From NCBI GenBank assembly GCA_037179385.1, contig CM074180.1, positions 28,501,455 through 28,565,454 of the forward strand: a DNA stretch of 64,000 bases, read 5' to 3'. Shown piece by piece: positions 1 through 64,000 of this stretch. Position 1 is the stretch's first letter; each line of letters opens with the position of its first letter. The position numbers and the translations under genes were made by a program. The notes under the pieces were generated by a model, which was not told where the DNA came from, did no database searches, and saw only the letters and a list, made by a program, of their open reading frames with translations. This DNA is from Holothuria scabra (lineage: Eukaryota; Echinodermata; Holothuroidea; Aspidochirotida; Holothuriidae).

Positions 1-403
1 GTGTTATGAAAGGAAAAATATGTTCAAGGTCACCCATCCAGTAATTTCAGTCCCTGCGGATTTTTTTATAATTTTTTTATTTTTATTTTTTAGGCCGCCC
101 CGACTAAACCACCGACCTTCCCCGACGGGGGCCATGCCCCCCCCCCCCCCGCTTGCGCAACCCCTGTTCCTAATATTGTCCAAATGGCTTCCTAGCATGC
201 ATTTTTGTATGAAGTCATTTGTTCGACCAAAAACTGCCTAAGTAGAGCGTCACCATTGTTGGCGCGGAACGTTCAGATTTTTTTAAATCGAACTCCTCCA
301 ACAGCTGCAAGTGGCATTTCTCAGATTTGTAACTAAAAATGAAACATCGCTATTTTGAGCTTTCCTTTGAATAAAACTATTTTCAATAAAAAAAACGTCT
401 TAC
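1..403. other. Intergenic, no gene seen
   Basis: AT-rich stretch with a T-rich run (about 60-90) and a C homopolymer (137-150) next to a CCCCGACGGGG motif that recurs near 3,935. The short open frames here have no recognisable protein features. I see nothing else. Confidence 0.5.
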
Positions 404-505
404 AAGTGCAGTGATCCACAACTGGGAGAAAAAGGCCGTGGCCGGCTCGAATTGAACCAAGTGGTTGGAAGGTGGGCCGTAAAACTGCATCTAAATAACT
501 AACTT
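404..505 (+). mobile_element. tRNA-derived SINE, 3' fragment
   Basis: This is the 3' body of the SINE family seen best at 52,200-52,442. It shares the blocks GATCCACAACTGG, AGGCCGTGGCCGGCTCGA and TGGTTGGAA, and ends in a degenerate (CTAA)n tail. The 5' tRNA-like head is missing, so it is a truncated copy. Confidence 0.7.
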
Positions 506-924
506 GCTCAAGGGATCAGAAAATCACCAGATAAAAGGCGTAAAACTACCACCAGATAAAATGGTATTGTTTTTCTCTTCTTTGAAAAACTATCAAACGG
601 AATTGAAAAAATGCTTATTGGTTTGACCCTATTGTGACTCGTGGTCGTGTTCAATTGCAATGTCCACTTGAAATATTCAATGCCACTGCCCGAACTCCCG
701 ACTATAAATGATTTTACTTCCAACGTTTTTAAAAATATGTCGAGTTACAAGGTGATTACAAATGAGTTTTCAGTTAGACGTATTGGGAAACATTTTTATA
801 CTACTATTTTTCATTGTGATTATAAGTGAAATATAGCCTGCCCGATTTTTATTACCGTTGCTCGATTTCAGCTGTCGGGGCATGACATATGTACTTGAGC
901 AACCTTCCGACCGTCGGTGAAATC
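506..924. other. Intergenic, no feature recognised
   Basis: AT-rich DNA with no convincing gene, repeat ends or RNA gene. The short frames at 508-723 (-) and 641-829 (+) overlap on opposite strands and look random. Confidence 0.4.
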
Positions 925-1221
925 CTAGACTTGGCCAAGTCTCTCGTGAGTGTTCCCCGGGGAGCTGACTACACTACTTCTACAATCCAGTACTGCAGCA
1001 CAGTACAGCATACCGCATTTGCCTATTTTTCTAATACGCCCTCTATCGGTTTATAAAGGTATAGAATTAATAGACCGATAGCGTAAAGGTATAGAACTAA
1101 TAGACGGATAGAGGGCGTATTAGACAAAAGGAAAATACGATATTCTCTGCAGTAGGGGGATTTTGAAGAGAAAGTTGTCAGCTCCCCGCGGAACACTCAC
1201 GAGAGACTTGGCCAAGTCTAG
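925..1221. mobile_element. Foldback MITE with 45-bp TIRs
   Basis: A 297-bp element with near-perfect terminal inverted repeats of about 45 bp (CTAGACTTGGCCAAGTCTCT inward on the left, its complement on the right). Each end contains a 16-bp perfect palindrome, AGACTTGGCCAAGTCT. The inner arms also pair (CTAATACGCCCTCTATC against GATAGAGGGCGTATTAG). It is flanked by the 7-bp duplication TGAAATC at 918-924 and 1222-1228. It has no coding capacity, so it is non-autonomous; the superfamily is not assigned. Confidence 0.9.
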
Positions 1222-1228
1222 TGAAATC

Positions 1229-1721
1229 CCAGAACCCATTTTTTAGCCTTCGCCCGAATATTTTACCATTTCGGGCAAAGTCTTTGCAAGACTACTCTAT
1301 GAAGTGGGGCTGAGAAAAGGTATTTCCATAAACCACCCGAATGTGTCGCAAATCTTTTTATTCGTTTTAAATTTTTGAGGAAAAAAATTGAAATTTCAAA
1401 TTTTTTTGAAGGAAGTGTATTTTTCTGGTAGAGTTAAAATACGGGGGCAATCTGCCCCGTCTCGTTCGCCAAGAAGGAGTTTTATGGCAGATAATTTGAA
1501 AAACAAATGGTTTCATATTTTGAAGAGGAGAACTGAAAAATTGGGAGTCTTCGGTATTGAAGATCAATCTGCCTGAAACCAAGACCGTCAAGTTGGTTGA
1601 GGTTGTTTTGCCGTACGGTGAACATGGGGAAACAATTTGGCTTTCTTTTCAGAATGTTTGAAAATCTGGAGCTGGGAATTGTAATTGTGAGAGTTTCCTA
1701 TAAGAAGATGGTCTTGTATTA
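1229..1721. other. Intergenic, no feature recognised
   Basis: No gene, RNA or repeat boundary that I can support. Opposite-strand short frames at 1367-1591 overlap and look random. Confidence 0.4.
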
Positions 1722-1970
1722 CACTGTAAACACAAACTAGTCAAGTGGTGTCTGAATTGACTAACCCCAATGAGTGACTGATATTTTACTAATTTGTGAT
1801 GATATCTGACTAATTTCGAAGAAGTGGACTTAAGAATATCAGTCAAAACGTAGTCAAGGATGCTTAATATTTGTAAGAGACTAATTCAAGTGGGTCAAAT
1901 ATTAGTCAATATTGTTGTCTTACGTGGTTGGTCGATTCAGGCACTGTGTGACTAATTTGTGTTTACAGTA
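1722..1970. mobile_element. MITE with ACTGTAAACACAAA TIRs
   Basis: The ends read CACTGTAAACACAAACTAGTCA inward on the left and, in reverse complement, TACTGTAAACACAAATTAGTCA on the right, giving about 22 bp of inverted repeat. TA dinucleotides sit near both ends, compatible with a Tc1/mariner-type TA target. The interior is unusual: the word TGACTAA/TTAGTCA or a close variant recurs about ten times in 250 bp on both strands. Confidence 0.75.
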
Positions 1971-3077
1971 ATATAAGCAAAATCAAGAAGATCGTCGACG
2001 AGACCACTGATCTAAATATCTAGATAAAAGGCGTGCACGTAACAGCCTATTGACAACTTGAAGCAACCGAAGTCTTGCGGTGGCCATTTTGCAGGTGGCA
2101 AAACATTCACCTGCGGCACAAACTTCACTGATTCATATAACCGTATGTGCACTGAGTGACAACTGACAAAACTTTTAACCCAGCTAATTTTTTTTTATTA
2201 CTGACTGAAACATGTAGATTGTATGCAACCTGTATTGAAGACAACAGAAATGACGAGATCATGTGCTGCTTTTTGTTTCAATTATGCAGCAAGATATTGA
2301 AAGTATATGAAGTTAAAAACATTGACACCTGTGCTGGTTTCATGCATAGTGCATATAATAAATAATGGGAGTACTTCAAGTTCATGCTTTTACAATTAAG
2401 ATGAAGGCACCCAAGCAAAGTCTCCTACAGCTGAAGTCCTCTCTACATAGTCTCCCTAGTAACAAATTAAGACACCCAGTAAGTTAATCCTGACAAATTC
2501 ACCTCCTAACAAAGTCTGACCTTGCGTGAAAAAAACATTCCCTGCCGGACAATTAGCCTGGTTTATTTCCTCAAGACTTACTAAGTCCGTCGCCTCCAAC
2601 AAGATTATACTGTTCTATGCCTCCCAAAGAGTCAAGGACTCCCCCCCCCCCCCCAATAAAAAATAACCATTTGACCGGTAACATATAGGGAATATTACGG
2701 GACCCATTTCATAACCCTTAAGGGCCTATTTGGTTGTGCACTCGGGATTATGATAAGAGACCCATGGACGGCCCCTTCGTAATAAATCCAAATCCAAAAA
2801 AGTATATGGTGTCATATTCGTCAAATGCGGTACAAGTCCTCCCGTATATTAAGTCGCCTCTTACGACAGGCAGGGAATACCGTCGGCATATTCTACAACC
2901 CACAGCCCCGTGGCACAGGGACCTATAACCCATAATTAACTTCGACTTTGTCCGGAGGCGATTTTGTAAGCGACAACTAACTTAATTAAATTGTGGGCCG
3001 CTTTGTTGGCCAAGCATGCGACTTCAAGTATGTGCCATGTACGGTTTATTGAGCACAATGAAACATCGGCATTGGGG
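1971..3077. other. Intergenic, no gene seen
   Basis: Contains a C homopolymer at 2,641-2,654 and a stretch near 2,850-2,880 with a small GTCG/CGAC stem. Several overlapping short frames on both strands; none is recognisable. Confidence 0.4.
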
Positions 3078-3246
3078 CAGTGGCGAAGCCACGGGGGAGG
3101 GAGGGGGTTGGGGTACAACCCGTCAATTACCCAACCTCGCAATGGAAAAACCAGCAGTTTTTCTCTGTATTCTTAGATTTTCCCCTCATTTTGTGCCCCC
3201 AACCTCCCCCCCCCCCCCATGACGTACAAACCTGGCTTTGCGTCTG
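3078..3246. mobile_element. hAT-like MITE
   Basis: Starts CAGTGGCGAAGCCACGGG and ends CTGGCTTTGCGTCTG, an imperfect inverted repeat of the hAT style (CAGTGGCG). The 8-bp flanks are similar but not identical (CATTGGGG and AACTGGGG). A related copy lies in MAX intron 2 at about 31,877. The interior is C/G-homopolymer rich with no coding capacity. Confidence 0.6.
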
Positions 3247-3562
3247 AACTGGGGCTAGTACTTTTAACTGAATGTAGTCTCTTCACTTGGACTTTTCATT
3301 CATAAAAGGAATATTTGAAGTCGCATGGTATTATGAACTGAGGGGTAGAGTTATCAGGGGAGACTTTGTTAGGGGCGTTTTTGTGTGAGTGACTTTGTGA
3401 GTTCGAATTTATAGGGTGAGACTCGAAAACTCCCCACCCCACTCCCACTCCCACCCCCACCCCCAATCGTTCATTGAACTTGCACTTAGTTGTCACTGTG
3501 AAAGAGGACTGATCGAGATGCCATAGCCACTCAGTCTGGCAACCTGCACCAAGTGAAAGTTT
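3247..3562. repeat. Intergenic with CCCAC simple repeat
   Basis: About 30 bp of (C)CCAC-type simple repeat lies near 3,433-3,465. The Gly/Val-rich peptide on the minus strand here is a by-product of it. Nothing else is recognised. Confidence 0.5.
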
Positions 3563-3655
3563 AAACATAACATAACAAAACAGGTTGAAGGGCAAAGGAG
3601 GGCCATGGCCCAATATGATGCCCTGAAGTCCAAACCCTAATCAAAAGTCAAAACA
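3563..3655 (-). mobile_element. 5'-truncated LINE 3' end
   Basis: A short copy of the 3' terminus of the LINE at 10,342-11,880, on the minus strand. Shared text (plus strand) is CATAACATAAC, then AGGTTGAAGGGCAAAGGA, then GGCC..GATGCCCTG..TCCAAACCC. The (CATAA)n tail sits at the LINE 3' end as in the longer copy. This is the expected product of severe 5' truncation during target-primed reverse transcription. Confidence 0.75.
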
Positions 3656-4131
3656 GTGTAACATTATCTTGTTCAGTTTTCAAAGTAATTGACATTTCTG
3701 TTGGAAATGAGCACATTCCACAACAAATTTGGCCTTATTTCAAGCCAAAATGTCAAATTATCAAGCCATCTTATCAAATTGCCTATCCAACTGTGTGGTG
3801 AGTAGCGCTGTTGCACGACGCTTTTGCCACACCCTTTTATCCAAGTATGTAGATCAGTGGGCGAGACTGAAATTATTCGGGCTTAAATTTTTTATCGTAT
3901 AGATTAGGGCTCCCGGGCAAAATGTGATCTTTTCCCCGACGGGGGCATGGCCACGACCACCCTTCCCCGTTGGGGCCACCCTTGTCTTTAATTAAGCTTT
4001 TACATGTGGAGAGTTGAGGCGATAGTCCTTAATTAATAGTTAACTTTCCTCTTGGCTTTGTATAGACTTTGGTGTCCAGCCGCCTTTTAATTTTAAAGTT
4101 ATTGCTCTTTGAATATGTATGGAGGTCATTG
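3656..4131. other. Intergenic, no feature recognised
   Basis: Unassigned AT-rich DNA. A CCCCGACGGGG-type motif near 3,935 resembles one at about 120. Confidence 0.4.
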
Positions 4132-4412
4132 GCGGCGCCAGAATGTCAAATTCTTGGGGCAAAGTAAGAGCCAACGATATCGTTCATGCTAGTGGGGATC
4201 CAGGGGAAGAAACCCCAGGAAGCTCGGAGATTTTTATATACCTTTGAATGAAAAATTAAGTCCCTGGAGAGGTATATTATTTATAAGTTTGGTTAACCCA
4301 ACTCCAAACTGACCTAATGGGGGGGGGGGCAAGTGGGAGGGGCTAAGGCCAAAACTGGGGGAAGGCCAAAATCTGCGAAATGCCCCCTCATGCCCCGTAG
4401 GGACGCCACCGA
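4132..4412. mobile_element. hAT-like MITE, older copy
   Basis: Same family as 22,675-22,990: shared blocks include CAGAATGTCAAA, CCCCAG near a GAGATTTTTATA-type segment, GATGAAAAATT/AAGTC, GGAGAGGTATATTATT and a G homopolymer followed by GGCAAGTGG. The ends read CATTGGCGGCGCC and, inverted, CACTCGGTGGCGTCC. Target duplication is not clear, so this copy is more decayed. Confidence 0.65.
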
Positions 4413-5605
4413 GTGAGGTCTAAATATGTAACTGATTCAAAGGGCGCCTGCGTAGTAAATATGTAATTGTGTCATGAATTTTATTCATTTAATTAACCAG
4501 TGCGGAGAGTGCCGAGATGGAAAAACAAAGAAATTTCGTCACGATAGCGAAACCAACGAATTAATCTAGGATCAGTCGGTTTTATGTTTTTTCCTCAGAG
4601 TTTGTATGTAAAAATGTCGCAAATTTCGGGCAAGGCTTGGCTTCAAATGGCGCAAAAAAATTTTTGAAGATCAAATTAACCGTTAAAATCAAAACAATTT
4701 TATATTTGGATGGTGACTGCCCTTTGTTCCGACAATCTCTATATTCATCTTTGATTGAGTTGTCGGAAAATAGGGGTGTCGGAACAAAACCTGTGTTGGA
4801 ACGAAATGGATTTGTCGAAATATAAAGGGGTGCCAGAATATACAGGACTGTAACGGTTTGGATGAGGTCAAAAGGTTGCCGAGGGATGCAGTTGAGATAT
4901 GGAGTAGGTCGTAGAGGCTGCGTCTCGTACGACACCGTATGCTAGTCGCTGACAACATTTATTGATTTCTTTAAGTTCATGTTGAACCGGGAGTGTAGGT
5001 ATACATACAAACCACACCTAGTGGTGATACAGAAGTACATTTGTAAGTTATTGAATTGCTTTGAGGACGGTGTAGCAACCACTCAAGTTTGTAGTAATAC
5101 CCTAATCACTTTTGTATAGGTCACCACTTTTGTAATGAAGGTCATCACTTTACTTACGGCCAACCTTTGTAATTTTTGAGATCACCACTTTTGCAATGCT
5201 CACCGAACACCGAACTGAAAAATTCTGTAACCACTTTCGAAATCGCCAGTTAACCACTTGTAATTATAGCCAGCAGATAAGGGCACTATTTTAGGACAGT
5301 TGTGTATTTTATGACACAAGCCCGGAATTTGGTAACCTGAGTAAGGGCCTTTTTCAGTGGTTATGAGCTCGACTGACAATTGTCCAGTGGGAGCAATGGC
5401 CGGTTGCTTGTTGTTTAATCTGTATCTTGGTTTATGTTGCATAAACTGTTGCTTGTATCCGTACAAACGTAACATTTTAGACAAAATCATAGACCATCAT
5501 GTGACGTCACGTGGCAGCACTTCGTATTTTCAACTTGGCTGCCAGTTATTTTCTAAGATCAAAGTTAATTCAACTAAAATAGGCCTGCATGTGCAGTCGG
5601 TCAAG
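4413..5605. repeat. Intergenic, degenerate CACTTTTGTAAT repeats
   Basis: Mostly unassigned. Around 5,015-5,275 the word CCACTTTTGTAAT and variants recur five or six times at irregular 25-40 bp spacing (for example GTCACCACTTTTGTAATG), which looks like a decayed minisatellite. An inverted pair TTGTTCCGACAATCTC / GAGTTGTCGGAA lies near 4,715-4,770. Confidence 0.4.
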
Positions 5606-5725
5606 TTAAATGGCCAACCCTCTCACCCCAAACTACAATTAAGGTAGGGGTGTACAGAAATTCTCAATTTACTCAGCTCTTTGATTGACAGCTAATTCAG
5701 ACAATGCAGAGTACCATGGCTTATA

Positions 5726-6841
5726 CATAGGCGACGGAAGATTTTACTTATGGGGACACAAGTTTTCGGCAGCCGACAACCGGTTTTGAGCGCAAAAACC
5801 CATCGGCGTGGGGTCAAGGGCCCGATTTTAGTGATTTGAGAGGCTCCAAAATGGTCGAAAATCATATTCAAATTATGATGGACTCTAAACTATGGATTTA
5901 ATTCAAGAGTGGGGTTAGTCTTGCTTCAAGACTGGTTAATTTTCGTCCACCACACATCGGCTTGGAAGCGTACAGAGCCGTATTATGCCTACTTAGCACT
6001 GCGCCCTCTATCCAGGCTGCTTATCAAGACTAGAGTGGGGTGAGATAATGGACGAGAATGGAATTGGCAAGTACTATGGCATTTGATTAAGAAGAAACAT
6101 ACTTTACAGTAATTTTAAGGGTTAAAGCCAAAATGTTGAGGCTACTCAAATTTGAACATGTGATTGATAATTTGAGACAGCGGGGCATTTTAAGAGATCC
6201 AAAGTGTTTGGGGGCATTTTATCAATAGGGAGTTCTATTTAAAAACCCTAGGCAATATGCGTGGGGTCCAGGGGCCCGCAACAGGGCCCAGAAGCTCTGA
6301 CATTTTAGGGGACTTAATGAAGTTAGTTAGATGGAGTCTTCCGGCCCAGTTTCCAACCTATTGGACTTAATGGAAGCCAAAGGTAATTTGCCTAGGTATT
6401 GCTTATAATCCTAAAAAGGACATTATTGCTGGGGCCAATGTGTGTCATTGGGGCCAGTAAGGGGACTGAGGAATGCCCCTCGCTCAGTATGTTTAAAGGT
6501 CCTGATTGGAGAAGAAGGGAGATTATTTGAAAAAGAAAGATAGCTTGCAAAAGGTTTTGTATTAACTGTTTGAAGGGCGAAAATAAACTTTCCTACAGGT
6601 TAACGTTAATGTGGGGTCCAGGGGCGAAAACCCCAGAAGTTGTGCAACTTCTGCGCTCTGAAAAGTAATAATTGAGCCAAAATATAGCCGAAATGTGCTA
6701 AAAGCAACTTAAATTTGTTTGATCACTTTTGAAAAATTAATTTTTGCCACATTCAGTTATTGGAGGCCATGCCCTCGAAATCTCATAAAAAATTATTGGG
6801 GGGGGGGGTAGGCGCCCCTGACCCCGCTTCCGTCGCCTATG
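5726..6841. mobile_element. 1.1-kb TIR element nested in TTAA MITE
   Basis: Perfect 15-bp terminal inverted repeats: CATAGGCGACGGAAG at 5,726-5,740 and its complement at 6,827-6,841. The 5-bp flank TTATA is present on both sides (5,721-5,725 and 6,842-6,846), and the sibling host copy near 28,757 shows the empty-site sequence GCTTATATTATAC. The interior has no transposase, contains a SINE 3' fragment (about 6,325-6,365, minus) and a G-run, and has GGGGTCCAGGGGC-type motifs. Superfamily unassigned. Confidence 0.85.
6325..6365 (-). mobile_element. SINE 3' fragment
   Basis: Contains GTTAGTTAGATGGAG, then CAGTTTCCAACCTATTGG, matching the reverse complement of the SINE 3' end. It lies inside the 1.1-kb TIR element. 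Confidence 0.6.
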
Positions 6842-7040
6842 TTATATTACGCAGCATGATCTGTTCTGAGAGAGCAGTGTTTTGATCATTGACTCGCTTT
6901 TCTATACCCATCCTGAAGCCTGCAGTTAACTGTGATTGTGTCTGGATGTGGATAAATTTTTGACAATTGTGGGAGGGGCGTAAGTAAGAAGGTTACTAGG
7001 AGAATTGGTACTGTTTTGAGGGAGGGAACTGTTCCTTTAA

Positions 7041-7520
7041 ATATAATAGCTCATGTAATGTTCACCATCCATGATACAGAGAAACCATGCAGAATTCGAA
7101 AAGATTTAAACTGCCATTGAGGAACAGTTATGCCCGTCTAAATCATACCATGGAAGTACTTCCATGATCATAGGACCATCCCTTGAACCCGGATTCGACA
7201 AAGCATGGAAGTACTCGGACGAGGTACAAGATCTCACTCTTCCGGCATGCACCATATTGCTCCCCGCTCATTGGAGAGGTCGGACTGTTTTCGTCCCTCC
7301 ACTTCCGAAATCACCAACTCAACTCCGCGGAGCTGACTATCTGTTCACTCGTCTTGAACATATGGAGAATTTTGCATGACCTGCTTCGGTCTAGCTCGCG
7401 GAGCGAACGAATTTTTTCGTCCAGCTCATCGCTACGAAATAATCAACTGAGATGCGGCAACTTAAAGGGGCTGCAGGCACAGAGGCGCTACGCAGGCTAG
7501 CTACGGCCCGGAGATAACAC
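7041..7520. other. Intergenic, unassigned
   Basis: No gene recognised. The segment 7,467-7,499 (GGGGCTGCA, two bases, then CACAGAGGCGCTACGCAGGC) recurs at about 52,864-52,897, so it belongs to some repeat or shared motif. Confidence 0.4.
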
Positions 7521-7717
7521 TGAGACGAATCCGGACAGCAAGTTATGGTCTATCACCTTCAATTCTTTCCGTTTCCTTGCTTTCCTGTATCGCGGATGGA
7601 TGTATCTTGATTCTTTCAGTTTTCATGTAAACAGTCAATAAGTGAAAATGATGGACCTTACCAATGGCTGCCTACAGTCACTATTAGAACAAGCGCTATT
7701 CGGATTTGTCAATAGAC
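7521..7717 (-). mobile_element. TA-target MITE (AGACGAATCCG family)
   Basis: Minus-oriented, internally deleted copy. It begins AGACGAATCCGG and ends CGGATTTGTCAATAGAC; in reverse complement it aligns along its length with 21,546-21,805 (GCTTGTT..TAGTGACTGTA..GCCATT, then TTTCAGTG/AATC..GAAAGAATT, then TGGTCTGATTT-like blocks). Other copies: 19,241, 36,016 and 59,139. Confidence 0.75.
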
Positions 7718-7989
7718 CAGTGGAGATAACAATGGCTTTTGGTCGAGTTCAGAGGTTAACTACAAATACGCATGCATGTTCTGTTTATCATTTGTTTACA
7801 ATTTCCATCTCCGAATTAATCGCAAATGTTCTCTTAAACGACGATTCACTTAGGTTGAGACTGAACCTCGAAGTTAGAAAATCATTTAAGTTCCTTCGAA
7901 AATAGGAAAAATTACATTTTGTGAGCGGAAAACAAGCAAATTTAAGGATGAAAAGTGTAACAAGAAAAGACAAAGTTTTTGTTTTGAAA

Positions 7990-8181
7990 AAGTAGCCCCG
8001 CCCCTGAAAAACACGTGCGGTGATCTGCGCGTGGCAATATTTTTGTGTACATGAGCCGAATGCAGGTAACCACACGAATTCGCACGATCCCCAACGCCAT
8101 ATTTGGATCAGCTGAGAACGTAAACAATAGGCGACTTTACTGGCTTTTTCAACGATTAGAGATAGTAATCCCTTTTAAACA
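7990..8181 (+). promoter_or_regulatory. MAX promoter-proximal region
   Basis: A locally CpG-richer segment directly upstream of the MAX start. Visible sites are a GC box (CCCCGCCCC, 7,996-8,004), a perfect CACGTG E-box (8,012-8,017) and a perfect CArG box CCATATTTGG (8,097-8,106, the SRF consensus). There is no clear TATA box. The E-box is the known binding site of MYC:MAX and MAX:MXD dimers, so feedback of MAX on its own gene is possible. The transcription start is not determined. Confidence 0.55.
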
Positions 8182-8220
8182 ATGAGTGATGATGATAGAG
8201 ATATTGACGTTGAGACTACA
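8182..8220 (+). CDS. max: MAX coding exon 1 (N-terminus)
   Basis: First coding exon of MAX, the obligate dimer partner of MYC and MXD proteins, a nuclear bHLH-leucine-zipper factor that binds CACGTG. It encodes MSDDDRDIDVETT, 13 codons, matching the acidic MSDxDDIEVES start of vertebrate MAX, where Ser2 is a casein kinase 2 site. The start is fixed: an in-frame TAA lies at 8,176-8,178 and there is A at -3. The donor is ACA|GTGAGT (phase 0), which joins in frame to the exon at 31,589. Vertebrates have an optional 9-residue exon after this one; I did not find an equivalent, so the short-isoform arrangement is predicted. This exon is identified mainly by position, phase and N-terminal similarity. 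Confidence 0.85.
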
Positions 8221-10227
8221 GTGAGTATAATAACTCAATTGTGTTAGGATTTTCCAACTTTCTTAACAGTCAGTAGTCTTCTTGCCGCACATCCTGTACT
8301 GTAGCATTGTCCAATATGTAAGGTGGATACTATGCCTGTAGTGCATAACGTTAATGTCTCACAGTGTGCAATAGACGGTGCAACACAGCAGCCTGTCACT
8401 GGAATACCGTGTGCTTTTTAGACATACTGGTTATTCAATGTATGCACTGTGTGTAACTTAGTAAATCGTGATCTTATTTCCGTCCCTTTCAAATAATATT
8501 AGGCACTAGCAGGAACAAAAGGCTTCCATCGAGAAATTAATACCTAACGTTTATGCAATAACATTTCATAGCCTACTTGGCACTAGATCCGGTAATGTAA
8601 TGATGTAGAAAAGGTTGTTTGTCAACTATGCGGGCCTCTGTATCACTATCAGACCTTTGCATGAACAGTAACAAGGCTGGAATGAATGAGCCAGGAAACT
8701 GTGTATGTGTGGATTATCAGTTGTTTTCTTTGTACTAATATAGTAAGCAGGGCCACTCGTGAACACTATTCGTGTACTGAGGAAGGGGCACTGTCATTGC
8801 AGATGCGCACTCCGTGGGCCCGCACAGCTAGTTGACTGTTATCCCAATATACAGATGGGAAGTGATGCATAATTTTTCACTGGCTCCACATCCAAGCATC
8901 TGTGAATCCACTCACAACTGAGGAATGGATTTACAACCATGACTGGTTCTCACATAGGCCTAATCCTTCAACAAGACTCTATGTTACAGTGAGTCCACTT
9001 TGTTTGCTACAAACCCAGCCGTTTCAATATTAAGACTTAAGAGGAAAATTGGTCATGGCATAAATATCTCATTCTTTAGCTAATTTTACCATTGCTATCC
9101 TTAAAGGACAAGAACAGTCATCCCAAAGTGAAGAAGTGTAGCAAACTGTCCAGTTTCATGAATGGCTGTTAGGATCGTCTTGTAACAATGTTTTTTTCTT
9201 CAGATGTGAAATTTACCAGAAATAACTGCTTGATTTACCTTGAATATGCAATAGTAAAGTCATAAAATGTAATGAAAGATACTTTGAAGAGAAATGAAAT
9301 GAAAATTGTGCGATTTAGCTTTTTCTTCAAAATAAGTTTGGGAGGACTGCTCTTTTATGTTTATTTATAGCTAACAAGATGCATACATTCATACAATTTT
9401 AGGTTACTTTCAGAGGCAAAATGTTACAGTTCATTTACTGTACCAGGAGAGGTTTTTGAGCAGCAGCCATTTTGCTGTTTTAAGAAATGATGGTGCTACA
9501 TGTACAGTATTTCCATATCAGAGGACAAGTAACATCAGTGGAATTCCTTCAATAAATATCATAAATTCTATTGTCTATAATTTCCAAAACTCAAAAAGAA
9601 AGATGCAAATTTCACCAATTATATTAATAAAAATGTTTTAGAATACTTCCCACAATTTTTTAAATGCACATGTATTACTAAATTTCAAAATTTTCTGTAA
9701 ATAAGGACGTTTTATATAGTGGAAACAAACGTCTTCTGGAACAGTAAAAGGTGTATTCAGGGTAACATGTGCAACCACCTAAAATATCTGTGGAAATAGA
9801 CATAATTCATAAAAATAACAAAACCTACAAAAATGTACCCTACATGCTTTGAAAAATTTACTTAGGTGAATTGGGACACATGTTTGTAAAAATTATAGTT
9901 CAGCCCTGCAGGTCATTCTTGAACTCTATGGAGCATCTGTATGCAACTGGACACTGTTAATCATGCACTGTCCAAAGTTTGGGGTCCACTCAAATTTCCC
10001 AGAGTTCATTGTTCCCAAGGTTTGATGTTCCCTGTTTTTGTATAGTATTTCAATGGCTGCCAGTTGTTAAAAGGTTCAGTTGGGTTCTATGTTTCCAGAA
10101 ATGTCAATGTTCCCAACTCCCCATGCTTTGGTAATATTCAAGGTGAACTGTGTTAACATTGCCATAGCACTCTCATTGACATGGGGCCCCAAATTTGGCA
10201 TTGCATCTGAGCAGTGTGTACTGTATC

Positions 10228-10341
10228 ACATGACCTAACCTAACCTAACCTAACCTATAACGTAACGTAACATAACGTAACGTAACATAACATAACATAC
10301 GATAACATAACATAACATAACATAGCATAACATAACATAGC
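10228..10341 (-). repeat. LINE 3' pentamer tail
   Basis: A tandem array of 5-bp units, CCTAA (about five), then CGTAA and CATAA, abutting the 3' end of the minus-strand LINE. CR1/L2-type LINEs typically end in short tandem repeats rather than poly(A), and the second copy at 3,563 has the same CATAA tail. Confidence 0.8.
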
Positions 10342-11900
10342 AGGTGAAAGGGCAAAGGACGGCTATAGAGACCCTACTGTATAAGGTGCCCTGTAATTCA
10401 AAACCCCCCATAAAACTAGAAGCAAACTACTAACACCTACATGTAACAAGCCCAGAAAGATTAGATTGAACTACCACAGTCATGGAAAAACTTGTCAATG
10501 TTTACCTTAAAGTGGTGCACTGATGTTGAGTGAACAACCCACTCAGGCAGGCTAATATTCCACTCATAAACAACCCTATGAGAGAAACTGAACTTCTTAA
10601 TGTCAAGTCTAGCACAAGACTTATCAAGCTTTTTAGAATGGCAACTAATGCAAGCATTACTTTGGACCTTAAAATAACCACAAGCTAACAAAGGATTCCC
10701 TTCAGAAAGAAATTTGTAAACCTGGAGCATATCTCCTCTAATCCTTCTCAGCTCTAGAGTGGCTAGTCCAAGCTGCTTAAGCCTTTAGGGATAAGGTAAA
10801 TTTCTAAGCCCTGGTATGAGTTGAGTACTGTAGCCCTTCTGAACTTGCTCTAAAAGTAATTTGTCCTTTACAAACAAGGGCCCCAGGCCTGTGCACCATA
10901 GTCACGATGGGGTCTGACTAGCTGCTTATACAAATTAGGCACATTTTCAAAACTAAAACTCTTGAAATTCCTCGTGATCAACCCAAGCACCCTATTTGCC
11001 CTTGCAACAATAGCTGCACACTGCCTAGATGGCTTTAAATCACCTGTAATAACTACACCTACAGTACTGTAGTTTTTTTCTCTGAAGTCACTTGATTCAA
11101 ATTTTCATGTATTTCAGTTTATATTTGTACGGACGAAATAAATAAATGAAATGAAATGAAAATGAAATTTGTACCATTCATAGCATAACCAAAGTGGGGA
11201 TTCTTAGAACCAAAGTGGAGGACTTTGCACTTGATAGCATTAAAAGACATTTTCCAAGTCTGAGACCATGAAAATAACCTATCCAAGTCATTGTCAGGCA
11301 ATAAGGAATCATCCTTATCCCCAACCTTCCTATAGAGCTTAGTATCATCAGCAAACTTACAGTACTTATACTGCAAGTGATAGAGCTAATGTATCCATAT
11401 CATCTGTGAAAATTAAGAAAGGAAGTGGGCTAGGAACTGAACCTTGTGGTACTCCACTTAAAAGAAGTGGGATGGGAACTGAACCTTGTGGTACTCCACT
11501 TAACACTTCTTTCCAAGAAGAAAAATTGCCATTGACAACAACTCTGTGAGAGCTACCATTGAGTCATGAATTGATCCACTGAGCACACTTGCCTTTGATG
11601 CCTAACCTATGCAATTTTAGAGTCTACCTAGAGGTACTTTGTAAAACGCTTTTTGGAAGTCAAGGTAAATGACATCAACACTGGAACCAGAATCGAGAGA
11701 CTAAAAAACGTCTCCAAGAAAGCTAAGCAAATTTGTAAAACAAGACCTACTGGGTAGGAAACCATGCTGAGTCAGATTGAGTAACCCATTATCTAAAAGA
11801 TGCTTGAGCAAACAGTTCTTGATTAAGGAATTCCATAATTTTGCTCACAACACTAGTTAAACTGACTGGCCTGTACATCCACTCTTAACTGGTTGGAATC
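10342..11900 (-). pseudogene. Decayed CR1/L2-like LINE reverse transcriptase
   Basis: A 5'-truncated non-LTR retrotransposon on the minus strand, broken by frameshifts and stops. In 5' to 3' order of the element the recognisable reverse transcriptase pieces are YRPVSLTS (about 11,855-11,878), DVIYLDFQKAF (about 11,640-11,680), SGVPQGSV (twice, 11,422-11,505), FADDTKLYR with the catalytic Asp pair (about 11,335-11,360), KWxMxFNxxKCKVLHFG-like text (11,190-11,260) and the C-terminal block RLDIKKFSFSHRVVYEWNISLPE (10,550-10,620). The endonuclease domain and ORF1 are absent. It ends in the pentamer tail at 10,228-10,341. A 42-bp in-frame direct duplication has doubled the VPQG motif. It lies antisense to MAX in intron 1. 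Clade assignment (CR1/L2/Rex-like) is from motif style only. Confidence 0.9.
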
Positions 11901-12144
11901 TTTAACTCTGCCTCCAAGCTGGGGCATCTGCACATCCAAGTCCAGAATATTGTTGGTATACTGTAGTTGTATTAAGAAATGGATAACAATGAGTTTTCTC
12001 AAAGTGCATAAACTTACCTGCCATATGCCTTGCTATTTCATTATGAAATGTTTCAGTTTTATGTTTATGTCATCTTCCGCTGCACATCTACTCAAAAGAT
12101 TGGCAATTAGAAACTGCTTGCTGAGCAACTGCATATCCATTTAA

Positions 12145-12440
12145 AGGCAGTTATCACTTACCTTAAACTACAATTTTCAAAGTGAGTCCGCAGAAATTCT
12201 CAATTGGCACAGCTCTTTGACTGACAGCAAGTTCAATAAATGCAGAGTACTGGTGCTTATACTGTATGGCACTGTGCTGAGAGTGTTTGATTGCACATTG
12301 GGGGCCTTATATTCACCCTGAATTTTGCTGAGATTGTGTTTGGATGAGGGTAAGTTTGAGGCAGTTTTGGGAGGGGCTTGAAACTTACATATTATTGTAG
12401 TTTAGGAGAACTGGAATTGTTTGGGGGAAGTGCATTAGAC
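12145..12440 (+). mobile_element. TTAA MITE
   Basis: Left end TTAA-AGGCAGTTATCACTTACC, then AAACTACAATTT, AGAAATTCTCAATTGGCAC, CAGCTCTTTGACTGACAGC, GAGATTGTGTTTGGATGAGG and GGGAGGGGCTTGAAA. The right terminus is decayed; no right TTAA. Confidence 0.7.
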
Positions 12441-12560
12441 TTTCAAAAAGATGACCAGCACTAATTAGCTTTGGTTTTGTGTCCAATACGCAAAAAATTT
12501 TAACAATAGATGTGAAAACTGAGAAATACAGACCTTGTTTTTTTTTATTAAATCATTATT

Positions 12561-14240
12561 GATTCCTTGCCGAAGGCAGGCAAGGAATCTATGCGATGGT
12601 GATGTCGTGTGGATGTGTGTGTCTGTGTAAGTATGTGTGTATGTGACTCCTGCTTGTAAATATGATATCTCAAGAAGCGAAAGTGTGGTGAATCTCATAT
12701 TTGGCATGTGGATGTTGCATACTGAGAAAATGGTCCATATCGTTTTTGGTGTAAATCAAAGGTCATTTGAGGTCACAAGAGGTCAAAGAGCAAAAACCTT
12801 TAAAGCTGCTTGTAAACACTGTCTTTCCAAAGTGGTTACCCTGGGGCCGTAACAGTTTGCATGTGGCTGATCCACAATGAGAAGATGATCCCTATCATTT
12901 TTGGTGGAGGTCAAAGGTCATCTGGTGTCATGGAGGGTCAAAGTCTGGAAAATTTGTTTACAAGATATCTCAAGTTCGGGAGCTTGGATAGATTTCATAG
13001 TTGGTATGTGGATGCGTTATGGTGTGAGAGAAAGAAACCTATCATTTTTGGTGGAGGTCAATGGCCCTCTGGGGTCACTGGGAGTCAAAGTATCAAAACC
13101 TTGTTCACACCATATTTCAAGTGAAGATTCTTAGATAGAGTCCATACTTGGTATGTACGCTACAGTAAGTAGATGATCCCTATTGTTTTTAGTGGAGGTC
13201 AAAGGTCATTTAGGGTCCTGATAGGTCAAATGGTCAAAACCTTGTAAACACGATAGATGATCCCTATTGATTTTGGTTCAGATCAAAGAATATTTTGGGG
13301 TCATGAGAGGTCAAATGGTCAAAACCTTGTAAACACGATATCTCAAGAATAGCACATATGTCACTACGCTCTTATTTAGTGGTAGGTTGGTGATATTGAC
13401 TGAGTAGATGATCCTTATCAATTTTTGTGGAGGTCAAAGGTTATTTGGAGTCATGAGAGGTCAAATGCTAAATTCCTTAGAAATTGCTTTTACACACATT
13501 ATCTCAAGGAAGGTAAGTGTGACTTATCCACGGACTTCCTATACTTGGACAGAGCACACTGCATGGTCTATTGTCGCTACTGTATGTGTGAGAAAAAGCG
13601 CACCAAGATGGCCGTCTGCTGTGTTTTTGCCTGAAAGTTTGGACTTGCTCAAGTATATCACCATATTTTGCAAGAAAGTTGAAATATATTTAAAATATGG
13701 CTAGGTAAGGTCGAAATCCCTCCACTTATTGCAGGAATATATGATGTTTTTCCCCATTTAAGTTTAACTTTTGCTTATAATATTAGAGAGTTGTCGTCAA
13801 ATCAGATGATTTATAGGTTCACAGCGGCCATCTTGGTGCGCCTTTTTTGTGCCAGTTGGTGGCGACCAGCTATGGATAGGACGTACACATTACATGCTGT
13901 GTCCATGTATATAAGTCTGTGGACTAATCTCAAATTTGGTGTGTGGGTTTGCCATATCAAGCAGATGATCCCTTTTGTTTTTGTGGAATTGAAAAGTCAT
14001 TTGGGGTCACAAGAGGTGAAAAGGTCAAAACCTTGTAAACAAGATATCTCGGGAATGGTACATGTGACTTTGCTCTTATTTGGTGTGTGGTTTGGTTATA
14101 TTGAGTACTGTAGATGATCCCTATCGATTTTTGTGGAGATTAAAGGTCATTTGGGGTCACATGAGGTCAAATTGAAATTGCTTTTAACCATTTTATCTCA
14201 AGAAAGGTAATTACAGTAGTGTGAATACTGTATGCTAATA
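12561..14240 (+). mobile_element. Helentron/HINE-like element, copy A
   Basis: Begins with the hairpin GATTCCTTGCC-GAAGGCA-GGCAAGGAATC (12,561-12,589), then TATGCGATGGTGATGTCGTG and a TG-rich tract, then about eight units of a roughly 146-bp tandem repeat with nuclear-receptor half-sites (perfect AGGTCA-A-AGGTCA at 12,908-12,920 and 13,196-13,208). The 3' subterminal repeat and hairpin are missing, so the copy is 3'-truncated. A 395-bp MITE is nested at 13,528-13,922. The element has no coding capacity and lies in the sense orientation in MAX intron 1. Confidence 0.8.
13528..13922. mobile_element. Foldback MITE with about 100-bp TIRs
   Basis: A 395-bp element beginning CCACGGACTTCCTATACTTG and ending CATGTATATAAGTCTGTGG. 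The arms pair imperfectly over about 100 bp and include GCGCACCAAGATGGCCG on both sides. It interrupts a tandem unit of Helentron-like copy A; the flanks ACTTAT (13,522-13,527) and ACTAAT (13,923-13,928) fit a 6-bp target duplication of the host word ACTAAT with one substitution. A second copy is at 21,136. Confidence 0.85.
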
Positions 14241-15016
14241 TTTGGTTTGGGGGTACTGTAAGGTACTGCATCCTAAGGTATGAAAAAGTAGGGAGAATTG
14301 TGGGGAATATAATTCCCTTCCTGATAAATTATTCCTTTCGTTTCCTTTTTTTAGGCCTGCCTATGTCCATACTTTGATATCTGATTCCCAATGTGAGATC
14401 ATAGCTCAAATTTTGTGGTCCCATTTCTGGAAATTACATGTTACCTGCTTTCATACTTGCAACCACCAAAAATTACGAGTTTCAGAACATGTTAGTCTCT
14501 ATTCTGTCTTAAACTGAATTGTAGAAACATTCTTTGCCACTTTAATACACAGCTTGATGTCCTGCTAGCCATTTGCAGTGTAGCCAACTGTACTGTACAG
14601 TAGGTGTACTTTAAAGTAGTTTATAGACAATGACCCGACTGAACTTGTCAAAAGGAGGCATTAGTTTTCAAAAAATTAAATGACAAACAGGGGTATTAAA
14701 ATTTACTACATAAAAGAAGTAAATGATATGATGCTATCAGTGATATGAGCCTTCCTCATTCCATAGTTCCAATTTTTTTAAGAGAACATTGTTAGACAAC
14801 CTCTATTGTATTCCCAGGGTCTTTTTCACATTAGAAGCTTGCCAGGGACTTCTTAATAAGGTTAAGTAGAGATTTGATCTAAATTGGAGATAAAGTACTG
14901 TAGTTAAAGGGGCTTGTAGATCCCCAAACAAGGAAGTTTTGGGGGAACGGCTTCAGTGTACCTAAAATTTGTGACTCACTGTAAATGGGATAAAGAATAT
15001 TTTCTGTGTGCATACC

Positions 15017-15068
15017 CTTGTCGCTTCCATTATTTAATAGCCAGTACCTTGTCGCTTCCATTATTTAA
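15017..15068 (+). repeat. Short tandem duplication at a TTAA site
   Basis: The text CCTTGTCGCTTCCATTATTTAA followed by TAGCCAGTA occurs in two copies; the TTAA MITE sits exactly at the TTAA of the second copy, and TTAATAGCCAGTAC continues on its right side. Confidence 0.7.
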
Positions 15069-15364
15069 AGGCAGTCATTCGTCACCCCAGACTACAGTTT
15101 CAGTATACATATATCAAAACTCTCAATTGGTACAGCTCTTTGATTGGCATCACATTCAAACAATGCATCATAGCTAAATTAACAGCATGGGCACTGAGAG
15201 TGTCTTGATTACACATTATGGACTTGTATGGCCACTGGGACAAGCCATGAAGCAATAAACTAGGATTGTGTCTGGAAAAAGATGAGTTTTAGATAAATGT
15301 GGGAGGGGCTAGAAGTAAGTAGGTTGGGAGAATTGGAACTGTTTGGGATGATGAAAATATGCCT
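15069..15364 (+). mobile_element. TTAA MITE, complete
   Basis: A 296-bp copy, flanked by TTAA at 15,065-15,068 and 15,365-15,368. Termini are AGGCAGTCATTCGTCACCCC and, inverted, AGGCATATTTTCATCATCCC. TTAA targets are used by piggyBac and Kolobok transposons; which one mobilised this family cannot be told from the MITE. Confidence 0.9.
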
Positions 15365-18300
15365 TTAATAGCCAGTACAATATTTCCCCCTAGACAATTA
15401 CATACATGTAGATACAGTAGTGTTGTATGCATGTACTGATGAAAGCAAGGAAAAGGCTCACACATTACTTGCTGAGCTTGTTTGGTACACAGTATCCCAC
15501 ACTGTGCCCCACAGTTCCAAGTTGCAAGGAATTACTGACCTCACTTATTGTCTGTAGTGCAAGTCTTCTGTTTTACTAGTATACATTGGTGGGCTTCTAG
15601 TTGACAGCTAATGGCTACTGAGAGTTTTAATCAAGTATATTATTCTTCATACTGTAGATAGCATTCACCATACTGTAGGAGTGGACTCCTTTGGACTCAT
15701 GATTCTAGTAGTGGGGAATGTGGGACAGTCTTTGGCCAATGGCCAGGGAATAATTTAGCATTCAAATTTTGCGTAGCAGTTTCAAAAATTTTTGAGGTCT
15801 CTCACACATTGTTTGTGAAAGTGCAAGGGTTATGCACACAAAAAATTGCTACACAATTTTTCATTTGTGTAGCAACTTGGCCTGTTTGTGTAGCAAATTG
15901 CGATGCGATACTGGATAAACTATTCCCTGATATCTTGCCCTCTTTGAAGTTTGACAGGGCCAAAATGTTATGTAGATGACCAAAATTATATGGAACAGCC
16001 TCAGAAATGGCAGTACAATTTAAAAAAAGCAATTTCATCAGAAAATACCAAGTTGTTAGAAATTACTGTCAGTAGGCATAAGTAACATAGGGTACAGAAT
16101 GTACAGTACACTGCAGGCTAGTGTGACACAAATTCTACAAAATATAGGCTACATAATACTGTTCTTTCTATAGGCATGATTTTGCATTTGGTACTGTATG
16201 GACTTGGTACTGATCCCCATGCTTTAAGGGCCTCCACTCTTTTACTGTGGTATAGATCATTTCAGTTTATCATCTGTAACAATTGAGACTCCCAAAATCA
16301 ATCTAACTGTGACTAAAAGCCTGGCTGTGGGTAGCAGACTTTATAATATTGGAGAGCATAATTCATGCATAGAACAGGAAGATAGAGCCCTGGCTTATTA
16401 ACCTTTTGTATGGAGAAGCCATATACGTAGTCACAATATTTTGTCCCTTTGTTTTTGCTTATGGAAGTATTATGTTTTAGTGTATTTCCATTATAACATG
16501 CTTGAAAATTTTCATGGGTATAATAATTTGTTTTCCCATTTCTGAGATTTCTAATTTATAAAAATGTTCATAAGTTACGCATAATTTCCCTCTTCTTGAA
16601 TGTCATTTCATTTGGGCCATTATGGGTGTGATGTACAAAACCATGACTAAAATTTCCTGTAAAATTGTGTTTTTGGGTTGGCAACTGTAATTTCTAGACA
16701 AAACTTACACAAGATTAGTCGCTCAACTTGAATTAGTATGGAGTAAACAGTCCTATTTTGTGATTGGCTCTTGAGAATCATGTGACAGTACTTACTTTTT
16801 TCTCCACAATCATTAAATTGACTGTATTGTAAGAAACTGTTTGGTTTATATGAAAGTCCTAAGATACAATAGTATGATGTGTAAAAGATACTGTAAGAAA
16901 AAATTTGTCAAATTTCAAATTTAGCTGTACTTCAATTTTAAAACAAAAAGTTTGGGGTGACTGCTCTTGCCTGTAGAGGGTTTGACATGCTTTCTTTGAC
17001 CAGCACATTTCTTATAGTAATGCATCATTGATAAGGTCTACCAGCTACAAACCTTGACAAAACAAATGAAATAAAATTAGTGCGACAGTAATAAAGTGCA
17101 CTCATAAGCCCACAAGCTCAACCTGGAAGCCCCTTCCCCCTTTCATTGCTATGCTGTAACAGACCTGCCAACACTACTGAATATACAACAGTTGCTGAAT
17201 ACACCTACAGTATCTGAAACATTTATTGATTGATGGTTAAGGTAAGATACATTTCAAAGAAACCCTTCCTCAAAGTTTCAGGTATGCAGTAAACATCCAG
17301 TTTACATAAAATATATTGTATAATAAAAAGAAAGAAATAATTTCAGCTTGCTTTGATTCCAAATTAGACAATTTTTGTAGAAGTAGAAGGCACACGTGTC
17401 CACATTAAAAATGATCTCACCTGGTGTGAGTCATGAAAACAATTTCAGTGAAACACTGTATTGGCTTCAGAAAGTGAACAAGTCCTTCCATATGAGAAGT
17501 ATAGTACCTGGGTATCAATGCCAACATTAAGGAAGTCAAAAAAACATAGTATAAGTCATCACTAAAATGCAAGATTCTACACTACTGTAGTTTTGCAAAG
17601 GTTACGTCTGCACGACTCAATATTGGGAAACCAAAAAATAAAAAAGGAAGGAAAAGCTTACAGCACCATCTAATAAGTTGTTGGGAAAATTTCTTTCTCT
17701 TTTCCTATGAGGTGACCAAAAGTGCATTGCATTTGGCTGTTTGTGATGAAGATTATTTACATTGCATTGTTGATTTCAAAAAGGTGAAGGTGAAACCAAC
17801 AGCCAAAAGCTGGTAGGGAACAGCTACAGTATGAGAGAGATCCTGCCAAGATTAAACTTGAAGGTGTTTTCACCTAAGTTTTGTTTTGGCTATTAAACTT
17901 CTGCTGACTTAGACTGGATACACTGTGTATGTGTGTAAAGAACAGTTCATTAGGTTTACAGCTATATTTGCCTGGAGCAATGCACAGCCTTTTTAGAGTC
18001 TCTGTACATGGTACCCATCTATGCCCCAATTAGTTATGACTATGGAAGAGGAACTCTGGTGATTCCACTGATGGTGCAAAAAATATACATAATACCTTAA
18101 CAGTCAAGTCTGCTAACCAATTAAATGCGGGGTGAGGGTGGTTTTGGGCATGAGTCTCCCACCCCCCCCCCCCAAAAAAATAAAAAATCCAACAAAAATG
18201 TTTGCACTGAAGGTCAGAGAAGGATAAGAAAATTTATCACACAGACACACCACTAAAACCTTTGTAATCCTGTCAAAGTAGAGGGTCTTGCACTACATGA

Positions 18301-19240
18301 AAAAGGCAAGAATTTGCCAAAGAGAAGGAGGTCACCTCTCCCCCAGGCCAACAAAATTTCTATATTGGTTCTATCCACCCCATCCCCCCCCCCCAAAAAA
18401 AAAAAAAAAAGGTTTTATGGACCTGATTTGGGGACTGAAATTGGATAAAAAGTACTTTTGAACACTGCATATTTTGCCACTGCTAGCCTGTACAAAATTT
18501 CATAATTTTGAGGGGAAAGGAAAAGCTGTACAGCATGTAAGCACCAGCTCTTTTGTATTTGGGAAGTAACGTAGTTACATATTTAAATCACGTAAGGTCA
18601 AGTATTAATATTCTTGAAATTTTGCTGTTACACAGTTTTTCCTCTACCATGTACTGTATGAACTGTAAATACTGTATGGATATTAATTGAAGAATGTAAC
18701 AGGAAACACTACTGAATAAAAAGCAGAACTAAATACCTGAAATATTTATCAATTGATGATATGTTACTAGCCCAATAACAATGACTCCAAAAGCATTTTG
18801 ATCTGCTTGAAGGAGGCTACGATTTTTGTTGCACAAACAGTACCTGTACAGTACTGATGGTACTGTACGTGACACACTGTAATGTTAATTGGAGGCATTT
18901 GAGTTTAAATTGCAGGCACATTTAAATGTACATCATTCTGGGAATACAATTAAAATGATGGTTTCATATGGGAGTGTACTTGAAGTTTTCACAATGAATA
19001 ACATAGTGGGTGTACAAATTTTCTTGAAGATTATATACCAGTATACAGTACTTCTAGTGTATGGATAGAGATACTGTTATGTGACAAAGTTCAAAATAGA
19101 TTATGGATCATACATTACAGTGTGAACAGTGTATGTGAACACAAAAAATGGTTGAGAATAAAGTGGAATTACTTTTGGTATGTAAGTGACAATCTGATTT
19201 ATTTTAGGGCTGAAACTGCTATGGCATTCAGTTGTACAGA

Positions 19241-19495
19241 ATAGACAAATCCAAGTAGCCAGTGATGGCACCCATTGGTGGGGTCTATAAGCCTTAAATT
19301 GTCATAATTTTATTGTCTACACGTATGCAATTCCTAAACCCTTACATTGTATTCAGTGAAACTAAGGGAATCAAGGGGTATTTTCATCCATGATACAGGT
19401 ACAGGAAGCAAGGAATTTGAAAGATTAAAGCTGATGGACCTCAGTTATGCCCGACTAAAATCAGACTATTACTTGACTGTTCAGATTCTTCTATA
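19241..19495 (+). mobile_element. TA-target MITE (AGACGAATCCG family)
   Basis: Begins ATAGACAAATCC and ends CAGATTCTTCTATA. Shared interior: CATTGGTGGGGTCTATAAGC, TTGTCTACA, CATGATACAGG, AGCAAGGAA and GGACCTCAGTTATGCCCGAC. Confidence 0.75.
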
Positions 19496-19859
19496 CTTCA
19501 TGTGGTACATATGCTGTTAAGTCTTGGTTGCACTCTTATGTGCAGGCAAGAAGCCAGGGTAAGCACTGTATGGGCGAGGGGGGGGGGTGAGGGGCACATA
19601 TGGAAGAAGTTTGACAGAATGGGAGAGCAAACTAAGAGGGCCTTAATCTTTGATTTAAATTTTGGGAGTTTAAGTTGTTACAGTTGAGAAACCTACAATC
19701 TACATCACAATGCAAACACAAAGCAATAAAAAACTGGGGTCCAGAGGCATGCCCTTTTACTCCTGGATGGGGTCTCCATTGGAAGCCAGGCCCTGAATAG
19801 CAAACAAAAATCCCCCAAATTCCTTTCACTTCCTTATTGCCCATCTGTACAACTTTCTC

Positions 19860-19976
19860 TTGAAATTTTGAGTTTTTGAGTTTTAGACAGTGTAGGAGGG
19901 ACTCAATTAAGCACAGGAACAGTAGGTCACAGTAGGAGAATTGGAACTTGGAGTGAGAGGATTTACGTGTAGGTGT
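19860..19976 (+). mobile_element. TTAA MITE, 3' fragment
   Basis: Shares GTTTTAGACAGTGTAGGAGGG and AGGAGAATTGGAAC with the family and ends at a TTAA (19,977-19,980). Confidence 0.5.
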
Positions 19977-20901
19977 TTAATGTCTGAATAGACCTACAGT
20001 ATGTACTGGACAAACACATTTTATACAGTAAGTAACAGCTTTGATGTACTGTACAGGGTATGTGTATCAGAGTATATAGCATTTTACAAAATCTATTACT
20101 TGCCTCATGATGGGATAGAAACTTGGGGGCAGGGGGGATTGGAGAGAAATACTTAAAGTCATCAAAGCATGGTAATTTACAACCTTTCCACAGGGGGTGA
20201 ACAAATTTCCAGGGGGATTTTCTCCCTCCCCAAATGTAGGCCTCTGTCTGTCATGGGCTGATCCATTCTTGGATGGGCTATATATATAATGAACAGCCGT
20301 CATTTTAGAAAGCCTTGTCTAATATTACTGTATGGTCTTTAAAAGCCCACAAGAAATCAGAACTTTTGGCACATTAGGTCCTATGCAGTGTGCAGTTGTA
20401 CTTGACAACAAAGCATGCAGTCAGATGAATTGTGGTTTAACTCATGACATGTACAGTAGATTTCACTGCCCTAGTAGAAAGAAAGATTTTATCCCAACAG
20501 TATATATTGTTTGGATATTTTTCTCCTTGATGCAAAGACCACTCTTTGGCATTGCACCAAAATAAATCGATTTTTGGCAGACTTCCCCAATCTGTCTCTG
20601 CTTATCCATGTCTTTGCTGATTTAATTTCATGACCATGATAACATAACAGTTCATATGCCATGTACTTTAGGTTTTCAAAAAGTGGAAGAAAAACATCTA
20701 CCATGTTAAAGCCAGTTCTAGGTCATATCCAGGGGTACTGATTATATTTTACCGTTGTCATCTTTTATTGTACATGAGTTTAAATTTTGTTTTTCTTTCA
20801 CTGTGGGAACTTTATGTGAACATTGTGTATAAGATTTCTTGAAGCCATTACTGTCCTTATAAACTGGTTGGATGTTAAAAGGCGAGTTACTGTACAGTAG
20901 T

Positions 20902-21083
20902 TAGTTAGATGTAGTTTTACAGCCCAGTTTCCAACCTATTGGTTCAATCGGGTCGACCATGGCCTTTTTCCAGTTGTGGCTCACTGGCTTGTTTTCCCTA
21001 CTGTATTGCTTATGCCGAGACTCGACCTGAGAACTGAACCTGGACCTTCCGCGTGAGAGGTGGATGCTCTTACCTTTAGTCCA
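20902..21083 (-). mobile_element. tRNA-derived SINE
   Basis: Minus-strand copy. Plus-strand text starts TTAGTTAGATG (3' tail), then CAGTTTCCAACCTATTGG, CCAGTTGTGGCTCACTGGC, and ends with the tRNA-like head; in reverse complement that head has AGAGCATCCACCTCTCACG and a B-box-like GGTTCAGTTC. Confidence 0.8.
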
Positions 21084-21135
21084 AACATGGGATATAGCAC
21101 CTCATTTTCCCCTCTTAACTGATTGTTTACCATAA

Positions 21136-21820
21136 TCACAGACTTCCTATATACATGGACATTGGACAGAGCATATATTGTGTACGTCCCGTGCGAAGAC
21201 TGTTGCCACCAACTGGAACAAAAAAGGCACACCAAGACGACTGCCGTGAAGCTAAATTTGTATATGATGGCAATTCTGTAATATTTTAAACAAAATTTAA
21301 ACTCGAATGGGAAGCAATATTACTGTATATCCCTGCAATATGTGCAGTGATTTTGACCTAACCTAGCATTTTTTCGAAAATATTTCAACTTTCTCACAAA
21401 ATCTATTGTTTTGAAGTTTTTGAGCAAGTCAAAACTTTCACACACAAAACCGTAGCACACAACCATCTTGCTATGCTTATTCCCACACGTACCAACACTA
21501 CAGTAGGGACAATCTACTCATAGTATGCTCTGTTCATGTCCTGTATAGACGAATCCGATTAGTGCTTGTTTTTAGTGACTGTATGCCGCCGCCATTAGTG
21601 GGGTCCATCAGCCTAAAACCATCTTTATTTACTGTTTACATGAATTTCAAACCCTCATATTCAGTGAACTTGGAGAATTTAAGGTACAAATTAGTGTACA
21701 ACCCTCCATGATAGAGGTAAGCAAGGAAATTGAAAGATTTAAAGGTGATGGACCCCAGTAATGGCCGACTAAAATCAGACCATCACAATCTGTCCGGATT
21801 CGTCTATAGGAAGTCTGTGA
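21136..21820. mobile_element. Foldback MITE, second copy, interrupted
   Basis: Same family as 13,528-13,922. It begins CACAGACTTCCTATATACATG, includes CCACCAACTGGAACAAAAAAGG and CACACCAAGACG, and ends TAGGAAGTCTGTG. It is interrupted at 21,544-21,807 by a TA-target MITE. Confidence 0.8.
21544..21807 (+). mobile_element. TA-target MITE nested in foldback MITE
   Basis: Begins TATAGACGAATCCG and ends CGGATTCGTCTATAG, a perfect inverted end. It lies inside the terminal repeat of the foldback MITE, whose text resumes as TAGGAAGTCTGTG. Reference copy of the AGACGAATCCG family. Confidence 0.85.
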
Positions 21821-22674
21821 CCAGAATATAGGAACATTGTCTTTCAGGTTAGAGGATGGAAGGGGGAATCTTGCTGTAAAAAAGTGTAATCCCTCCAGTC
21901 TAAAGTGTAGGAAAAAATATATACTTCCTGATTTGTGGTTTTGAAATAAGAAGGAAAAATTAGCCACCCAAAGGAACAAAACTTAACATGACCTATGAAC
22001 TTGTAAACATTTCCTCATTGCAATAATTTTGTCACTGTTTTACAATTAATTTGGCATATCACAGGTATAACAATGGTTCAACTTAAAGTGTTCAATTACT
22101 TTACAAAAATAATATACTGCAACCATAAACAGTCACTCACGTGATTAAATATGAAACATTTCAAATTTTAGATACTGTACTTCCATGACTTGCCCAATAT
22201 CTGTACTGTAGCATCACTGCTTTGAGCAAAGATAAGTTTGCTTATCAGAAGTTTGTCAATGCTAGGTACTGTATAGGCCTAGATCTTGTCTGGTGTCTTA
22301 GAAATAATAGTTCCACTAAAATCAGAATTTCATGCAAGAGGTCATGTTAAGCAAGGCAAACCACAATAACATACAATGGGTAGCACAATGCAAACAATAC
22401 CAATTGTTACAGTGCTGTCAAAATGCTGGTTGAACAATTTGGTCATCATTGTTACAATCTTTTTGTACTGTATCTGTACAAAAACTGATGCCATTATGCA
22501 TATTGAGTATGGCTGACATGACATTGGCTTCTTAAGGAAACTAGTGTTTCAAAGGTGCAGTCTACTCAAGAGCACTGTACTGTATATATCAACATTCCAT
22601 TGACGAAATGAATTAATTTCTTTAAATGACCCAATCTGGTAATCCACTCTGGGCAACTTAATCCTGACAGTCAG

Positions 22675-22990
22675 CAGTGGTAGTGTCAGAATGTCAAAAT
22701 GGGGGGATGGGGAAAACTAAGGGCAAAGGGTAATGTGGAAGGTCAAAAATTTTCAAGCACAGGGTGAAAGAGAACCTAAAGCCCCAGTTCCTGGGTTAGG
22801 GGTTTTAGTATATCTCTGGATGAAAAATTTAAGTCTCAGGAGAGGTATATTATTCATTTATTTTGGTTTACCCAACTTCTAACTGACTTAACTTGGGGGG
22901 GGGGGGGGGGTGGGCAAGTGGAAGGAGGACAAAATCTTGGGAAGGGCAATTTTCCCTTCCTCTCCCCCTGCCTTTGTAGTGCCACCACTG
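22675..22990. mobile_element. hAT MITE with 8-bp TSD
   Basis: A 316-bp element with ends CAGTGGTAGTG and, inverted, CAGTGGTGGCACTAC. A perfect 8-bp duplication ACAGTCAG flanks it (22,667-22,674 and 22,991-22,998). 8-bp duplications and CAGTGGYG-type ends are typical of hAT transposons. The interior has an 18-G run and no coding capacity. Confidence 0.9.
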
Positions 22991-24134
22991 ACAGTCAGGA
23001 AAGTTTCTACCCTATTAAAACCATTTCTTCCTTAGAAGTTCCCCTATGATAGGTAGAGTAAATGACAGTATCCTCAAGAAAATTACATCTTCAGTATTGG
23101 AAAAGTTTGCAATTGCATTGGGCAGGAATTGTTTAGGCAAAATTGTCCACAAGAGTTACCTGGTATGGGATTTACTAGGGCAGAAGGAAAGGAAAAACGG
23201 AGGTATAGTCATGATCATTCTAAAATTAGTAATTGATATTAAATGAATGGTGCATTTCACTGTTCACTGATACTTCTGTGTGCTACAGTACAGTAGGTCT
23301 GCTGTCTGCACTAACACCAAACTTACCATTCCCAGTATCCATACAATTAGGTAAACTTTCATACCAAGCATCACATTCCATCTTGGGCATCTTCCTTTAA
23401 GCCCCCCTTAAACAAAAAAGTCTTCATAATGTTGTAGAATGCTGGGAAGATCAGATATTAATGGCCATCACCTAATACAATTTGTAGTTAAACCAAAGTT
23501 TTGAGGAGTACCCAAACAACTCTTTTGTGTTTGGATTCATGACAGATACTTTTTTGCTGTGCAAACCTGCCCATCCTGCACAGTTCCAACTCTATCAAAT
23601 TACTTCTAACCTCCTCCCATGGCTGTCTTTGGTAACTACAGACATTTTCTTGCTGATTTGCATATCTTGGGGAGTATGCAAGTCCCTACTGTTTCAGAAT
23701 GCTTTGTACATTCTATGTGAATTCTAAAAAGCAGTTACTAATGCAGAATTTTGTTTACCGCAAAGGAAAAATTACCATGGGCTGATGAGTGTCTGTCTTT
23801 AAATCTAACAAAAGCATTTACAGATGCTGTACAGTAGTCAAAGAATTCATTTCATCAGAGAAAGAAGTATTATGGAAAGGTTTTACAAATAACATGCCCT
23901 GGTGTACTATAAATAGAAATGTGTTCAAATATATGTGCTATATATAGTATAGGTTCCAAAGAGATTGTACAGGAAAGGTTATACAACAGAGGTACAAAAT
24001 CCCTTTATTAGAGTCCTTACAATACAATACTATTTTATGAAATGAAAGTGCACAGTACAGATACATTGGAACAAATATAAGTACATTGTGTACCATACAA
24101 AAGGGACTCCATACTGACGTTGCGTTAACTTTAA

Positions 24135-24335
24135 GCTACAGTAGCTATTTATCAACCCTAACAGCTCCAATTCTCCCAACCTACTTACTGTACTTCTAGC
24201 CCCTCCCAGATCTGTCTAAAATTTATCTTTATTCAGATGCAGGCCTAATGTATTACTTCAGGGCAAACCTCAGTATTTTTCCAGGCGCTTAATATTCAAT
24301 CAGAATATGTAATATGAGCTACCCTGCAACCAGGA
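24135..24335 (-). mobile_element. TTAA MITE, 3' part
   Basis: Minus-oriented: plus-strand text CTCCAATTCTCCCAACCTAC, TAGCCCCTCCCAGATCTGTC and ATTCAGATGCAGGCCTAAT is the complement of the family's 3' half. Confidence 0.6.
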
Positions 24336-24619
24336 TGATGAAAGACTTCATTTAAGGATTTACAATGCTGTGAGAATGATATAGGAGCTAATGAAGAGGT
24401 GATATGATATGACATTCACTAAATAAGGAGTAGAAATAACAACTCACTGTCCAGTCATATTTGGGAATACAGTAGCCCCAGAGTTTTGCAGGAAATAGTT
24501 GATGACTGCATTTTCTTTGAGTGAAATTCATTCAAATAATACAGCTTCACTCTGGTTGGTCAACAGTGACTTCCATCCCAACATAAAAGTCTTGCCCACT
24601 CAGTGTGGGGCAAATTTAA

Positions 24620-24714
24620 AGGCACCACAGTCAATCCTCACCCTAAACTACAATTTTTGTACAGTAGTTGTCTACAGAAATTCTCAGTTGTCACTGCTCC
24701 TTGACCTTCAATAA
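24620..24714 (+). mobile_element. TTAA MITE, 5' part
   Basis: Begins after TTAA with AGGCACCACAGTCAATCC, then CACCCTAAACTACAATTTTT and ACAGAAATTCTCAGTTG. It stops where the SINE at 24,716 begins. Confidence 0.65.
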
Positions 24715-24715
24715 A

Positions 24716-24786
24716 TTAGTTAGTCAGAGTTTTACAGCCTAGTTTCCAACCTATTGGTTCAAGTCGAGCCGACTACATCCTTTTTT
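24716..24786 (-). mobile_element. SINE, part 1 (interrupted)
   Basis: Minus-strand SINE 3' half: TTAGTTAGTCAGAG, CAGCCTAGTTTCCAACCTAT, GTTCAAGTCGAGCCGAC, ending in a T-run. It is continued at 27,086-27,111 by CCAGTTGTGGCTCACTGGC; the intact arrangement is seen at 20,902. The 2.3 kb between the halves is the Helentron-like copy B. Confidence 0.85.
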
Positions 24787-24832
24787 GATTCCTTGCCGTA
24801 GGCCAAGGAATCTATGCGATGGTGATGTCGTG

Positions 24833-24835
24833 CGT

Positions 24836-24878
<43 letters not shown>
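24833..24878 (+). repeat. (TG)n microsatellite
   Basis: Uninterrupted or nearly uninterrupted TG dinucleotides just inside the 5' end of Helentron-like copy B. Every copy with an intact 5' end has a TG tract at this position. Confidence 0.9.
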
Positions 24879-24882
<4 letters not shown>

Positions 24883-24899
24883 ACGCTTTGCTTGTAAAC

Positions 24900-26760
24900 A
24901 CGATATCTCAAGAAGGGTAAGTGTGACTAACCTCATATTTGGTGTGTGGGTTGGTCATATTGAGTAGATGATCCTTATTGTTTTTGGTGGAGATCAAAGG
25001 TCATTTGGGGTCACAAGAGGTCAAAAGGTCAAAACCTTGTAAACACGATATCTTGAGAACGGTACATGTGACTATGGTCATATTTGGTGTGCGGGTTGGT
25101 CATATTGAGTAGATGATCCCTATCAATTTTCGTGGAGGTCAAAGGTCATTTGGGGTCACGAGAGGTCAATAGGTAAATTCCTTAGAAATTGCTTGTAAAC
25201 ATGGTATCTCAAGAAGAGTTAGTGTGACTAATCTGATATTTGGTGTGTGCATTGGCCATATTGAATAGATGATCCCTATTGTTTTTGGTGGAGATTAAAG
25301 GTCATTTGGGGTCACGAGAGGTCAAAAGGTCAAAACCATGTAAACACGATATCTCTAGAATGGTACGTGTGGTTATGCTTATATGTGGTGTGTGGGTTGG
25401 TCATATTGAGTAGATGATCCCTATTGTTTTTTGGTGGAGATCAAAGGTCATTTGGGGTCACGAGAGGTCAATAGGTCAAAACCTTCTAAACAGGATATCT
25501 CAAGAACAGTACATGTAACTATGCTCATATTTGGTATGTGGGTCGGGCATATTGAGTAGATGATCCCTATTGTTTGTGGTGGAGGTCAAAGGTCATTTGG
25601 GGTCACGAGAGGTCAAAAGATCAAAACCTCATAAACACGGTATCTCCTGAACAGTACATGTAACTATGCTCATATTTGGTATGTGGGTCGGTCATATTGA
25701 TTAGATGATCCCTATTGTTTTTGGTGGAGGTTAAAGGTCATTTGGGGTCACGAGAGGTCAAAAGGTCAAAACTTAGTAAACACGATATCTCGAGAACGGT
25801 ACATGTGACTATGCTCATATTTGGTGTGTGGGTTGGTTGTATTGAGTAGATGATTCCTATCGATTTTCATGGAGGTCAAAGGTCATTTGGGGTCACGAGA
25901 GGTCAAAAGGTCAAAACTTCGTAAACCCAATATCTCAAGAACGGTACAGGTGACTGTGCTCATATTTAGAGTGTGGATTGGTCATATTGAGTAGATGATC
26001 CCTATTGATTGTGGTGGAGGTCAAAGGTCATTTGGGGTCACGAGAGGTCAAAAGATCAAAACCTCTTAAACACGATATCGGCAAAACAGTACATGTAACT
26101 ATGCTCATATTTAGTGTGTGTGTTGGTCGTATTGAGTAGATGATCCCTATTGATTTTCATGGAGGTCAAAGGGCATTTGGGATCATGAGAGGTCAATAGG
26201 TAAATTCCTTAGAAATTGCTTGTAAACACAGTATCTCAAGACGAGTAAGTGTGACTAATGTCATATTTGGTTTGTGGGTTGGCCATATTGAGTAGATGAT
26301 CCCTATTGTTTTTGGTGGAGATCTAAGGTCATTTGGGGTCACGAGAGGTCAAAAGGTTAAAACCTCATAAACACGGTATCTCCTGAACAGTACATGTAAC
26401 TATGCTCATATTTGGTATGTGGGTCGGTCATATTGATTAGATGATCCCTATTGTTTTTGGTGGAGGTTAAAGGTCATTTGGGGTCACGAGAGGTCAAAAG
26501 GTCAAAACTTAGTAAACACGATATCTCGAGAACGGTACATGTGACTATGCTCATATTTGGTGTGTGGGTTGGTTGTATTGAGTAGATGATTCCTATCGAT
26601 TTTCATGGAGGTCAAAGGTCATTTGGGGTCACGAGAGGTCAAAAGGTCAAAACTTCGTAAACCCAATATCTCAAGAACGGTACAGGTGACTGTGCTCATA
26701 TTTAGAGTGTGGATTGGTCATATTGAGTAGATGATCCCTATTGATTTTCCCAAAGGTCAA
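24900..26760 (+). repeat. 146-bp tandem array with nuclear-receptor half-sites
   Basis: About 13 units. The landmark CATATTTGG recurs near 24,934, 25,080, 25,234, 25,380, 25,526, 25,671, 25,817, 25,963, 26,109, 26,263, 26,407, 26,553 and 26,698. The consensus unit has five direct half-sites, AGGTCA, AGGTCA, GGGTCA, AGGTCA, AGGTCA, with spacers of 1, 4, 4 and 2 bases; a perfect block is at 25,873-25,913. A segment of about 370 bp (starting near 25,630) is repeated 736 bp downstream with very few differences, so a five-unit higher-order duplication occurred recently. Confidence 0.9.
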
Positions 26761-27085
26761 AGTTCATTTGTCAGCATGTTCAAGGCCTGACAAGCTTTCC
26801 TGCACAGTCTTTCAAGAAAGGTCACTTGTAGGGTCCTGTTACTTTTCATGTAGATAGCACATAGTGAATACATGGTCCCAGAAGTTTTTGGTGGAGGTCA
26901 AATGTTATTTGGGTTCACAACGGGCAAGAGGGATCTCAATGTAGGAAGATTGGATGCCTTGCATGTGTACTTTGTGGGCACATTATGGAGCCCTGTCAAT
27001 TGAAAAACATTGCAAAGCAATGTCAATGTGAAAAAAGGCCTTACATTTCAGCGGCAAGGAATCACGAAGCCTTTCGGCTTTCTGG

Positions 27086-27111
27086 TTCCAGTTGTGGCTC
27101 ACTGGCTTGAA
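27086..27111 (-). mobile_element. SINE, part 2 (continuation)
   Basis: TTCCAGTTGTGGCTCACTGG and the following CTTG continue the SINE broken at 24,786. Confidence 0.8.
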
Positions 27112-27157
27112 AAAAAAGCCATACTGTAGCTCATATTACATGGCATTTACTGTATTG

Positions 27158-27290
27158 AGCTCAGCTCAGGAATATGTGTCCTACAGTACAGAACGAAGAT
27201 GTGAGTTGGACTGTTATAATTCATTTTGCATGCTCTGTAATATATTTTTGAATTTTTTGACTTGAGGTACACTTCAAACATTCTAACAGT
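27158..27290 (+). repeat. Unnamed interspersed repeat, copy 1
   Basis: Shares CAGCTCAGGAAT, GAGTTGGACTGT, AATATATTTTTGA and GACTTGAGGTACACTT with 30,776-31,062; a small inverted piece lies at about 30,478-30,530. Confidence 0.6.
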
Positions 27291-27460
27291 ATCAAATTTC
27301 AAGACCATTAGGACACTCAATAAATAAAGATTACACCCGCTCAATTTTGTAATACTTTGAATTTTGAGTTGTTGGGACATCATTCAGCGGGGTTGGGGGG
27401 GGGGGTGGGGTGGTGATGGGGTGTTGCTACATTTGTGTAGAATTGGCCCATATCATTTCT

Positions 27461-27645
27461 GTCTACAATCCTCGACAAAAATGATGGGACAAAACAAGCA
27501 AAACCAGCAATGTATGGAACACCATCCCCCCACTCCCCCATTCAATGTTGCGGCAGCCCAAGGCGTCCTGAAACTTCAACATTGATATGGGAAGCGTGGT
27601 TTGTCCCATGTACTTTTGTTTAGGATTGTCAGAAGCCTGTACAAA
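27461..27645. mobile_element. MITE, copy 1
   Basis: About 185 bp with inverted ends (GACAAAAATGATGGGACAAA on the left against TTTGTCCCATGTACTTTTG on the right, extended by GGATTGTCAG). 27,471-27,570 is identical for 100 bp to 28,231-28,330. The 78- and 105-aa frames spanning the two copies are by-products. Confidence 0.75.
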
Positions 27646-28207
27646 GGTATAGGAAATAGTAATGGGGAGCAGTGACGAGTTCTACATAGGGATAACGAAT
27701 AAATTAAGCGTTATGAAGCCTACTTTCGGAGCTTTCTGTAGCAGTTCGGTTTCAAAAATTTAAAACGCCACGTTTGTTCTGTATTTTATCTGCAATATCT
27801 GTTCCCCCTCCCCTCAAGGTTGTTTTGATCTTCCCCCCTCCCTGAGAAATATTTCTGGCTCAAAAGCGACCCGTCCCATCTCCCTTCGGTACCCTGCGGC
27901 AACGGGTCTTCTGAATAGGTTAATGACAAAATAAACGACGTTAAACCAGCCATGGGTACCTTATTTTGATCACTTCCCGGTCCTAATTAGAAAAACCGAA
28001 TATGGACAGAAGTCCGTAATGTGTGATAAGTTACATTTCTTCCCCATGAAATATTTAAAAGCTGCTTTTATTGTCTTGTCATGCAGCAATTGTTCTTCAT
28101 AATGCTAACACCGTGACATTTGTCTTCTAATCACTCCTTTCAGAGTACACAACCTTTATTCACCAACTGTCATTACGTTGCCCATGACCAAAAACTTCTT
28201 CATATAC

Positions 28208-28392
28208 ATTTGTACAGGCATCCGACAATCCTCGACAAAAATGATGGGACAAAACAAGCAAAACCAGCAATGTATGGAACACCATCCCCCCACTCCCCCA
28301 TTCAATGTTGCGGCAGCCCAAGGCGTCCTGCCTTCAACATTGATACGGGGAGCGGGGTTTGTCCCATGTACTTTTGTGTAGGATTGTACAGT
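28208..28392. mobile_element. MITE, copy 2
   Basis: Second copy of the 27,461 element, 760 bp downstream and in the same orientation. Left end TGTACAGGCATCCGACAATC pairs with the right end of copy 1 (GATTGTCAGAAGCCTGTACA). Confidence 0.75.
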
Positions 28393-28654
28393 ACAGTAGT
28401 TACATTATCTACGGTACAGTACATGTTCTATGTGTGATTTCCCTTACTTCAGATTCACCCAGTGAAAATATCCCACTGACTTACTGTGCACAACTGAAGA
28501 AGTTATTGAAAAATGATATGATACAGCCTTCAGAGCCTTGTCTGAGCAGCAATATCGATATCAGAACTAATTAACAGTCTTGGAACTTTACACCTGCTGC
28601 AAAGGTTATTACATGTGAAGAAATCTCCAGTTTGTACTCTGAACATACTTCAAG

Positions 28655-28973
28655 CCCCAGTCCTTTCACCCCCAACTACAATTTTTGTTGGGGCTTACAG
28701 AAATTCTCAATTGACTCAGCTCTTTGAGTGACAGCTTATTCAAACAATCCAGAGTACCAAAGCTTATATTATACGTACAACATGAAACATAGGTTACTGA
28801 GAGTGTTTTGATTATACTGTACACATTGAGCTTTTCTATACTCACCCTGAAGCAATAAACTGAGATTGTGTCTGGATGAGGATGAATTTCAGACAGTTGT
28901 GGGTGGGGCTTAAGCAAGAAGTTTAGGAGAATTGGTACTGTTTGAGGTGAGAGGATTGAGCCTTTAAAGCTCA
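28655..28973 (+). mobile_element. TTAA MITE
   Basis: CACCCCCAACTACAATTTTT, AGAAATTCTCAATTGACTC, CAGCTCTTTGAGTGACAGC, GAGATTGTGTCTGGATGAGG, GTGGGTGGGGC and GGAGAATTGGTAC; right TTAA at 28,974-28,977. It retains the GCTTATATTATAC target that is occupied in the copy at 5,610. Confidence 0.75.
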
Positions 28974-29763
28974 AGGTGAGGCTTGTTTATTTTCTGAAGT
29001 AAAGCAAAGTACAGTAACAAGACAAGAGTCCCTCTTGTAGGCATTCTGTTTGTTAGACCATGGTACAGTAGCTCCATGGTTAGACTTCCTTAGAATTGTG
29101 GAACTGATCACCTACAGACACACCACATACTACATGTAGTACCCTGGATGCTCACCCCAGTGCCCTCTTATAGTCTGAGGTGCCTTGAAATATTCCCAGG
29201 ATATATGTAAATGCTGTTACAAATCATGTATTATAGCTTTGTAAGCTTTTAATATAGTTTGCCTAGGGTTGTGTTTCTACCATGTAACATAATGTTAGAA
29301 AGAATAGAAACAATATGTTATAAGCTGCTTGTTATCATTCTTTACCCAGAGATTTCCAATTCTGCCAACCTTCTTTGACTGTGGTCTCACGTACCTCATG
29401 CTCAAAGTAACACTGTGTTACTTTGCGCTCGAGTAACGTGGGAATGCAGGTTGAGGTGGGTGTCGGTGTTTTTTAAATTCTGATCCACCCCAAATCCATG
29501 GTTATGCTGTTTTAAACACTGTGTTTGTTTTAATCAAGCAAGGTCACAGGTGTTTATGGTGCTGATGACAGGTATTTTCTAACATTTTACAGTAATTGGA
29601 AGGTTAAGTATTTGACCTCGTTACTATGGTGGCACTACCCAATCAACGTAACACAGGTATGTAAGAACACAGACGGGAAAACACGGAGTTAACCTGCGAT
29701 TTTGCTTTATTGTAAACATGAGGGAGCACTGAGTGTTGCAGGGCATGTAAGACCAAGCCTTAA

Positions 29764-30021
29764 CTGTACAGTACAGTACTTCTAAGCTCCTACAGTTGTA
29801 TGAAACTTGTCCAGATGCAACCCTAGCTTATTGCTTCAGGTTATATCCCATGAGCAAACTGTGCCTAGAAGGCCCAAATATTTAATCAGAACATGCAGTG
29901 CATGCTGTGAAATATAAGCTGCTCAGCAGTTTTAGAATTGTTTCAGTCAAAGAGCTGTGCCAATGCAGAAATTCTGTAGAATGTGGGTTAAATTGTACTT
30001 TTGGCTGAAGATTGACTGTCT
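29764..30021 (-). mobile_element. TTAA MITE
   Basis: Minus-oriented 258-bp copy between TTAA at 29,760-29,763 and 30,022-30,025. Plus-strand text TTGTCCAGATGCAACCCTAG and GTCAAAGAGCTGTGCCAATG is the complement of family blocks. Confidence 0.7.
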
Positions 30022-30775
30022 TTAACTGAGTTGTGTTGAAGCTGCTGTAGCGCTAAGTTCACTGTGCCTGTCCATTACAGTAAATCCAGTGAACTTGAAA
30101 GCTAGTGAAGCAGTGTGTTTGATTGTGTGTTGGTACAGTAATTTGGGTATACAGACTGTTTGAAATTCACAACCCCATCTATGTACCTCTTTGTTCATCA
30201 AGTGGCCTCTACAGTTTGAAGCCACTCTGTGGTCAGTGTGGCTTACAAAAAGGAAATTGGCATATAAAATCCTACTACTGTATGTGGCTATCTCCCATTC
30301 TGTTTTCTTCAATTGAGTTGGTCAAGTCAATCAGCTTTTGCAATTTTTTTATTTTGAGTTCAAGTGCAGTTAGAGCCTTTTCAGTTTGTCAGCTTTATTT
30401 GATCAGTGCCTTTTTGAGCTTCTATTTTAAACCAGCAATTCCCTCAGACAAGAACATTCCTGTTCTATTTATATACCATTGAAGTGTACCTCAAGTCTAG
30501 AATTTAACAAAAATATATTTTGTAAGTTGTAAAATGAATCTTATTCATCCAACTTCCATTGCCACACTGTTGCTCATTCCATTGTTGAGAAATTAAATGT
30601 TTAATTTATTTACCTTAAAACAAATTGCAGGTAGTCCATTGCAAATAAAGTGACTTTCTTGATGTACATCTGACATTACTGTACTGTATCTGCTTTGTTT
30701 CCCTTTATAATTAAAAATGTTTTTATGACTTTGAACACTTCCTGGTTGCTTGCTTACCATATTGCACAGAGAGGG

Positions 30776-31062
30776 CTCTATTAATTACATCAATACATAA
30801 GAGTATTGGTGCTGTCACACCTTGGTACAAGGTGCAGTAACTTTTCAGAAAAACAAAGAAATACAAAGATTGTAATTTGAGTAGTACAACAATGACATCA
30901 CATTGTTGCACAATGTACCATTTAAAGTTGAGTGAAAAAACTTCAACATATCTCAGCTCAGGAATGTCCTATGAAGAGGAGAGTTGGACTGTACAGTAAG
31001 AACTCAATATTTGTGCTCTTTAATATATTTTGACTTTTTTACTTGAGGTACACTTTCAGATC
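30776..31062 (+). repeat. Unnamed interspersed repeat, copy 2
   Basis: Shares TTGGTGC, CAAGGTGCAGTA-like text, AACAAAGAAATACAAAGATT, CAACAATGACATCACA, TTGAGTG and CAGCTCAGGAAT with 41,850-42,035, and its 3' part with 27,158-27,290. No ends or coding capacity seen. Confidence 0.6.
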
Positions 31063-31588
31063 CAAACAATGTGGATACTTAGCTAAACTATAGACTGGGT
31101 ATGCAATGTGAGAAACCTAGTATACTATATACCTTTCCATGTTAAGGTATAAAGTATTTATTGGGTAATTATTATGACCATAGTGGTGTTACACATAATA
31201 TCAACCTGAATATGTTTTTGTCAAGACTCAAAGTTGAAGGGTCTCACAATTTTTTTTTCAAGAGTCCCATGAATAGAAGTACAAGGCATATTGAATGGTT
31301 GTAAATAAATTCAATATAGAGAGTTACGGTACATGACCAAAGTCTAACAGGCTGGTTACTCTTTGGCATGAGCCGAGGTCTCCTTTGGCCAGTGATGCTC
31401 TTGTGAACTTTCATTCCAAGAGGTTTGGCACTATTTTGAGCAGCATATTATAAGTGTTTAAATAGCTGGAGCTTATGTATTTCGCTGATGCAAATTTTAA
31501 GTAGAACATAGTTATTGCAACCTTTGATTGATGGTTTATATCATAACTTTTGTGTTATTACCCAAACAAACCCTTTGTCTATTTTCAG

Positions 31589-31696
31589 GCTGACAAAAGA
31601 GCCCACCACAATGCATTGGAGAGAAAACGCAGAGATCACATCAAAGATAGTTTCAACATGCTTAGAGATGCAATACCAAACCTAGAAAATGAAAAG
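31589..31696 (+). CDS. max: MAX coding exon 2 (basic region, helix 1)
   Basis: 36 codons, from [17 protein letters not shown] through [19 protein letters not shown]. This is the DNA-binding basic region and helix 1 of the bHLH domain, residues 14-49 of the predicted protein. His20, Glu24 and Arg28 correspond to the residues that read CACGTG in vertebrate MAX (H28, E32, R36). Acceptor is TTTTCAG|GCT, donor GAAAAG|GTATGG, both phase 0, and the exon borders coincide with those of vertebrate MAX. Similarity is near-complete in the basic region; helix 1 and loop differ at a few positions ([14 protein letters not shown]). If intron 2 is retained the frame stays open for 83 more codons. Identity of the gene rests chiefly on this exon and the next. 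Confidence 0.98.
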
Positions 31697-31876
31697 GTAT
31701 GGAAATATGTAAAATCATGGTCACATAATTGGCCAGAACTCCCAGTTTGCTTTAAAAAATCAAATTGGAGTGCTATATTTTCCTGGGTCTACCTGGTGTT
31801 CTTTTTGATCAATATTCCTAGCATTTCATGTTCCCCACGGTCATATTATTTCAGTGGTTACAGATTTAGGCACAGT

Positions 31877-32060
31877 CAGTGGCATAAACACGGGGAGGGT
31901 TTGGGACCCCATGACCCAACCTTGCAATACAGAAAACACCTAAAATAAGGGTTTTTTCTCTCTATCCGAAGACCCTTCCCTCATATCGTGCCCCAACCCC
32001 CCCTCTCTCCCAACCATGACACCAAAACCCTCCCTATGACAAAATCCTGGCTGCACACCT
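31877..32060. mobile_element. hAT-like MITE
   Basis: Starts CAGTGGCATAAACACGGGGA and shares CCCAACCTTGCAAT, TTTTTCTCTCTAT, CCCTCAT and GTGCCCCAACC with 3,078-3,246. The right end (CTGGCTGCACACC) is approximate. Confidence 0.6.
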
Positions 32061-32339
32061 AGGTACATTTCCAGGGATCAATGTTACTTTACCACATATG
32101 TCCACAAGGCTTACTCTAATGTTCCAAACCTGGGAACATTTTGAACCCTAGGAACAGCAAACCCTAGAGTGGTTACTGCATCATAGCTCCATGCATTCTT
32201 ACCCACCCCCTTCTAAAGTTGTTGGGGTTATTTTTTTTAAGTTCAAGTCAAATTTATGGCATTTTTCCTTCACTAATGAAGGCTGGGCAGGAACTACCTG
32301 TTTTAAGATATCTTTTACCATATTCTAGAGGTGATAATC

Positions 32340-32832
32340 TGTATTTGAATATTTATTGACTCCTTAAAGGTCATTTGAGGTCAGCGGAGCCCTGTAAAAC
32401 TGCAAAACCCTCAGAAATAGCTCATCAACATGATACCTCCAGATAAGCCATTTCAGGTTACATGATGTAAAACTGCCAAAACCTTGTTTAATGTGATGAG
32501 AGGAAGAACTTTGTTTGTAGTGGAGATAAGAGGTCATGCTAGGTCACCAGAGGTCAAATGTAAACTTAGATCACCAGAGGTTTAGAACTTCACTAAACAA
32601 GATACCTTAAATGGGGAAGTGTTAAGAATTTTTTTCATGTTTGTTACGTGGGTGCAGTTCATGGTTAAGAAGAGGACCCTTATTGATTTGGAAGATCAGA
32701 AAGAACCTGGGGTCCTAAACCATCAAAAAGTAGGACTTCCCAAGAAGAGGTCAAAAGGCAAAATTTCCCAAGTTTTCCATTCCCCAAATATTCTTTTCGG
32801 CAAGGAATCACTAGGCCTTTGGGCTTTTTCGG
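32340..32832 (+). mobile_element. Helentron/HINE-like element, copy E (decayed)
   Basis: Degenerate tandem units (GGTCATTTGAGGTCAG, GAGGTCATGCTAGGTCACC) followed by a recognisable 3' end: GGCAAGGAATC at 32,799-32,809, hairpin-like GGCCTTTGGGCTTT and a mutated terminus TTCGG. The 5' end is missing. Sense orientation in MAX intron 2. Confidence 0.7.
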
Positions 32833-33582
32833 TTGTTTGCCAGCTTATCTTGTATGTGATGTTGATGTTTTTGAAGAAGAAAATTGTCAAACTTTCCAGA
32901 ATATGAAAAATTACCAATGAAATCAAAATGAAAAAAAAACAACAAATATTTGGAAAATAGCCTTTGTTACCTGTCAAAAAATTTTGTACAAAATTATTTT
33001 GCCCAGTAAGTATTTCAATAGCACTTGTGATAGTTTTTTCACATTTTATAAGCATGCTTCTACATGTAATCAGTTTTGTATGATCAGCACTTTTAATACA
33101 GCATTTATTATGTTCAAACCTTTCAACATATTAGAAATTTTAGGTGTGTGAACACCATCTCAGGGTCTACTATATATGAGAGCCTACAGTAGAGGAAGGG
33201 GTTTTCTCCCCCTTTGAAAACTCTTTGAGATAGTAAGTGCAATAAGGTGCAAAATAGTGTGACATTTTTCAATCATCGAAGATGATCATGTTTTCATGAT
33301 TTTTCAATTTTCACATTAGTTTTCATATTAATTATGATATATTTCAGTAAAAAAACGAAGCATGCTTAATTTTACCGTGAGTATCATTTACCACAACTCA
33401 TCTGTCATTTGGTGCACTTTCTGTACAGTAGGTGTTGTCACATGTATGTTCTCACCTTACAACTTACTGTAGGATTATAAAGTACATCTTGATTTCGGCC
33501 ATTTTGAGTTAGCAAATTCATTTGAGGCTGTTATGTGTTTAAAACATGTGAGTGTGTGAGAAATATGAATTGCATGTGACAC

Positions 33583-33690
33583 AATACCAATACCAATACC
33601 AAAAAGCATTTATATAGCGCCGTAACAATGAACACAGCGCTTTACAGAATGAAAGCATAATGCAAAACATATACAAATATAGGTATTAAA
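33583..33690. repeat. TTATATAGCGCC / AGCGCTTTACA repeat fragment
   Basis: ACAATACCAATACCAATACC simple repeat followed by GCATTTATATAGCGCC and CAGCGCTTTACAGAATG. This AGCGC-centred inverted motif is familiar from interspersed repeats of many aquatic animals; I cannot name the family. Confidence 0.5.
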
Positions 33691-34036
33691 ATGACAAGAA
33701 ACGAAAAAATGTATGTGTGGGTGATACTGTAAAGAGTCTCCATGAATCAACTTTTACATGAAAAGTAATTAAAATGATGATGTTATTCTGAGACCAGTAA
33801 CTCTTTGGCTGAACATGCTCTACCACAACAATCGTAAATTAACAATAAATCCTTTCCCAGAGGTTAAAGAATAGAATTCTGGTATATGTCGTTCTCATCA
33901 ATAGCACATGCAAAGTCTGACTACACCCAATTCTGTGAAATCACAGTGTGGGAATGGATTTGTCACCATATTTTGTGTAATAGCAAACTTTGGTTGCCAT
34001 GCAATGACATACTTTACTCTTCTTTTTATCTGGCAG

Positions 34037-34160
34037 GCTTCTCGTGCCCAGATTTTAAACAAAGCCACAGAATATATTGAACATATGAGGAAGAAGAATA
34101 ATTCCCACCAGTCAGATATAGATGATTTGAAGAGACAGAATCATGTCCTGGATCAACAAA
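34037..34160 (+). CDS. max: MAX coding exon 3 (helix 2, leucine zipper)
   Basis: 41 codons plus one base: [20 protein letters not shown], then [20 protein letters not shown] and a final Gln. This is helix 2 and the start of the leucine zipper, residues 50-90, through which MAX dimerises with MYC, MXD, MNT or itself. The polar Gln83-Asn84 pair (QN in vertebrate MAX, used for partner choice) is kept, as is the block DIDDLKRQN. Acceptor TGGCAG|GCT, donor CAACAAA|GTAAGC; the last A begins a codon completed in exon 4 (ATC, Ile; phase 1). Without splicing a stop follows within five codons. Match to the vertebrate exon is residue for residue in length. Confidence 0.98.
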
Positions 34161-34956
34161 GTAAGCAGTCCTGAAAGCAAATTGTATTTTTATGGTGTCA
34201 AAGACTTTTTGGTTTCCCAAAAGGGAAAAAGTATTAGAGTAACACTCCCCCACCTTGCAAAAACTTGATAGGAACCGACTGAAGGTTGCAAAGTTAATAT
34301 TGACAATCAGTAGCTAACAATTTGAATGACTTACCACCTCCCTTGTTTTTTACATTATTGTTAGAGACACACAAAAAGATTCAAATACAGTAGACCATTT
34401 GTCTCATCAATTGTTTGGTGTCATCACATGGCTAGTAGTTCTATACATGCATTATGTAAAGAAATGCCTTTCCCACCTTACAGTAGGAAAATATATTCAT
34501 TGGACCGGTTTCATATTTCTACAGTATATCATTTCCTGCGTAAAAAGTTAATTCCTGTGCTTGGCATACCAGGAATTCTGCCAGAAACACAGGAAAGAAG
34601 GGGTTTAATTACTGCTAAACCCCAAGTCCAAATGGATTCTCTCCTAGGCTTAAGTTACAAGTGAGTTCAGAGGGACAAAAGCTAACTTCTAAATCCCTGT
34701 AAAGTGCAAAGTTCTAACATCACTGAAAAAGTGTCTCTTTTTTAAAAAGAAACCAAACTATTGACGGTTTTAATTTTTATGGAAATAAAAAAAGGGGGGT
34801 GGAGATTTTACCCACCTTCTTTTAGAAGGGAGGAGACAAATCCCCACTTGTGTGCAAAACTAATACAAATCAAGTGGTTGTTGGAAAGTCTAAAGGCTGT
34901 GTTGTATAAAAAAGACTCCAACTCAGATCCTCTAAACATTTCCTGGAGGCCTTTTT

Positions 34957-35979
34957 GATTCCTTGCCAAAGGCAGGCAAGGAATCTATGCGATGGTGATG
35001 TTGTTTGTATGTGTGTGTGTGTGAGTGTGTGTGTGTATGTGTGTTTGTGACACTCCTTTTAATCGCGATATCTTGAGATAGGAATGACCGACTTCATATT
35101 TGGTATATAGATTTGCCATGGTGAGAGGAAGAACCCTATTGCTTTTGGTGGAGGTCAAAGGTCATTTAAGGTCACCAGAGGTCAAAGACCGAAAACCTTG
35201 TAATTGCGATATCTTGAGATAAGAATGTGCGACACTTTTCAAATTTGGTATATAGATTTGCCATGTAGAGAGGAAGGATCCTATTTTTTTTAGTGCAGGT
35301 CAAAGATCATTTGAGGTCACCAGAGATCAAAGAGGGTCCGAAACCTCATAATCGCGATATCTTGAGTTAGGAATGACCGACCCTTTTCATATTTGGTATA
35401 TAGATTTGCCATGGTGAGAGGAAGAACCCTATTGCTTTTGGTGGAGGTCAAAGGTCATTTAAGGTCACCAGAGGTCAAAGACCGAAAACCTTGTATTTGC
35501 GATATCTTGAGATTAGAATGTGCGACACTTTTCAAATTTGGTATATAGATTTGCCATGTAGAGAGGAAGGATCCTATTTTTTTTAGTGCAGGTCAAAGAT
35601 CATTTGAGGTCACCAGAGATCAAAGAGGGTCCGAAACCTCATAATCGCGATATCTTGAGTTAGGAATGACCGACCCTTTCCATATTTGGTATATAGATTT
35701 GCCATGTTGAGGGGAAGAACCCTTTAGTTTTTGGTGGAGGTAAAAGGTCATTTGAGGTCACCAGAAATCAAAGACCAAAACCTTGTAATTGGGATATCTT
35801 GAGATAGGAATGACCGACACTTGTCATATTTGGTATATAGATTTGCCACATTGAGAAGAAGAACCCTATTGTTTTTGGTAGAGGTGAAAGGTCATTTGAG
35901 GTCACCATTTTCAGTGGTTTATGAGGACAACAAAGCACCCCTTTTCCGCAAGGAATCACGAAGCCTTTTGGCTTTCTGG
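34957..35979 (+). mobile_element. Helentron/HINE-like element, copy C (complete, short)
   Basis: 1,023 bp. 5' hairpin GATTCCTTGCC-AAAGGCA-GGCAAGGAATC, TATGCGATGGTGATGTTGT, TG tract, six tandem units (landmark ATTTGGTATATAG near 35,094, 35,240, 35,388, 35,533, 35,681, 35,825), 3' repeat GCAAGGAATC, hairpin AAGCC-TTTT-GGCTT and CTGG. Flanked by T runs on both sides. Units carry AGGTCA-A-AGGTCA, then TTTA, AGGTCA, CCAG, AGGTCA, that is DR1 plus two DR4. Adjacent units alternate as a two-unit (about 293 bp) higher-order repeat. Confidence 0.88.
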
Positions 35980-36015
35980 TTTTGGATCCTGGTCTTTATG
36001 AGGGAACACATACCG

Positions 36016-36277
36016 ATAGACAAAACTGATCAGCACTTATTTTTAGTGACTGTGGACAGCCATTAGTGGGCTGCATCAGCCTTAAATTGTCTTTATATAT
36101 CGTCTTCATGAATTTCAAATGCTCATACTCAGTGAAATCGAAGGAATCAAGATACAGTTTAGTGTAAAACCATCCATGCTACAGGTAAGCAAGGAAATCG
36201 AAAGATTAAAAGGTAATGGACCCCAGTAATGGCCGACTGAAATCAGACCATAACTTGCTGCCTGGATTTGTCCATAG
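36016..36277 (+). mobile_element. TA-target MITE (AGACGAATCCG family)
   Basis: Begins ATAGACAAAACTGATCAGC and ends CTGGATTTGTCCATAG, with the interior TTTTTAGTGACTGT, GCCATTAGTGGGCTGCATC, TAAGCAAGGAAATCGAAAG and GGACCCCAGTAATGGCCGAC. Confidence 0.75.
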
Positions 36278-37084
36278 AGGCTTTTCATATGATGTCATAA
36301 AACTTCCAAGCAGCCATGCTTGAGTACGTGCTACTACACAGTAGACCCACACTTGCCATGCTTGCTGAATCATTGTGTACATGCCAAGTGAACCACAGTG
36401 CACACTGTGTGGTGTATTCAGCACATAGACATATTGTATGTACTTGGAATGAGTGTTCACCAGCATAGCAGACCCATGACATAATCACAAAACCTCTATA
36501 TTTCATTAATTACTTATCACTTGTCATTATCTACCCACAGATTTTTTATCCTTCCACTTTTTGAAGGGCCAAGGTAATTTCTGGCAAGTGTCCTTTTGAA
36601 AAACACATAGCAGTGCTTTTGATTTCCAGCTTTGAGGCATTGGATGAGATTTATTTTTTTGTGTCCCTTAATTGAGTAGTGGGATGCATGATTTTGAAGT
36701 TGGGTGTAAAACCCGGGTTCCTTCATTGAAATGGTCACATTAGAAGACGGGGAAAAGTCTGGCAAAAAAACATATTTCTACTGTAGGTTTGGAAAACTCT
36801 TGAAATTTATGGAGATTTTGTGAAGTCATGGAAAAGTTATCTACATTTTCCAAAAGTGACATTGTTCTGTCATCAATTGAAATATTAAAATGTGTTCTCA
36901 CTGGAAATAACAAAATGTGTTATCATCAGCTCAAATTTTTTGAACATTTTATGTAAAAGATGAAGAAGAAGAAGATCATGGAAATTCTCGATGAATATGA
37001 TCCTAGGGAAACCTGTGGAAATTAATTTTCTTTTGTTTTTCAGTGTCTTATCATCCATCTTCGTGTTTTTTCTTCATAATTTTT

Positions 37085-39684
37085 GGTTTCGATGAAAAGA
37101 GAAACCTATGCATTCATGATGGCGTGTGTGTGTTTGTATGTGCGTGTGTATGTATGTGTGTATGTGTTTGTGTGTATGTGTGTGTGTATTTGTGACACTT
37201 TGCTTGTTTACACGATATCTTGAGAAGGAAAGATCTGACAATTCTCAAACTTGGTACACAGGTACCCCATACTGAGAGGAAGAACCCTATATATTTTGGT
37301 TAAGGTCAAAGGTCATCTGGGGTCACAGGGGGTCAAAAACCAAAATCCTTGTTTACACAATATCTCAAGATAGGAAAGTTGCATTAATTTCAAACTTAAT
37401 ATGTTGATGTGTTATGATGTAAGGAAGAACCCTATTCAATCAATTCAATTTGAAAGTAGATATGTTGATGCGTTTTGATGTAAGGAAGGACCCTATTGGT
37501 TTTTATGGAGGTCAAAGGTTATTTGGGGTCACCTGGGGTCCAACCCCGAAATCCTTGTTTACACGATACCCCATACTGAGAGGAAGAACCCTATATATTT
37601 TGGTTGAGGTCAAAGCTCATCTGGGATCACAGGGGGTCAAAAACCAAAATCCTTGTTTACACAATATCTCAAGATAGGAAAGTTGCATTAATTTCAAACT
37701 TGATATGTTGATGTGTTATGATGTAAGGAAGAACCCTATTGGTTTTTATGGAGGTCAAAGGTTATTTGGGGTCACCTGGGGTCCAACCCCGAAATCCTTG
37801 TTTACACGATACATCATGGTAGGAGACTTGGATTAATTTCAAACTTGATATGTTGATGCGTTAGGATGTAAGAAAGAACCCTATTGATTTTGGTGGAAGT
37901 CAAAGATCATTTGGGGTCATGTGGGGTCAAACCCCGAAATCCTTGTTCACGCTATATCTCAAGGTAGGAAACTTGGATTTGATCTGACAGTTCTCAAACT
38001 TGGTACACAGATACCCCATACTGAGAGGAAGAACCCTATATATTTTGCTTGAGGTCAAAGCTCATCTGGGATCACAGGGGGTCAAAAACCGAAATCCTTG
38101 TTTACACAATATCTCAAGATAGGAAAGTTGCATTAATTTCAAACTTGATATGTTGATGCGTTATGATGTAAGAAAGAACCCTATTGATTTTGGTGGAGGT
38201 TCAAGTTCATTTGAGGTCAAGTGGGGTCAAACCCCCAAATCCTTGTTTTCACAATATCTCATGGTGGGAAACTTGGATTCATTTCAAACTTTATATGTGG
38301 ATGTGTTATGATGTGAGGAAGAACCCAATTATTTTGGTGGAGGTTCAAGGGCATTTGGGGTCACATGGGGTCAAACCCTGAAATCCTTGTTTACATGATA
38401 CATCATGGTAGGAGACTTGGATTAATTTCAAACTTGATATGTTGATGCGTTAGGATGTAAGAAAGAACCCTATTGACTTTGGTGGAAGTCAAAGATCATT
38501 TGGGGTCATGTGGGGTCAAACCCCGAAATCCTTGTTCACGCTACATCTCAAGGTAGGAAACTTGGATTTGATCTGACAGTTCTCAAACTTGGTACACAGA
38601 TACCCCATACTGAGAGGAAGAACCCTACATATTTTGGTTGAGGTCAAAGCTCATCTGGGATCACAGGGGGTCAAAAACCGAAATCCTTGTTTACACAATA
38701 TCTCAAGATAGGAAAGTTGCATTAATTTCAAACTTGATATGTTGATGCGTTATGATGTAAGAAAGAACCCTATTGATTTTGGTGGAGGTTCAAGTTCATT
38801 TGAGGTCAAGTGGGGTCAAACCCCCAAATCCTTGTTTTCACAATATCTCATGGTGGGAAACTTGGATTCATTTCAAACTTTATATGTGGATGTGTTATGA
38901 TGTGAGGAAGAACCCAATTATTTTGGTGGAGGTTCAAGGGCATTTGGGGTCACATGGGGTCAAACCCTGAAATCCTTGTTTACATGATACATCATGGTAG
39001 GAAAGTTGGATTCATTTCAACCTTGATATGTTGATGCTATATGATGTAAAGAAGAATCCTATTTATTTTGGTGGAGGTCAAGGGTCACGTGGGGTCAAAC
39101 CCCTAAATCGTTGTTTACACTGTATCTCAAGGTAGGAAACTTTGATTCATTTCAAACTTGATATGTTGATGCTTTATGATGTAAGGAAAAACCCAATCAA
39201 TTTTGGTGGAGGTCAAATATCATTTGGGGTCAGAAGGGTATAAATCCTGAGAAACTTTTTAACACAATATCTCAAGGTAGGAAGCTTGGATTGATTTCAA
39301 ACTTAATATGTTGATGGGTTATGATGTAAGGAAAAACCCTTTTGATTTTGGTGAAGGTCAAAGGTCATTTGGGGTTATAGGAGGTCAAACTCAGAAAACC
39401 TTGTTAACACTGTATCTCAAGGTAGGAAACTTGGATTCATTTCAAAATTGAAATGTTGATGCAGTATGATGTAAGCAGCTTGTTTGCAGAATATCTTAAG
39501 GCACAGTATGAAATTTGGCTTTTTGAATATAGAAATGTTTTGGTTAAAGGAAAACCAGTTACTAACAGCCTAACAGGTGGAGTCAAAGGTCACTTTGGGT
39601 CACCAGTTGTTACAAGAAATGTAGCATATCATTAAAAAGAGCATGTATGTATCATCGAAACCTCAATGCGTTTTTGCATTCTGG
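37085..39684 (+). mobile_element. Helentron/HINE-like element, copy D (second subfamily)
   Basis: 2,600 bp with the same plan as copy B but unrelated termini. 5' end GGTTTCGATGA with a GGTTTC/GAAACC hairpin, TATGCATTCATGATGGCGTG, TG tract (about 37,126-37,195), about 15 tandem units, 3' repeat TCATCGAAACC (39,652-39,662, the exact complement of the 5' 11-mer), hairpin AATGC-GTTTTT-GCATT and CTGG (39,681-39,684) before a T run. A 589-bp (four-unit) segment is duplicated (about 37,800-38,400 and 38,390-39,000), which is why two identical 65-aa frames appear 589 bp apart. Sense orientation in MAX intron 3. Confidence 0.88.
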
Positions 39685-40257
39685 TTTTTTTCCTAGGGAG
39701 TGTCACTTCCCGACAAGCTCTAAAGGGTTTCTAAGTGCACTTCCTTTCACACTCTCTGTTACTTATTTACTTTGTGACACTTGTTTTTATCTTGTGTTGT
39801 GATAAACCAAAAATAAATAAATGAAATGAAATCAAGTTGATTCCTAGAGAGCAAGGAATCCTGTAAAACTGCAATGTGCCTGCATCAGAAGTATGCTTCA
39901 ATTCATTATAATTAGGCAATCCAGCAGGTGAGTTCTATAGGTCTATGATTCTGGGGTTGACTTACCTCCAGTCCGGGGGGGGGGGGGAGAAGAGGGAGCA
40001 GGCAGGCTCTTCACCTGTAAAAATTCCCCACCCCAGAATACCAAAAATTACCAGCCCATTTCATTAGATTTAATGTATTTTAGTATATCTCGTTTTTCAT
40101 AGATATCACCCAAAGCTATTTCACCCCGCTTAGTTCCTGGTCTAGCCTCAGACTTTTGTAGGCTACATTGAATCAAGATCAGTAGTATTTCTTAGAGCCT
40201 TGAAACAATGCTCTCCCTAAATTAATTGTCCTTTTTCATTCCTTTCATTTCCTTCAG

Positions 40258-40520
40258 TCCGACTTTTAGAAAAAACAGCAACAGTTCCTGGCAGCAATGA
40301 CTTAGACAGTGCACAACTTGTCAAAAATCCCAAAGGCTCAACAGTTTCTGCATTTGATGGAGGATCTGACTCAGAATCCGACTCATCAGATGGACCCGAG
40401 ACAAAAAGGCTCAAGACAGACCCACCAGACCATCCAAACACAATTTTAGCAGGAAATGTATTGAAAGCTGACCAGGGGATAAAACTTGCAGGCCAGAAAG
40501 ATTCATTAGGGGATAAATAG
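40258..40520 (+). CDS. max: MAX coding exon 4 (zipper end, C-terminal tail)
   Basis: Completes the split Ile codon and adds 86 codons and a TAG at 40,518-40,520. It starts (I)RLLEKTATVPGSNDLD, finishing the leucine zipper, then the block KGSTVSAFDGGSDSESDSSD, which parallels KGSTISAFDGGSDSSSES of vertebrate MAX and is rich in CK2-type acidic serine sites, then a basic PETKRLK cluster (probable nuclear localisation signal), and ends LAGQKDSLGDK. Predicted full length is 177 aa; vertebrate MAX is 160 (151 for the short form), the difference being a longer tail after the basic cluster. Acceptor CCTTCAG|TC, phase 1. Confidence is high from phase agreement and the conserved tail motif. Confidence 0.96.
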
Positions 40521-42654
40521 TATCTGCAGAAGACAACTAATAGTATCTGAAGGTTTCTTATTTGTATTTGAAAATGAAAAATTGATGGAAACCTCCAAAA
40601 TTTTCTACCAAATGTCAGTCACATGAGATGTATAGAAATGTGTCTCTCCTTTTACCTTTCTTTGTGTGTGTGTGTGTTTCTATGTTTTAGTTTTAAATGT
40701 GAAAGAATTCTGTATGTTTGTGAAGACAGTGCAAACAGATGGAACCATTTATAATGTAAGACAGCCACCACAGTAATTGGAAAGCAGGTTAGAGTTTTTG
40801 GCAATAGCTCAGAGAAATCCATCCGTATTTATTTAATTACATCATTTGGGGATGAGATTGGGGTGTGTAAGAGGGCTAGAGGTTGTGAGACTGTTGTGTT
40901 TCTCAAGTATTATTTGCACTTCTTGTTATATTTTATTTGCAGACTAAAGCTCCATCTACTCAAAGGTTTGGTTGAAAGCATCATTTTACATTTGTATTAC
41001 AGTGACAACAGACAAACCTGTGATTGTACTGACTGATTCACCAACAAATTTGAACTACATCCAATATGTTTGGAGGTGTTCAAAAATTTAGCTGCATGTT
41101 TCATCTTCCCAGCATGTTCAAAGATTTGTATGATGGTGGTGATCCTGAACAAATGTATGATTGTGTAAGCGTGGCTTAAAGCATTCAAAATTGGCTTTAA
41201 ATATATCTTTGAATTTGCCTACTCCTTCCACAACTGCAAAGGTCATTCACATAGTGATGTTATTGACTTCAAGGCAAGAAGAGTCACTGATTGGTTTGCA
41301 ATATCATATTTAAATTTTCATACGCTCATCCTCAGTAGATATTTTGATTTGAAAATGTCCACATCTATCTAATTTATTGTACAAATTAGCATTTAGTGTA
41401 CCTACTGTAAAGAGTAGAATTACAAGAGAGTATAAATTTTACAGCATAAAAAATGAAATCTACATGGCCCCTCTACTTACCTCCTGTCCATCATGAGTTC
41501 ACTCTCTATCAGAGACCAAGACTTGCTATTACCTTAATACGCATAAGTTAGGGTTAAAAAGGTGGTTAGGGGGTGGGTATCAGGACATGTAGATTCACAA
41601 ACCATCAAGTTTCAGGGAGTTGTTTCATTCAACTCTTATATCACCATGGCTTGTTTGGTTGTTTATAAATTTAATGTTGAAATTTGTTGATGTTATAGCC
41701 TATTGCTCATTGCTGGACAATTCTTGTACAAATCACATTGCTTTCTTTTGGTTCCTTTTGAAATTGAAAATTTGACCTTGAAAATATCCACATTTTCATA
41801 CAAAGCACACCAATGCAATTAATATTCAAGTTGCACCTGAAACAAAAAAAAAGATGACGTGTTGGTGCAAGGTACTGTACAATGGCATTTAGAAGAACAA
41901 AGAAAAACAAAGACTGTAATAAACATTGTACAAGAATGGCATCACAAAATAAGTGTGCAATAATATGTTTTAAATTGAGTGGATAAATTTCAACATTTAA
42001 ATCACAGCTCAGGAATACTTTGTGAAGATGGGATGTTTTGTGATTTAAGAAGAGTTGCTAGGCTTCATTTCTCTAAATGTAGGTTTTCTGGCCCACATTA
42101 CCAACACCACAGGTTCTGAGCAAAAAGGATGGCTCCTGAAAGGTCATCATTACTTTGTGTTTTTGTAAGATGTATGCCTGGTTACTTTGCAAACGAAGAG
42201 CTTCTAAAGGAACTCATTCATGCAAGGTGAAGCACATTGCCTATAGTACTAAGAGCATACAAACTATCTAACAAAGCTAGTGACTGTTTATTCAGAGGAA
42301 TGAAGCACAATACATAGCTGTCCCAGTTATCAGTTGCTTACTCACTCCTGAACATTGCTTGTGAAAGAGAGGCACAAAAGCATGATGATGGACTTAAAAA
42401 AGAAGTGTTTAGGAAAGGGTCCAGGTTCATTAACATTTAGCTATCTTTCCTAATGCTGAGATCCATTGCTACATCTTAAATTGATTGCAATTTAGCAACC
42501 GATTTTTGAAAAAGATTTCACTAAACTTTAGCGATACATTTTCCTCCAAGTTGTTTTTTGCCAAAGGTTTAGAGATAATTTCTAGTTATCGAGTGACTTA
42601 GCGATGATCGCTAAAATATTGTTAGTGAAACTGGTTCCAGAGTCAAAAGAGCAG
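40521..42654 (+). other. max: Probable MAX 3'UTR and 3' flank
   Basis: AT-rich, no recognised gene. A (TG)8-like tract lies at about 40,663-40,677. AATAAA occurs at 41,918-41,923, but it is inside an interspersed repeat (41,850-42,035), so it may not be the real poly(A) signal; another AATAAA is at 43,175-43,180. The 3' end of the transcript is therefore not determined. Confidence 0.45.
41850..42035 (+). repeat. Unnamed interspersed repeat, copy 3
   Basis: Shares TTGGTGCAAGGT, AACAAAGAAAAACAAAGACT, CAAGAATGGCATCACAAA, TTGAGTGGA and CACAGCTCAGGAAT with 30,776-31,062. Confidence 0.6.
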
Positions 42655-42890
42655 GGCAGTATATTGCTTAATGTGGAGCATTCTTATCTCACCTGGAATG
42701 TGCAGGTTTGATTCGCAGATCTATTCATACCAAAGACGTAAAAAATGGAACCTTCCACCATTGTGAGAAATGCTTTACATAAGCAGCAAAGAAGGGAACT
42801 AATTCAGTGCTCCACAACTGGATAAAGCCTGTGGGTACTTCTAATTAAACCAGAAGGCTTCATGTTGGGGCATACAACTCCAACAAACCA
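42655..42890 (+). mobile_element. tRNA-like SINE
   Basis: Has a B-box-like CAGGTTTGATTCGCAGA followed by ATTCATACCAAAGACGTAAA and GAAATGCTTTACATAAGC, and ends with CTCCACAACTGG..AAAGCC text. It shares the CATACCRAAGAC core with the SINEs at 52,200 and 61,735. Too diverged to be a functional tRNA gene. Confidence 0.6.
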
Positions 42891-45800
42891 AACGGAGTAC
42901 AGCCAAAGATTCAACAAGAATCGCTGTCAATTAGTAGCCTTTATTCTGCCTAGAAAGAAAATGATTATTGGTTTTTAAAAGTTTCATGGTTTAAAATTTC
43001 TCCTATTAATCACAACACCTTAGTTGACTTTCCGTGTGATTAATTCTTGTAGAGGGCAGCATACTTGTAGCATAGGTCCTGCATGCCTGAACTCAATGTA
43101 GGGTAGAGTTTGCATTGCATTGCCAAAGATAATATTAGCATGTGTCTACCTTCTGTAGAAGGTGATTATTTCAAAATAAAATTTATATGGTCAGTAAGAG
43201 ATTGCAGAGTCACACATCTTTAGAATTTATTAAGTCGGCCGCTCAGATGCCTCACCTCATCAGTTAGTTGGTTGGATGAGATTTATTGACACACCAACAT
43301 GAATGTGTTACATAATGAAATCTAAATAAAACGGTTCCAGTGCATCCCTTTAGTCACGGTTTACAACCATCACACCTCGTAGCAACTGTAGCAACATCAA
43401 TGCATGAATGTATATAAGTTCACCTATGTGGCAGAAAGAGTAAAGGGCTGGCATGGCAGCATATTGCTGTTCTCAACTGAAATGCTGAAAATCTCATGTT
43501 CGTGGAAAGTAAAAAGATGAAATTTGTAACCTTTAAATGATTTTAAGCAATATGAGTTCAGAATCATCTTTACTGTTCCCTCTGCTTTTTAAGCTCGTCG
43601 TAGGGATTATGTCTTGAACATGACAGATCAGGAAAAATATTTGTTGGTTCATTAAAACTTGACAAAAAACAGTAGGCTAGTTGTACAAACTTCTTTTTCT
43701 TTATTAACCAATATTTTGTTGGTTGCCTTTGTGGAAGAGGATTTTTGTTGTGTGTAGAGATGATCTCTGCACACAACCTCATAAATGCATTGTTAATTTC
43801 TGTAATTTCTTAGTATCATATTTTTAAAGTTGCACATTTGAGGTGGTCCCTAGAAATCATCAAATTTTTCCAAACCTGTAAAGTTTCCTTCAATACTAGT
43901 GACAGATGGTCAGAGGCTAACAAGCCTTACATTGTACATAGAAATAACTATATCATGTGTAATAGAGTCATGACTCTTTTTGGTTTTCCAAAATTTGTAA
44001 CCAGACACTTTTTCAAATTTTTCACAAATCCATTACAAGCTGGGGTACAAATAAATTCACAACTTAAACTTCTTGGATAACTTTTGGATGTGAAAGTTGA
44101 CTTAGTTTGTTAATTATTATTATTGTCATGTGATAGTATATTTCACCACTCTAGTTAGGATGTGATATGAGCTCAATATCATTTGTGTCTTTAAGGGTGA
44201 TGTAGTTACTACTTAGTTGTTGCTGATGAAAATGGGGTCCTCCTGCTTCTTGATGTTTTTTTTTTTTCTTTCAAATTTGTCTGGTACAAAACAATATGTG
44301 ATGAAAATTTCAAATTCATTGGCTTAAAGTGATCACATTGCTTGGCTTTTTTATCAAGTTATATTTACTGTGATAACAGAGTGTGGATGGAATGTAACCT
44401 TTTCTGTTGACAGGGCTAATTAGTATTTCCACAATATTTTCAATGCAAGGACATGGCAGGGAAGACCTTTCATTGTGTGGAATTGTTAGCCCCTTTGTTT
44501 CAATGCTGTTATCTGCCTTGAAACAAACTTTTTTCAGGTTGTAGAAAAATGTAGTGTCTTCTTTAAGCAAGATTGCAATGTGGTTGCAATGCATATAGAT
44601 GTTACACATCATTATCAAACTTTGATATGTCAGTTTGCTGATGAAGTTTATCCATTCAGATATTGTCATCAATTTAAAAACTGTACAGTATGTAATCTTT
44701 TTTTGGTTTCCTTTTTCCATCTATCTCAGTTATTTTGTAAGTGACATTTTTAGTGTGTTCAATCTCAATTTAACCTCATGTCTGTAATTTTTTTAAACCA
44801 ACACCTTGCCACATAAAAAGAAAATGACATTCCTTTCAAATTTTGTACATGTGGCATTACTTCTAGAAGTGGTGTTTTTAAAAGCAGTGAGAAAGAATGG
44901 TGGAAAATTAGGCATATTAAAGAGAAAAATTTGATCTCCAGTTCTCAGCTATCATACCCCATATACTAATTCAGGATTGGCTTCTTTCACTCTCTGTTCT
45001 ATTATTCATTATGTTGAAAAACATCTTTACATAGTACTTGAAAGGCAATACGAGGAATTGTAAGAGTTTGTTTATTTTTCGAGGCAAATTTGAAGCTTCT
45101 GCCTACTACATTTTCAGCAATCTCATGTGCAGATTAACGCAAGGCTGCATGTGTGTTTTCCTAAAGTGGATGCTGTCAGTGTCAAGGCCCCTGAAATGAT
45201 GAAAGTGGATTTTATGTAGGTTCTTCCTGTGATATAGGCCCATCATTTCATTATAAGCCCACCTGTTTCTCCTTTTAGCCTATTAAAGGTTTCTACTAGC
45301 TCTTCAAAGCACCATATATATCACAGGAGTAGTTTTAGTATTAGATGAGTTTTTGCTAACATAATTAGTTGATTTTAAAGCCAAGGTCAATCACTGATAG
45401 GCAACTGAGTAATTTGCACAACCTATTTTTTAAACATCTGAAATTAGAATAATTTTAGAGTGTTTTCACATGACATAACTGGTTAACAGTGCACACTGGA
45501 CAAACACCAACTGTCATCATGTTGGTCATTAGCTGTCTCTTAGTAAGCTGTACCCGGGCCTTTTAATGTCAGAGAAGTCATTCTGTATTGTTTGATGAGG
45601 TCAGTGGGTAGAGTGGTTGATATGCGTGAACCATTTGTAAATAAATAGTGTTATGGTGTGAATGGTGTAATTTATCATGCTTATGAAATAATTTTTTTGT
45701 ATGGGAGAGGGAGTCTCTTAATCCCTCCTCATAATTGATGGCAGAATTCCCATTAATGAAAGGCTGTGTCATACAATTATTTACAGGGCAGAGTTTACAT

Positions 45801-48235
45801 TGATCGAATGTAGCCCATTAAGTCATTGTGAAAGGTATGCAAACTTAAATTTTATTTGCATGGCATGAAGGGGCAATGTTGACTCCAGTGCGAAAGATTT
45901 TTTTGTTTGTATTAGTTCTATCTGATACTGTTATGTGAACAAGAAATTTAGGACATTGGTGTTTCCTTCTGATGTGATGATGGCCATCTGTTACATACAT
46001 TACATACAACCCCTCCCCTTCCTTTTTTGATGTATAATTTCTCTCTAGAATCATAGGTAGGTTCAAGTTTGGGCAGCATAGAAATTGGGGTCTGGATTGA
46101 TATTGTCACACCTTCTTACCTCCTATTTACCCATGTATTCCATTATTGTCGTCGATAACCTTGTGATACATATTTCTTGTAAAAACTCACAAAATTAGGA
46201 ACCTAGGACTAGAATGGGCTAGGGTCTAGTGTGGAACCTCCCTCTTAACTTCAGTGCTTCTCATGTAAAAACTGCTTTATTGTCCAGCAAAGTTTACAGG
46301 GAAGACTGGTAGCATTAGTGAATTTGTAAGTTTGTGACAGATTTAATTCTGGTTTTGCTGGAAAGCATTGAGGGGCAGATTGTCACAGATATATTGTTTG
46401 AGAAATTTTATCTGCACCGCTTGCATTCAATATTACTAAGATTTAAAGCTGGTAAATCCTAAGGGGGTCAGACCACATCTTTCAGGGTCACTTAAATCAA
46501 CAATGTTCTGATATTAAAATGTGCGACTTTATTTGTTACTGTACCATGATCTACTCTCTCCTCTTAGATAGCCTGGATCTGACCTCTATGAAACATAAGG
46601 ACAACCCTTCCTGTCCACCAGTCCTATAGACCCGGTTAGTAACCACTGCATTGGTCTTAATGAACTCTAGTCCCCTAAAATAAGTTGCAAAATGCCCATG
46701 TCAGAGCACTTCTTTAGCAAGGTTTACAGTTAAGTTCTGTGGAAACTGTCTGTGTTTTAGGTTTCAGTTACAGTGGGGGTGGGATGGTCTAATAAGAATA
46801 GACAAACCTCAGGACATCAACGTGCCTTTCCTCCTATATTACAGTGACAATTTCAGCAATGACCAATTTGTATTGAATTTCTATAAGGCCATGATTACCT
46901 CAGTCGCCATGTTGGACAGAACAGTCACTGAAATACAATTGAGAATCAGTGGATGACGTCTTCACTTAATAGGGCTCAGAGAGTCTAGAGACTGGTCAGG
47001 AAAGGTTGTTGCCTTTAAAGGGACGTAGCTTACTTTTGGAGCCTAGCTCCTAATGGAGTAATGATTTGTTTTTGGCCCTTGGCTCTTCGGCGAGATATCA
47101 AGGGTTAGAAATGTTGATGTCATCACTGTATAAACTGTGCTTCTTATGTTTTATAATCATGCACGAAAACGGAGGAAGGAGCAGCCATCTGACAAAAGTG
47201 CACAAGATGTCTATCTTTTATCTATCTCATTCAAGATTCTTTATAGTGTTTGGGAAGGGGAGGGGTGAGCAGAGAGCAAGAAAATGCCTGTCTGAGTATT
47301 TGTATTCTTGTAGCTCGTGTTTTCTACTAGTTTCTGTAATATGAAGATGTAAAAATAACAAAATATAGCAAGAACTAAACACTGAATATCCTCTTGATTT
47401 TACTTTTGGGCATGTGAAATCTGCTAACAGAAGCGAAATCCAACAATATATATAACTTGATATTTCCGTAGAGCACTCGATCATTTTCTGTTTGAAAATT
47501 GGATTTGGAATTACTCTCGTAAAAATGGAATTGCTCTCGTTTTTACGAAAAATCAAATAGCAAAACATAAGCAGCTTGTTTTTCCATCACTACGTATTTG
47601 AAAGGTTCAAAATACGACCAGATTACGGAATCCGTGGTGTGGTAAAATATCCCAGCACTAGAAATTTCCTTTGACCCAATTGCCGGTGCACAAGGTGTAG
47701 GACTATTTCGATTTGCAGCATCTCCGGATTTTGCCCCATATATTTAAAAGGATTTGGCAGAGGACTGCAAAATGGGCCGAAATATTTTCTCTCGTGGAGC
47801 TAGAGTGCGAAAACTGCATCTCAATAACATATAGCAAAATTAATTAGCTCAACCTGTGAATTGTGGGTAAACTTATGGTTCGCTTTGGGAGGAGAAAATT
47901 TCCGCCTTCACAGACAATGTTCGTCTCACTTATCAAAAGGCTTTCATTCACGCATGTTTTCATGGATTTGTTTGAAAGTTGTACACAGTGTCCCTTGGGT
48001 AGTGGGCAATGTGAGGTGGGCAGGATTTTTTTGGCCCATGGTCCCATGTGAGCCCTATGGCCCGTTTAATACAGTTATCCTAAATGTTACTTCTACACGT
48101 TCTTTGTACAATTGTGATGGTTGTGTCATAAGGATACTTTATTAGTGGTGCATTTAAGCTCTTCAGAAATTTGGGGTCAATGACCAAAGATGCTCCCATT
48201 TTGTGAAATTTGCAAAATGTTTAAATCCTCGTTGC
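42891..48235. other. Intergenic, no gene seen
   Basis: About 5.3 kb of AT-rich DNA. Short frames on both strands (for example 44,316-44,720 minus, 134 codons; 47,227-47,568 minus) have no recognisable domain, splice context or similarity. No repeat ends seen. It may include distal MAX 3'UTR. Confidence 0.4.
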
Positions 48236-48425
48236 CCAGTTGAAGCCCAGCTGGGCCCAGCTTCAACAACTGAAGCCTAGCTGGGCTGCATCTGGGCTTC
48301 AGCTGGGAAAAGCTAGCCCAGTTGGGCCCCATGTGGGAACACCTAACAAACACGACGGGGCCCCAGCTGGGGCCCAGAAAGTAGCCCAGCTGAAGCCCAG
48401 TCGGGGCCCAACTGGGCGTGTTGGC
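48236..48425. repeat. Palindromic CCCAGCTGGG cluster
   Basis: About 190 bp built from variants of AAGCCCAGCTGGGC and TGAAGCCCAG, each a near-palindrome around CAGCTG; the same words occur on both strands. Both strands stay open (62 and 93 codons) only because of the repeat. Confidence 0.8.
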
Positions 48426-48648
48426 TGAGTAGTTTCTGATCCCTAGTTGCCCGTACATCAGGGATAAACTACATGTAGCTGTAAAGGTTTACCCCTGTAC
48501 AATCCAAGTGCTAGGTGAACAGTGTATACCATTGTTGATACTGTAGATGGAAATTCTATTAAATTTTCGGGGAGAGAGATTTGGGTGAAATATGTTGATT
48601 GTGACAGTGAACCAGTTACATATAACAACACAAATATCTTGTGAGTTT

Positions 48649-48812
48649 CATTACCGAAGACTTCAAAAACGGAGCCCACTGAAATTGTGCTTGATGTTCA
48701 GCAAAAGCAATGGAGTAGGGAAAACAAACCAGTGAGCTACAACTCAACTGGAGGAAAAAGGCCGTGGCCGGCTGGAATTGATCAAATTGGTTGGAAACTA
48801 GGCTTAACTATT
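48649..48812 (+). mobile_element. SINE, 5'-truncated
   Basis: TTACCGAAGACTTCAAAAAC, CCAGTGAGCTACAACTCAAC, AGGCCGTGGCCGGCTGGAAT and TGGTTGGAAACTAGGC; the tail is decayed. Confidence 0.75.
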
Positions 48813-51306
48813 AGTTTTCACTTTTAAAAAATGGTTTGCCAATAAACTTTGCAGGAATCAAAAATTAAGCGCGCGACTGTGACAAAATGCAAACGTGATT
48901 TGGTGAAACCCATCTCTCGGTTTATTCTTTTGGCAAGATTTCATGTGAAAGGACGACTTAACCAGAGACGTAGATCTGGTTTCTGGACTGGAAGTCAAAC
49001 CTTTTACAACAGCTGGAACCTCAGATCTCGTCCGTGACCGAACTCGTCTATAAGAATTCCACCCACACAAACGCAAGCACACATCTATACACACACAAAC
49101 AAACACGCATGCACGCTCACGTTGACACTTATATACAAAAAACTCAGATAGATAGCCCATTATAATTGTAGTAATACTTCAAGACAGGCTCAAATTGATC
49201 TCAAGTCTTCTGTGCACCTCAGTGCCTCTCTCCCCATAATCTACGCCCCTGGAACTAGCTTCTTTCTAATCGGCAACACCCTTAATTTCAAAACGATCAG
49301 GCCCTCTGTTTTGTAATTCTAAAACCGATTTATGGATAAACAGGTCAAATATTTGGCCAACCTGCGAAACGCTTACCTTATGTTCCTAACCATGATTTTA
49401 AAGCAAGTTTAAAAGTTTATGAAAACATTTATTTTCCCTTCACCATTCTTTTTTCCTTCCTTAACGGAAGAACATAATTCATATCATATTATTACAAGCA
49501 AAGCAAAATATAAAGGTAAAAATATTTTACAGATATTTAAAGTATGCAGAAACTCGCAACTGTATATCACAACAATACATGTAGCTTTCTTAAAAGCTTA
49601 TCGATTAGCGGAAGAACTTTTTTGCTTTCCTTTTTTTTAATTATTAAAAGAAAACAAAAAAACCCCAATAGGGTACTAGTTAAAGCTTAAATATGAAACT
49701 GTGACTTCTTAGCTGTACAAATGATTTCCCCAAAATCCATTCCCTTCACCATTCTACTAAAGAAAAATATGCATGGTAGCACATGTACATGAACGGTGCG
49801 CCCAGCGCCCTCCCGTCATACCAAGACATTTCTTGAAATTGACATGTCGAATTTAATCGACATATGTCGGGTATTAGACGCGGATCCAAACATTCCAAAA
49901 AAGGGGGGTGTCTAAGAGAAAACAAGGGTGTGAGGGAGTTGCACTGCAAATTTCCAGTACGTTTTATTGTTGATGTGGCGAAAAAAGGGAGTGCTGAGGC
50001 CGTAACCCCCACCCCCCCCCCTTGTATCTGCGCCTGGGTATGGCAATCTGACTGGCTTTATAACGTCAGCAGTTCTATTTCAGAGTTCTGATTGGACAAC
50101 TTTGTGTAAGATGTGAGGTAAAATTGTACATATGAACATTTTCCTGTATGTCTGAGATGAAATTGTACATAATAGGCCATGTCGGATTTCATCGATACTT
50201 CCGAATATCTCGTACTTTTATTTGGGTTAAGAACGTCACCTCATGGCGTAGGCTGCGGACGCACCTACCCGCACCATGTTGAGTCCCGCTTAAAATGAGA
50301 CAAAAAATAGGCCAAAAAAGAAGCTCAACAAGACAACCGTGTTACTAACTGACCGCCGTCTATACGCAACACATCAGTCTTGTGCCTATAAGAGGACACA
50401 TATATCAATTTATCTGACAGCTTTCGTATACGCCAGGTTACACTTATATTAGGAGTGAATAGGCGATAATGTATAAAGGAGGAATATCGATGCATTGGGA
50501 CCTGCTTGTAAGAATTATGCACCCTTCGGCTGCGACGTTTCTGCAGCTTTCTGGGAATTACTGGCAAATATCCATATGAACAAAGTAAATTATAAGGTTA
50601 GGTGGTGCACTATCTGATGTCATATACAGAACCGCACCGAGGATGTTTAGCTAGAAAGGAGGGTTGAGAGCTTTGGGACGACTATCGAAACGAATCGCCA
50701 TCAACAGTTTGCACGAAGAGAACGTAAAAAGCGCCTGAAAAAATACCCCATAGATATTCGGAAATCGCCCTTTCTTTTAGGCTTCGCAAACAACTTCTTA
50801 AAACTGTAAAATGGCATCGCCAGAATTTTCTTGGAATAGTTGCTTATATTCTTACGTTCAAATTTGGCAGTGAGAATTTTGTAACGAGAATTTTTCTCTT
50901 TACGTTATAGCCTATATTAAATAGGCCTAATAATTATGGCATATTGGAGACTTCTTGCAAGTTGTTTGCTTTTAGTTTTTTACGATCTAGAAACAAACGT
51001 TTGAGGGAACTTCTCCAGTGTCGAAATTCAATTTGAGGACAAAAACAATCATAATGTCAATCAGTAGCGGCAATACTTGGGGGCACAGGGGAGTACCCCT
51101 ATCGATTTTTAAAAAATAATCGGATTTTTTTAAATGATCTCAAAAAGACGTTTAAGATGAAGATTTCTGTAGGTGGTAGGGTGAGGTGTGTTTTCGACCG
51201 AGTGTTGCATCTATTGCATTCAGTTTCAATCACAAATTGCTCTTAACTATCAAAATTTTCGCGCGCCCGCGCATTTCAAACCTTCCTTCGGCATTGTTCC
51301 ATAATT
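48813..51306. other. Intergenic, no gene seen
   Basis: Contains a CA-rich stretch near 49,065-49,120 and a C run near 50,011. A small frame after ATGGCATCG at 50,811 (20 codons) has no support. Nothing else recognised. Confidence 0.4.
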
Positions 51307-51473
51307 ACCGAAGACTGAAAAATGAAAGCTATTGCCATTGAACTTGGTGATAAGAATAAGCGCAGTGGAGAAAACAGGCCAGTGAGCCAAATATGGGGGA
51401 AAAGCCGTGACTGGCTCGACTTAAACCAATTGGGTAGAAGCTGGACCGTAAAACTTCATCTAACTCTAACTCG
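51307..51473 (+). mobile_element. SINE, 5'-truncated
   Basis: TACCGAAGACTGAAAAATG, AGTGGAGAAAACAGGCCAGT, AAGCCGTGACTGGCTCGACT, AACCAATTGGG and CATCTAACTCTAACT tail. Confidence 0.75.
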
Positions 51474-52199
51474 TATCAATACCTTCCGGTAGAAACTTTC
51501 GGAGAAGCACATTACCGCAAATATTGAAAGCTGTTTACGAACTACCAGGCAAAAGACTGGCTCTTTGAATCAGGGAGTTGCTCTAAGCAACTCCCTGTTT
51601 GAATGCAGGCATGTAGGTTTGTTGGGCAATTGAAAGTGTCAAGATGCAGAACTTGATTGTACGTTTTGTCAAGGAAATCTTCTTTAATGAACTCATTTCG
51701 GCGCCTTTCTCACGACTTATACGCTCCGCCACATGACCATTTTAAGGCAGTTGGGGTTAGGCGGCATTCAGAAGCTTTGTTCACAAAGAATCATTTTCAT
51801 AGATAAAATGCTCTCCCCTTCCACTTAGCCAAAATTAGAATTCACATTTTCCGCCATATATGATCAGTAAAAAAATACCAAAGTTGCACCATTTTGCATC
51901 TAAGTAACCTTAAACAGTTAAATTAACCAAAAAAAAAAAAAGAAAACTCAAAGGGGGAAGGGGACATTCCCCGGGACGGCACATTTACGTAGTGACAAAA
52001 TAAGGATCCCACTCCTGTAACTTGAAACCCTATGACGCATAGGAAGGTATAACGCAGACCTCGGGATTAATTGAGGTGACCTTGTTCTTCGGCCCCTTAC
52101 TTCCGCTTGTGCGGGCCTCTTTGGAATTGAGTTCCACCTTTTCAAAAAACGCACCCACATAAAGGTTTCATTATTGTTCCTACCTGCTGATCGACTGCA
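51474..52199. other. Intergenic, no feature recognised
   Basis: A small inverted pair CAGGGAGTTGCT/AGCAACTCCCTG at about 51,573-51,598 could form a hairpin. No gene seen. Confidence 0.4.
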
Positions 52200-52442
52200 T
52201 GAATGTTCAAGTGGTTAGAGCATCAGACTGACTTGCAGTCGGGAGACTGGGAGTCAGAGTACTGACCGGGTCATACCGAAGACTTTAAACTGCCATTGTG
52301 ACATTGTGCTGGTGCTCAGTATAGCAATTTAGTAAGAAAACACACCAGTGCGCCACAACAGTAAAAAGACCGTGGGCCGGCTCGACTTGATCCAATTGGT
52401 TGGGAACTGGGCCGTGAAACTCCATCTAACTAACTAACTAAC
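52200..52442 (+). mobile_element. tRNA-derived SINE, full length
   Basis: Best copy of the family. The head is tRNA-like: A-box-like GTGGTTAGAGCATCAGACT, a body with TTGCAGTCGGGAGACTGGGA and a decayed B box, then GGGTCATACCGAAGACTTTA, the conserved body (CACACCAGTGCGCCACAACA, GACCGTGGGCCGGCTCGACT, CCAATTGGTTGGGAACTGG) and a (CTAA)n tail. Other copies: 404, 6,325, 20,902, 24,716/27,086, 48,649, 51,307. Confidence 0.85.
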
Positions 52443-53188
52443 CTACCTGCTGATCTGACATTATCTGAAACTTGTTTTAAAAAGTTGAAAATGTCGAAGG
52501 ACAACAATGCATTTCAAGGCTAGGCTGCATTGTTACCGAGCTTTAAGGAACATTCATCATAAATCAGTCACTGGAAAGAATGTACCTGATGGTCTGTGAA
52601 AACTTTAAAAGGCCTGGATTTACAGGTATAAGAAGCCAGGCAGATAACTTCCAGTAACATTACACAATAAACCGTTAAGAAGATTGTTACACCGACAGAG
52701 ATCTGATAAGGCCTTTTGGCTAAGATCATTCGTAGTATCTATTCTTTTCATCCAGTCTACTGGTCTAGGATGGAGCCATACATGAAAGACCAACGATGTA
52801 AATGGTCTCATAGCGGACGAAGTCTTTTCAGGCTTTCAGCCCATTGCTACAAAAAATCAATAGGGGGCTGCAACCACAGAGGCGCTACGCAGGCTAATGG
52901 TCTTGAGATTTTTCAGTCGTTGAAGGGTTCAAGCACGGCAGTCGCCCAAAACTTAATCTGAAACAATATCAAATCTTACAGATTTCTTATTTCGCTTCAA
53001 AGTATCCTTCATAAGGGTTTAAGACTTTCATAGAAGTCTAGGAAGGTATCAATGAGTCACTCGAGTCTCTCCTCAATTTCATTTAAATGGGAAAAGTTAA
53101 TCAAGAAACACTGCATAAACTATAGGCCTAATCCAAATAGGAGTTAACTCTATTTCCTCTTGACAGCTTGAGACGTTGCTCACTTTCA
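52443..53188. other. Intergenic, one shared motif
   Basis: 52,864-52,897 repeats the motif of 7,467-7,499 (GGGGCTGCA, two bases, CACAGAGGCGCTACGCAGGC). No gene recognised. Confidence 0.4.
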
Positions 53189-53603
53189 GTGGCTTAGCTA
53201 CAGGGAGCAGGGGCGATTGTTCCCTGGCTCTGAGAGATGAAAAATTCGAAAAATTGCCATTGGAGACACTTGTTAAATAGAGTGTGGTTTTCACAGCTCT
53301 TTTTTCAAGAAATTACGAATTTTCTCTAATGAAAACCCCATATTTGTAATAACTTGTTTCAAAAATGAGAAATTTTAGGGCTCTTCGAGCACCTCAATGT
53401 GCACTTTCTCCTTCAGAACGGTAGTGCTTGCTCATAAATCAGTTTGGTAAAATTTTCAGAGCTTTGGAAATGTCAAAATCGGAAATTTGCAGGACGCGAT
53501 CTGTTGTAACATTTAGCGTCATTTGAAGACACAACAATATTTTTCAGAATTCGAGTTTGGGGTGATGACCCCCGTGGCCCCTCATGCTTACGTCAGTGAC
53601 GCT
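53189..53603. mobile_element. Possible hAT-like MITE
   Basis: Left end CAGTGGCTTAGCTACAGGG; right end, inverted, CACTGACGTAAGCATGAGGGG. Similar hAT-style ends but no target duplication could be confirmed. Confidence 0.45.
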
Positions 53604-55444
53604 AGCAGGAAGTTAGTCGTGGTGAATTTGTGATACATAGAGATCATCAATATGAGCTACATAGTCGCTCATGTCTGTCCGTTTTGCGGTTTTGGTAAAC
53701 ATCACCTCATTTCTTTAGTCCACAAAAACCTTGTCCCGAGAAGACGGGTGTGGGAACCGTAATCATAGCAACACCCGTAGCGAACGTTCCTTGGCTGGTT
53801 TTGTACGGCGGTCACCTGATAAAACTTGGCCAAATCTCATTTCCTACTGGTGCCACGTTTGTAAGTTTCCATATGTACAGCATGATTGACAAAATTGCTG
53901 ACAGTGTGAGTTCAATGATTCAATGTTGTTTCTTTCTTTTAAAATTGAAAGAAGAAAGCAAACGGAGAATAAGCAAAAATCGTACAGGTCTGGTAAAGCA
54001 AGTAAGGAGAACCCTTGGGATGTTATGCATATATCACTATGATAGCGGTATTCAACCATTTAAACATACATCAGAAGCTATGCAAAAGTGAAGCAGATAC
54101 TATTTTTCACCAACCCTGAGACAGAAAGCGAAGAATCGATTCCCCAAGAAAGACTTGAAGACTTGACTTGTCTTCTCTGGGATTTTTCAGCATGGCATTC
54201 ACTCCATGGAGCTTGTGGTGGAAATATTCCTGATCTGCAATGTTGTTTTGGGAAGATATTTCACAAAGAGCAGAAACCTTTTTCCTGACAGATTCCTCAG
54301 TACTCACTTCAAAACAATATTCCAAGTTTTGTTCTGGAATGAATATTTTGCTCTAAATTCAGCGAAGTTTTCTTCCAGGGGATGACAATACCAGGCGGCA
54401 TCCCCTCCACCTCCTCAGAATTTTTAAAGAAAATTTCATCACATCGATTTCCAAAATATGTGTGACTCCGTGGTAAATATGACAAAGTAGGATTTTTTTA
54501 TAAAGCTTGCGCCGAAAGATAATACTTTTATGGTGCTATGTGGGAATCAGTTTTTTGGAGGAGGGCGTCGTTAACAACATAAATACTCTAATGTGGTGTT
54601 TTTGACACAAAATGAGAGGTTATTCAGGCTGGTTGTTTCGAAGGTGATGAAGCTATTAAATTAGGACTCGGAATGGTTTGGACTCGGAATGGTTTGATAT
54701 GTAAGAGCTCTTTTGTACGCAATATTTTTGGTGCACTTTTTTATTCAAGTAATCATATCGGCAGCAAGCATCCGAAACCTTTAGCACCCGGTTTCGGACC
54801 CAGATCATTTAATGTACTTCGTGATGGCAATTCTCACTTGTCAGAAGATTTACTTACAGATTGAACTCAAATTTTTCGCTATTAAGTATGCGCTTTCCCA
54901 TTTGTCTTCCAGGGCGGCGCTAATGCGCAGATGTGTTACTGACAATTCAAACGTAGGACATGTTTAATTTGCTATATATAATCAGTAACAGAGCTTCTAA
55001 AACGGCTCCCCGAGTCCATTTCTTTTACTCCCCATCACCCCTCACCAACTTAACCTCTAGCAATGGTTTGCATTGAAACAACTGAGAAGGCAATTTATTA
55101 ACCTCTGCATTTACCGCGGAATTGTCTTAAAAAACAAGAGTGTTTCGGTGCGCTTTGCGCACACTCGTAACTTTCTTGGGTACTTTCGACTTTATAGTAT
55201 TCCTATCCGACCAATCCCTTTAAGCGGATATGAGTCGGAGTCGTAGGCCTATGCGTATATTTGTTGTTGTGTATGCCTACTCTTGCGAAATTGCTAGCTT
55301 AACCGTTAACAGTTTGGAACTTATCAATGTTTTTAGTTAACGACTGGTCAAACGGTTACGAGATCAGTTTATCTTTAAGTTGACCAACTTCTGGGCACTC
55401 TATCGGTAGCTTTTAAATTTGATGTAATGGTGATAAACCAGTTA
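53604..55444. other. Intergenic, unassigned
   Basis: Frames at 53,750-54,091 (113 codons) and 54,088-54,288 (66 codons) follow each other on the + strand in different phases, but I recognise no domain and no convincing splice sites. Could be a decayed gene or chance. Confidence 0.3.
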
Positions 55445-55760
55445 GGCATTGAAGGCCAAAATATCTCACACAGACAGTTTCAATTCTCTAACCTACTTAC
55501 CGGTACTTAAGCCCCTCCCACAACTGTCTACTAAACCTCATCGTAATCCAGACACAATCTTAGTTTACATTTTCATGGTGAGTACACGAGACCCAGTTTG
55601 CAATCAGAACACTCTCAGTACATGCTGGGAAATAAAAGCTATAATAGTCTACTTTTTTTAAATTTTCTTTCAATCAAGGAACTGTGCGGCCAATTTAGAG
55701 TTGCTCTAGACTAACTACAAAAATCGTAGTTCGGGTTGTGAATTGACTGCCTGATCGTTT
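55445..55760 (-). mobile_element. TTAA MITE
   Basis: Minus-oriented copy: plus-strand CAATTCTCTAACCTACTTAC, AAGCCCCTCCCACAACTGTC, ATCCAGACACAATCTTAG and CAATCAAGGAACTGTGC are complements of family blocks. Confidence 0.7.
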
Positions 55761-56064
55761 GTAGTTCCACGAAGTTTCCAACGGAAGTCATGATGACACA
55801 TAGAGGCTGACGCATAATTTATGGACGCCATTCAGGGAATGAAATGAAAACGTTAGCCTCAGACCGTGACGGTACCCGGTGTAACTTGCCTACCGTACCT
55901 CACCAGCCACCTGGTGGCTTTCAACAAACATTAATGTGGAAATGCAAATTGTGTCTGACGTAGTTGAAAACTATTGAAATAAACATATCGTAGTTACAAA
56001 AGAAATCTGGATAGCTGCAGGTCAACAAAGGTCAAATATCTTACATGAAAATGTTCCCTACCGC

Positions 56065-56130
56065 ATGAAGGAAGACTGCATGAGCACAGTAGATCAGAAG
56101 ACCTGTTCACCTGTCACAACGGCGAAGAAG
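56065..56130 (+). CDS. Possible upstream coding exon of the SLCO gene
   Basis: ATG followed by 21 codons (MKEDCMSTVDQKTCSPVTTA, then KK) and an excellent donor AAG|GTAAGG at 56,131. The donor is phase 0. The acceptor in front of the SLCO exon (TTATTCGTCAG| ending at 60,478) is also phase 0 with respect to the transporter frame, so the join reads KK-YHPDKMSKSNN without a stop. OATPs have a variable cytoplasmic N-terminus, so such an exon is plausible. Against it: poor Kozak context (C at -3), an overlapping upstream ATG, no homology that I can recognise in this stretch. It may equally be a 5'UTR exon or chance. Confidence 0.3.
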
Positions 56131-58460
56131 GTAAGGTGATATTTTTGTCGATATAATTTCAATGTTTGTATTGACCTACAACAAACACTTGGGTCAGCCT
56201 AATCTACTGTTTTGGGGACAAAATAATTTCTTTCGAGAATTGGCGTGATAACAACTACAATGCGGTGCCGCAAAACAGTCGAGCCTTGATGACTTTGAAT
56301 AAAAAGAAAGACGACGGGGTAAAAGACTATTTCCTGCAGATGCGCAGATTGTCGTGCAGATGCTGGACTATTGTGAACTTTGTACTGTTTGTTCCAATCC
56401 CTGCACGCTATTCTTTGTGTTAAAGCAATCAGCTGGTCTGTACTTCTTCGCTGCTGGAAAAGTTACACAACTACACCTTTCGACTGTACCCAAACAGTAA
56501 GCCGTAGAATACGTTAAGTAAGATGGAACGAAGACGACCATACTACACATGTGCATCATAATTTACGGTTCGCTTTAGACTTGGAACTTGTTTGAAATAT
56601 CAGCACGTGCTTTGTCAAGTGTTCGCCGTCCAGTTATTCCAATAAATCTTGGTTACCAAGCACAACTGTAAGCAATTGGTAAAGTACAGTATCATCATAT
56701 TTTATAACATTATACTTCGAGACTTAGATCGTTGGTACAGGGTCTATGTTTACATATTTCTATGAGGTACCCTTTCGCGGTAAACTGTAATCAGTAATTA
56801 TCAAAAAATCCCGGTTGGTAAATATTTGTTTCCTTTATGCGACAAAGCTGCACAGTCGCGTTTTAGTTTCACTAGTTAATGTTAAGCAATCTATGAAATT
56901 AGCTAAGATCTCCCTCAAAAACCAACTTCACATACAGCGTATGTACGTATTTTGTACCAAGAGCTGTTCTCCATCTTCAAGTTGAATTTGATGTCAACTA
57001 AATAAGAGCAGTACCAATTGAGAATTAAGCTACCAGACTATCAAAACTGCAATTTAGATTGACGAACGTCTGCTTCAAGCTTATCTAAAAGCAACAGATC
57101 ACATTTCTTTCAAAGTATCTTCCATAATATTGTAAGACTTTAATAATGCATATTCAAGGTAACCACAGCAGTTACTCCTAGCATTTCACTATCATACTGA
57201 GGAGAAACAATGTTGTCACATGATTCTCAAGAGCCAATCATGAAACAGGACAGTCTACTATAATTCAAGTTGAGGGGCTACGTTAGCAAGCAGGTGTGAT
57301 GTAAAGGATTGGTCAATGTTTTGTTTTCCTTACTTTTCGTCGTAAAGTTTGACCTTGAATTGATTAGGGCTGCTATCTTGCACCTAAGGAATAAATATCA
57401 TTTCTCAGGATGCACCTATGGTATAAATATATCAGAATTTAGTTGTATAAAACTGGTGATAAATTATAAAGCATAACATTGGGCATCAATTTGAATCTAT
57501 TACATTACGCCTGCTTTCTTTGAAGTTAATTCCATTTAGAAAATTTGCCACGTTCAATTGTTTATATCTCGAGGACCGAAGGTGGGATTTGAATAAAAAG
57601 TTAACTTAGAGTACTTACAACTTAGAAGTTGCTTAGAATACATTCCCTCTTAACATAAAAAAAATAAATTTGACACTGGGTTATTCTTGAAATGGTGAAA
57701 ATGCTTTAAAGAGTTCAGTGAGATCGCCAAAACAGAGTTGTGTGATTGAACACATTTTAGCTGAAATGGTCTTTTGACCCAGCCTGCTATTACAAATGCT
57801 AAATTTTATCATCTTAAACTGTATCCCAATTAAGGGTGTAAATTGCTGTGGTTGTAAATTGAAAAAAAGGATGAATTCAACAAACTTTATAAGCTGACAA
57901 ACCAGGGAGCTGCAAAAAAACAAAAACAAAAAACAAACAAAAAAAAAAACAAAGCAAAACAAAACATAACCTATGCTATTTAAGGAGATCAAATAATGTT
58001 CTTTTGTGTTCTATTTCGTGAGTGTTTGTTGCAGTATAAATTTATACACATGTTGAAAGTTTTGATTTAGGTTGTGCAAACTTTCTCCGTTCCCTTTCTT
58101 CCATTAATAGCTTATAGTCTACTCATTGTTAGAAAATCATTGTTCAATCTTCTACTATACGTTCAACGGGCAAGAACAAAAAAATGTTAAAAATGAAATG
58201 GAAGTAAAATGAAGGATAATCGGATTTCAGAGAAATTAACATAATCGGTCTGGGGGTGTGGAACAATTTCTATTATAATGACGTAAAAGAAGAATCAAGT
58301 CATATGAAGATGTTGACGAAAGTTTACCTTCAATCAGTTTTGTTACAATCAGCATGTAACTTGTTACGCGACCTTTCAGGAATAACATGTGCACATTTCA
58401 GTCCGTCAGTGGCAATTTTCAAAAAGTTTATATACCAGAAGCGTAAGCTTCTGCGCGTAA
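56131..58460. other. Intergenic or SLCO intron, no gene seen
   Basis: AT-rich. A purine-rich A/C tract lies at about 57,914-57,965. No repeat ends or exon recognised. Confidence 0.4.
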
Positions 58461-58535
58461 CAGCTCCCTGGTGTAACTCATTGGAAATAGTGTTGGATAT
58501 TGAGTGGTACGGGATCGAGTTCCAGGCGGAAAAAA
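58461..58535 (+). ncRNA. tRNA-like sequence, probably SINE-derived
   Basis: A-box-like CTGGTGTAACTCATTGG and B-box-like GGGATCGAGTTCCAG about 45 bp apart. The ends do not form a clean acceptor stem, so this is more likely a tRNA-derived repeat than a tRNA gene. Confidence 0.3.
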
Positions 58536-58639
58536 GATAGGAGAGTTCAGTTGATTTTAAAATATTTATTTGATGATTTTAGTTCCACAAAAGATGATTA
58601 AGTTGAATTAATTATTCTGCCAGCCTAATACGATTCCTA

Positions 58640-58975
58640 AGATATGTGTATCCCTCTGCGTCTACGGCACGAGTGTCCAGCTCGCAGGCTCGGTCTTGTG
58701 AATCGTGCGAGCTCTGAACACATGCAGTCCCCTGATTGGTCAAAAGTTATGACGCACCCATATAAATAATTATTATGATATAAATGACCAATGAGGAGGC
58801 TACAAAGGGGGAAATTGGCCACACCTCGAAAATATGGGTTACAGCGTGCACGTGAAGCTACGGTAATGTGATATGTCACGTCCACTGGTAACACGTGACG
58901 GGAAACAGGAAGGGCCCTGGAAATCTAGAACAAAGGGAAGGGAGCGTTGCTCGTAAACAACAAGATGGCGTCTGG
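58640..58975 (+). promoter_or_regulatory. Candidate promoter and start codon
   Basis: A CpG-richer segment with CCAAT boxes in both orientations (GATTGG about 58,734, CCAAT about 58,789), TATAAATA near 58,761, two CACGTG E-boxes (58,849-58,854 and 58,892-58,897), an ETS-type ACAGGAAG (about 58,905) and a YY1-like CAAGATGGCG whose ATG is at 58,965. The ATG GCG TCT G is followed at once by GTAAAG, a possible donor. This donor is phase 1 and does not match the phase of the SLCO exon at 60,479, so it would serve as an untranslated leader exon or another gene. Confidence 0.35.
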
Positions 58976-59138
58976 TAAAGGTCATGGAGAGTGCACCATA
59001 CTACATGACAATAGAAACAAAAATTTTATAGTTTAAAAAAGAAATAGAAAAAAACGACTCACTCCATCCTACTAACACGCCTTTAAAAAGGTAAAACCCG
59101 ATTGTACATATAACCGTGCTTCCATTTGACATGTATTT

Positions 59139-59389
59139 TTAGACGAATCCGAACAGTTGGTGAAGTCGGTCATTAATGGGGTCCTTCAAACTCATATCGT
59201 TTTAATTTTTTTGTCTACATGCAATGCTAAACCCTCAAATTTAGTGAAATTAATGGAATCAAGAAGTATTTTAGTGTGCAATCATCCATGATACATTTAA
59301 GCAAAGATTTGGAAATATTAAAGCTGGCGGACCCCAGTTACGGCCTACATCATCAGACCATCGCTTGACTAATCGCATTCGTCCACAGA
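59139..59389 (+). mobile_element. TA-target MITE (AGACGAATCCG family)
   Basis: Starts AGACGAATCCGAACAGTTGG and ends CGCATTCGTCCACAG. Interior: CATTAATGGGGTCCTTCAAA, TTTGTCTACATG, CATCCATGATACATTTAAGC and GGACCCCAGTTACGGCC. Confidence 0.75.
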
Positions 59390-60478
59390 ATTGATGTAAC
59401 TTAGATATTTGGTTTTATAACTTTACATTACAAGTGATATTTACAGTTTATAGTTAAACAAATATGATATGACAGTCGAGAAGGTGGAGAAGTTTCAGAG
59501 CAGAAAGATTCTTTCTGGCTGGGCGACTCTCTGATAAAATATGAACAAAGGAACCACTATTGACACCTGTATGGTCCCAAAGGGGTAAGGGTTACGTCCC
59601 AGTCGAATTTTGAAAACATATTTCGCAATGGAACAAAGGCAAATCAAATTAAAATGATGCTGAATGTTTGAACCTAAATATACAAAAAATTCAAAGGCAA
59701 TGGGACTCTTAGACCTCCTCCCCCAGGCCGCAATTGGTCATCGCCACAACTCAACGTGCTGGCCACGCAAGCTGGAACCGTACAACGTAACTCCCATGAA
59801 TTTTATACTATACCAATATCAATGTCAAAGTCAAGGTTACCGTGCAACGGACGATGCAGGGTAATTAATACAAAGACCTTAATCTAAGCAGGGGAATCTG
59901 TTCCCTGATCTTTTCGTTCGTCGGGACTTTTTATGAGCAGTTTGTAGCTTGTTTTCAAACCGCAATTTCAACACGTTGCCCAATTTAATACATGTAGCAA
60001 TAAGAAAGGCCACAAAGGGGCATCACCGATGAGGAGATCTCGCCCTAAAGACCAAAAAGTAGTACTCATCTAAATCTCAGCAACTTGACCTTCAGAACTA
60101 ATTGGGTCAAATTCTAAATGATACACTATTTTGATGTAAGGTTGTTTGAAAAAAAAAACAGAAGCAAAATAAACCCATCCACCAGGCCGACGAAAATCCT
60201 TCATTGCCCCTCCCCCCCTTCCAAAAAAGAGAATGAATAATTTCGCTGCGGCCCCTGATCAGAAATGGTGGACAGAAAGGTTGGTTACTAACTGGTTAAT
60301 TCGGGTTTACCGGGTGTCACCTTAAAACAGAAATGCGCCCTCTCTAGAGTCCCCAAACTATGTCTCCCTACATATATTTGACTCAACATGAATTGGGACA
60401 ACTATGATCGAAGTGTCGCGTCAAATGCATTCAATGATTCATCATTTGAATATATATATCTCTTCTTTTATTCGTCAG
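59390..60478. other. 5' flank or intron of SLCO, nothing else seen
   Basis: No repeat ends or exon recognised. The last bases form a pyrimidine-rich acceptor (CTCTTCTTTTATTCGTCAG, ending 60,478). Confidence 0.4.
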
Positions 60479-60493
60479 TATCATCCGGACAAG

Positions 60494-61112
60494 ATGTCTA
60501 AATCAAATAATACCATTTACAAACCCGTTGGCTCACAGGAAGGTTATGAAGTCACAACATCCCCTCGCAAGGGCATTTTTCATAGCCCAGTATTCTTCGC
60601 AGCTATATCAATGGTCGAGGCAGCTCTCGGCGTGGCAGCAATGGCCTATTTTGGAGCATGCATAAGTACCATCGAAAAACGCTTTCAACTTAAAAGTTCT
60701 CAATCAGGGACTATTGTAGCCGTGAATGACGTCATCGGCCTTATTATCCTCTTATTTGTGACTCACTACGGTAAATCGAGACACAGACCGAGAATAATTG
60801 GCTTTCTCAATATTACCGTGGCTCTAGGTTCCCTTTGTCACATAATTCCTCATTTAGTATACAGTATACCGACCGCTCTCGGAAAAGATATCGAAAAATC
60901 GGAAGAGAACTACGTCCTAGGGTACTGCCAGTCTTCGAATGCAACAAAAGGATGCTCACAGAGCGAAGCAGAAGAATCTGGCTCATTGCTCAATCAAGCG
61001 GTTTGGTTATACATTGGACAAGCTCTCTCTAGTTGCTACAGCTGTATATATCCGCTGTTTCTTACTTACTTGGATGACGGAGTGAATAAGAAAACACTCG
61101 CTGTCTACATGG
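60494..61112 (+). CDS. SLCO/OATP transporter, N-terminal exon (TM1-TM4)
   Basis: Partial gene for an organic anion transporting polypeptide (SLCO, major facilitator fold), a plasma-membrane transporter of amphipathic organic anions. 206 codons plus one base. Approximate membrane segments: TM1 residues 31-55 (SPVFFAAISMVEAALGVAAM), TM2 70-91, TM3 99-125 and TM4 170-193. Family marks are STIEKRFQLKSSQSG after TM1, HYGKSRHRPRIIGF between TM2 and TM3, and TYLDDGV at the end of TM4. The TM3-TM4 loop has two Cys and an N-glycosylation site (NAT, residue 149). Start chosen at MSKSNN (60,494, A at -3); an in-frame ATG at 60,404 lies upstream of a good acceptor and is probably intronic. Donor ATGG|GTAAGT at 61,113, phase 1. 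OATPs are about 650-700 aa, so roughly 450 residues lie beyond the window. Subfamily not assigned. Confidence 0.95.
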
Positions 61113-61734
61113 GTAAGTAATATGATGTCATTCTGCTGAGATCATACGCAACCAGTACGTCAATTAGGCTAAGACATCTACAACCTGAATCAATTTGTAT
61201 CAAGTTTTGGCAACAAATAATTGTATCTTTTGAACAACGACTGTACAGAATGAGTGGCTGTTTTTTTCTTCTTCTTCTTCTTCTTCTTCTTCTTCTTCTT
61301 CTTCTTCTTCTTCTTTTTCTTTCATCATTTTTTTTTTCTTTTTTGATGACATCAACAATACGAAGAAAGTTTTACAACTACATAAAAAGTTTTAGACCAT
61401 CATGAATAGACGTCACTCTTAAAGTTAAAAACTGTTCTTTTTTAGAGGACGTGTTGCCCTGTTAGATTTTACAAAGTTTTATAGCCTAAGTGTGTTTCCT
61501 TTGAGCACCACTGAGCATTTCGATTTTTATGGAACTTTGACGTCAAATTCATTCGGCTCATTACGCAATAATAAATAAGTCACAAAACAGCAAATAAAAC
61601 AAAATCGACAAATAACGTAGCATACACTGGGGATTTCTTCTAATTTGGCAATTCTCAGAAGTACTGTTGCGTGAAAGAAGAAAACTTAAGTTTCCGTGAA
61701 AACTAACGGTAAGAAGATTCTACAGTTCTGCATG
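61113..61734 (+). other. SLCO intron with TTC microsatellite
   Basis: Intron sequence following the donor GTAAGT. A (TTC)n tract of about 15 repeats lies at 61,266-61,315. No exon recognised. Confidence 0.7.
61266..61315 (+). repeat. (TTC)n microsatellite
   Basis: About 15 perfect CTT/TTC triplets followed by a T-rich tract. Purine/pyrimidine asymmetric. Confidence 0.95.
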
Positions 61735-61895
61735 TATTTCAAGAAAACATACAACTCTCACCCGGGAGATTCAGGTTGGACCCCCCACATGAAGTCATAC
61801 CAAAGACTCAAAAATGGGAAATGGAACCTACTGCTGTTGTTAACGATGCTTCGCATTAGCAATGGTTGGTTAGGGTAGGTTGGATGCAGTTGAAC
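61735..61895 (+). mobile_element. tRNA-like SINE
   Basis: CAACTCTCACCCGGGAGATT, then a B-box-like CAGGTTGGACCCCC, AAGTCATACCAAAGACTCAA, GTTAACGATGCTTCGCATTA and a GGTTGGTTAGGGTAGG tail. Same CATACCAAAGAC core as at 42,655 and 52,200. Confidence 0.6.
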
Positions 61896-62857
61896 CGCCA
61901 AGTTTTCCAATTAGCAATAGAGTTCACAATCCAGAGCCTCATAAATGAGGGGAGAGATCTGAGAGTAAACCAGAATGTTTTAAGCCTGAGATATAAAACA
62001 ACAAAAATTCAACAAATCAAATAGAAAGACATTTGCAGAAGCTTTAATGTCATTTAGAGGTTAAACAACGATGGAATGTGTATTAGTGGAGGATGATGCA
62101 CGATCGGTGGGTCATTGAAAGTGATGCACGAACGAGGGCGCACTCCCAGTGCATCAAGCGATGCATAAACTCCTGATAGAGCAATCTTGTTCTAATGTAT
62201 ACGACCGTAATCGTTAAACCTTGTATACTCATACACAATAATATGTTGCTTTGAGACTGAGGGAATTCAATGACGTTTGTTAATAACCACATGAAAATAA
62301 TGCAACCCTGACTAGAATGGAACAGCCGAAGAGTGAGTTTATGCCGGGAAAATACTCTGTCACCTGACTTCTACTGCCCTATGGACCAAAAGAAATCGAG
62401 GATTATTACCACCTTACCCAATATGAATGAACATGTTTTCAATTAAACCTGAAGCGAGCAATAGAATTTGATGTCCCCGCTTTTCCTTTGTTTTATCACG
62501 TCACGTATATGCAATAACTTATGAACCTGACTTCATCTAAGGGGCCTGGATGGGATTCTAGACGATATCGCCGGTGTTCTCTCCCTTGGGAGGTTAGGTT
62601 TCGAGGTATACACTAAACTATGTTGATATTCGTAAAAATACTTTTTATCTTTGTATGAGGATAGGATGATGACAAACCTGTCACAATTGTGGGATCTTCC
62701 TTACACTTTATACACACTTCGCTCTCAAGCATTCCAATGATTTTATGTTGACTTAGGTTGTATATATACGTGGGGCAAAATGTCCGGGCCTCTAGGAACT
62801 AAATGCAAATTGTTAAAAAGTACATGCGCTTGTGTGAGGGACGCTTACGACTGTTAA
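61896..62857. other. SLCO intron, no feature recognised
   Basis: No exon matching the next OATP segment (TM5 onward) and no repeat ends that I can support. Confidence 0.4.
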
Positions 62858-63445
62858 CTCTCATCCCACACTACAAATTTTAATGGTCTACAGAAATTCT
62901 TAATCGGCACAGATCTTTGATTGATAGTAAATGAAAAGGTGGATAGTACTTAAAGGCAGTCATTCGTCACCCCAAACTACAGTTTCAGTATGCGTACATC
63001 AAAAGTCTCAATTGGTACAGCTCTTTGATTGGCATCAAATTCAAACAATGCATCATAGCTAAATTACACAGCATGGGCACTGAGCGTGTCTTGATTACAC
63101 ATTATGGACTTGTATGCCCACTGAGACAAGCCATGAATCAATAAACTAGGATTGTGTCTGGATAAAGATGAGTTTTAGATAAATGCGGGAGGGGCTAGAA
63201 GTAAGCTTAGGTTGGGAGAATTGGAACTGTTTGGGATGGTGAAAATATGCCTTTAAGCTCAAATAATACAACATGTGCTTTGCTGAGAGTGTTCTCATTT
63301 CACATTGGGTCTTGTATATATATTCCCTGAAGCGATGAACTGAGATTGTGTCTGGATGAGGATCATGAGTTTTACACAGTTGTGGGAGGGGCTTAAATAA
63401 GTAGAATTGGAACTGCCTCGGGTGAAAAGAAAAGCTTTCACCCAA
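62858..63445 (+). mobile_element. TTAA MITE (host), interrupted
   Basis: Left half 62,858-62,949 (TCATCCCACACTACAAATTTT, GAAATTCTTAATCGGCAC, ATCTTTGATTGATAG) after TTAA at 62,854-62,857; right half 63,257-63,445 (CTGAGAGTGTTCTCATT, GAGATTGTGTCTGGATGAGG, GTTGTGGGAGGGGCTTAAAT). A second member of the family is inserted between the halves. Confidence 0.8.
62954..63252 (+). mobile_element. TTAA MITE nested in its own family
   Basis: A complete 299-bp copy with TTAA at 62,950-62,953 and 63,253-63,256. It is very close to the copy at 15,069-15,364 along its whole length (shared CAGTCATTCGTCACCCC, GGTACAGCTCTTTGATTGGC, AACAATGCATCATAGCTAAA, GGGAGGGGCTAGAAGTAAG). Confidence 0.92.
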
Positions 63446-64000
63446 CTTTCAAGGACAAAAGCCTATTATTTGTTATGAAAATGTTCATACATTTTCCAGG
63501 GAATTTATTACTTTTTTATATTTCGGCAGAACCACAACGTATGACAACATGTAGCATTAAGTAATATCTATGCACCCTCAAAGGCTCAAAATATTTCCAA
63601 AGGTTTGGTTTGGTTTGTTGGATTTTTAATGCCTTAACTTCCCGATCTTTTGGTCCCAAGGCTTTTTCAGCCGTATGTCACTAAATAGTTTCCCTTCTCA
63701 TTTGTTTGAAAAGAGCTTCACACACAAGGGAAGGAGCTTCCATTTAAAGGAAGGGTTCAAGGTCAAATTAAGTTTTGATATGTTAGGAGGTACTTATTCT
63801 GAGCATTATGGTGATCTGGTGACTTTCAGTTAATTCCGATATCCCCACAGAGGGGTCTTTTGGACCTATCTCTATTAACTTCAAGGTCAACACAACAGAC
63901 TGGAAAAAGTGAACAACAAGCATTTCTTGTTAATGTGAGAAACTGATATAACTTCTGCAGCCCTCAAGTCCCTTTGAAACACAAATTTAAAGTTTCTAAA
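63446..64000. other. SLCO intron or flank, nothing seen
   Basis: AT-rich sequence to the window edge; no exon or repeat boundary recognised. Confidence 0.4.

Follow-up and report, generated by a model that had tools for sequence, protein, structure and literature searches.

Several described transposons resemble the repeats studied here. The Cg_HINE elements of Crassostrea gigas have a subTIR, an inverted repeat, a microsatellite, a 3' subTIR, a palindrome and a preference for TT, and their centre is a satellite-like tandem array with monomers of 138-181 bp, present as thousands of arrays (PMC7492417). DINE-1 and HINE-Mo share the terminal plan and the TT preference, and some of their copies contain tandem repeats (PMC4067079). 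In Caenorhabditis, Helitrons carrying heat-shock elements are likewise rolling-circle elements, and they disperse transcription-factor sites in repeated form (PMC6927752). Alu is a transposon that spreads direct repeats of AGGTCA, with sites on the order of 100,000 (PMC1785376, PMC3252374); 108,582 DR2 sites were reported (PMC1785376), and HNF4-bound Alu sequences are given as occurring at ~1.2 million locations (PMC3252374).

The DNA analysed here, referred to as the window, is a 64-kb stretch of the Holothuria scabra genome (C2:28,501,455-28,565,454). The assembly that was searched contains 1,192,178,128 bases in 31 contigs, and the published H. scabra assembly is described as having 31 scaffolds and 1.19 Gb, with the longest of 79.75 Mb and an N50 of 53.52 Mb (PMC11082199). 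Four arrays of a repeated unit (A-D) are present in the window, and all are parts of HINEs. An earlier sequence-only reading had placed the repeats inside a mobile element, which is borne out by the presence of HINE ends. The features are listed below, where S1, S2, S4 and S5 denote subfamilies of the unit.

24787..27085, plus strand: HINE element B, complete, 2,299 bp; TTTTTT then GATTCCTTGCC at the 5' end, GGCAAGGAATC at 27,053, palindrome, CTGG and TT
24787..24812, plus strand: 5' subTIR GATTCCTTGCC of element B and its inverted repeat (head hairpin), from the sequence
24830..24882, plus strand: (TG)n microsatellite of element B
24891..26770, plus strand: central array of element B, 145-bp units of S1 type, from matches to the unit profile; it is the array of the sequence-only reading and forms the centre of the element
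25873..25895, plus strand: 23-bp core AGGTCAAAGGTCATTTGGGGTCA of element B, half-sites 1-3, delimited by conservation
25896..25913, plus strand: half-sites 4 and 5 of element B with their spacers, particular to some units and non-conserved
27053..27085, plus strand: 3' end of element B with subTIR, palindrome AAGCC-TTTC-GGCTT and TCTGG
12561..14250 (end approximate), plus strand: HINE element A, 5' head and an old array of S5 type
34957..35979, plus strand: HINE element C, complete, 1,023 bp, units of S2 type; 3' subTIR matching at 10/11
37085..39684, plus strand: HINE element D, complete, 2,600 bp, related S4 units and different ends (GGTTTCGATGA, TCATCGAAACC, palindrome AATGC-GTTTTT-GCATT)
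32800..32831 (end approximate), plus strand: solo HINE 3' end, found with an 18-base query at 2 mismatches

The order in elements B and C is a T-run, GATTCCTTGCC, the inverted repeat, ATGCGATGGTGATG, (TG)n, the array, a 3' part, the subTIR, the palindrome, CTGG and TT, and element D follows the same plan with other terminal sequences. The subTIRs at the two ends match at 11/11 positions in B, 10/11 in C and 11/11 in D, and a palindrome follows the 3' subTIR in all three. In the window heads, the inverted repeat stands beside the 5' subTIR and the microsatellite ahead of the array. A 3' end was looked for in element A and none was found; positions 13,543-13,921 are other repeat DNA. The solo 3' end is accompanied by a core-like remnant at 32,361 (5 mismatches in 23). 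Elsewhere in the window, an inverted repeat at 925-1221 with 48-bp arms (96% complementary, 201 nt between them) is a possible MITE, and an open frame for an organic-anion transporter (SLCO) at 60392-61120 has five database relatives, the sole species-named one being from the crinoid Anneissia japonica.

The sequence-only reading described a 146-bp unit with a run of five half-sites. Measured periods in the window are 145-148, and one subfamily outside it has 156 (GGTCA spacing). The run AGGTCA-A-AGGTCA-TTTG-GGGTCA-CGAG-AGGTCA-AA-AGGTCA is exact at 25,873-25,913. The same 41 bp occur from 26,609, and they were not counted as independent because they seem to be part of an internal duplication of array B, in which the sites at 25,728 and 25,873 repeat 736 bp on at 26,464 and 26,609. 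The motif AGGTCANAGGTCA, allowing one mismatch, gave 29 matches in the window compared with a mean of 0.43 in 100 shuffles, and 28 of them lie on the plus strand. Eleven of the 29 are exact, and the positions given earlier as 35,446 and 39,357 are corrected to 35,445 and 39,355. The exact 23-bp core occurs at only five places in the window (25,136; 25,583; 25,873; 26,018; 26,609), every one in array B, and array C has AGGTCA as its third half-site, in line with the earlier claim. The proposed location in MAX introns is plausible: a MAX basic-helix exon was found at ~31,604, and the short motif list used gave no further MAX exon.

Genome-wide, the HINE head pattern with up to 2 mismatches matched 8,023 places, and the reversed pattern matched none. 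Forty of 100 listed heads were taken by position before sequence inspection; the 100 all lie on C1 and have no mismatches, and thus represent well-preserved elements. A unit array was present behind the head in all 40 loci, and a perfect 10-bp head hairpin in 32. The left flank ended in TT in 32 of the 34 readable cases. The right end was parsed in 8 of the 40 loci, the examined sequence of most others ending at 1.2 kb, and the right flank began with TT in 7 of 8 readable cases. The repeats are, with hardly any doubt, the central satellite-like arrays of HINEs, which are non-autonomous Helentron transposons. Among the 100 listed heads, five pairs lie 3.77-3.79 kb apart. The two pairs compared (L049, C1:16,514,600-16,519,100; L050, C1:36,292,500-36,296,850) are 97.5% identical over 4.3 kb, and this composite, which exceeds 4.3 kb and has its two heads 3.77 kb apart, may be taken as a sign of recent spread.

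The triple site AGGTCANAGGTCANNNNRGGTCA (AGGTCA-N-AGGTCA-N4-RGGTCA) has 35,799 and 33,957 exact matches on the two strands, 69,756 in all, and its reversed control has 1 and 0; from base composition, ~98 exact DR1 would be expected genome-wide. The element thus disperses DR1-type sites in large number, as had been proposed, while at least one of the 100 listed triple-site places is a subtelomeric satellite instead. In 20 position-picked 10-kb regions, the triple site had no match. Strict DR1 occurred nine times in these regions, three times in a HINE (L009) and six times in a second array (L025, described below), and a looser form occurred twice (L020 and L024). Close to one C1 terminus (L001:1-3023; C1:1,155-4,177), a (TTGACY)n satellite is followed by (TAATTT)n-like repeats and then by a short (CCCTAA)n stretch.

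Several other readings of the repeats were rejected. An Rfam search of the window at gathering scores, which would have picked up a described RNA family (a ribozyme satellite, for example), gave no match. DR1 is not a general feature of tandem repeats: among seven arrays with a period of at least 60 in the 20 position-picked 10-kb regions, a listing that does not contain the diverged L025 array, one holds DR1, and this is the L009 HINE. Viral contigs gave no exact match to the core. A coding function was rejected for the 145-bp period, a length not divisible by three. The S2 unit, at 156 bp, is divisible by three and has open frames of up to 254 aa (L037:276-1037). This frame gave 47 matches at E <=10, including six named predictions from Holothuria leucospilota with repeat pieces (20 of the 47 sequences were inspected), and we infer that these protein matches are probably translated repeat. 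The H. leucospilota predictions with repeat pieces include COMM domain-containing protein 3 and a lipoxygenase-like protein, and are possibly exonised or mispredicted.

Conservation along the unit was examined in two samples. The first started from 230 profile hits, of which 4 (overlap of two loci) and 38 (fewer than 100 of 144 columns) were removed. The 188 remaining units came from 26 arrays (20 head loci, L009, one C1 array and window arrays A-D), and subfamilies S1-S5 were assigned by visual comparison of the array consensuses. The replicate comprised 95 units in 20 arrays, with the subfamily assigned without use of the core. The core (23 columns, half-sites 1-3) ranked first of 140 windows along the unit (0.911 versus a median of 0.767), and in the five subfamily consensuses it differs at 0-1 of 23 positions, compared with 8-36 of 107-115 (7-32%) elsewhere. 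In the replicate, 123 of 2,182 letters were changed in the core and 1,810 of 10,420 elsewhere. The sequence-only reading had made the conservation of the DR1 stretch its own test, and this stretch is indeed the best-conserved part of the unit in both samples. The conserved form is AGGTCA-A-AGGTCA-TTTG-RGGTCA, and AGGTCA-A-AGGTCA is the consensus in all five subfamilies, while single units often deviate: half-site 1 is often AGATCA in S1, and half-site 2 is RGGTCA in just 2 of 14 units of S4 (array D) although the column consensus is AGGTCA.

The core could be functionless, an old shared block that is kept alike by homogenisation, by chance in a few source lineages or as an artefact of the search profile. 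Subfamilies are few, S4 and S5 are one array each, units in one array are non-independent, and the profile used to find the units contains the core, so that a bias toward core-keeping units is possible. On the other hand, the loci were chosen by the head and not by the repeat, units needed 100 of 144 columns and would remain detectable after loss of the core, and the replicate gave the same outcome, with core minus rest lying between -0.145 and -0.093 in a bootstrap at the level of arrays. We regard such a functionless block as improbable. That the source lineages have been constrained to keep the core is, in contrast, suggested with good confidence by these comparisons.

The conserved block does not coincide with the run of five half-sites. 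It had been proposed that all five half-sites form the most conserved part and that the DR2 and the second DR4 are kept; half-sites 1-3 hold that place instead. Half-site 4 is RGGTCA in 5 of 70 S2 units, and half-site 5 is present in 0 of 70 S2, 0 of 15 S4, 12 of 42 S3 and 56 of 137 S1 units, so that the five do not stay together across copies. Half-sites were expected to be more constrained than spacers in a DR-type response element, and this expectation failed. The TTTG spacer equals the half-sites in conservation, with changes of 0.032 in spacers versus 0.073 in half-sites; the replicate values were 0.044 and 0.060, a non-significant difference whose interval includes zero. Windows moved up to 9 columns to the left equal the core on consensus differences, so that the block edges are not sharply set by the half-sites. 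A run preceding the core, GATCCCTATTGTTTTTGGTGG, has a unit agreement of 0.850, and a second conserved run, CTTGTAAACACGATATCTCAAGAA, has 0.793 versus 0.656 for the rest.

A contiguous block of this kind, taking in TTTG and bases to its left and constrained on source lineages rather than on inserted copies, would suit a cis-element of the transposition machinery, used by a Helentron-encoded protein or in replication, with the likeness to DR1 incidental. We consider this somewhat unlikely. The requirement for transposition proposed in the account of DINE-1 and HINE-Mo concerns the termini (subTIRs and stem loop; PMC4067079), and DR1 reappears in L025 without the TTTG context. Strand folding was rejected as the cause of the conservation, as one unit folds more weakly than its own shuffles on both strands (z of +2.0 and +2.2), which also speaks against a role in the machinery.

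A different host transcription factor, for example TCF/LEF or forkhead, could also use the core. The ranking of 6-mers places TCAAAG (0.78) and TCATTT (0.71) above AGGTCA (0.63 and 0.59), and S1 contains the AGATCA variant; AGATCAAAGG of S1 is closer to the TCF/LEF motif than AGGTCAAAGG. Within the second conserved run, TGTAAACA, or TGTTTACA in S4, resembles forkhead sites, and forkhead-like strings were found in 72 of 106 S1, 26 of 39 S2, 10 of 15 S3, 9 of 15 S4 and 5 of 8 S5 units. Such a factor leaves unexplained the whole 13-bp AGGTCAAAGGTCA in the L025 units, doubled in two of four, and appears quite improbable as the user of the core.

L025:679-1560 (C17:5,500,679-5,501,560) holds a second repeat family, in which a head-like hairpin is followed by (GT)n and then by two kinds of unit, four units in all. 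A 3' end was looked for at this locus and none was found, and L025 is a candidate HINE. Every unit ends in the exact 13-bp AGGTCAAAGGTCA, which is doubled at 1-bp spacing in one of the kinds (two of the four units), and TTTG does not accompany it. Outside DR1, the two kinds have no mutual likeness (z of -0.7 to 1.5, simple 2-mer shuffle) and little likeness to S1-S4 (z <=2.1, 2-mer shuffle). L025, a single locus that was found via its DR1 and whose units were cut by hand at DR1, would shift the balance back toward a receptor-type site.

Decay was compared within subfamilies. Units of one array are non-independent, and the frequency cut-off is a crude split of private from inherited variants; rare variants (<=5%) in the pooled samples affected 96 of 3,262 core letters and 508 of 15,731 others in S1 (0.0294 versus 0.0323, p 0.44), 36 of 1,601 and 153 of 6,854 in S2 (0.0225 versus 0.0223, p 0.93), and 17 of 1,012 and 110 of 4,828 in S3 (0.0168 versus 0.0228, p 0.29). 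Minority variants of all frequencies were rarer in the core than outside by a factor of 2.3 to 3.2. Since rare variants are about equally frequent in the core and outside, copies seem to decay unprotected while source lineages retain the core. We infer that inserted copies undergo near-neutral decay without protection by the host, and that sources keeping the core contribute more copies. When the cut-off was set at 10%, the first sample gave 0.0402 in the core and 0.0544 in the rest of S1 (p 0.004) and p 0.13 in S2, and the S1 value leaves room for some preservation of the core after insertion.

These comparisons bear on a stronger form of the sequence-only reading, in which the elements act as a scattered hormone-response system that the host maintains. 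It has in its favour the number of sites and the precedents of receptor sites in Alu and of Caenorhabditis Helitrons that rewired a response. Within subfamilies, however, individual copies do not clearly preserve the core better than the rest, neither the DR2 nor the second DR4 is conserved, and the strands are nearly equal in sites (35,799 versus 33,957), as undirected spread would give. A host-kept system is very improbable on this evidence.

The explanation that we favour is that a DR1-type site is retained because it serves the transposon itself. A host DR1-binding protein, with nuclear receptors of HNF4, COUP-TF or RXR type as the likeliest candidates, would occupy the repeated site and open chromatin or boost transcription at the element, where mobilisation takes place; the site would thus be retained by the transposon, perhaps as an enhancer, and sites beside host genes would be a by-product that could change regulation case by case. 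Two RGKTCA half-sites at receptor-type spacing are present in the subfamily consensuses. Receptors favour A as the DR1 spacer base, and for longer spacers no distinct base preference is described, yet spacer sequence has receptor-specific effects (PMC6555819). The conservation of TTTG counts against a receptor site, because receptor binding predicts a conserved spacer poorly, as does the frequent AGATCA variant in S1, and the half-site 2 result in S4 together with this statement on spacers slightly lowered our confidence. The protein bound at the core is quite possibly a nuclear receptor. The whole chain of HINE, source-lineage constraint and receptor-driven mobilisation is put forward tentatively. 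A broader version, in which sea cucumber rolling-circle transposons keep an exact DR1 of perhaps more than one origin (the S units and the two L025 kinds) because a DR1-binding host receptor aids mobilisation, and have seeded tens of thousands of tandem sites, is unlikely as it stands.

Transposons are often said to spread regulatory sites, and whether the host or the transposon benefits is seldom separable. The present sequences inform this question, as the core is kept between lineages and, judged by rare variants, erodes within them no differently from the rest of the unit. Should a receptor bind the core, the transposon would maintain a hormone-receptor-type enhancer for itself, and, if the mechanism holds, transposition may be coupled to the host's hormonal or metabolic state. 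Whichever reading holds, receptor-binding work on sea cucumbers would need to allow for these sites, which number in the tens of thousands.

In the open-licence PMC literature, the core was printed in no paper in any of the five forms searched, and among the titles and abstract openings listed, none linked HINEs to receptor-type sites. The account of Cg_HINE, as consulted, names no transcription-factor site in the central repeats (PMC7492417), while in H. scabra the 23-bp core is common to the repeats of elements that have different ends. The account of DINE-1 and HINE-Mo, as far as it was available, does not mention a DR1-type core (PMC4067079). The Caenorhabditis Helitrons carry HSF-1 sites with demonstrated binding and effects on genes (PMC6927752), whereas the H. 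scabra sites are putative receptor-type sites and have many more copies. Alu is a retrotransposon whose consensus DR2 arises largely from CpG deamination in the copies (PMC1785376, PMC3252374); in H. scabra, DR1 is in the subfamily consensus and tandemly repeated. Receptor sites borne by transposable elements, site-spreading Helitrons and HINEs with satellite-like arrays were thus known already, and what appears to be new here is their combination in HINE arrays with putative receptor-type sites.
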